Position numbers and translations under genes: made by a program. Positions 1 through 42,364 of a stretch of 42,364 nt of DNA are shown one piece after another. The stretch covers positions 102,632 to 144,995 of the forward strand of contig JAUQPE010000011.1 in the NCBI GenBank assembly GCA_030550515.1, given 5' to 3'. This stretch comes from Thermotogota bacterium. GTDB taxonomy: Bacteria > Thermotogota > Thermotogae > Thermotogales > Thermotogaceae. The notes beneath the pieces are model-generated. The model saw only the letters and a program-made list of their open reading frames with translations. It searched no databases and was not told the origin of the DNA. Position 1 is the stretch's first letter. Each line of letters starts with the position of its first letter.

Positions 1-1
1 G

Positions 2-1096
2 GATGTAAGAGTCGAAAACACAAAGAAGATTTTGAATAAAATCCTGAGATCGCCGACTTCCAGGGTGGAATTGGCGGAAGAATTCGGTCTCACGAAAACC
101 ACGGTCGGGGAGATCGTGAAAACGTTTTTAGAAAAAGGTGTCGCGTTCGAGGAGAGGTGTGAGCCATCCGGCGTTGGAAGACCCGTAAAGATTTTGAGGA
201 TGGTTCCAAATTGTGCGTTCGTGATAGGACTGGCGTTGACGAGGGACGAAATAGCTGTTTGTGTCATGAACGCAGGGACGGAAGTGTTGGTCACCGAAGT
301 TAAAGGACTTTCGGACGAAGAAAACGGACAAACCATCTTGAGAAAACTCGAAGAGCTGGTGGAGGAGATGAGGGAGAAAGTTGCGAAAACGGGAAACGAT
401 GTGAAAGCGATGACGGTAGCGGTTCCGGGTCCGGTTGACGCGGAGAGAGGTGTGTTGTTGGATCCCCCGAATTTTCCGTTGAAGAACGTGCCACTCTCTC
501 GGTTGTTGGAGGATAAGTTTGGTTTCAGCGTGTGGGTTGAGAACGATGCGGACATGGGAGCGATCGGTGAATTTTGGGCGTCTAAGCGTGACGATACGTT
601 CATCTACGTCCTAACAGGAAAAGGAATAGGGGCGGGGATAGTTGTAAAAGGCGAGCTGTACAGAGGTCCCAACAATTACGCAGGTGAACTTGGTCACATC
701 AGAATTTTCAACGGTAAAGAGTACGTCCCATTAGAATGGATCTGCGGTAAAGAAGCCGTTGAAAAAAGGTTGAACGAGCTTGGCTTTAAGGGTTTCGAAG
801 AGATCTGGGAGTATCCGAGAGCCTTCGAGGAGTACCTGGAGGAACTCGCCCTTCACTTCGGTATAGCGATTTTGAACGCCGTGCACATGTTCGGAATCTC
901 GAACGTCGTGGTGGGGGGGTTCATGAAAAGATTGGGAAGCGCCTTTCTCGAGAGGGTGAAAAAGGTTGTGGAGGAAAACTTGCTCTACAAACATCACGTT
1001 AATTTAGAGTTCTCGTGTGCGCAGATTTCTGAGGTTGCCTTTGGGGCAGCTGTTCATGCCCTTCAAAGATATCTGGAAGATGTCTTAACGAGATAG
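2..1096 (+). CDS. ROK-family transcriptional regulator (5' end outside window)
   Basis: Sugar-responsive DNA-binding repressor of the ROK (NagC/XylR) type. The N-terminus has a winged helix-turn-helix with the sequence SRVELAEEFGLTKTTVGEIV. The rest is a glucokinase-like fold with AVPGPVD, VENDAD and YAGELGHI motifs. The usual ROK zinc motif (CxCGxxGC) is reduced to a single Cys in WICGKEAVEK, and the N-terminal DxGGT phosphate motif is absent, so catalytic kinase activity is unlikely. A TTG at 32 could start translation, but the frame is open to the window edge and the upstream residues (DVRVENTKKI) look like normal ROK N-terminal sequence, so the true start is probably upstream. The gene precedes a sugar ABC operon in the same direction. 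A perfect inverted repeat at 1134-1150 just downstream is a candidate binding site. From memory it matches the position of T. maritima TM1224, implicated in mannoside control. The effector is unknown. Confidence 0.88.
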   Translation, partial: DVRVENTKKILNKILRSPTSRVELAEEFGLTKTTVGEIVKTFLEKGVAFEERCEPSGVGRPVKILRMVPNCAFVIGLALTRDEIAVCVMNAGTEVLVTEVKGLSDEENGQTILRKLEELVEEMREKVAKTGNDVKAMTVAVPGPVDAERGVLLDPPNFPLKNVPLSRLLEDKFGFSVWVENDADMGAIGEFWASKRDDTFIYVLTGKGIGAGIVVKGELYRGPNNYAGELGHIRIFNGKEYVPLEWICGKEAVEKRLNELGFKGFEEIWEYPRAFEEYLEELALHFGIAILNAVHMFGISNVVVGGFMKRLGSAFLERVKKVVEENLLYKHHVNLEFSCAQISEVAFGAAVHALQRYLEDVLTR

Positions 1097-1133
1097 CCAA
1101 ACTTCATTCAAAATTTCCAAGAAAAAGCTGTCG

Positions 1134-1150
1134 AAAATCGAAGATTTTCA
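1134..1150. promoter_or_regulatory. Perfect inverted repeat, candidate ROK operator
   Basis: GAAAATC, a 3-nt centre (GAA), then GATTTTC form a perfect 7-bp inverted repeat directly upstream of the promoter of the binding-protein gene. Seen in the sequence. Assignment to the neighbouring ROK regulator is inference. No strong U-tract follows, so a terminator reading is less likely. Confidence 0.45.
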
Positions 1151-1154
1151 GATT

Positions 1155-1183
1155 TGCTTTGTAAACATTTTCATATTATGTTT
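1155..1183 (+). promoter_or_regulatory. Promoter of the first sugar transporter operon with LacI-type operator in the spacer
   Basis: A -35 TTGCTT (1155-1160), 17-nt spacer and -10 TATGTT (1178-1183). The spacer carries TGTAAACATTTTCA (1161-1174), which fits the LacI/CcpA-type operator pattern TGNAAACGTTTNCA with one central mismatch. The closer -10-like TATTAT at 1175 would leave only 14 nt of spacer and is disfavoured. A regulator bound here would block the promoter. The LacI protein at the end of this operon is the obvious candidate. Confidence 0.5.
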
Positions 1184-1229
1184 CGTGATGAAAGCGGGAG
1201 ACATCCAACCTTTATAAGGGGGTGTTCTC

Positions 1230-2903
1230 ATGAAAAAGTTTTTAGTGGCGTTTGTGGTACTCTTCTTCGTCGCAGCTCTCATGGGCCAGGTATTCGAACG
1301 GAGCAAAACGCTCTACGTGGGAGGCGGTCTGTGGGCTCCTCCATCCAACTGGAACCCGTTCACGCCTTGGAACGCCGTCACTGGAACGATAGGTTTGGTG
1401 TACGAAACGTTGTTCTTGTACGATCCCCTGAACGACAAGTTCGAACCTTGGCTCGCTGAGAGCGGAAGCTGGATAAAACCCAACGTCTTCCAACTGAAGC
1501 TCAGAAAGGGTCTCAGGTGGCAAGATGGAAGACCACTCACGATCGATGACGTGATCTTCACGTTTGAGATCGCCAAGAAGTACACCAGCATCAGTTACAG
1601 CCCCATTTGGAACTGGCTCGAGAAGATCGAAAAAATCGACGACAACACTTTGAACTTCGTCTTCTCCGATCCGAGATATCAGGAATGGAGTCAACAACTC
1701 ATCAGTATAGCTATCGTACCGAAACACATTTGGGAGAAGAAGACAGAGGATGAGATCCTCCAGGGCGCCAACGAAAAACCCGTCGGGTCTGGGCCTTACT
1801 ACGTGGAGAGCTGGACGGGCGATAGGAACGTCTACAGGAAGAACCCAGATTGGTGGGGAATCAAGGCCCTCGGTTTGGATCCAAAACCCGAGAGGGTCGT
1901 CATACTGAGAGTGTTGAGCAACAACGTAGCGGTAGGGATGTTGATGAAAGGAGAACTCGACTGGAGTAACTTCTTCCTGCCCGGTGTTCCTGTGCTCAAG
2001 AAAGGTTACGGACTGCACACTTGGTACGAGAACCCACCTTACATGTTACCAGCCAACACCGCGGGTATCTACATCAACGTGAACAAGTACCCGCTCAGCA
2101 TACCTGAATTCAGAAGGGCAATGGCTTTCGCCATCAACACACAGAAGATCGTCGAAAGGGTGTTCGAAAACATGGTTACCGTTTCCAATCCAGCCGGTAT
2201 ACTGCCACTACCTGGTTTCATGAAGTACTATCCGAAAGAAGTCGTCGATAAGTTTGGATTCAGGTACGATCCAGAGACAGCGAAGAAGATACTCGACGAA
2301 CTCGGCTTCAAGGATGTCGACGGGGATGGATTCAGGGAGGACCCGAAAGGTAACAAATTCAAGCTCACCATCGAGTGTCCTTACGGCTGGACCGACTGGA
2401 TGGTCTCCATACAGTCTATAGCGGAAGACCTCAGGGCTGTCGGTATAAACGTCGAGGCCAGGTTCCCGGACTACTCGAAGTACGCTGACAACCTCTACGG
2501 TGGAAAGTTCGACATGATCCTGAACAACTTCCAGACGGGTGTCTCCAGCACGATCTGGTCCTACTTCAACGGAGTGTTCTATCCAGACGCCGTCGAAGCT
2601 GAGTACGCCTACGCTGGGAACTTTGGAAGGTACAACAACCCAGAAGTGAGGGCACTGATGGACGAACTCAACAGGTCGAGAGATGACGAAAAGATAAGAC
2701 AAGCCGTTGCGAAACTCACGGAGATTCTCCTGAAAGATCTCCCGTTCATACCTCTGTGGTACAACGGTGCTTGGTTCCAGGCAAGCGAACAAGTTTGGAC
2801 GAACTGGCCAAGCGAAAAGAACCCGTACACTTGGCCCATCGCATGGGGTGGTCACTGGCAGCTCGGAGGTGTGAAGGTACTCTTCAACATAAAAGCGAAA
2901 TGA
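1230..2903 (+). CDS. Peptide-family (SBP_bac_5) oligosaccharide-binding protein
   Basis: Extracytoplasmic substrate-binding component of a Dpp/Opp-type ABC transporter, 557 aa, normal for the family. Residues 1-20 (MKKFLVAFVVLFFVAALMGQ) are a signal peptide without a lipobox Cys. The mature protein has SBP_bac_5 features: an early YETLFLYDP segment, LRKGLRWQDGRPLTIDDVIFTF, and a C-terminal LPFIPLWYN. ATG start with GGGGGTG upstream. In Thermotogae this family mainly imports beta-linked oligosaccharides rather than peptides, and the flanking ROK and LacI regulators support a sugar. From memory the order matches TM1223, a manno-oligosaccharide/cellobiose binder; substrate here is inferred only. 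A GC-rich hairpin follows at 2945-2969. Confidence 0.88.
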   Translation: MKKFLVAFVVLFFVAALMGQVFERSKTLYVGGGLWAPPSNWNPFTPWNAVTGTIGLVYETLFLYDPLNDKFEPWLAESGSWIKPNVFQLKLRKGLRWQDGRPLTIDDVIFTFEIAKKYTSISYSPIWNWLEKIEKIDDNTLNFVFSDPRYQEWSQQLISIAIVPKHIWEKKTEDEILQGANEKPVGSGPYYVESWTGDRNVYRKNPDWWGIKALGLDPKPERVVILRVLSNNVAVGMLMKGELDWSNFFLPGVPVLKKGYGLHTWYENPPYMLPANTAGIYINVNKYPLSIPEFRRAMAFAINTQKIVERVFENMVTVSNPAGILPLPGFMKYYPKEVVDKFGFRYDPETAKKILDELGFKDVDGDGFREDPKGNKFKLTIECPYGWTDWMVSIQSIAEDLRAVGINVEARFPDYSKYADNLYGGKFDMILNNFQTGVSSTIWSYFNGVFYPDAVEAEYAYAGNFGRYNNPEVRALMDELNRSRDDEKIRQAVAKLTEILLKDLPFIPLWYNGAWFQASEQVWTNWPSEKNPYTWPIAWGGHWQLGGVKVLFNIKAK

Positions 2904-2944
2904 CAGGAGATTTGAGCTAAAATAATTCTGATAAAACCTCATCC

Positions 2945-2969
2945 CCCCGCCCTTCGGGGCGGGGTTTTT
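2945..2969 (+). terminator. Hairpin between binding protein and permease genes
   Basis: CCCCGCCC, loop TTCG, GGGCGGGG (perfect 8-bp stem) followed by TTTTT. It has the form of a complete intrinsic terminator but sits inside an operon, 16 bp before the permease start. Likely a partial terminator or mRNA 3'-end stabiliser that gives more binding protein than membrane components. Confidence 0.8.
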
Positions 2970-2985
2970 AAGGGAGGTATAGATC

Positions 2986-3975
2986 TTGAGAAAGTACCTC
3001 ACCAAAAAAGCCATCATCTACTTGATCACGTTCTTCTTCGCAGTCACCATAGATTGGGTCATACCCAGATTCATGCCAGGAAATCCTATACACTTTCTGA
3101 TCTCAAGGTTTGCCACACTTCCAGAAGCCGTCAAGGTGATTCAAAGTTACTTCACACAAGCCTTTGGGCTGGACAAACCCCTCCACGAACAGTATTTGAA
3201 CTTCTGGCGCGCCCTTTTCAGAGGGGACCTCGGCATAAGCATCTACCTCTACCCTCAACCGGTTGCGAAGGTGATAGCCAGATCGCTCCCTTACACCCTT
3301 ATAGTGCTGCTTCCGGCGGTCCTTCTGAGTTTTGCCGTTGGCAACAGGTTGGGAGCCTTCGTGGCCAAGAAGAGGAAGTTGGACAACTTTGCCCTTCCCA
3401 TCTTTTACACGCTCACCGCAGCCCCATACTTCTGGTTCGGCATACTGCTCGCGTGGCTGTTGGGTGTGGTCTTCCGTCTCTTCCCGATAGCCGGCGCCTA
3501 CAGCTTCGCCATGACCCCCAGTTTTTCTTGGAGGTTCATAGTGAACTTCCTGTACCACTGGGTGTTGCCGTTCAGTTCCCTGTTCTTGGTGATGCTCGGA
3601 GGGTGGGCCATAGGCATGAGGAACATGATCATATACGAGTTGGAGGCAAACTACTCCAGATACTTGGAATCTCTTGGAGCCTCTCAGAGCCTCATAAGAA
3701 GGTACGCGTACAGGAACGCCATATTGCCACAGGTTACAGGTTTGGCCATCCAGCTTGGTACGGTTGTCGCAGGTTCCCTCACCACCGAGATCGTCTTCTC
3801 CTACCCAGGTATAGGTTACATACTCATGCAGGGAATACTGAACCAGGACTACTTTCTCATCCAGGGGTGCTTTTTGTTCATCATCCTCGGTGTTTTGATC
3901 GCGAATTTCTTGATCGACATATTCTACGTGATCATAGATCCGAGGATCAGGAAATCTTACACGGGAGAGGTCTGA
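2986..3975 (+). CDS. ABC transporter permease, DppB/OppB type
   Basis: First inner-membrane permease of the sugar transporter, 329 aa. Membrane segments are visible at about residues 8-28 (IIYLITFFFAVTIDWVIPRF), 100-125, 135-165, 185-210, 255-275 and 290-315. The ATPase-contact (EAA-like) loop is near YLESLGASQSLIRRYAYRNAILP, with the following TTEIVFSYPGIGY typical of DppB. TTG start at 2986 preceded by GGGAGGT with 7-nt spacing. The next permease begins 4 bp after its stop. Paired with the DppC-type permease to form the channel. Confidence 0.9.
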   Translation: MRKYLTKKAIIYLITFFFAVTIDWVIPRFMPGNPIHFLISRFATLPEAVKVIQSYFTQAFGLDKPLHEQYLNFWRALFRGDLGISIYLYPQPVAKVIARSLPYTLIVLLPAVLLSFAVGNRLGAFVAKKRKLDNFALPIFYTLTAAPYFWFGILLAWLLGVVFRLFPIAGAYSFAMTPSFSWRFIVNFLYHWVLPFSSLFLVMLGGWAIGMRNMIIYELEANYSRYLESLGASQSLIRRYAYRNAILPQVTGLAIQLGTVVAGSLTTEIVFSYPGIGYILMQGILNQDYFLIQGCFLFIILGVLIANFLIDIFYVIIDPRIRKSYTGEV

Positions 3976-3979
3976 GAGC

Positions 3980-4828
3980 ATGACGAGGAAGGAATTCGCT
4001 TATTTCTTTTTGAGGAACAAAAAAGTTATTTTCGCCATGTGCGTTCTTGGTTTCCTCACGTTCTTGGCCGTTGTGGGGCCTTACATATCACCCTACAAAG
4101 ATCCTTTGGCGTTCGTTGGGCTTGGTTATCAACCTCCTAGCAAACAGCATTGGCTGGGCACCAACACGTTTGGACAGGACATATTCACCCAGCTCGTGCA
4201 CGGCCTGAGGACTTCCCTTTTCGTTGGACTCGTTGGGGGAAGTTTGGCGACGGTCATCGGGCTTCTCATCGGTTTTGTGGCCGGTTACAGGGGTGGTTGG
4301 ATCGATGAGTTGTTGATGATGTTCACGAACATACTGATGGTGATACCTACCCTCGCCCTGCTGATAATCATAGCCGCTTACCTCCCGTACAGGGGCATCT
4401 TCATCCAGAGCTTGATCATCGGCTTCACCGCTTGGCCGTGGACTGCCCGTGCCGTCAGGGCGCAGGCTCTTTCTCTGAAGACCAGAGAATTCGTTGATCT
4501 CGCAAGGATTACAGCCAGAAGACCCTTGAAGATCATCTTCGGGGAGATCATGCCAAACATGATGTCCTACGTGTTCATGGTCTTCATACTGCAATTCGGT
4601 GGCGCGATCCTCGCCGCCACAGGGCTCGATTTCATCGGCCTTGGCCCAACCAGGGGAATGTCGCTTGGTATCATGCTCCAGCAGGCTACGTTGTGGAACG
4701 CCATACAGCTTGGGATGTGGTGGTGGGCGATCACCCCCGGAGCCGTTATCACTTTGATAGTTGCCACACTCTACATCATGAACACCGGTTTGGACGAGAT
4801 CTTCAATCCTAAACTCAGGGAGATGTGA
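3980..4828 (+). CDS. ABC transporter permease, DppC/OppC type
   Basis: Second permease of the same transporter, 282 aa. One N-terminal membrane helix (about 14-35, VIFAMCVLGFLTFLAVVGPYI) is followed by the OppC N domain segment HWLGTNTFGQDIFTQLVHGLRTSL and five further helices. The cytoplasmic coupling loop is TREFVDLARITARRPLKIIF, with the downstream ATGLDFIGLGP typical of DppC. ATG start with AGAGGTCTGAGAGC upstream. Its stop overlaps the beginning of the ATPase gene region, indicating translational coupling. Confidence 0.9.
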   Translation: MTRKEFAYFFLRNKKVIFAMCVLGFLTFLAVVGPYISPYKDPLAFVGLGYQPPSKQHWLGTNTFGQDIFTQLVHGLRTSLFVGLVGGSLATVIGLLIGFVAGYRGGWIDELLMMFTNILMVIPTLALLIIIAAYLPYRGIFIQSLIIGFTAWPWTARAVRAQALSLKTREFVDLARITARRPLKIIFGEIMPNMMSYVFMVFILQFGGAILAATGLDFIGLGPTRGMSLGIMLQQATLWNAIQLGMWWWAITPGAVITLIVATLYIMNTGLDEIFNPKLREM

Positions 4829-4833
4829 TCGTC

Positions 4834-5805
4834 ATGCGGGATGCGTTGCTGACGGTCCGAGATCTGAAGATCTATTACAGAACGCTCTACGGGTACGTGA
4901 AAGCGGTTGACGGTGTCGCGTTCGAGTTGAGGGACGGAGAGGTGCTGGGAATAGCTGGGGAATCGGGTTGTGGAAAATCCACGTTGGGGAACGGTTTGGT
5001 GCTGCTCAAGCCTCCGATGAAGTACGTGGGAGGAGAGGCCATCCTGGATGGCAAGAACATAATGGCTCTGTCACAAAAGGAGATCAAGAGGATACGTTAC
5101 GAGAAGATCTCCATAATCCCTCAGTACGCGATGGACGCCCTGAACCCGACGAAGAAAATCAGACAAATCGTGGACGACCTCCTCAGGGAGCACAACAGTA
5201 GTTTCGAGGAGAAGAGAGAGCTCATAGAGGAACGCCTCGCGATAGTGAACTTGAGCAAGAAAGTTTTGAACATGTACCCGATAGAACTCTCTGGAGGGAT
5301 GAAACAGAGGTTGGTGATGGTGATATCGACACTGATGAATCCAGATGTGTTGGTAGCAGACGAGATAACATCCGCTTTGGATGTGAGCACGCAGAGATCT
5401 GTCGTGCAGATGCTTTATGAGATGAAGGAGAAGAAAGCCATGAAATCGATAATTTTCATAACTCACGATCTTGCAGTCCTATACCAGATTGCGGATAGGA
5501 TCATGGTGATGTACGCTGGAAAAGTGGCGGAGATCGGCCCCACTGAGGAGATGGTACGAAATCCACTTCACCCTTACACGAAGATGTTGTTAGCCTCTCT
5601 GCCAAAAATAGGTGTCCGGTTCGTCAACGAGAGACTGAAGGGGATACCTGGGTACCCACCCAACCTCCTGAACATAGGTCCAGGCTGCAGGTTCAGAGAG
5701 AGGTGTCCAAAGGCTTTCGCCAAGTGTGAACAGGATCCTCCGATTTTCGATTTGAACGGTAGGAAGGTATCATGCTGGTTGTTCGAAAGAGGTGATGAAC
5801 GTTGA
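4834..5805 (+). CDS. ABC transporter ATPase, OppD/DppD type
   Basis: Energy-coupling ATPase of the sugar transporter, 323 aa from the ATG at 4834 (the SD AGGGAGATGTGA ends 5 nt upstream; a GTG at 4825 in frame is possible). Walker [10 protein letters not shown] lies near residues 42-50, signature LSGGM, Walker B VLVADE, and a switch His in FITHDL. The C-terminal oligopeptide/dipeptide extension has the Cys cluster GCRFRERCPKAFAKC. The residue after the Walker B Glu is Ile (ADEITSALD) where most family members have Pro. Partner is the OppF-type ATPase next door, whose TTG start overlaps this stop. Confidence 0.9.
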   Translation: MRDALLTVRDLKIYYRTLYGYVKAVDGVAFELRDGEVLGIAGESGCGKSTLGNGLVLLKPPMKYVGGEAILDGKNIMALSQKEIKRIRYEKISIIPQYAMDALNPTKKIRQIVDDLLREHNSSFEEKRELIEERLAIVNLSKKVLNMYPIELSGGMKQRLVMVISTLMNPDVLVADEITSALDVSTQRSVVQMLYEMKEKKAMKSIIFITHDLAVLYQIADRIMVMYAGKVAEIGPTEEMVRNPLHPYTKMLLASLPKIGVRFVNERLKGIPGYPPNLLNIGPGCRFRERCPKAFAKCEQDPPIFDLNGRKVSCWLFERGDER

Positions 5806-6749
5806 GTTTCTTGGTCGTTCAAAACCTGACCAAAGAATATCCACTCGGCTTGCTCGGGAAGGAAAAATTGAAAGCCGTTGACGATGTTTCTTTCGAAATA
5901 GAGCGATCGAAGATCGTCTCTCTCATTGGAGAGAGCGGGAGTGGGAAGACCACCATTGGAAAGCTCGTGCTCAGATTGCTCAAACCAACCTCCGGGCGAA
6001 TCGTTTTTGACGGGAAGGATGTCTTTTCTTTGAGGAAAGAGGAGCTGAGAGACTACTACAGGAGAGTCCAAGGAGTGTTCCAAGATCCGTTCTCTTCTTT
6101 CAACCCGATCTACAAGATAGACAGAGTCTTCGATATGGTCTTCGAGGAGTTCCTCCCGGAGGTCAAAGCTTCCGAGAGGAAAGCCAGGATTGAGCAAGTT
6201 TTGGTCTCTGTGGGTCTCAATCCCTCGCAGATATTGGGCAAGTACCCTCACCAACTCAGTGGGGGACAACTCCAGAGGATACTCATAGCGAGGATATTGC
6301 TTTTGGACGTGGAACTCCTCGTGGCGGACGAGATAATAAGCATGTTGGATGCCTCGACGAGGGTGGACGTCCTCAACCTCTTGGGTGATCTGAAGAAGCG
6401 GGGCATGTCGGTTATATTCATCACGCACGACCTGTCTCTTGGTTACTACATCAGCGACGAGGCGTTGATAATGTACAGAGGCAGCATCGTGGAGATGGGT
6501 GACACCGAAAAGGTTTTTCGCAACCCAGTCCATCCTTACACGAGGATGCTCCTAGAATCGGTCCCAGAAGTGGGCAAGAAGTGGGATCTCAGGGAAAGAT
6601 TCACACCGGAACTCATCGGTGGTGACAGCGCCTCCTGTAAGTACTACGACAGATGTCCCATTCGCGAGAGGCACTGTAGGACTGCGCATCTTCAGATGGT
6701 TGAAGTCGAGGAGAACCACAAAGTTCTCTGTCTGAAGGCGGGGGCGTGA
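5802..6749 (+). CDS. ABC transporter ATPase, OppF/DppF type
   Basis: Second ATPase subunit, 315 aa, forming a heterodimer with the OppD-type protein. Walker A GESGSGKTT, signature LSGGQLQR, Walker B LLVADE, FITHDLS switch His, and the C-terminal Cys cluster SCKYYDRCPIRERHC. As in its partner, the Pro after the Walker B Glu is replaced by Ile (DEIISMLDAS). TTG start at 5802 overlaps the previous stop by 4 nt, with GAAAGAGGTGA 6 nt upstream. It ends within a few bases of the LacI regulator start. Confidence 0.9.
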   Translation: MSFLVVQNLTKEYPLGLLGKEKLKAVDDVSFEIERSKIVSLIGESGSGKTTIGKLVLRLLKPTSGRIVFDGKDVFSLRKEELRDYYRRVQGVFQDPFSSFNPIYKIDRVFDMVFEEFLPEVKASERKARIEQVLVSVGLNPSQILGKYPHQLSGGQLQRILIARILLLDVELLVADEIISMLDASTRVDVLNLLGDLKKRGMSVIFITHDLSLGYYISDEALIMYRGSIVEMGDTEKVFRNPVHPYTRMLLESVPEVGKKWDLRERFTPELIGGDSASCKYYDRCPIRERHCRTAHLQMVEVEENHKVLCLKAGA

Positions 6750-6754
6750 GGGTG

Positions 6755-7750
6755 ATGCCTTCCATCAAGGATGTTGCCAGGCTTGCCGGTGTTTCCATCG
6801 CCACGGTGTCGAGGGTGATAAACGGTTACGACAACGTAGCCGAGGAGACCAGGAAGAGGGTGATCGAAGCGATAAGAAAACTCAACTACCACCCCGTTTA
6901 CTCTGTCAAGACAGCCGCTTTGAAGAGAACAATAGGGGTGTTGGTACCAGATTTCGGAGGGTTCCACTACAACGGGATCCTCACCGGGATAGAGAAGGAA
7001 GCGATAAAGAAGGATTTCACCCTGATGATATCAACCACCTTCCACAGGACTTCCGTTGAGCTCGAAAGGCTTGAAGTGCTGTTCGCCAAGAGAGTGGATG
7101 GGATCATCGTGTGCACCACCAAACGTGATGAAGAGCAGCTCGAGAGGTTCGTGAAGAGCGCCATACCTGTCGTGGTCGTCGATCGAGAAGAACCAGAGAT
7201 AAAGCTTGACAGCGTTGGTATAGACAACTACAGCGCGGGTAGGCTGTGCGCCAAGTATTTGATGAACAAAGGTCACAGGAAAATCCTGTTGCTGAGGGGT
7301 AAAAGTGATATATTCTCTTTCTCGGATAGGGAAAGAGGGTTCATAGACTACTGCAACAAACACGGAGCTGAAGCGAAAGCCGTTCCTTGCGGGTATTTCC
7401 CAGAACACGGATACTGTGCGGTAGAAAAATACTTGAAGAAGAATGGCAAGGACTTCACGGCTGTCTTTGCAATCAACGACTTCACGGCGATAGGGGCCAT
7501 GAAAGCTTTGAACGACGCCGGTTTACACGTACCGGACGATGTTTCGGTGATGGGATTCGACGACGACCCCATTTCGAAGTACACCATCCCTGCCCTCACA
7601 ACCGTGAGACAACCGAGAGAAGAGATGGGAAAAGCAGCTTTCGAAATACTCTACGACAGGCTGATGGGTAAGAAAGGTGTGGCGCGCAAGATCTTGCTTC
7701 CTGTTGAACTCGTCGAAAGAAGCTCTGTTAAGGAATTAAAGATGAGTTGA
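6755..7750 (+). CDS. LacI-family transcriptional regulator
   Basis: Sugar-responsive repressor, 331 aa. The N-terminal HTH and hinge read IKDVARLAGVSIATVSRVIN, followed by a periplasmic-binding-protein-like effector domain (IGVLVPDFGG, DGIIVCTT, VDREEP, GFDDDPISKYTIPALTTVRQP). ATG at 6755 was chosen because LacI proteins usually start MxxIKDVA and GGGCGTGA lies 5 nt upstream; in-frame GTG at 6746 or 6752 is possible. No promoter of its own is visible, so it is transcribed with the transporter and probably controls it through the operator-like site at 1161-1174. From memory the position corresponds to TM1218. The effector is not predictable. Confidence 0.88.
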   Translation: MPSIKDVARLAGVSIATVSRVINGYDNVAEETRKRVIEAIRKLNYHPVYSVKTAALKRTIGVLVPDFGGFHYNGILTGIEKEAIKKDFTLMISTTFHRTSVELERLEVLFAKRVDGIIVCTTKRDEEQLERFVKSAIPVVVVDREEPEIKLDSVGIDNYSAGRLCAKYLMNKGHRKILLLRGKSDIFSFSDRERGFIDYCNKHGAEAKAVPCGYFPEHGYCAVEKYLKKNGKDFTAVFAINDFTAIGAMKALNDAGLHVPDDVSVMGFDDDPISKYTIPALTTVRQPREEMGKAAFEILYDRLMGKKGVARKILLPVELVERSSVKELKMS

Positions 7751-7765
7751 GAAAGATCCAAGACA

Positions 7766-7791
7766 CTCCCTCTGCGAAGGGGGATTTTTTT
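7766..7791 (+). terminator. Intrinsic terminator after the LacI gene
   Basis: CTCCCT, 6-nt loop, AGGGGG (one G-T wobble), followed by ATTTTTTT. It ends the first operon just before the promoter of the malE-like gene. Confidence 0.8.
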
Positions 7792-7793
7792 GC

Positions 7794-7822
7794 TTGACAG
7801 GACAGCCTGATTACGGTAATTT
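7794..7822 (+). promoter_or_regulatory. Promoter of the malEFG-GH53 operon with palindrome
   Basis: Consensus -35 TTGACA (7794-7799), 17-nt spacer, -10 TAATTT (7817-7822). The perfect odd palindrome ATTACGGTAAT (7810-7820) straddles the spacer/-10 boundary and is a candidate operator. It does not match the LacI-type sites found at the other two operons, so its regulator is uncertain. The -35 lies within 3 bp of the preceding terminator. Confidence 0.55.
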
Positions 7823-7866
7823 TAATTATAGGAAGCGGGAAGTTAAAAAAGAGGAGGTGGAGCGAG

Positions 7867-9045
7867 ATGAGAAGATTACTCTTGGTACTTCTTGTGGTGT
7901 TAAGCGCTCTTTCAGTTCTCGCCCAAACCAAGTTGGTCATCTGGTGCTCGGAAAAGCAAGTGGACATACTCCAGAAATTAGGGGAAGAGTTCAAGGCAAA
8001 ATATGGGGTAGAGGTTGAGGTACAGTACGTGAATTTCTCGGATATCAAGCCCAAGTTCTTGACGGCAGCCCCACAGGGACAAGGCGCTGACATCATTGTG
8101 GGCGCGCACGATTGGGTTGGAGAGCTTGTGGTGAATGGCCTTTTGGAGCCCATTCCAAACTTTGCAGATCTGAAGAACTTCTACGACACGGCCCTTCAAG
8201 CGTTCTCGTACGGTGGGAAGCTTTACGGGCTCCCCTACGCGATGGAAGCCATCGCACTCATATACAACAAGGACTACGTCAAGACACCTCCCAAGACGGT
8301 GAGTGAGATGATAGAACTCGCGAAGAAGATCGACAGAGAATTTGGAGGAAGCGTAAGGGGATTCATCATGCCAGCTACTGAATTCTACTTTGCGGCGCCC
8401 TTCATATTCGGATACGGTGGTTACGTGTTCAAAGATACAGGTAAAGGTTTGGACGTGAGAGACATCGGTCTTGCGAACGAGGGTGCCGTGAAGGGTGTGA
8501 ACCTCTTGAAGAAGATGGTCGACGAAAGAATCCTCAAACCCAGCGACAACTACCAGATCATGGATTCGATGTTCAGGGAAGGCAAAGCCGCGATGATCAT
8601 AAACGGACCATGGGCGGTGAAGGCATACAAGGATGCCGGCATCGATTACGAAGTTGCGGCGATACCCAATCTGGAAGCGAACGTTCCTGCGAAACCCTTC
8701 GTCGGTGTCCAAGGTTTCATGGTGAACGCCAAGTCTCCCAACAAGCTCATCGCGATGGAGTTCCTCATCAGTTTCATAGCGAGGCGTGACACCATGCACA
8801 GGATCTATCGCGCCGATCCAAGGCTTCCCGCCAGGAAAGATGTGCTTGAACTCGTAAAAGACAATCCAGATGTGGTTGGGTTCACACAGAGTGCTTCCAA
8901 CGGTATTCCAATGCCGAATGTCCCACAGATGGCAGCGGTGTGGGCTGCCATGAACGACGCTTTGAACCTCGTACTCAACGGTAAAGCAACGACAGAGGAA
9001 GCCTTGAAGACCGCCGTCGACAGGATCAAGGCTCAGATAAAGTGA
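7867..9045 (+). CDS. malE: MalE-type sugar-binding protein
   Basis: Extracytoplasmic binding protein of a maltose-type (CUT1) ABC transporter, 392 aa. Signal peptide at residues 1-20 (MRRLLLVLLVVLSALSVLAQ). The mature protein has MalE hallmarks: LVIWCSEKQ, DIIVGAHDW, GLPYAMEAIALIYNKD, and AAMIINGPWAV around residue 240. GAGGAGGTGGAGCGAG precedes the ATG. It heads an operon with malF, malG and a galactanase, so a galacto-oligosaccharide ligand would fit the context. I recall that the T. maritima counterpart in this locus (MalE1) bound maltose, maltotriose and mannotetraose in vitro, so substrate is unsettled. Confidence 0.9.
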   Translation: MRRLLLVLLVVLSALSVLAQTKLVIWCSEKQVDILQKLGEEFKAKYGVEVEVQYVNFSDIKPKFLTAAPQGQGADIIVGAHDWVGELVVNGLLEPIPNFADLKNFYDTALQAFSYGGKLYGLPYAMEAIALIYNKDYVKTPPKTVSEMIELAKKIDREFGGSVRGFIMPATEFYFAAPFIFGYGGYVFKDTGKGLDVRDIGLANEGAVKGVNLLKKMVDERILKPSDNYQIMDSMFREGKAAMIINGPWAVKAYKDAGIDYEVAAIPNLEANVPAKPFVGVQGFMVNAKSPNKLIAMEFLISFIARRDTMHRIYRADPRLPARKDVLELVKDNPDVVGFTQSASNGIPMPNVPQMAAVWAAMNDALNLVLNGKATTEEALKTAVDRIKAQIK

Positions 9046-9055
9046 GACCGGTGTG

Positions 9056-9080
9056 AAGGGGCCGGACCTCCGGCCCCTTT
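9056..9080 (+). terminator. Hairpin between malE and malF
   Basis: AAGGGGCCGG, loop ACCT, CCGGCCCCTT (10-bp stem) followed by TACCTTT. Sits between the binding-protein and permease genes like the hairpins at 2945-2969 and 18261-18290. The U-tract is weak, so 3'-end stabilisation or partial termination is likely. Confidence 0.7.
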
Positions 9081-9100
9081 ACCTTTGAGGGGGGAGAGGT

Positions 9101-10834
9101 TTGAAAAGACTGCTGAAGCTCTTTCTGTGGTTTCTGTTCGCCCTCTTGAACGCCTTCTTTTTGTGGAGCGGATTTTTCCTTTTCAAAAACGGTTATTACG
9201 AACTGGCGATCGTGCTCTACTCTCTCGTTTTCTTGATAAACTTCTTCGTCTTCAATCCCAAGGGATACCCATACCGTTACGTCATACCCGCCCTTTTCTT
9301 GCTCTTCATCCTCGTGCTGTATCCTATTTACTTCACGGTGAAGGTGGCGTTCACCAACTATGGAACGGGGCACTACATGTCCAAACAAGAAGCCTTGGAG
9401 AGACTCCTATACGATCCGAACTTCACGTACGTCGTGGACGATGAAAAAGTTTCTTTCAAGGTCTTCGTCGTCTACGACGGTCTCACGCCTACCGATGATT
9501 TTCTGATCGTTTTCAAAGTTGGTGAACAACTTTTCCTTGGAGAGAAACCCGTCCCGGTGAGGGCAAGGGGTAGGAACGTGATCTTGAGTGAAGGGAGAAT
9601 GATTCCCGTAACCGCCGAGCAGGTGAACGTTGAAGGGAAGACCTACCGTTTTGTGCCTTGGTCTGAAGACTTGGCGGATCTAAAAATGATAGTTCTTGGA
9701 GAAAAGACGTACAGAGCGTTTTATTACTCTGAGGATGAATTTTTGAGGCTCAACGCTCCCCATTTTAAGAGCAGGATAGGTCAAGTTCACCTGAGTCGAG
9801 CCGATTACATCGACCCGCTGGGTCGAAAGTTCGCCCTCAGGGTTGGCGAAACGGGCGATTGGAAGTTCGTGAGAGTGGAGAGGTTGTATCGCCTTGTCTA
9901 CAGGGAGGCGATGGAGGACGGAAAGGTTCGACGCAAGATGGTGTTGGTGAACAACCTCACCGGTAAGGACGTTGTGGAGAAAGATGGTGCCTTCTACGAT
10001 GTGGACGAAAATGGCGAGCTCAGGTTCTTGATTGGATTCATAGATTTCGTTGGCTGGAGGAATTTCCTCAGGATCGTGCGAGACCCCAGGATCTCCGGCC
10101 CATTCTTGAGGATATTCTTGTGGACTGTTGTGTGGGCTACCTTGAGCGTTGTGCTCTCGCTCATGGTTGGCCTTCCCTTCGCCTTGGTTTTGAACGATCC
10201 AAAACTGAAGGGTAGGAACCTGTACAGGACCCTTCTGATCGTACCCTGGGCCATTCCCGTCTTCATCTCGGCGCTCGTCTGGAGGAACGGCCTTCTGAAC
10301 GAAAGTTATGGTGTAATAAACAAGATACTCCTTCCAGCTTTGGGTCTCAATCCAGTGAAGTGGTTCAACGATCCTTTCTGGGCAAGGGTTGGGGTTCTCT
10401 TGGTCAACGTTTGGCTCACGTTTCCTTACATGATGACCATCTCCCTTGGGGCCCTTCAGAGCATTCCCCCCGAGCTCTACGAGGTGGCTGTGATCGATGG
10501 AGCGGGAAAGCTCAAGCGCTTCGCGTACATCACGTTCCCTTACCTGATGGCCATCATTGCTCCTTTACTCGTCAGCAGCTTTGCCTTCAGTTTCAACAAC
10601 TTCACCATCATCTACTTGATCACGGGTGGGGGTCCTCCGATCCCAGGCTCAACCACCCCAACGGGTTACACGGACATCCTCATATCTTACGTCTACAAAC
10701 TCGCCTTCGAGGCGGGACAGGGCCAAGATTTCGGCTTTGCGAGCGCCATTTCCATAATGATCTTCTTCCTGGTGGGTGGGATAAGCTTTTTGAATTTCCG
10801 ACTCTCCGGCACCTTTGAAGAGGTGAGCAGGTGA
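9101..10834 (+). CDS. malF: MalF-type sugar ABC transporter permease
   Basis: Inner-membrane permease of the maltose-type transporter, 577 aa. Three N-terminal helices (about 6-27, 35-52, 58-84) are followed by a large extracytoplasmic P2-like domain of about 245 residues (85-330). The MetI-like core then starts at LRIFLWTVVWATLSVVLSLM (about 335 on), with the EAA coupling loop YEVAVIDGAGKLKRFAYITFP near residue 460. The N-terminal helices and large P2 loop match classical MalF. TTG start at 9101 with GGGGAGAGGT directly upstream. Overlaps the malG start (TGATG). Confidence 0.9.
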   Translation: MKRLLKLFLWFLFALLNAFFLWSGFFLFKNGYYELAIVLYSLVFLINFFVFNPKGYPYRYVIPALFLLFILVLYPIYFTVKVAFTNYGTGHYMSKQEALERLLYDPNFTYVVDDEKVSFKVFVVYDGLTPTDDFLIVFKVGEQLFLGEKPVPVRARGRNVILSEGRMIPVTAEQVNVEGKTYRFVPWSEDLADLKMIVLGEKTYRAFYYSEDEFLRLNAPHFKSRIGQVHLSRADYIDPLGRKFALRVGETGDWKFVRVERLYRLVYREAMEDGKVRRKMVLVNNLTGKDVVEKDGAFYDVDENGELRFLIGFIDFVGWRNFLRIVRDPRISGPFLRIFLWTVVWATLSVVLSLMVGLPFALVLNDPKLKGRNLYRTLLIVPWAIPVFISALVWRNGLLNESYGVINKILLPALGLNPVKWFNDPFWARVGVLLVNVWLTFPYMMTISLGALQSIPPELYEVAVIDGAGKLKRFAYITFPYLMAIIAPLLVSSFAFSFNNFTIIYLITGGGPPIPGSTTPTGYTDILISYVYKLAFEAGQGQDFGFASAISIMIFFLVGGISFLNFRLSGTFEEVSR

Positions 10835-13314
10835 TGGTCGAGAAAAGGCGCGATTACATAAGACACCCTGTCCTCATCTTCCTGGTTGTTGTGGTGGTGT
10901 TCCCAGTCCTGTGGGTTGTGTCGACTTCTTTCAGGAGGGACGAGGCTGCGTTCTCCACAAAATTGTTCAGTTCCAGGCTCACCGTGCAGCACTACAGGGA
11001 CTTGGTGAGTCCCGAGAGGAACATACCAGTCCTGATCCAAAACCTCCAGAACATGTTATGGAGAGTGAAACCTTACAGCGATTGGACTTATGAAAGGCTG
11101 AAGAAGGCGAAAGACGACGAGTTGAAAAGACTGAAAGATTATCTCTCCGAAACGAAGAGGAGGTACGATTCCGCAAAGGCTTCCTACCAAAACGTGGTCA
11201 ACAAGATGAGCGAGAGGGCGGAAACGGTCAAGACACAGGTTGTAAATTTGGCAAAGGCACTGGAAGAGAAGGTGAGCGTACCTAGCTTGTCCTTTTCTCC
11301 GGAACTCGGTGCGGCCCTTTACGAAGTCTTGAGAGAAAGGGGTTACTCTTCCGATGCTCACCTGGCCTTGAAAACGGATCTCGAAAAGTTCACAGGTATC
11401 GATACGAGTTCGCCAGAAGGTTTCCAAACAGCGGTTGAACAGCTTCGGATTTTCTACGAGCAACTCGGAGGTACATATCGTGGGGAACTCTCAGCTTTGG
11501 AAGAAAAGATGAAGAACATCCAGAAAGAATTGGAAAGCGTCAAGAGAAGGCAAGAGCTCGTTCAGGGTGAAATCTTGGGGATGAACCTCATCTTTGAGAG
11601 AGATTTGTTTCCGGAATTCACCAGCATTTCTGAAACGCTGACTGGGTTAGTTTCTCTAAAAAGGAACCTCGAACAAACCAAGATGGCAGCGATATTCTTC
11701 GTAGACGATGAAATCTTCCTGAGGACCGTTCCTTCCCTTCTCGAGCGTTCGAAAGAGATTCTCGAGAAGCTGGAAGTTTTCTCCGACCATCGCAATCTAG
11801 CTGAGAGGTTGAAAAGTGTGGTGGCTTCGTTGGGAGAACTCTCAGAGATTGATGAAGTTGTCAGGTCGAAGACCGCTTATGCCGATTTAGTGAAAGCCTA
11901 CGAGAACTTGTATCCAAGGCTTGAGAGGTCCCTAACGGAGCTTTCCAACAACCTGGAAGTCTTTGAGAGCAAATTCTCGCTCCTCAAGGAATTGAACGGA
12001 GAGATCGAAAAACTTCAGAGAGAGCTTCAAGCCTTGAGCAGGGATAAGGAAGCGTTGAAGAAAAAGGTGGAGGCCTTGGAGAAATCCCTGGAGGAACCTA
12101 GGAGGACCTTATCCCTGAAGGTCTTCTCTCATCAACTTCGAGAGAGGATCGATTCCCTCGAAACGATCAAGGGGTTGAGAACACCTGATTTGCTCAAATA
12201 CTCTGCCTTCATCGAGTTTCTCAGGAACTTTGCGAACAGCTACAGACCTCGTGGTGAGGAAGACGAGGTTTTGAAAGTCGTCCGTGAAACACTTAGGAAG
12301 ATGAGATGGATAGAAGAGTATCGCACCTTCGTTTCCAAATTCGAGAATTTCTCGAGGAATCTGGGAGACGTGCTCGGAAAGTTCGAACAACAGTTAAAGG
12401 ACTTCGAAAACGTTTCCGACCAACTCTTGAGGGTGGCCTCATCCGGCGTTTTCGTGACATCTGAGATTTTGAACAACGCCTACGACTTGGTGAAGATGGA
12501 TTTCGTGAGGAGGGTAAGGGCGGAGATGTCGGTAGCAGCGAGAAAAGCAGGAACGTTGATGGACGTGCTGCCCTTCTCGGATCTCAGGAGGGATCTGAGA
12601 AACGTGGACAGTCAGCTCTTCAGGATAGACCAGATATGGAAACAAAAGACCAAACATTACTTCTGGAGATGGGTCTTGAACTCTGTCGTCGTCTCGTTGG
12701 TGGTGGCTTTCATAACGACGGCCGTCTGCGCTGTAGCCGCTTATCCGTTCAGCAGGATGAGGTTCTTTGGAAGACGTTACGGAATCATGGCACTCCTCCT
12801 GATACAGATGTTCCCCGGTGTCATCTTCATGATCGCCATATACGATCTCTTGAACTTCTTGGGGAAGTACATCCCCTTCATGGGTGTGGATTCGCTCGGT
12901 GGTTTGATCTTCGCCTACCTCACGGGTATCGCCTACAACATGTACTTGATCAAGGGGTTCTACGACACGATACCCGACTCGCTCGAAGAAGCGGCGATAG
13001 TGGATGGGGCCACGAGGTTTCAGAGCTTTTACAAGATTGTTCTGCCGCTCGCAAGGCCGATCCTAACGGTGGTCTTCTTGCTCGTTTTCATAGGAACGTT
13101 TAACGAGTACGTGGTGGCAAGAATCGTACTTCAGCGGATAGAGAACTACACGTACGCGCTCGGTTTGAACGTCTTCGCCACGGGACCTTACGAGACGGAA
13201 TGGGGACTGTTCACGGCGGCGGCGCTCTTGGGGATGATGCCGATGGTGATCCTGTTCTTGTCGCTCCAAAGGTATCTCGTCAGTGGCCTCACGAGGGGTG
13301 CCATCAAGGGTTGA
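10834..13314 (+). CDS. malG: MalG-type permease with giant coiled-coil insertion
   Basis: Second permease of the maltose-type transporter, 826 aa from the ATG at 10834 (GTG at 10831 also possible), versus about 280 for ordinary MalG. Helix 1 is near residues 14-35 (VLIFLVVVVVFPVLWVVS). The core resumes at about residue 610 (RWVLNSVVVSLVVAFITTAV), with the EAA loop EEAAIVDGATRFQSFYKIVLP near 717. Between them, about residues 70-605 are almost entirely charged helical sequence with heptad-like segments, such as IEKLQRELQALSRDKEALKK. By topology this insertion lies in the first extracytoplasmic loop. The frame is intact throughout, so it is not a fusion artefact. I recall similarly long MalG proteins in Thermotoga. 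No MalK-type ATPase is encoded in the window. Confidence 0.88.
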   Translation: MVEKRRDYIRHPVLIFLVVVVVFPVLWVVSTSFRRDEAAFSTKLFSSRLTVQHYRDLVSPERNIPVLIQNLQNMLWRVKPYSDWTYERLKKAKDDELKRLKDYLSETKRRYDSAKASYQNVVNKMSERAETVKTQVVNLAKALEEKVSVPSLSFSPELGAALYEVLRERGYSSDAHLALKTDLEKFTGIDTSSPEGFQTAVEQLRIFYEQLGGTYRGELSALEEKMKNIQKELESVKRRQELVQGEILGMNLIFERDLFPEFTSISETLTGLVSLKRNLEQTKMAAIFFVDDEIFLRTVPSLLERSKEILEKLEVFSDHRNLAERLKSVVASLGELSEIDEVVRSKTAYADLVKAYENLYPRLERSLTELSNNLEVFESKFSLLKELNGEIEKLQRELQALSRDKEALKKKVEALEKSLEEPRRTLSLKVFSHQLRERIDSLETIKGLRTPDLLKYSAFIEFLRNFANSYRPRGEEDEVLKVVRETLRKMRWIEEYRTFVSKFENFSRNLGDVLGKFEQQLKDFENVSDQLLRVASSGVFVTSEILNNAYDLVKMDFVRRVRAEMSVAARKAGTLMDVLPFSDLRRDLRNVDSQLFRIDQIWKQKTKHYFWRWVLNSVVVSLVVAFITTAVCAVAAYPFSRMRFFGRRYGIMALLLIQMFPGVIFMIAIYDLLNFLGKYIPFMGVDSLGGLIFAYLTGIAYNMYLIKGFYDTIPDSLEEAAIVDGATRFQSFYKIVLPLARPILTVVFLLVFIGTFNEYVVARIVLQRIENYTYALGLNVFATGPYETEWGLFTAAALLGMMPMVILFLSLQRYLVSGLTRGAIKG

Positions 13315-13325
13315 GGAGGAGAGAG

Positions 13326-15149
13326 ATGAAAGGGGTGTTTCTGTTTCTGATGTTGGGGGTGAGCGCCTTTGGTATCTTTGTGAACCCAATACCGGACCTC
13401 CCGCCCGATTTCGTGAGAGGCGTAGATGTTTCCATGCTGTACGAGATCGAGAGGTTGGGAGGAAAATTCTACGACGGCGGAATCGAGAAGGACTGCCTTC
13501 AGATACTGAAGGATCACGGGGTGAACTGGATCAGGTTGAGGGTGTGGAACGACCCGAAAGATGAGGCAGGAAATCCGTTGGGTGGTGGAAACTGCGATCA
13601 CATCAACATGACGGAGATCGCAAAAAGGGCCAAAAGCCTAGGATTGAAAGTCCTTTTGGACTTCCACTACAGCGACTGGTGGGCGGATCCAGGTAAGCAG
13701 AACAAACCAAAGGAATGGAAACACCTGCGCGGGGACCTTTTGGAGAGGGCGGTTTACTCCTACACGAAGATGGTCCTCAACCACATGAAGAGAAACGGCG
13801 CCCTTCCCGACATGGTACAGGTCGGTAACGAGCTCAACAACGGGTTCCTCTGGCCCGACGGTATGATCTCCGGACCGGGCGCGGGCGGGTTCGACAACTT
13901 CGTGAAACTCCTGAAGGCGGCGATCAAGGCGGTCAGAGAGGTCGACCCTTCCATAAGGGTGGTCGTGCATCTGGCTGACGGAGGGAACAACAGCCTCTAC
14001 CGGTGGTTCTTCGACGAGATAACAAGAAGAGGCGTGGACTTCGACGTGATCGGTGTTTCGTACTATCCTTATTGGCACGGTACTCTCGAAGATCTGAAGA
14101 AGAACCTGTACGATATCTCGCAGAGGTATCAAAAGGACGTCCTGATCGTCGAGACCGCCTACGCTTGGACCCTTGATGACGCGGATGGACATCCGAACAT
14201 CTTCGGTGGGAAGGACATGGAACTCCAGGGAGGTTACAAAGCGACGGTTCAAGGTCAGGCATCCTTCATCAGGGACCTCATGGAGATCGTGAAGGGAGTG
14301 CCAAACGGTAGGGGTTTAGGGATATTCTACTGGGAGGGTGCCTGGATCCCTGTGAAGGGGGCTGGTTGGAAGACTGGTGAAGGGAACCCCTGGGAAAACC
14401 AGGCGTTGTTCGATTTTAAGGGGAACGCTCTTCCATCCCTAGACGTGTTCAAGCTGGTGTACGAGGGAAAGCCAGTCCCCCTCCAGATCGTCGAGGTTTT
14501 ACCAATCGAACTCAAGACAACCTTGGGCGAGATACCAAAGTTCCCGGAAAAAGTACAGGTTGTGTTTTCAGACGATTCCATCCGATCTCATCCTGTCGAG
14601 TGGGAGTTGTCGGATCCCAGCATCGTGGAAAGGCCTGGCACGTACGAGATCGTCGGCCGTGTTGAAGGATTAGACATCTCCGTTGTTGCCCGCCTCGAGG
14701 TCGGTGGCAGCAGAAATTATTTGAAGAACCCAAGTTTCGAAACGGGAGAGTTCGCGCCCTGGGAGGTATCGGGTAACAAGCGGGCGGTGAAGGTGGTCTT
14801 GGCGAATCCACCAAGCAACGCCCACGATGGAAGGTACGCGGTCAACTACTGGCTGGACGAAAGCTTCGAATTCGAGATCTACCAGGAAGTCAAGGACCTT
14901 CCGAAGGGAGTGTACGAGTTGAGTTTTTGGGTTCAGGGGATAAAAGGTGGTAAAGTCATTCTCAAGGTGAGTGGGTATGGCGGTGAAGAGAAGAGGTTGG
15001 AAGTGGACACCACAGGATGGCTCGAGTGGAAGAATCCAAGGTTGACGCTTGAGGTGACGACGGGCCAGATCAGGGTTGGCGTTTCAGTCAAAGGGAGGGC
15101 GGGTGACTGGGGATTCGTGGACGACTTCCAACTCTTGAGGAGGGAGTGA
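13326..15149 (+). CDS. Secreted GH53 endo-beta-1,4-galactanase with CBM61-like module
   Basis: Hydrolyses beta-1,4-galactan outside the cytoplasmic membrane, 607 aa. Start at ATG 13326, after GGAGGAGAGAG; the open frame further upstream overlaps malG and is not used. Signal peptide at about 1-16. The GH53 barrel spans about 25-385, with the acid/base Glu169 (VGNELNNGF) and nucleophile Glu276 (LIVETAYAW). A bacterial Ig-like segment (about 390-458) follows. The C-terminal module (about 460-607, starting NYLKNPSFETGEFAPW) matches what I recall of CBM61, a galactan-binding family first described in the T. maritima GH53 enzyme. Its place after malEFG suggests that its products feed the neighbouring transporters. 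Confidence 0.92.
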   Translation: MKGVFLFLMLGVSAFGIFVNPIPDLPPDFVRGVDVSMLYEIERLGGKFYDGGIEKDCLQILKDHGVNWIRLRVWNDPKDEAGNPLGGGNCDHINMTEIAKRAKSLGLKVLLDFHYSDWWADPGKQNKPKEWKHLRGDLLERAVYSYTKMVLNHMKRNGALPDMVQVGNELNNGFLWPDGMISGPGAGGFDNFVKLLKAAIKAVREVDPSIRVVVHLADGGNNSLYRWFFDEITRRGVDFDVIGVSYYPYWHGTLEDLKKNLYDISQRYQKDVLIVETAYAWTLDDADGHPNIFGGKDMELQGGYKATVQGQASFIRDLMEIVKGVPNGRGLGIFYWEGAWIPVKGAGWKTGEGNPWENQALFDFKGNALPSLDVFKLVYEGKPVPLQIVEVLPIELKTTLGEIPKFPEKVQVVFSDDSIRSHPVEWELSDPSIVERPGTYEIVGRVEGLDISVVARLEVGGSRNYLKNPSFETGEFAPWEVSGNKRAVKVVLANPPSNAHDGRYAVNYWLDESFEFEIYQEVKDLPKGVYELSFWVQGIKGGKVILKVSGYGGEEKRLEVDTTGWLEWKNPRLTLEVTTGQIRVGVSVKGRAGDWGFVDDFQLLRRE

Positions 15150-15162
15150 GGGGGTTCTCCTT

Positions 15163-16164
15163 GTGAAGAAGAAGTTCGTGACCATCAAAGACATAGCCGA
15201 AAGGGCAGGTGTCTCGATAAACACAGTCTCTAGGGCTTTGAACAACAAACCAGACATCAGCGAGGAAACGAAGAGGAGGATACTCGAGATAGCGAGGGAA
15301 TTGGGATACGTGAAAGATTTCACGGCTTCTTCTTTGAGAAGTAGGGAAACCCGCATCGTCGGGGTGATTCTGGCCGACAGCGCCAACCCGTTCTATTCGG
15401 AAGTCTTGAAGGGTATAGAGGCCGCTTCCAGAAAGTATGGCTATCAGATCATCTTGATGAACACGGAAAGGATCTACGAAAACGAGGTGAAGGCCATAGA
15501 AACGCTCCTTCAAAGAAGGGTAGACGGGCTTCTCATAGCCCCAGTTCAAGAGAAAGACGATGACATAAGGGCTCTAGTCGATCGCAAGATTCCCGTCGTG
15601 ATAGTTGGGAGACATTTTGAAGGTGTGGACGTCGACGAGATACACAGCGACGAGGTGAAGGGTGGTTACCTCGCAACGAAGCACTTGATAGAAAAGGGTA
15701 GAAGAAACGTGCTGATGATAAACGGCTACCTGTTCAAATCGGCGGCCTACATGAGACTTGAAGGGTACAAGAAAGCGTTGAGAGAATACGGGATACCACT
15801 CCGTGACGATTACGTGATCATAACCGACATAGACATAGAGGACGGCTACGAGGCCGTCTACAACGCGCACAAGAGAGGTCTGAAGTTCGACGGCATATTC
15901 TGTTACAACGACCTCATGGCGTTTGGGGCCATGAAGGCTTTGAGGGATCTGGGTTACAGGATACCGGACGACGTGGCGGTTGTGGGGTACGACGACATAG
16001 TCTACGCTTCCTACGTTTGTCCCACGCTGACCACGGTGCGGATCAAGAAGTACGAAATGGGGTACGAAGCCTTCAGGATGCTCCTTCAAAGGATCAAAGG
16101 TCTCAGGAAGAAAACGAAGAGGGTCATCTTGGATGTGGAGCTCGTGGTGAGGGAGAGCGCGTGA
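15163..16164 (+). CDS. LacI-family regulator of the galactoside locus
   Basis: Repressor of 333 aa. HTH/hinge TIKDIAERAGVSINTVSRALN, then a sugar-binding effector domain (VGVILADSANPFYSEVLKGI, VDGLLIAP, VVGYDDIVYASYVCPTLTTVRI). GTG start at 15163 with GAGGGGG upstream, 13 bp after the galactanase gene, so it is transcribed with malEFG. The operator-like TGTTAACGTTCACG in the promoter of the following operon is a likely target. From memory equivalent to TM1200. Effector probably galactose or a galacto-oligosaccharide, by context only. Confidence 0.88.
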   Translation: MKKKFVTIKDIAERAGVSINTVSRALNNKPDISEETKRRILEIARELGYVKDFTASSLRSRETRIVGVILADSANPFYSEVLKGIEAASRKYGYQIILMNTERIYENEVKAIETLLQRRVDGLLIAPVQEKDDDIRALVDRKIPVVIVGRHFEGVDVDEIHSDEVKGGYLATKHLIEKGRRNVLMINGYLFKSAAYMRLEGYKKALREYGIPLRDDYVIITDIDIEDGYEAVYNAHKRGLKFDGIFCYNDLMAFGAMKALRDLGYRIPDDVAVVGYDDIVYASYVCPTLTTVRIKKYEMGYEAFRMLLQRIKGLRKKTKRVILDVELVVRESA

Positions 16165-16184
16165 CTCGTTCTTTCGTACGTAGA

Positions 16185-16197
16185 TTTTCCAGGAAAA
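16185..16197. promoter_or_regulatory. Perfect 13-bp palindrome of unknown role
   Basis: TTTTCC A GGAAAA, in the intergenic space after the LacI gene. Its centre is too short for a stable RNA hairpin beyond 4 bp, so a protein-binding site is more likely than a terminator. Its GATTTTC half resembles one arm of the repeat at 1134-1150, which may be coincidence. Confidence 0.25.
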
Positions 16198-16286
16198 ACG
16201 AGGAATTGAATCGAAGCGTAAGTTCGTTTACCACAATCGTCAGTTGTTCATTGATTTCTACAACAAGTCACAACTTTTGCTTTACT

Positions 16287-16315
16287 TTGCTTGATGTTAA
16301 CGTTCACGGTATCAT
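16287..16315 (+). promoter_or_regulatory. Promoter of the galactoside operon with LacI-type operator in the spacer
   Basis: -35 TTGCTT (16287-16292), 17-nt spacer, -10 TATCAT (16310-16315). The operator-like TGTTAACGTTCACG (16295-16308), with the central CG typical of LacI-family sites, lies entirely in the spacer. It fits the pattern TGWNANCGNTNWCA at 13 of 14 positions. The same layout (TTGCTT, operator, 17-nt spacer) is seen at 1155-1183. The rest of the 187-bp gap shows no gene. Confidence 0.6.
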
Positions 16316-16351
16316 TCACATAAGGTCACCGATGACAAAGGGGGTGTCTCC

Positions 16352-18253
16352 ATGAAGAGGGTGTTGGTTTTGTTGTTCGTCGTTTTGCTTGGAAGTTTCG
16401 TCCTCGCACAACTTCCACCCGGCATTCCGAGAGAGAAGACGCTCATCCTTCCCTTCCTCTTCGCACCCCTCCCTGCTCCAGGCAACTGGAACCTCTGGGC
16501 GGGTTGGAGGGCGCAAAATTGTGGGCTCCATCAGTTCGTAACGGAGGCGTTGTGGACTCTGAATCCAAACCCACAAGTTGGAGGAATTGTTAACGGCTTG
16601 GCGGCGGAACCACCGATTTACAACGAGGACTTCACGAAACTCACCATAAAACTCCGTCAAGGCATTTACTGGAGTGACGGTGTGGAGTTCACCGCAGACG
16701 ACCTGGTCTTCACGATCCAGAAGGTGAAAGAGACACCAGGCCTTGATTATCACGGTCCCATGCAGGAAGTGAAGAACGTCTACGCACCGGATAAGTACAC
16801 GGTCGTCATCGAGCTAAGCAAGCCCAACAGCAGGTTCCACACCTACTTCTTGGAGAGATGGAACGCGTTGCGCCCCATGCCCAAACACATCTTCGAGAAA
16901 GTCAAAGACATCGTTTCCTTCGACTTCAACCCTCCCGTCAGTTTGGGTCCATACGTTCTGAAAAGCTACGATCCCGCGGGATACTGGGTGCTTTGGGAGA
17001 AGAGGAAGGATTGGCAGAGGACAGTCGCAGGGAAACTCTTTGGAGAACCCGTCCCCGAATACGTGCTCTTCATCCATTATGGGACAGCCGAAAAGAACAC
17101 GATGGCGATGATGAGGCACGAGCTCGACGTCCTTCAGGGGACCGCCGAGCAGCTGATAACGCTCTTGAGAAGAAGCAAGACGACCAGGAGTTACCGTGAG
17201 ACGTGGCCTTACATCGATCCAAGGGATATATCGACCAGGGGACCCGCTTTCAACCACATGGTGTACCCTTACAACATAAGGGACGTTCGTTGGGCGTTGG
17301 CCCTCTGCATAGACATAGTTGAAGTGGCCATTTCCGCGTACGATGGTATGATCGCCATGACGCCGGGATTACCTCTCGTGGTGAACAAGAACTTCTACGA
17401 GTGGTATTTCAAACGTTTGGAACCGTGGCTCAACGAGTTCACCATCGATCTTGGAGATGGTCGTAAGTTCAAGCCTTGGGATCCTCAAGCACCTTGGAGG
17501 CTTTTGGAATGGGCGCAGAAGACCTACAAGGTAGACATCGATCCCAAGAACGTGGATGAGGTACGGCTCACGTTGGGTTATGGCTGGTGGAAGTACGCAC
17601 CAGATGTGGCGGAACAGTTACTCAAAAAGCACGGTTTCTACAGGGGACCCGATGGGAAGTGGAGGCTACCGAACGGTCAGCCGTGGGTCATCAACATACT
17701 GAGGGGTCCTGATCCAACCGATATGGCCAACATCATCATCCTCGCGGTGGCAGAGCAGTGGAAGAAATTTGGAATAGACGTGGTGTTCAACGTTTCCGCA
17801 GCGGCACCCACTCTCGCATCCGAGGGCAGATTTGAGGTACTGAACACGGCACACGGTGGTTTCGCTGGAGAACCTTGGGGATTCCATCCAGATCTGTACA
17901 GGTGCTTCAACACGTTCAGGAGTGACTTCGTGAAACCTATAGGTGAGATGACACTCGGTTGGGCTGGAAGGTGGAGCGATCCCAGGATGGACAAGATCGT
18001 TCAAGAGCTTGAGAAGACCGATTGGAACGATTTTGAAAAGATCATACAGCTTGGCTTGGAGGGGTTGAAGATAGAGATCGAAGAGATGATCGCCATTCCG
18101 CTGTTCAACTGTCCCATCACCATCGTCTTCGACGAATACTACTGGACGAACTGGCCAAGTCCCAAGAACGATTACGCACGTTGCGACGTGCTCACCACGT
18201 GGCCAGAACTCAAGTACATACTCCACAATCTGAAACCGACGGGTAGGAAGTGA
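16352..18253 (+). CDS. Peptide-family (SBP_bac_5) oligosaccharide-binding protein, galactoside operon
   Basis: Substrate-binding protein of a Dpp/Opp-type transporter, 633 aa. Signal peptide at residues 1-20 (MKRVLVLLFVVLLGSFVLAQ). Family features include LRQGIYWSDGVEFTADDLVFTI and, near the C-terminus, IAIPLFNCP. Clearly a distant paralogue of the protein at 1230-2903. ATG preceded by AAAGGGGGTGTCTCC. It heads an operon containing two beta-galactosidases, an alpha-galactosidase and galTK, so galacto-oligosaccharides or lactose-like disaccharides are the expected cargo. Followed by a strong hairpin (18261-18290). From memory equivalent to TM1199. Confidence 0.88.
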   Translation: MKRVLVLLFVVLLGSFVLAQLPPGIPREKTLILPFLFAPLPAPGNWNLWAGWRAQNCGLHQFVTEALWTLNPNPQVGGIVNGLAAEPPIYNEDFTKLTIKLRQGIYWSDGVEFTADDLVFTIQKVKETPGLDYHGPMQEVKNVYAPDKYTVVIELSKPNSRFHTYFLERWNALRPMPKHIFEKVKDIVSFDFNPPVSLGPYVLKSYDPAGYWVLWEKRKDWQRTVAGKLFGEPVPEYVLFIHYGTAEKNTMAMMRHELDVLQGTAEQLITLLRRSKTTRSYRETWPYIDPRDISTRGPAFNHMVYPYNIRDVRWALALCIDIVEVAISAYDGMIAMTPGLPLVVNKNFYEWYFKRLEPWLNEFTIDLGDGRKFKPWDPQAPWRLLEWAQKTYKVDIDPKNVDEVRLTLGYGWWKYAPDVAEQLLKKHGFYRGPDGKWRLPNGQPWVINILRGPDPTDMANIIILAVAEQWKKFGIDVVFNVSAAAPTLASEGRFEVLNTAHGGFAGEPWGFHPDLYRCFNTFRSDFVKPIGEMTLGWAGRWSDPRMDKIVQELEKTDWNDFEKIIQLGLEGLKIEIEEMIAIPLFNCPITIVFDEYYWTNWPSPKNDYARCDVLTTWPELKYILHNLKPTGRK

Positions 18254-18260
18254 CACGTCA

Positions 18261-18290
18261 AGTCCCGGGTGGTTCACCCCACCCGGGACT
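18261..18290 (+). terminator. Hairpin between binding protein and permease genes
   Basis: AGTCCCGGGTGG, 6-nt loop, CCACCCGGGACT: a perfect 12-bp stem followed only by TTCG. With no real U-tract it is more likely an mRNA stabiliser or processing barrier than a full terminator. Third example of this arrangement in the window. Confidence 0.65.
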
Positions 18291-18317
18291 TTCGTACCAA
18301 GGAGGAGAGGAGAACGC

Positions 18318-19322
18318 ATGAATTTTGTGAAAGGCTACCTGATTCCCAGATTGCTCCAGTACGTGATCGTGACTTTTTTGGGTCTGACCGCGATCTTCTT
18401 CCTTCCACGACTGTTGCCCGTGGATCCCATAAAACAACAACTGGGGCAGTCCCAAACTTTCGGGGTGTACATACCACCCGAGCAACAAGACGAGATGATG
18501 AGGATACTGAGACAACTCTACGGACTCGAGGGAACTTTGTGGGAACAATACGTCAACTTTTGGAAGAGGCTCTTCACGGGAAATTTTGGTCCCTCCTTTT
18601 CGCGTTATCCCGTCCCGGTTGTTCGAGTGATAGCCCAAGCGTTGCCTTGGACCATTGCCCTCCTCTCTTTCACCACTCTCTTGAGTTGGATCGTCGCTGT
18701 GGTGGTCGGGGGCATCGTGGGTTACCACCGAAAGAGCTGGATGGAGGCACTGGACGTGTTCGTCATGGTTGTGAGACCGATACCCTACTACATCATGGCG
18801 TTGATCTGCCTGATACTCTTTGCCTACGTGTTTCCCATATTTCCCCTCAGCGGAGGGTTAGGGATAGGGAGGACCCTGAAGTTCGATCTCGAAACGATTT
18901 TCAACGTCTTGAAGCACGCATTCTTGCCGGCTTTGACACTCCTCATAGTGGGGTTTTCGTGGCAGTTTCAGAGCATGAAACTCATCGTTCAAGGTGTGAA
19001 GGCCGAAGACCACGTTTGGTACGCGAAGACAGCGGGTGTTGAAGAAAGGAGAATCGTCTTCTCCCACGTTGTAAGGAACGCCATGCTCCCCATGATCACG
19101 CAGCTCGGGCTCCAGTTTGGGACTATCTTTGGAGGAGCCCTGGTGACCGAGATGGTGTTCGCTTACCCCGGCATCGGCTGGATCCTTTACGATGCGATCA
19201 TGAAGGCCGATTACAACCTCATCATGGGGATCATGTGCATATCTTTGGTCGCAACCACAACTTCCATACTCGTTTTGGATTTCGTGTACCCTCTCTTCGA
19301 TCCAAGGGTGAGGTACAGATGA
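18318..19322 (+). CDS. ABC transporter permease, DppB/OppB type
   Basis: Inner-membrane permease of the galactoside transporter, 334 aa. N-terminal helix at about 7-30 (LLQYVIVTFLGLTAIFFLPRL), the TM1-proximal loop YGLEGTLWEQYVNFWKRLFTGNFG, four to five further helices, the coupling loop VWYAKTAGVEERRIVFSHVVRNAML and the DppB segment VTEMVFAYPGIGW. ATG with GGAGGAGAGGAG upstream. The following permease starts 19 bp after its stop. Confidence 0.9.
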   Translation: MNFVKGYLIPRLLQYVIVTFLGLTAIFFLPRLLPVDPIKQQLGQSQTFGVYIPPEQQDEMMRILRQLYGLEGTLWEQYVNFWKRLFTGNFGPSFSRYPVPVVRVIAQALPWTIALLSFTTLLSWIVAVVVGGIVGYHRKSWMEALDVFVMVVRPIPYYIMALICLILFAYVFPIFPLSGGLGIGRTLKFDLETIFNVLKHAFLPALTLLIVGFSWQFQSMKLIVQGVKAEDHVWYAKTAGVEERRIVFSHVVRNAMLPMITQLGLQFGTIFGGALVTEMVFAYPGIGWILYDAIMKADYNLIMGIMCISLVATTTSILVLDFVYPLFDPRVRYR

Positions 19323-19341
19323 TGTGGGGAAAGGTGATAAG

Positions 19342-20214
19342 ATGAGGTTTTTGAATGCTTTTCGAGAATTGATGAGGGATTACAGGTTCCTCGTCGCGTT
19401 CGTTATAGTGTTGACCCTGATAGCTTTGGCGATCTTGTCGAACTTTTCACCGTACGATCCTCAGAGGTTCTACCAGGTTCCAAGAGGGTTACCACCCTCT
19501 TGGAAGTACCCGCTGGGAACGAACTGGCTCGGTCAGGATGTCTTCTGGTCTCTCACGTTCGCCGTGAGGAATTCTTTACTCATAGCCATTATCACCGCCA
19601 TTTTTTCGCGTATCATCGCGGTTTTCGTGGGAATATTGTCCGGATACAAGGGAGGGACGTTGGACAGGGTCCTGATGACGGTCGGGGACACCACCATGGT
19701 TCTACCCTTCCTGATAATACTCATCATAATCTCCATGTTGATCAAGACGTGGACGAGGAACATGGTCAATCTGGGACTGCTTCTGGCGTTCTTCTCTTGG
19801 GCATGGGACGCGAGGGTCATACGTTCACAGGTGCTGAGCCTTCGAGAAAGGGATTTCACTTACGTTGCCATCCTGTCGGGTATGCCCACCCTCAAGATAG
19901 TGACAAAGCAACTCTTGCCTCACGTACTCCCCGTTATCTTCACCACTTTCATAAACAACATGGCGTGGGCGATAGGGATGGAGATAACGCTTGCCTACTT
20001 GGGACTTGGGATAGATCCCACGGTTCCAACCATAGGCACGATGCTTCAGACGGCGATCTACAGACAGGCCCTCTTCCTGGGATTGTGGTGGTGGCTGGCG
20101 ACTCCCATCGTGACTTCCGTTCTCTTGTTCGTCTCACTCTATTGGCTGTCCGTCAGCATCAGCGATTACCTGAACCCAAAGGTCAGGTTCCAGAGGATAG
20201 GTTCCAGAAAGTGA
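19342..20214 (+). CDS. ABC transporter permease, DppC/OppC type
   Basis: Second permease of the galactoside transporter, 290 aa from the ATG at 19342 (AAAGGTGA 4-5 nt upstream; an in-frame GTG at 19324 is less well placed). Helix 1 at about 14-34 (FLVAFVIVLTLIALAILSNF), the OppC N-domain signature YPLGTNWLGQDVFWSLTFAVRNSL, coupling loop RDFTYVAILSGMPTLKIV and C-terminal ITLAYLGLGIDP. Stop lies 12 bp before the ATPase gene. Confidence 0.9.
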   Translation: MRFLNAFRELMRDYRFLVAFVIVLTLIALAILSNFSPYDPQRFYQVPRGLPPSWKYPLGTNWLGQDVFWSLTFAVRNSLLIAIITAIFSRIIAVFVGILSGYKGGTLDRVLMTVGDTTMVLPFLIILIIISMLIKTWTRNMVNLGLLLAFFSWAWDARVIRSQVLSLRERDFTYVAILSGMPTLKIVTKQLLPHVLPVIFTTFINNMAWAIGMEITLAYLGLGIDPTVPTIGTMLQTAIYRQALFLGLWWWLATPIVTSVLLFVSLYWLSVSISDYLNPKVRFQRIGSRK

Positions 20215-20226
20215 CGGGGGTGTTGG

Positions 20227-21192
20227 TTGGTGGAGAAACTCCTGGAAGTCAAGAATCTGAGCAAAGTCTTCACCGTGGGTACTCTCCTGTTCAGGGTCAA
20301 GATAACCGCGGTGGACAACGTGTCCTTCCAAGTTGGGAAGGGGGAGATCTTCACCCTTGCGGGAGAGAGCGGTTGCGGTAAGACCACGACTGCGAGGATG
20401 ATCCTGGGTTTCGAGGAACCGACCGCTGGAGAGATCATCTTCGAGGGTAAGAGTGTCAGGGAGTGGAAAAAGAATCGTAGGGATTTCCTGAAAAGAGTTC
20501 AGGCGGTCTTCCAGAACCCTTTCGAAAGCTTCAACCCCCTGCTCACGGTGGACGACATCTTCTTCGAGACGGTGAGGAACCACAAGATCAGGACGAAGGG
20601 AGCGGAAAGTTACATCGACGAAATCCTGAAGATCGTCGGATTGAGCTTTGAGGAAATACGCGGTCGATACCCCAGCGAGCTGTCGGGTGGGCAGCTTCAG
20701 AGGGCTTCCATCGCGCGAGCACTGCTCAGTGAGCCGTCCCTTCTCATCGCGGACGAACCGGTCTCCATGGTGGACGCGTCTTTGAGGATGTCCATCGTGA
20801 ACCTCTTCGGAGAGCTGAAGCAAAAGATGAATTTGAGCGTGATATACATAACGCACGACTTGGCAACCGCTTACTACGTGAGTGACAAGATCGCCATCAT
20901 GTTCAAGGGAAACGTAGTGGAGATGGGACCGGTAGAGGAGGTGCTCACGAGATCAAAACACCCGTATACCAGATTACTCTGCGAATCCATCCCAGAACCC
21001 GACCCAGAGAAGAGATGGGAGAGGGAAATATCGATCGCCGACACGGAGTACGCCGAGTACTTGAGGACCGGTTGCAAGTTCGCCGGTAGGTGTCCAGAGG
21101 CACAGGAAATTTGCAGAACGGTCGTCCCTCCCGAAATCTCTGTGGACGGTGTCCTCGTGAAATGTCACATTTACGGCGAGAAGAGGGGGTGA
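20227..21192 (+). CDS. ABC transporter ATPase, OppF/DppF type
   Basis: ATPase of the galactoside transporter, 321 aa. Walker [11 protein letters not shown]-loop [10 protein letters not shown], signature [15 protein letters not shown], Walker [22 protein letters not shown] switch, and the C-terminal Cys cluster [18 protein letters not shown] at 20227 is taken as start; the next codon is GTG (20230), which has better spacing from GGGGGTG and may be the real start. Its dimer partner is not adjacent: a GH42 gene separates it from the OppD-type ATPase at 23146. Confidence 0.9.
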
Positions 21193-21197
21193 ACACA

Positions 21198-23141
21198 GTG
21201 CTTGGTGTCTGCTATTATCCAGAGCATTGGAAGAGGGAGATGGTGAGGGAAGACTTTCGGAAGATGAAGGAATTGGGGATCCAGTACGTGAGGATGGGAG
21301 AGTTCGCTTGGAGTCGGATAGAACCGTCTCCGGGCAAGTTCGACTGGGAATGGCTCGACGAGGTGTTGGATTGGGCGTACGAAGAGGGGCTCAAGGTGAT
21401 CTTGGGGACGCCGACGGCCACACCTCCCAAATGGCTCGTGGACAGGCACCCTGAGATCTTGCCGGTGGATAGTGAGGGACGCGTGAAGAAGTTTGGATCG
21501 AGGAGGCATTATTGCTTTTCTAGTCCCGTTTACCGCGAGGAAGCAAGGCGCATCGTCACCCTCGTGGCGAAGCGCTACGGCAAACACCCAGCGGTGGTGG
21601 GATGGCAGACGGACAACGAATACGGCTGCCACGACACCACCAGGTGCTATTGTGAGAGGTGCAAGAAAGCTTTTCAAAGGTGGTTGGAGGTGAAGTACGA
21701 CGACATCGAAAGCTTGAACAAGTCGTGGGGAACGGTGTTTTGGAGTCAAGAATACGGGTCGTTCGACGAGATAGAACTTCCCAACCTAACGGTTGCCGAT
21801 CCCAATCCCGCACACGTGCTCGATTTCTTCAGGTTCTCCTCCGACCAGATACGTTCTTTCAACAGGATGCAGGTAGAGATCATAAGGGAACACTCACCGG
21901 GGCGGTTCATCACGCACAACTTCATGGGTGGATTCACGGAGTTCGATCACTACGCTCTCTCACAGGATCTGGATTTCGCCTCATGGGACAACTACCCGTT
22001 GGGACACACCGCCGTGTTCCTCAAGATGATGGGAGAGAGGGAAAACCCGTTCGCCAGGGTCGGACATCCTGACTTCGCCGCCTTCTGTCACGACCTCTAC
22101 AGAGGGGTGGGGAAGGGAAGGTTCTGGGTTATGGAGCAACAGGTCGGTCCCGTGAACTGGGCTCCGTACAACCCGTGCCCAGCGGACGGTGTCGTGAGAC
22201 TCTGGACGTGGGAAGCCTTCGCGCATGGCGCTGAGGTGGTCACGTACTTCAGGTGGAGACAGGTTCCTTTCGCCCAAGAGCAGATGCATTCTGGTATCCT
22301 CTGGCCTGATTCTTCTCCGACACCGGGATACCACGAGGTGAAGAGGGTGGCTGAGGAGTTGAAGAGGATAGAACTTCCATCCACTCGAAGGAGCCCGGTG
22401 GCGTTGATATTCGATTACGAGGCAGCGTGGGTGTTTTCGATCCAACCGCACGGGGAGGGGATACACTACCTCGATCTCGTGATCAGGTTCTACACGGCCT
22501 TGAGAAGACTTGGCATCGACGTCGACGTCGTTCCCCCTATCGCATCACTCCACGGTTACAAGTTCGTCGTGGTTCCAAGCCTTCCCATCGTTCGGAAGGA
22601 ATACCTGGACAACTTCGAAGAGTACGAAGGTTTCATGGTCTTCGGTCCGAGGACGGGTAGCAAGACGGAGCACTTCCAGATACCACCTGAACTTCCACCA
22701 GGTATCCTCCAAAGCATCCTACCCCTGAAGGTGACGCACGTTGAGAGTTTGGGCCCCATTCGAGAGACGGTGCTTTGGGGGGACAAAGAATACCACGTGG
22801 GTGTTTGGAAAGAGTGGATCAGGTCGTCCCTGGAACCCATCGCGAGGTTCCCCGACGGTCGCGGGGCGCTCTTCAGGAACAGGAAATACTTCTACATCGC
22901 CTTCTGGCCCACTGAGGAGTTTTTGATGGACTTGTTCGAACAGCTCGCCGATGAAGCTGGACTCAAGACGAACAGGTTGCCCGAAGGTGTGAGGGTGAGG
23001 AAAAGGGGTGATTTGACGTTCGCCTTCAACTACACGGATCGGAAGGTAACGCTTCCCTTCGACGGCGTGAATTTCTTGATCGGAGGGCGCGAGTTGGAGC
23101 CGTATGGCGTCTCCATTTGGAGAGAGCCGGGAGGTTCGTGA
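21198..23141 (+). CDS. GH42 beta-galactosidase
   Basis: Cytoplasmic beta-galactosidase, 647 aa, no signal peptide. Start at GTG 21198, placed 5 nt after GGGGGTGA; the open frame further upstream overlaps the ATPase and is not used. N-terminal [10 protein letters not shown] is the GH42 hallmark. Acid/base Glu141 (QTDNEYGCH), nucleophile Glu313 ([13 protein letters not shown]), and a zinc-type Cys cluster RCYCERC. Trimerisation and beta domains follow ([13 protein letters not shown]). The gene lies between the two ATPase genes of the transporter, which implies that import and hydrolysis are expressed together. From memory equivalent to TM1195. Confidence 0.93.
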
Positions 23142-23145
23142 GAAG

Positions 23146-24126
23146 ATGAACATCATGACTTTGAAAAACGTGAAGGCCTTCTACGTGTTGGAGTACTGGG
23201 GAGAGAAGAGGACAATCCGAGCGGTGAACGGTGTGAGCCTTGAGGTACCGGAAGGTGAGATTTTCGGAATAGCAGGGGAGAGCGGTTGTGGGAAGTCCAC
23301 GCTGCTGAAGGTCTTGCTCTCGAGTATCGAACCGCCCCTTCGTCTCGTGGAAGGGAAGATCCTGTATCGGGTGAACGGGGAAGAGAGAGATGTCTCTTCC
23401 TTCAAAGAGGGAGAATTGAGAAGGCTTCGATGGTCTTTCGTCTCCTACATCCCCCAAGGTTCCATGCACGTGTTGAACCCGGTGAAGAGGGTAAGGGACA
23501 CCTTTCTCGAAGTGTTGGAGAGCCACTTGAAAGGCGAAGAGAGGAGGAAGTGGTTATCGCTCGCCGTGGAACACTTGAAGGAGCTCGGGTTGCCGCCAGA
23601 GGTACTCACGGCCTTTCCACACCAGCTCTCTGGTGGGATGAGGCAGAGGGTTACCATCGCGTTGGCTACCGTGTTGAGACCACGTGTCATCTTGGCAGAC
23701 GAACCCACCACAGCTTTGGACGTGGTGGCTCAAAGGGCTGTTTTGCAACTCTTGAAGAGGATCCACAGGGAACAGGGGTGTACCATCGTGTTGGTCACGC
23801 ACGACATGGGAATCCACGCCCAACTCACGACGCGAATGGCCATAATGTACGCGGGAAAGATAGTCGAAGAGGGACCGACCTGGGAGGTGTTCAAATCACC
23901 CCTGCATCCCTACACAAGACACCTCATACAGTCCTTGCCTAGGATAGGCGACAAGAGTCCAAGGAGAGGTATACCGGGTAATCCTCCCTCCTTGGTCTCT
24001 CTCCCCCCTGGATGTGCGTTTCACCCCAGATGTCCACATGCAAGTTCCAGATGTGCGGAGGAAGAACCGCCTCTCGTGGAAGTACGGGAAGGTCATAGGG
24101 TTTCCTGTTGGCTCGTGCGCGTTTGA
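23146..24126 (+). CDS. ABC transporter ATPase, OppD/DppD type
   Basis: ATPase of the galactoside transporter, 326 aa from ATG 23146 (ATG 23155 is an alternative; GGGAGGT is at 23129-23135). Walker [10 protein letters not shown], signature LSGGMRQRVTIALA, Walker B ILADEPTTALDV, VTHDMG switch, and the C-terminal Cys cluster GCAFHPRCPHASSRC. Presumed heterodimer partner of the ATPase at 20227-21192. Followed within 16 bp by the GH2 gene. Confidence 0.9.
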   Translation: MNIMTLKNVKAFYVLEYWGEKRTIRAVNGVSLEVPEGEIFGIAGESGCGKSTLLKVLLSSIEPPLRLVEGKILYRVNGEERDVSSFKEGELRRLRWSFVSYIPQGSMHVLNPVKRVRDTFLEVLESHLKGEERRKWLSLAVEHLKELGLPPEVLTAFPHQLSGGMRQRVTIALATVLRPRVILADEPTTALDVVAQRAVLQLLKRIHREQGCTIVLVTHDMGIHAQLTTRMAIMYAGKIVEEGPTWEVFKSPLHPYTRHLIQSLPRIGDKSPRRGIPGNPPSLVSLPPGCAFHPRCPHASSRCAEEEPPLVEVREGHRVSCWLVRV

Positions 24127-27399
<3,273 letters not shown>

Positions 27400-27411
27400 G
27401 GAGGAATCGGT

Positions 27412-29100
27412 ATGCACGTGTTCGGAAGGGCTTTTCAAGAAGGAAACTTCGTGTTGAAAGAGAAATCCTACGTTCTCGAGTACACTGTGGAGAGGATTCA
27501 CCTGGGTTGGAAGGTGACGGGGACGGTGAGGGGAAGACCTGGGAGGGTGGAGGTTTTCAGGGAGGGCGCTCCGGAACGCCTGTTGGTGAACAACTGGCAG
27601 TCATGGGGACCGTGCCGTGTCGTGAGGGTGAGAGATTACGTGCCTCCAGACAGGATCGATCCGGATTGGCAGTACACGGCCTCCGTCTTTCCAGAGCAAC
27701 TCACGAAAGGTTTGCAGAGCGATTACTTCGTGGCGAGCGAGGGGAAGGTGCTGGGTTTTCTGAGCTCCAGGATCGCGCACCCGTTCTTTTTCGTCGAGAA
27801 CGGTGAACTTGTGGCGTACATGGATTTCTTCGAGGCGAACTTCGAAGAGCCCGTACCCATCGAACCCTTCGTGATCCTCGAGGATCCCAACACATCGCTC
27901 TTGTTGGAACGTTACGCGGAACTTGTGGGGGAAGAAAACAACGCACGAAGAAGGACAAAGGCGGTGGTCGGGTGGTGTAGCTGGTACCACTACTTCCTCG
28001 ACCTCACGTGGGACGAGGTGGTCAAGAACTTGAAACTCGCCAAAGACTACCCCTTCGAGGTGTTCCAAATAGACGACGGTTATGAAGCGGACATTGGAGA
28101 CTGGTTGAACGTCAAGGAAGGTTTCCCCGACCTCGAGACGGTGGCACGGGTCATAGGAGAGCACGGTTTCGCCCCCGGGATCTGGACGGCGCCGTTCAGC
28201 GTCTCAGAAACTTCGCGGTTGTACCTCGAACACCCGGATTGGGTGGTGAGAGAGAATGGGGAACCGAAGATGGCTTACAGGAATTGGAAAAGAAGGATAT
28301 ACGCTCTGGACCTCACGAGGGAAGACGTCAGGGGGTGGCTTTGGGAATTGTTCTCAACCCTCAAACGTATCGGATTTCGCTACTTCAAGATAGACTTCTT
28401 GTTCGCCGGGGCGATACCGGGGGAGAGATCGAGGAACGTGACACCGGTTCAAGCTTTGAGGATGGGGCTTGAAACGATAAGGAATGCCGTCGAAGACGCG
28501 TTCGTCCTCGGCTGCGGTTCACCACTGCTTCCCGCGGTCGGTTTCGTCGACGGCATGAGGATAGGTCCCGACACCGCTCCTTTCTGGGGCGATCGCGTGC
28601 CAGACATCGGTGCACCGGCGGCGAAGTGGGCGCTGAGGAACGCGATCACCAGGTACTTCATGCACGACAAGCTTTGGTTGAACGATCCAGACTGTTTGAT
28701 ACTGAGAAGCGAAAAGAACGAACTCTCTCCCCAGGAAAGACGGCTCTACGCTTTCCTGTCGGGGGTTCTCGACGGATTGATGATCGTGAGCGACGATCTC
28801 GAATTCGTGGACATCGAAGGAAGAAAAGTTCTGGAAGAGACACTCAAACTGCATGGTGGAAAACCTCGTGTTCTCAACGTTTTGAACGAAAAACTCGCGT
28901 ACGAAATTGTGAGCTTCGGTGCACGCTCTGGGAACGTCAAGATGTACGTCGACCTCGAAAAAAGAACGTTCAACCTGGAGGTGGATGATGGTCTCTCCAT
29001 CCGAAGGAAGACGGTGGAGAGGGGAGATGGGAGGAAGTTTCACTTCTACGAAGGGGTGAGAGGAGATGATGGAACTCAGGTACAACCCACTGACCGATGA
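27412..29100 (+). CDS. galA: GH36 alpha-galactosidase
   Basis: Cytoplasmic alpha-galactosidase releasing galactose from melibiose/raffinose-type sugars or galactomannan side chains, 562 aa, no signal peptide. N-terminal beta-sandwich (about 1-175), then a barrel with WCSWYHYF and FQIDDGYE. Nucleophile Asp328 (FKIDFLF) and acid/base Asp387 (IGPDTAPFW) sit at almost the positions I recall for the T. maritima enzyme. ATG at 27412 after GAGGAATCGGT. Its last 35 bp overlap galT in another frame. Confidence 0.93.
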
Positions 29101-30022
29101 ATGGGTGATCGTCTCAGCCGAAACGCAGAAACGCCCCGTTCAACCCTCCAAGGTGGAGTGCCCCATCTGCCCAGGTGGACTGGAGCTGCCGGAAGAGTAC
29201 GACCTCGTGAGCTTTGAGAACCGCTTCCCATCGTTGAAGAGGAACCCACCGGAAGTGGATTGGAAAGAGATGGGACCGTTCAGACGCGAGCGATCCTTCG
29301 GTGTGTGCGAAGTGGTCGTCTACACTTCGGACCACAACACTGCCCTTCCCGGCATGCCACTCCAGCAGATCGAAAAACTCGTGGACATGTGGGTGGACAG
29401 GACGCGCGACCTTTCCGGATACGATTTCGTGAGGTACGTCTTCATCTTCGAGAACAGGGGCAAAGAAGTGGGGGCATCCCTTCCACACCCACACGGACAG
29501 ATCTACGCCTTCCCCTTCCTGCCGAAGAGGATAGAGGTGAAGATCGAGGCGATGAGGAAGTGGTACGAGGAAAAGAGGCGGTGCGTTGTCTGTGAAGTCC
29601 TGGAAAGCGAAGGTGAGGAAAGGAAGGTCTACGAGAACGAGGGCTTCCTAGCCTTGGTGCCCTTCTACGCCAGGTTTCCTTACGAAGTGCACATTTACCC
29701 GAAGAGGCACGTCTCCACACTCTTGGAGTTTTCCAAGAAGGAGAGAAGGGACTTCGCGGAGATCCTGAAGATCGTGACCATGAAGTACGACAAGCTCTTC
29801 GAGCAGGAGTTCCCGTACATGATGATGTTCTTCCAGGCGCCGTTCAACACGGAAAGCGTGGATCACTTCTTCCACTTCCACGTGGAGTTCAACCCCCCAA
29901 AACGCGACAAAGATAAGCTCAAGTGGATGGCCAGCGTGGAAACGGGAACGTGGACTTTCATAAACCCCGTCGTTCCAGAAGAGGCGGCCAAAAGGCTCAG
30001 GGAAACGGAGGTGGTGTTGTGA
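29066..30022 (+). CDS. galT: Galactose-1-phosphate uridylyltransferase
   Basis: Leloir-pathway enzyme exchanging UMP between UDP-glucose and galactose-1-phosphate, about 318 aa. Zinc ligands Cys32/Cys35 (CPICPG) and the catalytic HPHGQ motif (His141-Pro-His143, nucleophile His143) are present, plus [15 protein letters not shown] 29066 or the next codon ATG 29069, both after GGGGTGAGAGGAG. Starts inside the end of the alpha-galactosidase gene and overlaps the galK start (GTGA). No galE is present in the window, so the epimerase must be elsewhere. Confidence 0.94.
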
Positions 30023-31071
30023 AGGTCAAGGCGCCCGGGAGGATCAACATCATAGGCGAACACACGGATTACAACGACGGCTACGTGCTTCCTTTTGCCG
30101 TGGACAAGTTCGTGGAAGTCTCGATCGAGAGGTCCAAGAGGTACGAGTTCTACTCCAAAACGATCGGCGAAGTCGTCGTCCTCGAAAAGTTCGAAAGGTT
30201 GGGAAAGTGGTCGGATTACGTAACCGGGGTGCTGGTCGCCCTGGAGAAGAGAGGTTACAAGACGGAACCGGTCAGGATAGAGGTGGATTCTTCCCTCCCC
30301 ATGGGTGCGGGATTGTCGAGTTCTGCCGCGCTCGAGGTGGCCACGGCGTACGCGGTCTGTGAGTTCTTCGGTTTTGAGATCCCCAAGCTCGAGCTGGTGA
30401 AGATAGCCAGGGAAGCGGAAGTGGAGTTCGTGGGTGTGAAGTGTGGGATAATGGATCAGTTCACGGCCGTGTTTGGGAAGAGAGGACACGCGATCTTTTT
30501 GGACACGATGACGCTCCAGTACGAGTACGTTCCGTTGGAGCTTTCAGGGTGCGAGTTCAACCTGGTCGATTCCAACGTCAAACACGAGCTCTCTTCCTCC
30601 GAGTACAACAAGAGAAGACAAGAATGTGAGGAGGTCCTCAAAACGTTGGGCAAGAAGAGTTTTAGGGAGGTCACTTTCGAGGATTTGAAAGTTTTGAAAG
30701 GGGTCCTCTTCAAGAGGGCAAAGCACGTCCTCGAAGAGAACGAGAGGGTCAAGAAGAGTGTGGAGGCTTTGAAGAGGGGAGATTTCGAGGAGCTTGGGAA
30801 GTTACTCTTCCAATCCCACGAGAGTCTCAGGGATCTCTACGAAGTTTCCTGCGAAGAGACGGACTTCATAGTGGATTACCTGAAAGGTGAGGAAGGGATC
30901 CTCGGGGCGAGGATGGTCGGAGGAGGGTTCGGAGGAGGTGTGATAGTCCTCTCGAGGTTGGGGACGTTCGAGAGACTGAAGGATCGACTCGCCGAGGCGT
31001 ACAGGGAAAGGTTCGGGCTAGAGCCGTCTTTCCACAGCATAGGGAGTGCCGACGGCGTCCACAGGGTGTGA
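30019..31071 (+). CDS. galK: Galactokinase
   Basis: Phosphorylates galactose at C1, 350 aa, GHMP kinase family. Substrate motif GRINIIGEHTDYND at 7-20 (Glu14, His15, Asp17), ATP-binding PMGAGLSSSAA at 94-104, catalytic Asp146 (GIMDQF), and C-terminal GARMVGGGFGGG. GTG start at 30019 overlaps the galT stop, with GGAGGTGG just upstream; the longer open frame reading into galT is not used. Last gene of the galactoside operon. Its stop is only 6 bp from the convergent GH4 stop. Confidence 0.94.
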   Translation: MKVKAPGRINIIGEHTDYNDGYVLPFAVDKFVEVSIERSKRYEFYSKTIGEVVVLEKFERLGKWSDYVTGVLVALEKRGYKTEPVRIEVDSSLPMGAGLSSSAALEVATAYAVCEFFGFEIPKLELVKIAREAEVEFVGVKCGIMDQFTAVFGKRGHAIFLDTMTLQYEYVPLELSGCEFNLVDSNVKHELSSSEYNKRRQECEEVLKTLGKKSFREVTFEDLKVLKGVLFKRAKHVLEENERVKKSVEALKRGDFEELGKLLFQSHESLRDLYEVSCEETDFIVDYLKGEEGILGARMVGGGFGGGVIVLSRLGTFERLKDRLAEAYRERFGLEPSFHSIGSADGVHRV

Positions 31072-31092
31072 AGAGTGTCACTCCAGCTTCAC
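31068..31092. terminator. Weak hairpin across convergent galK/GH4 stops
   Basis: GTGAAG and CTTCAC (6-bp outer stem) enclose AGT-GTC-ACT, spanning both stop codons. No U-tract on either side. It is the only candidate 3'-end structure between two convergent operons. Confidence 0.25.
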
Positions 31093-32325
31093 GAACTCCT
31101 CGTTCGCCTTTAAGATCTCTTCCAAAAGTTCGCGGGCCTTCTCCACCCCGGGTCCGAGCGGATGCGCGAGGATGGCCTTCAGGGCCATCTTCTTCGATCT
31201 CTTCAAATAGGCCTCTATCGTGAGTCTCTCGTAGACCTTCACCGCGTGGACGAATGGAAGTGCGAACGTGTCGGCTTCCCCTTGACAGATGGGGGCCACC
31301 AGCTTTTCCCTCACGTAACACGGGATCTCCAGTACGTAGTCTGGGGGAAGGTTGAGGATCGATCCGTTGTTTTTCGTGTTCAAGACGTGCACGGTTCCCT
31401 TCCCAAGCTCCAGATCCCTGATGAGGAGGGCTGCTGCTGTGGAATACATGCTCCCTCCACGTTTCGAGAGTTCCTCTGGGATGTCGCTGGCCTTCCTGTA
31501 AATTTCGAGCAATTTCTGCTCGATCTCCATGACCTCCTGAGATCTGAGCTTTTGTGAGCGTAGCTTCTTCAACATCGTCTCCTCCATGAGGTAATACCTC
31601 AGGTAGGGGTTTGGAACAACCCCTAGCACGTCCAAGAGCCAAGCGGGGAACTCTCCTTCGAGAGAAGCCGAGAGTTGTTCCTTGATCTTTTCCAAGAACT
31701 GTCGTGTGACGTCTGTTCCCTTCACGAAGATCTTCTCCACGAAGCTGAGGTGGTTCAAGCCGTAGTACTTCAAGCCCACGTCCTCCGTGTCGCAAGAGAA
31801 CACCTCGGCAACGTGTCTCTTCAGGTTCACCGGGATGTTGCAGAGCCCCACGAACCTCTCGTAACCCAGATAGTTCAGGACGAATTCCGTGATGTGACCC
31901 GATGGGTTCGTGAAGTTCACGATGAAGGCGTTGGAGTACTTCTTGACGGCTTCCACGTATTTTTCGATCACCGGGAAGGCCCTCAGCGCTGCCGAAAAAC
32001 CTCCCATCCCGGTGGTTTCCTGACCCACCAGACCGTACTTCAGGGGTATCTTTTCGTCGAGTTCCCTACCCTTCAGACCACCTGGTCTGAACTGGAAGAC
32101 AACGTAGTCCGCGTCTGAGATCGCATCTTCCACACTGGCGCGTTTCTTCAAGTTCAAACGCCCCTTCACGTACCTGAGCAAAAAATCGTACACGATGTTC
32201 TGCTTCTCCTCGTTTATGTCGTAAAGATCTATCTCGTCGATCGTGATCTCCCGCGATATCTCGAGTATCCCTTTCACGAGTTCCGGTGTGTAGGTACTAC
32301 CCCCTCCTATCACGGCGATCTTCAT
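31078..32325 (-). CDS. bglT: GH4 6-phospho-beta-glucosidase (BglT/ChbF-like)
   Basis: NAD- and metal-dependent glycosidase acting on phosphorylated disaccharides through a redox-elimination mechanism, 415 aa. NAD-binding VIGGGSTYTPEL at 5-16, NFTNPSGH at 137-144, metal ligands Cys162 (in CNIP, the phospho-beta-glucosidase version of this motif) and His192 (GLNH). Tyr241 matches the catalytic base I recall for T. maritima BglT. ATG overlaps the kinase stop (ATGA), so the two are translationally coupled. No PTS is nearby to make a 6-phospho-substrate; the coupled kinase probably does. Given the adjacent deacetylase and SIS protein, a phosphorylated glucosaminide (chitobiose type) is my favoured substrate; cellobiose-6-phosphate is the alternative. 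Confidence 0.9.
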   Translation of the reverse strand: MKIAVIGGGSTYTPELVKGILEISREITIDEIDLYDINEEKQNIVYDFLLRYVKGRLNLKKRASVEDAISDADYVVFQFRPGGLKGRELDEKIPLKYGLVGQETTGMGGFSAALRAFPVIEKYVEAVKKYSNAFIVNFTNPSGHITEFVLNYLGYERFVGLCNIPVNLKRHVAEVFSCDTEDVGLKYYGLNHLSFVEKIFVKGTDVTRQFLEKIKEQLSASLEGEFPAWLLDVLGVVPNPYLRYYLMEETMLKKLRSQKLRSQEVMEIEQKLLEIYRKASDIPEELSKRGGSMYSTAAALLIRDLELGKGTVHVLNTKNNGSILNLPPDYVLEIPCYVREKLVAPICQGEADTFALPFVHAVKVYERLTIEAYLKRSKKMALKAILAHPLGPGVEKARELLEEILKANEEFVKLE

Positions 32326-33284
32326 GCTCTCACCCTCTCGAGGTAAGTCTTCACGAGCGTTTCGACGACGTCCCTTTCAACTCGCAATCCTGCGCGTTCC
32401 ATGGCCAGCAACACGGCACCGACCACTGGATCGTGCTCCGGGATGACCAAGACGCACTCGTTCCCGAGGGCGCTCCCTATCATCTTCCTGAGGATCTCGT
32501 CCGCGTTCTTGAAAAACCCACCCTCCAACACGACCTTCACCGGTGGGAGAAGGGCGAGTACCTTCCTGTGTGCTTGGACTATGCGCAAAACCTCTTCCGC
32601 GATCTCGTGGAGTATCTTCAGAGCGACGAAATCGCCCTTCTTTGCGCACGAGAAGAGCTTTTCTATGAGAAGACGAACCAATTCTTCCATCTCTGGAGAG
32701 CCTTCGTACTCGTACCTCATGAGCTTTTCCAAAGGTCCTACTTCCTTCTCCACTTCCTCGACCAACAGGGTCTTTTCACCTCTCCCGTCCTTTGCCCTCA
32801 CCACCGCCGATGCGACGAGCCCTGCGATGTGGTACGATCCCAACCTTTCCCCGAAGAAGAAGGAGAGCCCTCCTATCCTGTTGATCTTCTTTCCGTCCGA
32901 GGCGTACGAGATGCTACCCGTTCCACAACTCACCATGATACCCACGTCGTCGAACGTTCCAGACCTCAGGGCGATCCTGCCGTCGTTGTCGAAGTCGTAC
33001 CTCTCGAACCCAAGCTGATCCAGTATGGAACGAACGATCTGAAACTCGTGCTCGAAATCGGCACCCGCGTAACCGAAAAAGGCGAAATCGACGTCGGAAA
33101 TCGTTTTTTCAGCGCGATCAAGCACGCCGTTGATGACCTCCCTCAGATTCGAGAGCGCCTTCTCTTTCCCGACCGTTTGGTAGTTCGCCCCTTTGCCCTT
33201 CCAGTACGACAGCACCTCACCCTTTTCATCCGCAAGAACCGCGAGCGTTTTCGTCCCACCGACGTCGCACCCCAGGAAGAGCAC
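32322..33284 (-). CDS. BadF/NAGK-type ATP-dependent sugar kinase
   Basis: Cytoplasmic kinase of the ASKHA fold, 320 aa, resembling N-acetylglucosamine kinase. Phosphate-1 loop GCDVGGTK (5-12), AGAD near 73-76 where NAGK carries its catalytic Asp, NDGRIAL (100-106), phosphate-2 loop SCGTGS (119-124), then GGLSFFFGERLGS and RAKDGRG as in NAGK. Start chosen at GTG 33284 because AAAGGGGTGA lies 5 nt upstream; the in-frame GTG at 33293 falls within that ribosome binding site. Sits 18 bp after the PIG-L gene and overlaps GH4. Inference: it phosphorylates C6 of the non-reducing sugar of an imported disaccharide (or GlcNAc released from it). Confidence 0.85.
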   Translation of the reverse strand: MLFLGCDVGGTKTLAVLADEKGEVLSYWKGKGANYQTVGKEKALSNLREVINGVLDRAEKTISDVDFAFFGYAGADFEHEFQIVRSILDQLGFERYDFDNDGRIALRSGTFDDVGIMVSCGTGSISYASDGKKINRIGGLSFFFGERLGSYHIAGLVASAVVRAKDGRGEKTLLVEEVEKEVGPLEKLMRYEYEGSPEMEELVRLLIEKLFSCAKKGDFVALKILHEIAEEVLRIVQAHRKVLALLPPVKVVLEGGFFKNADEILRKMIGSALGNECVLVIPEHDPVVGAVLLAMERAGLRVERDVVETLVKTYLERVRA

Positions 33285-33302
33285 AACCCTCACCCCTTTT
33301 CA

Positions 33303-34055
33303 TCAGAGAAAGACCGCTTCGGGAACGATGTGGAGCGCGTTCACACCGAGTAGCTTCAACTCCTCCGCATACAGGCAACCTATCTTTCGGCCAAAGCTCC
33401 TCGCCCTCTCCGTGAGGTATTCTTGGACGAGCCTCAGGTACTCTGGACCGAACTGGCTCTTGTGCTGTTCGATCGCGAGGAGCTTCTTTTCGAAGTGACC
33501 GTCCACGTTCACGAAGGTGTTGGGATACGCCGTGAAAAAGTAACCGACGCTCTTGATTTCAGTTGGTTTGAAACTTTCCCTGTCGAAGGTGGGAAGTCCC
33601 GCGAACGCGACCGCCTCCGTGGCCGCAAGACCCGTCTTTCGATGGTCTGGGTGGCTCTCGTAGGGCAAGAACGGATCCACGGTGATCACGACGTCTGGGT
33701 TGACGCTCCTCAAAACTCTCACGACTTCTCTTCTTGCCTCCTCGACCGAGTAATCACCCAAATCTTCGAAATCGAGCCACAGCAGTTCGTGAACACCGAG
33801 GATCTCCGCCGCCTTCTCTTCCTCTCTCTTTCTGGTGCGCGCCAATTCCCCTTCGTCCGTGTTGGGATCGAACGTCCCCTTCCTCCCATCGGTCACGGTC
33901 AAGTAGTAGACCTTCTTCCCCTCGGAAGAAAGCTTCGAAACTGTGGCACCCAAGGCGAGATCCACGTCGTCCGGGTGTGGCTGAACGAAGAGCACGACCT
34001 TCGCCTCTTCGAGCGGGAACGGTCTGAACCATTGTCTCAGTTTCTCGATCTCCAC
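33303..34055 (-). CDS. PIG-L/LmbE-family N-acetyl-sugar deacetylase
   Basis: Zinc-dependent deacetylase of about 250 aa. Motif PHPDD (26-30; His27 and Asp30 zinc ligands, Asp29 catalytic base) and SHPDH (134-138, with a third metal ligand) are intact. Relatives deacetylate GlcNAc-containing compounds: MshB, BshB and the archaeal diacetylchitobiose deacetylase Dac. Cytoplasmic, no signal peptide. GTG start at 34055 after AAAGGGGTGACGAGCT. Lies between the SIS and kinase genes of the same operon, so the likely substrate is an N-acetylglucosaminide, possibly already phosphorylated. Substrate is inference from neighbours. Confidence 0.87.
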   Translation of the reverse strand: MEIEKLRQWFRPFPLEEAKVVLFVQPHPDDVDLALGATVSKLSSEGKKVYYLTVTDGRKGTFDPNTDEGELARTRKREEEKAAEILGVHELLWLDFEDLGDYSVEEARREVVRVLRSVNPDVVITVDPFLPYESHPDHRKTGLAATEAVAFAGLPTFDRESFKPTEIKSVGYFFTAYPNTFVNVDGHFEKKLLAIEQHKSQFGPEYLRLVQEYLTERARSFGRKIGCLYAEELKLLGVNALHIVPEAVFL

Positions 34056-34070
34056 AGCTCGTCACCCCTT

Positions 34071-35027
34071 TCAGATGCTGACGGTCCTGGACAGGTGCCT
34101 GGGATGGTCTGGGTTGATACCCTTCCTCTTGGCGAGCTTCAAACCGAGAACGTGTGAGAACACCACTTGGACGAAACCGTCTCTCTCCCCGTCGTCCAAG
34201 GATTCCCTCTCCACCACCGTTACACCGTACCCCTTCAGTTCTCCCGCCAACCTTCGTTCTTCCTGGTTGCTCTCGTAGACCACCACAGCCACACTGGGTT
34301 CCGCCAAGGCGATGGGACCGTGCCTGTACTCGAGAGTCGAGTGCGCCTCACCCTTGCAGAGTGCCATCTCCTGTACCTTCAAGAGGGATTCCCGCGCGAT
34401 CCCTTCGTAGACACCCATCCCGAGGAAGACGAAGTAATCGTGAGAATCCAGCCTTCTCTCCTCGACGATCGAAACAGATTCTTCAAGCGTTTTATCGATC
34501 CCATCGATCAACGATGCGTAAACCTCCGGCTCGAAAGTGCCCGCGAGCTTGTCGGCGAGGATGGTGAGGAAGAGCAACATACCGGAGAACGCCCTCGTCG
34601 TCACTATCGCCCTCTCTTCCAAGGGCAAGACAACGTGTTCGTCGCACACCTTCACCAGCTCGCTGCCTCCTTCGATGGTCAAACCAACCGTGCGTATCCC
34701 CATCTCCTTCAATTCCTTGGCGGCCAGCAGCACCTCCGTCGTGTTGCCTGTTCTGGAGATCAGAAAAGCCAATTTCCTTCCAGGAGACACGTTCTCTTCT
34801 CGAGCAAAGATCACCTCGCCCGCCGGTATCGCCTTCGTCTCCACTCCGAGTACCTTTGAGAAGTACTTGGAAGCGGAGATTGACATGTTGTAGGAAGAAC
34901 CACATCCAACGAAGTACACGGCGTCACAGTCGAACCCTTTTGGGGTCCACGCCCTCGCAAACTCGAACACCCTGAGCAGCGAACTTTTTTGCTCGAACGT
35001 CTCCCTTTCCGTGACGAACGCGTTCAT
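34071..35027 (-). CDS. Tandem-SIS-domain sugar-phosphate isomerase/deaminase-like protein
   Basis: Two SIS domains without a glutaminase domain, 318 aa, like the GlmS isomerase half, AgaS and the SIS-type GlcN-6-P deaminases (archaeal GlmD). Phosphosugar motifs GCGSS (41-45) and SRTGNTTE (91-98); EYRHGP (233-238) and Glu220 match the active-site region of GlmS. The C-terminal tail PRHLSRTVSI has Arg314 where GlmS and many relatives have a catalytic Lys (by-eye alignment). ATG overlaps the DeoR stop (ATGA). Likely role: isomerise/deaminate glucosamine-6-phosphate to fructose-6-phosphate. FrlB-like deglycase is an alternative. Confidence 0.85.
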   Translation of the reverse strand: MNAFVTERETFEQKSSLLRVFEFARAWTPKGFDCDAVYFVGCGSSYNMSISASKYFSKVLGVETKAIPAGEVIFAREENVSPGRKLAFLISRTGNTTEVLLAAKELKEMGIRTVGLTIEGGSELVKVCDEHVVLPLEERAIVTTRAFSGMLLFLTILADKLAGTFEPEVYASLIDGIDKTLEESVSIVEERRLDSHDYFVFLGMGVYEGIARESLLKVQEMALCKGEAHSTLEYRHGPIALAEPSVAVVVYESNQEERRLAGELKGYGVTVVERESLDDGERDGFVQVVFSHVLGLKLAKRKGINPDHPRHLSRTVSI

Positions 35028-35806
35028 GTTGTTTTCTTCACCTCCACCACCATCAACTCGATGCCCCTCTCTTTAAAGTTGTTCACCGTTTCCGTGCTGA
35101 CGGCGTCGTCGGTGACGATCTTCGAGACCGCTTCAACGGGACAGACCTTGTAAGGGGCCACCTCACCGAACTTCGAAGAATCCACAACTATAATGGTTTT
35201 CTTCGAGTTTTCGATCAACTTCTTCGCCAGCAAGCACTCCTCGTAGTTGTTCAGCGTGATCCCAGCTTCCAAATCCACGCCGTCCGCCCCGAGCAACAGG
35301 ACGTCCACCCTGAGATCCTCAACCACTCGAAGGGTGTGCGCGCCGACACACTCGAAGGAATTCTCCCGAACGACCCCACCGGTGTGTATCAGGCGGAACC
35401 TCTTCTTCAGGTTCACCACCGCCCACGCCGTCGTGATGGAGTTTGTAACGATCGTGAGATCGGTCAGATCGCTCTCATCAAGCGCCTGTACCACGTAGTA
35501 AACGGTGGTTCCACCGCTCGCGAAGACCACTTGTCCTTCTCTCAGATGCCTTGTCACTTCTCTTGCGATCGCCATCTTTTTCTCTTTGTTTTGGTCCAAC
35601 TTTTTGAAGAACGGTATCTCCCTGTGAAACTCTTTCAGCGAAGCTCCTCCACGGATCCTGACCACCGCTCCCTGTTTTTCCAGGACGGACAAGTCCCTTC
35701 TCACCGTCACGGGTGAGACTTTCAGCGCTTCGGCTAATTCTTCCACGCTCGCGAACCCCTTCTTCTTCAAGATGGAGAGGATGCCTTCCAACCTTATCGA
35801 TCTCAT
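35024..35806 (-). CDS. DeoR-family transcriptional regulator
   Basis: Sugar-phosphate-responsive repressor of 260 aa. N-terminal HTH LEGILSILKKKGFASVEELA and VSPVTVRRDLSVLEKQG, then a DeoR C-terminal sensor domain with ASGGTTVYYV, TIVTNS, GGVVRENSFECVG and LGADGVD. ATG at 35806 chosen (family-typical MRSxRLxxIL, AAGGTGAT upstream); the open frame continues upstream through the promoter. First gene of the five-gene minus-strand operon. Effector is expected to be a phosphosugar made by the pathway. A palindrome between the -10 and the start codon is a probable autoregulatory site. Confidence 0.9.
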   Translation of the reverse strand: MRSIRLEGILSILKKKGFASVEELAEALKVSPVTVRRDLSVLEKQGAVVRIRGGASLKEFHREIPFFKKLDQNKEKKMAIAREVTRHLREGQVVFASGGTTVYYVVQALDESDLTDLTIVTNSITTAWAVVNLKKRFRLIHTGGVVRENSFECVGAHTLRVVEDLRVDVLLLGADGVDLEAGITLNNYEECLLAKKLIENSKKTIIVVDSSKFGEVAPYKVCPVEAVSKIVTDDAVSTETVNNFKERGIELMVVEVKKTT

Positions 35807-35822
35807 ACGATCACCTTCGATC

Positions 35823-35832
35823 TCAATATTGA
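35823..35832. promoter_or_regulatory. Perfect palindrome downstream of DeoR -10, candidate operator
   Basis: TCAATATTGA, a perfect 10-bp palindrome touching the -10 box of the DeoR operon promoter and covering its expected transcription start. Placement fits autorepression by the DeoR protein; unproven. Confidence 0.4.
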
Positions 35833-35859
35833 TTATAACATATCCAAAATTGAACGCAA
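35832..35859 (-). promoter_or_regulatory. Promoter of the DeoR-SIS-PIGL-kinase-GH4 operon
   Basis: On the minus strand: -35 TTGCGT (35859-35854), 16-nt spacer, perfect -10 TATAAT (35837-35832). The start codon at 35806 lies 25 nt downstream of the -10, leaving a short leader with its ribosome binding site. Confidence 0.65.
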
Positions 35860-35889
35860 GCGAGATCAAAAATAAGGACAGCATCATTG

Positions 35890-35898
35890 TGGTAGAAT
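35890..35898 (+). promoter_or_regulatory. Extended -10 promoter of the alcohol dehydrogenase gene
   Basis: TGG followed by TAGAAT (-10 at 35893-35898) without a convincing -35. The AGGAGGTGA ribosome binding site lies just downstream. Divergent from the DeoR promoter, with about 30 bp between their elements. Confidence 0.4.
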
Positions 35899-35918
35899 AA
35901 AATCAGGAGGTGATGGGG

Positions 35919-37106
35919 ATGGAGAACTTTGTCTTCCACAACCCAACGAAGTTGATCTTCGGGAAGGGCACCATCCCGAAGGTTGGGGAAGAGATCAAAG
36001 GAGCTGGTATCAAGAAAGTTTTGTTGCTCTACGGAGGCGGTTCCATAAAGAAAAACGGTGTGTACGATCAGGTGGTCGATTCCCTTAGAGGGAACGGCAT
36101 AGAATGGGTTGAAGTCTCGGGTGTGAAACCAAATCCCGTGTTGTCAAAGGTTCGCGAGGCGATAGAGGTTGCGAGGAGAGAAAAAGTGGAAGCGGTGCTA
36201 GGTGTGGGAGGGGGGAGCGTCATCGACTCCGCAAAAGTCGTGGCGGCGGGCGTGCTGTACGAGGGCGACATCTGGGACGCCTTCGTAGGAAAGTACAACA
36301 TCGATAAGGCCCTGCCTGTTTTCGCCGTTTTGACGATCTCGGCTACGGGAACCGAGATGAACGGGAACGCCGTCATAACTAACGAGGAAACCTTGGAGAA
36401 GTACGGCGTCAGTTCCAAAGCGTTGTATCCGAAAGTTTCGATAGTGGATCCTTCCGTTCAGGCAACCCTTCCCAGAGAACAGACGGTTTACGGTGCGGTG
36501 GACGCCATAGCGCACATACTCGAGTACTACTTCGATGGTTCTTCTCCCGAGATCTCGAACGAGATCGCGGAGGTGACGATCAAAACCATCATGAAGATGA
36601 CGGAAAGGTTGCTCGCCGATCCCAACGACTACGAAGCGAGGGCCAACTTTGCCTGGTGCACCACCATCGCGCTCAACGGGACGATGGCCGTCGGTAGGAG
36701 GGGAGGGGACTGGTCTTGTCACCGCATCGAGCACTCCCTGAGCGCGCTCTACGACATCCCGCACGGAGCGGGTCTTGCGATCGTTTTCCCAGCGTGGATG
36801 AGGTACGTGTACGACGAAAGGCCGGAACAGTTCGAAAGGTTTGCAAGGAAGGTGTTCGATCTCGAGGGAAGTGGAGAAGAACTCATCCTGAACGGTATCG
36901 AGGCCTTCAAGGGGTGGTTGAGGAAGGTGGGGGCCCCGGTGACCTTGAAAGATGTGGGTATCCCCGAGCAGGACATCGAGAAGATCGTGGACAACGTCAT
37001 GCTCCTCGTGGAGGAGAATCTCAAGCCCAGGAAGGCCACTTTCGGGAAGCTCAAGGCCTTGGGTAGGGACGACGTGAGAGAAATATTGAAAATAGCAGCG
37101 AAATGA
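35919..37106 (+). CDS. Iron-containing alcohol dehydrogenase (butanol dehydrogenase type)
   Basis: NAD(P)H-dependent alcohol/aldehyde oxidoreductase, group III Fe-ADH, 395 aa. Nucleotide-binding GVGGGSVIDSAK at 95-106 and metal ligands Asp195, His199 (VDAIAHILEY), His268 (SCHRIEHSL) and His282 (IPHGAG) are all present. ATG 35919 chosen: it lies 5 nt after AGGAGGTGA; the GTG/ATG at 35910/35913 overlap that site. Resembles T. maritima TM0820 from memory. Probable role: disposing of reducing equivalents from sugar fermentation. Monocistronic by layout; the 3' end carries the tRNA-Ser promoter. Confidence 0.92.
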   Translation: MENFVFHNPTKLIFGKGTIPKVGEEIKGAGIKKVLLLYGGGSIKKNGVYDQVVDSLRGNGIEWVEVSGVKPNPVLSKVREAIEVARREKVEAVLGVGGGSVIDSAKVVAAGVLYEGDIWDAFVGKYNIDKALPVFAVLTISATGTEMNGNAVITNEETLEKYGVSSKALYPKVSIVDPSVQATLPREQTVYGAVDAIAHILEYYFDGSSPEISNEIAEVTIKTIMKMTERLLADPNDYEARANFAWCTTIALNGTMAVGRRGGDWSCHRIEHSLSALYDIPHGAGLAIVFPAWMRYVYDERPEQFERFARKVFDLEGSGEELILNGIEAFKGWLRKVGAPVTLKDVGIPEQDIEKIVDNVMLLVEENLKPRKATFGKLKALGRDDVREILKIAAK

Positions 37107-37114
37107 AATAAAAT
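37086..37114 (+). promoter_or_regulatory. Promoter of tRNA-Ser inside the dehydrogenase 3' end
   Basis: -35 TTGAAA (37086-37091), 17-nt spacer, -10 TAAAAT (37109-37114). The -35 lies in the last codons of the dehydrogenase gene, whose stop is in the spacer. Expected transcription start about 37121, just before the tRNA at 37126. Confidence 0.7.
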
Positions 37115-37125
37115 ATAGTAGGCGC

Positions 37126-37213
37126 GGAGGCGTGTCCGAACTGGTAAGGAGCCGGTCTCGAAAACCGGTGGGCCTTGGGGCCCTTGTGGGTTCGAGTCCC
37201 ACCGCCTCCGCCA
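37126..37213 (+). tRNA. tRNA-Ser(CGA)
   Basis: Class II tRNA of 88 nt with encoded CCA. Acceptor stem GGAGGCG/CGCCTCC, discriminator G; anticodon stem CCGGT/ACCGG with loop CTCGAAA gives anticodon CGA (reads UCG). The long variable arm GGGCCTTGGGGCCC and T-arm GTGGG-TTCGAGT-CCCAC are as expected for Ser. Followed directly by TTTTTTT. Confidence 0.97.
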
Positions 37214-37243
37214 TTTTTTTACACCAATCCAGGGGGTATAAGG

Positions 37244-38221
37244 ATGGACTTGGAGACGATCGAAAGAGAGGCCGTTGCACGCCTTCAAAGTGTGGGATCC
37301 CTGCAGGAATTGGAACAGTTCAGGATCGAGTACTTGGGAAAGAAAGGAAAGGTCACGTCCCTCCTCAAAGACCTCAAAAATATCCCGCCGGAGGAAAGAC
37401 CCGTTTTCGGGAAAAGGGTGAACGAGCTGAAAGAGAAGATAGAGAGGCTTTTCGAGACAAAGAGAGAAGAGCTTCAAAAACTCGCTGAACGCGAGGCTCA
37501 AGAAAGGTTGAGGGTGGACGTTTCCATACCCGGTGCCAGGAGGAAGGTGGGACACACCCACCCGATCTCCAAGGTCTTGGAGGAGATCGAAAGGATATTC
37601 GTGTCGATGGGTTTCGACGTGGTGGAGGGTCCCGAGATAGAGACGACTTGGCACAACTTCGACGCGTTGAACACACCCGAGTGGCACCCCGCGAGGGACG
37701 AGCACGACTCTTTCTACATAACCAAAGACCTGCTCCTGAGGACCCACACCTCTCCCGTTCAGATCAGAACGATGCTCGAAAGGAAACCTCCCATCGCCAT
37801 CATCTCCCCCGGTAGGGTGTACAGGAGAGATTACGACGCCACGCACCTTCCCATGTTTCACCAGGTGGAGGGTCTGCACGTCGACAGAGACCTCAGCGTG
37901 GCCCACTTGAAGTTCACGCTTGAAGAGTTCGCGCGGAGGATGTTCGGAGAAAAAACCAAGATAAGGCTCAGACCGAGCTTCTTCCCCTTCACGGAACCGA
38001 GTTTTGAGGTCGACGTGTTCCTCCCAAGCCACGGTTGGCTCGAGATACTGGGGGCTGGTATGGTCGATCCCAACGTGTTCTTGAACGTGGGGTACGACCC
38101 GGAAGAGTGGACGGGGTACGCCTTCGGAATGGGTGTGGAGAGGATCGCGATGATAAAGTACGGGATCACCGATATCCGCGAGTTCGTCAGAAACGACGTG
38201 AGGTTTCTCAGCAGCTACTGA
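37244..38221 (+). CDS. pheS: Phenylalanine-tRNA ligase alpha subunit
   Basis: Catalytic alpha chain of the (alpha-beta)2 PheRS, 325 aa. N-terminal coiled-coil arm (about 1-85) for tRNA-Phe contact, then the class II core: motif 2 region [33 protein letters not shown], and motif 3 [17 protein letters not shown] at 37244 after AGGGGGT (spacing 6); the frame extending upstream runs through the tRNA gene and is not used. The short gap behind tRNA-Ser leaves little room for a separate promoter. pheT begins 14 bp after its stop. Confidence 0.96.
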
Positions 38222-38235
38222 TGGAGGTGCCCTCC

Positions 38236-40605
38236 GTGAGAGTACCGGAATCCTGGCTCAGGGAGTTCGTGGATCTGGATTGGGACATCCATACGATCGC
38301 GGAGAGACTCACCTTTTCTGGAACCAGCGTGGAGGACGTGTTGACCCCCTTCAACGTCTCGGGGGAGATCCTGACCGGAAAGATCGTCGACAAGAAGCCT
38401 CACCCGTCTTCTGAGAAGCTCCTGGTTTGCTCGGTGGACGTCGGCGAAAGGGTGTACACCGTCGTCACGGCCGACAAGAGTGTGAAAGTAGGGGATTTCG
38501 TCGTCGTCGCCCTCCCGGGGACTACGCTTCACAACGGCACCAAAGTCGAACCCAGGAATTTCGCAGGAGTTGTCTCTGAAGCCATGCTGTGTTCCTTGGA
38601 AGAGCTGGGTTTAGAGGAGAAGTCGGAAGTCGTCTACAGGTTTCCGAGTGAAGTCCAGCTTGGCCTCGACGTCGTGAAGACCTTCGGTTTGGATGAGAGA
38701 GTGTTGGAGCTCGAGGTCACGCCGAACAGGCCCGACTGCCTCTCCATCTACGGTGTGGCAAGGGAGCTTTCAGCTTTGAGCGGAAGGCCTCTGAAGAAAC
38801 CAGTACCCCATGTCGTTCTCACCAGCGAGGAAGAGAATTTCGAGGTACTGGTGGAAGACGAACAGGGATGTCCGAGGTACACGGCGAGGATCATGAAAGG
38901 TGTGAGGGTGGGGGATTCTCCCCTGTGGATGAAGGCAAGGCTTGTGGCTGCCGGTATGAGATCCATAAACAACGTGGTCGATTGCACGAACTACGTGATG
39001 TTGGAGACGGGACATCCCGTTCACGCCTTCGACATGAGGAGGTTGAAACATCGAAGAATCGTCGTCAGGGCGGCGAAGGGTGGGGAACGCGTGGTGCTCT
39101 TGGATGAGAAGGAGTACGAGCTCAAAGGAGGAGAAGTGGTCATAACGGACGGGGAGAACGTACTCGCCCTCGGAGGTGTGATGGGTGGTCTGGAGTCCGG
39201 TGTGAGAGAAGACACGGAAGACCTCGTGCTCGAAGTGGCGTACTTCGATCCCGTCCGCATCAGGAAGACCTCGAAAAGCCTTGGGGTGAGCACGGAATCT
39301 TCCTATCGGTTTGAAAGGGGTGTGGATCCCAACGATGCCGAGTACGTCTCCCTGAGGCTTTCCGAGCTGATCCAAAAGGTAGCCGGTGGCGTGGTGCTGG
39401 AAAGGTTTTGGGACGTGTACCCAAGGAAGGTGGAACCACGAAAGATCGTCTTGAGGAAAGAAAGGATAAGGAAGATCCTCGGTGTGGAAGTTGTCAACGC
39501 CAAAGATTTACTCGAGGGGTTGGAGTTGAAAGTGGAAGAGGCCGGAGACTCTTACCGTGTGACCGTTCCCACTTTCAGACCAGACCTTGAGAGGGAGATC
39601 GACCTCATAGAGGAGATAGGGAGGATAAACGGTTACGAAAAAATAGAACCGAGAGTGATCTCCGTTCCTGCGGTGAACGTTGGTTGGACGAAAAAACAAG
39701 TCTTCAGAAGGGAACTCGCACAGTACATGAAGGGTATGGGTTTCGACGAGGTGATAACTTTTTCCTTCGTGGATGGAGAGTTCGTGAAGAGGTATCCTAT
39801 CACGGACAGGGAAACCGTTTTCTTGGTGAACCCCATCGCCTCGGACATGAACGTGATGAGGCCATCTCAGTTCTACAGCTTGGTATCGGTGTTTGCAGAG
39901 AACTTCAAGAGGCAGAACCGAGACATAAAACTGTTCGAAATCGGCAAGGTCTACTACAAGTCAGGGGGAGAATACGTGGAGGAGGAAACGCTGGCCGCCA
40001 TCTGCGGAGGGTTGGAGAACCCAAGGGACTACACCGACAAGAGGGAGACCAGCTTTTACACGGTGAAAGGTGTCCTCGACGAACTCTTCGAGAGGCTGGG
40101 CGTGGAGGTCTCCTACGAAAGGATCGTCAGGCCGGGCCTTTTCCCGACCAGAGCGGCCAGGGTGCTCATCGGTGGGGAAGAGATAGGCTTTTTGGGAATG
40201 GTGGATCCCGAACTCTTGAGAGAAATCGACGTGAAAGGGAAGGACGTTTACTTTTTCGAGCTGAAACTTCAAAAGTTGTTCGAAAGTACGAGGAAAATTC
40301 CAACCTACCGTCCGACGCCAAGGTTCCCGTCCATTCGCAGGGACGTTTCCATACTCGTTCCGAAGGACTTCGAATCTTTGAAAATCGTGAGGCTCTTCGA
40401 AAAGGTTGGCGGAAGCGTTGTAGAAGAAGTTGGGGTATCCGACGTCTACGAAGGAAAAGGTGTACCAGACGGATACGTCAGCGTCACCTTCTACGTTGTG
40501 TTCAGAAGTGTTGACAGGACCCTAACGGACGAGGAAGTGAACGAGCTGTTCGAGAAGATGGTGCTCGAGGTGGAAAAAACGTTCGGGGTGAGGAGGAGGT
40601 TCTGA
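38236..40605 (+). CDS. pheT: Phenylalanine-tRNA ligase beta subunit
   Basis: Beta chain of PheRS, 789 aa, full length. Starts RVPESWLREFVD; tRNA-binding EMAP-like domain at about 40-150, B3/B4 editing domain (about 205-365), B5 domain, core-like domain, and C-terminal FDX-ACB anticodon-binding domain (about 695-789, TPRFPSIRRDVSILVP). GTG 38236 chosen because GGAGGTG lies 6 nt upstream; ATG 38221 in frame would include that site as codons. Cotranscribed with pheS. Confidence 0.96.
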   Translation: MRVPESWLREFVDLDWDIHTIAERLTFSGTSVEDVLTPFNVSGEILTGKIVDKKPHPSSEKLLVCSVDVGERVYTVVTADKSVKVGDFVVVALPGTTLHNGTKVEPRNFAGVVSEAMLCSLEELGLEEKSEVVYRFPSEVQLGLDVVKTFGLDERVLELEVTPNRPDCLSIYGVARELSALSGRPLKKPVPHVVLTSEEENFEVLVEDEQGCPRYTARIMKGVRVGDSPLWMKARLVAAGMRSINNVVDCTNYVMLETGHPVHAFDMRRLKHRRIVVRAAKGGERVVLLDEKEYELKGGEVVITDGENVLALGGVMGGLESGVREDTEDLVLEVAYFDPVRIRKTSKSLGVSTESSYRFERGVDPNDAEYVSLRLSELIQKVAGGVVLERFWDVYPRKVEPRKIVLRKERIRKILGVEVVNAKDLLEGLELKVEEAGDSYRVTVPTFRPDLEREIDLIEEIGRINGYEKIEPRVISVPAVNVGWTKKQVFRRELAQYMKGMGFDEVITFSFVDGEFVKRYPITDRETVFLVNPIASDMNVMRPSQFYSLVSVFAENFKRQNRDIKLFEIGKVYYKSGGEYVEEETLAAICGGLENPRDYTDKRETSFYTVKGVLDELFERLGVEVSYERIVRPGLFPTRAARVLIGGEEIGFLGMVDPELLREIDVKGKDVYFFELKLQKLFESTRKIPTYRPTPRFPSIRRDVSILVPKDFESLKIVRLFEKVGGSVVEEVGVSDVYEGKGVPDGYVSVTFYVVFRSVDRTLTDEEVNELFEKMVLEVEKTFGVRRRF

Positions 40606-40612
40606 AACGAAG

Positions 40613-40633
40613 GGAGGGGGTTACCCCCCCTCC
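40613..40633. terminator. GC-rich hairpin between convergent pheT and TetR genes
   Basis: GGAGGGGG, 5-nt loop, CCCCCTCC. The TetR stop codon lies in the loop. No U-tract, so efficiency is uncertain; could act in both directions. Confidence 0.4.
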
Positions 40634-41193
40634 ACCGTTTCGAACCGCTTCAACAGTCCTCTGAGGATCATCTCTTGTATGTTCCTCAAGAGTTTTTCGT
40701 CTTTTGGGACGTCCCCCAACGAGTTGATTATGAGTTCGGCCGCCGCCCGCGAGTCCAACTCTTGGTGGATGTAATCTTTTTTCTTCCCCTCTTCTATCAG
40801 CTCGGCCACCTTTTTCACGAAACTTTCGTACCTCTTCTTCAGGTTCAGCCACTTCTCGCCCTCCGACCTGATCGTCGCCTTCTCTTTCTCTATGATCTCG
40901 TTCACCACCGATTTGCTGAGCACGAAATCAACGTAAGCTTTCAGGAACTTCTTTATCTTCGCAAAGTACGAATTTTCCGAGTTGGTCGTGCTGAACAGGT
41001 AACTTTCCAACTCCTCGAGGGCCTCTCTCCAAACTTCTTCGAAGAGCTGATCTTTGCTGGGGAAGTAGTAGTATATCAGCGCCTTCTTGACACCGGCCTC
41101 TCGGGCGATGTCCTCCATGCTCACCCCGTCGTAGCCGTGTTTTGAAAAGGCCCTTTTGGCTGCTTCCAAGATCTTCCTCCTGGTATCGCTCAA
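40621..41193 (-). CDS. TetR/AcrR-family transcriptional regulator
   Basis: DNA-binding repressor of 190 aa. N-terminal TetR HTH: RRKILEAAKRAFSKHGYDG, VSMEDIAREAGVKKALIYYY and FPSKDQLFEEV. The C-terminal ligand domain is all helical with no recognisable specificity. TTG start at 41193, with GGAGGGGATC upstream on the minus strand. 16 bp downstream of the radical SAM gene in the same direction, so probably cotranscribed. From memory the same order (Fe-ADH, pheST, TetR, radical SAM) occurs around TM0820-TM0824. Confidence 0.88.
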   Translation of the reverse strand: MSDTRRKILEAAKRAFSKHGYDGVSMEDIAREAGVKKALIYYYFPSKDQLFEEVWREALEELESYLFSTTNSENSYFAKIKKFLKAYVDFVLSKSVVNEIIEKEKATIRSEGEKWLNLKKRYESFVKKVAELIEEGKKKDYIHQELDSRAAAELIINSLGDVPKDEKLLRNIQEMILRGLLKRFETVEGG

Positions 41194-41209
41194 AAAGATC
41201 CCCTCCGTT

Positions 41210-42364
41210 TCAGTTCCTGTAGCGCTTGTCCACAGCCAACATCTTCTCCTTGTCCGCGTATTTCCTCATCCTGACCTCGTAACTGTAAACTCCCCTGTTC
41301 GCGGGGTATATTTCGGAGTAACCCTTCTCGTACCACAGCTTGTCCGCGTATTTTTTCCACTCGGCTGCGAGTTTGTCTATCTCTGGCGCCAACTCGTTTA
41401 TGATCCTTTCGGAACCCTCGTGTTGTGGCTTGGCGTTGAAGGCCTTCACCATGGCCCTGAAGACCTTCGGGTTGTCTATGATCGGACACGGCCTGAACAG
41501 GTTGTCGCTGTAAGGAATCATCCTCTTGTAGGCTTCGAAGAACGGCGATCTGAGGATGTCTATGAGCTTTTTCTCCCTGATGCTGTCGACAGCAAACTGC
41601 TGAAAGACGCACGGTTCGACGTAGCCCTTCGCGTTGATGTGGAGATACTTTGCTCCTGCCGCCAAGCATCCGTTCGTGAGGAAACCGTGGTTCCAAAAAT
41701 CAGCGACGAAGGCAAATTTTCCGCTGAGGCGTATCTGTTCGAGCTTTAGGAACCTGTTGTACCTCTGCTCGGGTGTTGGCACGAGGTCCATGGTGGGGTT
41801 CATGCCGACGGGCATGAACTGGTAGACCCACACGTAGGCGACCCCTTGCTGTTCGAGGAAGTCCCAGAACTCGTCTTTCATAATCGCGTCGTGGTTCATC
41901 CTGGTCGCGGTCACGGACGCCCCAAAGATGACCCCATGACGTCTCAGACGGTCCCACGCCTCCAGTATCCTCTTGAAGATCCCTCTTCCCCTTCTCCAAT
42001 CCGTGTCGAGTTCGAAGCCTTCTACGGAAATCGAGAGTGTCACGTTTCCAAGCTCAGAGAGTTTCTTCGCAGTCTCTTCCTTTATGAGCGTACCGTTCGT
42101 GTAGACCAGGAAGTAACTGTCGTTGAACTCTTCGAATATGTCCATCAAGTGCGGCCAGAAGAACGGTTCGCCACCGGTGATGATGAAGAAGTAGATCCCC
42201 AAATCGTTGGCTTGTTTCAGGATGTCCCTCACTTCTTCATAGGAGAGCTCGTACTTTCTGCCGTACAGACCCGCGTAGCAACCCACGCAGTTCAGGTTGC
42301 AGGCGTAGGTGGGACTCAGAACGAGGAGTTTTGGAAGAACGGTCTTGTACTCGTGCATCTTCTC
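41210..42364 (-). CDS. Radical SAM protein with SPASM-like C-terminus (5' end at window edge)
   Basis: Radical SAM enzyme of at least 382 aa. The 4Fe-4S binding motif CNLNCVGC (CxxxCxxC; Cys20, 24, 27 counted from ATG 42358) and the SAM-contact GGEP (in FIITGGEPFFW) are clear. Later cysteines (NGCLAAG, EPCVF, RPCPI) suggest one auxiliary cluster, as in SPASM/twitch proteins. ATG 42358 lies six bases from the window edge and the frame stays open, so translation may start upstream. I recall the T. maritima counterpart labelled astB/chuR-related, implying a peptide- or sulfatase-maturase type, but no substrate peptide or sulfatase is seen here. Function unassigned. Confidence 0.85.
   Translation of the reverse strand, partial: EKMHEYKTVLPKLLVLSPTYACNLNCVGCYAGLYGRKYELSYEEVRDILKQANDLGIYFFIITGGEPFFWPHLMDIFEEFNDSYFLVYTNGTLIKEETAKKLSELGNVTLSISVEGFELDTDWRRGRGIFKRILEAWDRLRRHGVIFGASVTATRMNHDAIMKDEFWDFLEQQGVAYVWVYQFMPVGMNPTMDLVPTPEQRYNRFLKLEQIRLSGKFAFVADFWNHGFLTNGCLAAGAKYLHINAKGYVEPCVFQQFAVDSIREKKLIDILRSPFFEAYKRMIPYSDNLFRPCPIIDNPKVFRAMVKAFNAKPQHEGSERIINELAPEIDKLAAEWKKYADKLWYEKGYSEIYPANRGVYSYEVRMRKYADKEKMLAVDKRYRN

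Follow-up and report, generated by a model that had tools for sequence, protein, structure and literature searches.

An ancient coiled-coil insert in the MalG-type permease of Thermotogota sugar importers, predicted to form a long periplasmic arm

Type I ABC importers are textbook machines, and their MalG subunit has almost no extramembrane part on the outer face. The MalG-type permease encoded in the window, by which we mean the whole stretch of Thermotogota DNA analyzed here (42,364 nucleotides of contig JAUQPE010000011.1), carries instead several hundred residues of coiled-coil character between its first two membrane helices. This raises the questions of what the additional sequence looks like, when it was acquired, and what it may do for a sugar importer.

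The identity of the protein follows from its BPD_transp_1 core (Pfam, residues 646-820 only), helices TM2-TM6, the EAA motif, and the adjoining malF and malE genes, which together place it among the permeases of CUT1 type I systems. It shares TM2-TM6, the EAA motif, a P2-bearing MalF, and MalE with the E. coli MalFGK2-MalE importer (2r6g, 3puv), with a core identity of ~45%. The NCBIfam MalG model scored 242 bits, just below its cut-off of 261, which is due to the insert or to divergence, and MalE passed its own NCBIfam model (314 bits, cut-off 291). The gene order is malE-malF-malG followed by the GH53 endo-galactanase gene, with LacI-type regulators at both flanks of the operon. The T. maritima counterpart, TM1190-1204, is a galactoside cluster with GanEFG (PMC3750489). 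Because of the endo-galactanase neighbor, the LacI regulators, and this galactoside cluster, the substrate is predicted to be galacto-oligosaccharides rather than maltose; the operon probably serves galactan, and its ‘MalG’ is probably a galacto-oligosaccharide permease. The coordinates of all features are collected in Table 1.

We aligned E. coli MalG (296 aa) to the 827-aa protein by phmmer, and the alignment fell into two blocks, residues 4-55 and 613-827, so that E. coli residues 60-82 (~23 residues) are replaced by residues 56-612 (~550 residues), a net gain of 531 aa. The best bounds of the insert itself are residues 60-604 (~11008-12642), giving ~545 residues that split MalG between helices 1 and 2. 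A previous sequence-only reading had proposed a ~530-residue insert at 11040-12655 (residues 70-608) in a MalG about three times the normal size; the insert is real, its position was right within about ten residues, and the measured size ratio is 2.8. That reading had also placed the insert between helices 1 and 2 outside the cytoplasmic membrane, and our data agree. No membrane segment was found in residues 60-600, where the largest 19-residue Kyte-Doolittle mean is 1.19, compared with >1.6 for TM1 (8-36) and the first core helix (610-641). As the N terminus of MalG is cytoplasmic in the established topology, the insert is placed in the periplasm. Its heptad-like Glu/Lys/Leu character, noted in that reading, was borne out by composition (E+K+L 33% in the insert, 18% in the core) and by the spacing of hydrophobic residues, which recur every 3.42-3.58 positions in each of the four long helices (p = 0.0005 per helix, 2000 shuffles). 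A chance fusion of open reading frames or an assembly error is ruled out by the 96 genomes that carry a long MalG.

Table 1. Coordinates of the operon genes, the parts of the MalG-type protein, and the second long permease (positions in the window unless a locus is named)
Feature	Coordinates	Strand	Remarks
malE-type binding protein	7867..9045	+	392 aa; signal peptide without lipobox cysteine (soluble)
malF-type partner	9101..10834	+	577 aa; P2 periplasmic domain ~65 aa larger than in rod-less systems
malG-type permease gene (ganG/malG1)	10831..13314	+	827 aa; GTG start overlaps malF stop
TM1	10852..10947	+	residues 8-39
Inner base	10948..11088	+	residues 40-86; length fixed at 46-47; well conserved
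Helix h1	11089..11271	+	residues 87-147, 61 aa; coiled-coil periodicity 3.58
Elbow 1	11272..11412	+	residues 148-194; 26-105 aa among relatives, very variable
Helix h2	11413..11670	+	residues 195-280, 86 aa; periodicity 3.58
Head, presumed tip	11671..11871	+	residues 281-347; helices 294-314 and 318-338; fastest-evolving part
Helix h3	11872..12162	+	residues 348-444, 97 aa; periodicity 3.46; 95-111 in relatives
Elbow 2	12163..12264	+	residues 445-478; 11-65 in relatives
Helix h4	12265..12441	+	residues 479-537, 59 aa; periodicity 3.42; 58-64 in relatives
Outer base	12442..12642	+	residues 538-604; length 65-68; conserved
MalG core TM2-TM6 with EAA coupling motif	12643..13311	+	residues 605-827
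GH53 endo-galactanase with Big_4 and carbohydrate-binding domains	13326-15149		Pfam
LacI regulator 3' of GH53 gene	15163-16164		Pfam
Second long permease	L085:3403-5511	-	also L086, L087, L089, L184-L249

For the architecture of the insert, we built an AlphaFold2 model of the MalG-type protein with 62 relatives (pTM 0.61; pLDDT ~90 in the insert and lower in the membrane core). Four long helices were predicted (residues 87-128 continued by 130-147, 195-280, 348-444, and 479-537), together with shorter ones at 157-188, 294-338, and 451-470 and a base made of 65-77 and 545-603, so the rod-like helices suspected from the sequence were also predicted by the model. Along the chain, helices of 61, 86, 97, and 59 residues follow one another; an elbow separates the first two and another the last two, the head lies between the middle pair, and the base is found at both ends. 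Because this order is nearly a mirror image, we infer that the insert is a two-strand antiparallel coiled-coil hairpin, in which h1 would pack on h4 and h2 on h3, interrupted midway by an elbow and bearing a small head. If the hairpin is extended, 147 helical residues going up and 156 coming down at 0.148 nm per residue would give a rod of ~22-23 nm. Judging between hairpin and folded bundle by helix lengths, a four-helix fold-back seems less likely because h2 and h3 exceed h1 and h4 and would hit the membrane. Reduced-alphabet mutual information over the 62 sequences (Neff 38) gave no helix-pairing signal above background, and the covarying pairs between elbow 1 and elbow 2 appear to be driven by shared gaps.

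The profile matches were to SMC, Rad50, myosin, and designed single-chain antiparallel coiled coils, and Foldseek returned, beyond MalG, weak matches to MukB, Smc5/6, Rad50, and the dynein stalk. The arms of SMC, Rad50, and MukB and the dynein stalk resemble the predicted rod in being antiparallel hairpins that leave and re-enter a globular domain, and there is a weak compositional likeness. However, the insert has neither the hinge nor the head ATPase of these proteins, and the matches are those expected of any coiled coil; we therefore rejected homology to SMC, Rad50, or myosin. With respect to function, Foldseek searches with the models of the rod permease and of the second long permease described below returned only the MalG/CUT1 core.

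To see how the insert evolves, we aligned 62 homologues and measured identity to the window protein. The lengths of h1 (61-70), h3 (95-111), h4 (58-64), and the outer base (65-68) are nearly fixed, although the constancy of the helices may be exaggerated by the gap placement of MAFFT at 20% identity, and the alignment also puts a length change in h2 (75-137). Elbow 1 (26-105), elbow 2 (11-65), and the head (45-79) vary. Identity is 71% in the core, 38% in the base, 20-24% in the helices, and 17% in the head; among close relatives, the same ranking appears as 87% in the core, 76% and 60% in base residues 40-60 and 61-86, 46% in h4, 31-35% in h1-h3, and 28% in the head. In the outer base, G539, L576, and D593 are nearly invariant and W603 is invariant. 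Read from the alignment, fixed length with free sequence, and a conserved base with a drifting tip, is a spacer-like pattern, and it is unlike that of a tip with a conserved specific partner. Within the two Thermotoga-type groups, we also observed that elbow 2 (12163-12264) is clearly better conserved (60-70%) than its neighbors h2 and h3.

Long MalG proteins of this kind were described by Noll et al. in 2008, who reported a ~500-aa hydrophilic region of unknown function between TM1 and TM2 of Thermotogales MalG1 and MalG2, missing from MalG3 and other MalG, and judged it a recent acquisition (PMC2246101). The window permease is the same kind of protein, as it has such a region and falls in a clade apart from the short MalG, so the sequence-only reading was correct in stating that Thermotoga has long MalG. 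We found no later work on the insert in the open literature. The 2008 study covered few genomes and gave no coiled-coil description, whereas here the form is seen across the phylum, with one origin, a predicted rod, and an enlarged MalF-P2. Thus, the existence of the insert has been known since 2008, and what is new here is its architecture, its age, its single origin, and the co-elaborated MalF.

A long MalG is present in all 14 genomes of the window's family group and, counting open frames of ≥600 aa, in 96 of the 103 Thermotogota genomes, with sizes of 638-933 aa among those examined. The best relatives in Bipolaricaulota, Bacillota, Chloroflexota, Atribacterota, Deinococcota, and Spirochaetota are short (intact ORFs of 281-417 aa). 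A survey of Bipolaricaulota revealed no long form, all 40 matches having open frames of 267-417 aa, and a survey of Deinococcota gave three matches with open frames of 312, 469, and 501 aa. When the insert columns were left out of the MalG tree, the 31 long MalG grouped in a single clade (SH-aLRT 99) with one change of state, and the short Thermotogota MalG were placed on two further branches, among Bipolaricaulota and relatives. Because of the single long clade, its phylum-wide spread, and the short relatives outside, the tree and survey indicate that the insert is old: a single gain, preceding the phylum or early in it, was followed by retention on every sampled branch of the long clade. ‘Recent acquisition’ (PMC2246101) is thus unsupported, and the published view is corrected. 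The taxonomic survey that the sequence-only reading had called for therefore found the insert in most of the phylum and in none of the relatives examined outside it; inside the long clade no close relative lacked it, the short paralogues being on other branches. Insert length is not universal, since in L061 (638 aa), the deepest branch among the long forms, the insert measures only ~350 aa.

The short paralogues (L060, L062, L073, L080, L082, L083, and L084) have, for the most part, MalE, MalF, and a GH13 maltodextrinase as neighbors. Their presence is consistent with horizontal transfer, and their tree positions suggest two transfers. One genome, G031, has only the short form and may be a natural test of life without the rod.

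The insertion point bears on the partners of the permease. Residues 70-72 of E. coli MalG are in direct contact with MalE (PMC3150292), and they sit inside the loop that the insert replaces. MalF in rod systems has 568-598 aa compared with 510-524 in most rod-less systems (the rod-less L106 MalF reaches 559 aa only through a long N-terminal extension), and in the rod systems examined, the extra ~65 residues are spread through P2; this comparison is with rod-less bacterial MalF other than that of E. coli. MalF-P2 is the main MalE-binding platform. Because the MalE-contact loop is replaced, P2 is enlarged, and MalE is soluble, the sequences point to a base that works with MalF-P2 and MalE. Because MalF-MalG-MalE importers that lack the rod also occur in this phylum, with the same envelope, transport as such does not require it. 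Near-fixed helix lengths at 20-24% identity and the absence of any loss in the examined long clade point to selection on the rod.

From these observations, our preferred reading, to which we give a probability of roughly 0.38, is that the insert is a spacer or guide arm of fixed length at the face where the binding protein docks. It would be a periplasmic arm, ancestral and specific to the phylum, on a type I (CUT1) sugar importer in which the MalG P1 loop has been replaced by a conserved helical base bearing a long antiparallel coiled-coil hairpin. The base would pack on MalF-P2 and the MalE docking face, and the stiff rod would rise from the mouth of the transporter to or past the peptidoglycan, fixing the position of the importer with respect to the wall and retaining soluble MalE close to the mouth in the wide periplasm. 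The tip would capture no specific partner.

A different role for the tip, in which it binds peptidoglycan, Omp-alpha, or another toga protein and thus tethers the importer to the sheath or holds it beneath porins, has a precedent in this envelope, where coiled-coil rods are known spacers: Omp-alpha, a 316-residue coiled coil, keeps the toga ~50 nm from the cell (PMC3387000), and the SlpA-type connectors (PMC9388160) are likewise coiled-coil rods that stand in a wide periplasm, in this envelope or in ones like it. In our surveys, the MalG rod was also found only in the toga-bearing phylum. However, Omp-alpha (~50 nm) and SlpA (~28 nm) form oligomers of parallel coils and have both SLH and outer-membrane anchors, whereas the MalG rod is an intrachain loop with neither anchor, and we claim no homology between them. 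Pfam found no SLH domain, other wall-binding domain, or outer-membrane anchor in the MalG-type protein, and the head, the putative anchor, is variable in length and is the least conserved part both phylum-wide and among close relatives. The earlier suggestion that the rod spans the periplasm to the outer membrane or sheath fails on length, as an extended hairpin of ~23 nm at most is set against a toga gap of ~50 nm (PMC3387000), and the poor conservation of the head weakens the companion suggestion that the far end docks toga proteins. We therefore regard an envelope anchor as unlikely. An arm of 23 nm covers about half of the gap and could possibly reach or pass the peptidoglycan.

The head or shaft might instead bind MalE directly and raise its local concentration, and the facts that suggest a working base (the replaced MalE-contacting loop, a MalE without a lipid anchor, and a larger P2 in the rod clade) could be read in this way too. 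However, the MalE homologues of rod systems are ~47-70% identical to the window MalE while shaft and head are at 17-24%, and a specific MalE site should be better conserved than that, which makes direct capture quite unlikely. Docking of the binding protein had also been raised by the sequence-only reading; the part that stands is that the insert adjoins the MalE docking site (PMC3150292), and MalE may contact the insert base, but specific docking by the far end is weakened by the same least conserved head.

The spacer reading must also be weighed against a non-adaptive origin, in which an insertion-tolerant loop gained an arm in the phylum ancestor that has no role of its own and was kept because its loss would destabilize the base. 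The freely drifting elbows and head, the rod-less systems in the same kind of cell, and a second permease of the phylum with an unrelated giant insert at the same place would all fit such an expansion. Yet the signs of selection described above (helix lengths and retention throughout the examined long clade) speak against it, and we consider it improbable. Rods of neighboring importers might also zip together, clustering the transporters or fixing their order; conserved length with free sequence suits coiled-coil pairing, and Omp-alpha of the same envelope is a four-stranded coil according to the title of Lupas et al. 1995 as cited in PMC3387000. But helices within a single chain can form such pairs among themselves and no result here favors an intermolecular interface, so that self-association appears very improbable. 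Thermal adaptation alone is not favored.

If a ruler reading of the arm is true, it would be a new mechanical element in ABC importers. A diverged but length-conserved arm of ~23 nm throughout a phylum bears on how soluble binding proteins find their transporter in a periplasm tens of nanometers wide. Thermotoga proteins are stable and an assay for E. coli MalFGK2 exists, so the question is testable.

The second permease mentioned above is a CUT1 protein (UgpE/MalG-like, ~700-805 aa) that occurs, with a TM1-TM2 insert of ~430-560 aa, in nearly all genomes of the phylum, although it is absent from the window's own genome. In Thermotoga, its gene adjoins those for a binding protein, a MalF-like permease, and a PHP-domain protein. 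The model of this second insert shows a beta-stranded base and a helical domain with helices of ≤32 residues and no long rod; Foldseek gave no match for it beyond the permease core, and no similarity to the MalG insert is visible. Repeated growth of the TM1-TM2 loop in one phylum suggests a shared envelope need or a growth-tolerant loop. A combined reading, in which giant arms on the binding-protein-facing loop arose independently at least twice (the MalG rod and the UgpE/MalG-like insert) and the MalG arm is a fixed-length ruler determining the place in the wide periplasm at which the importer and its binding protein, or the importer and the wall, come together, is doubtful. The correlation between the lengths of MalG and the second long permease (r = 0.82) is not evidence, being mostly due to families f7-f9.

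Family group f8 has a third type of long permease, which is shorter (566-567 aa, with a ~280-aa insert; L242:269-1966, minus strand; L243:663-2363, plus strand). The gene of the second long permease is disrupted in two genomes (loci L088:2927-5013, L246, and L245): it is split in G004, into overlapping frames of 150 and 545 aa, and is also broken in G070. Relatives have intact copies.
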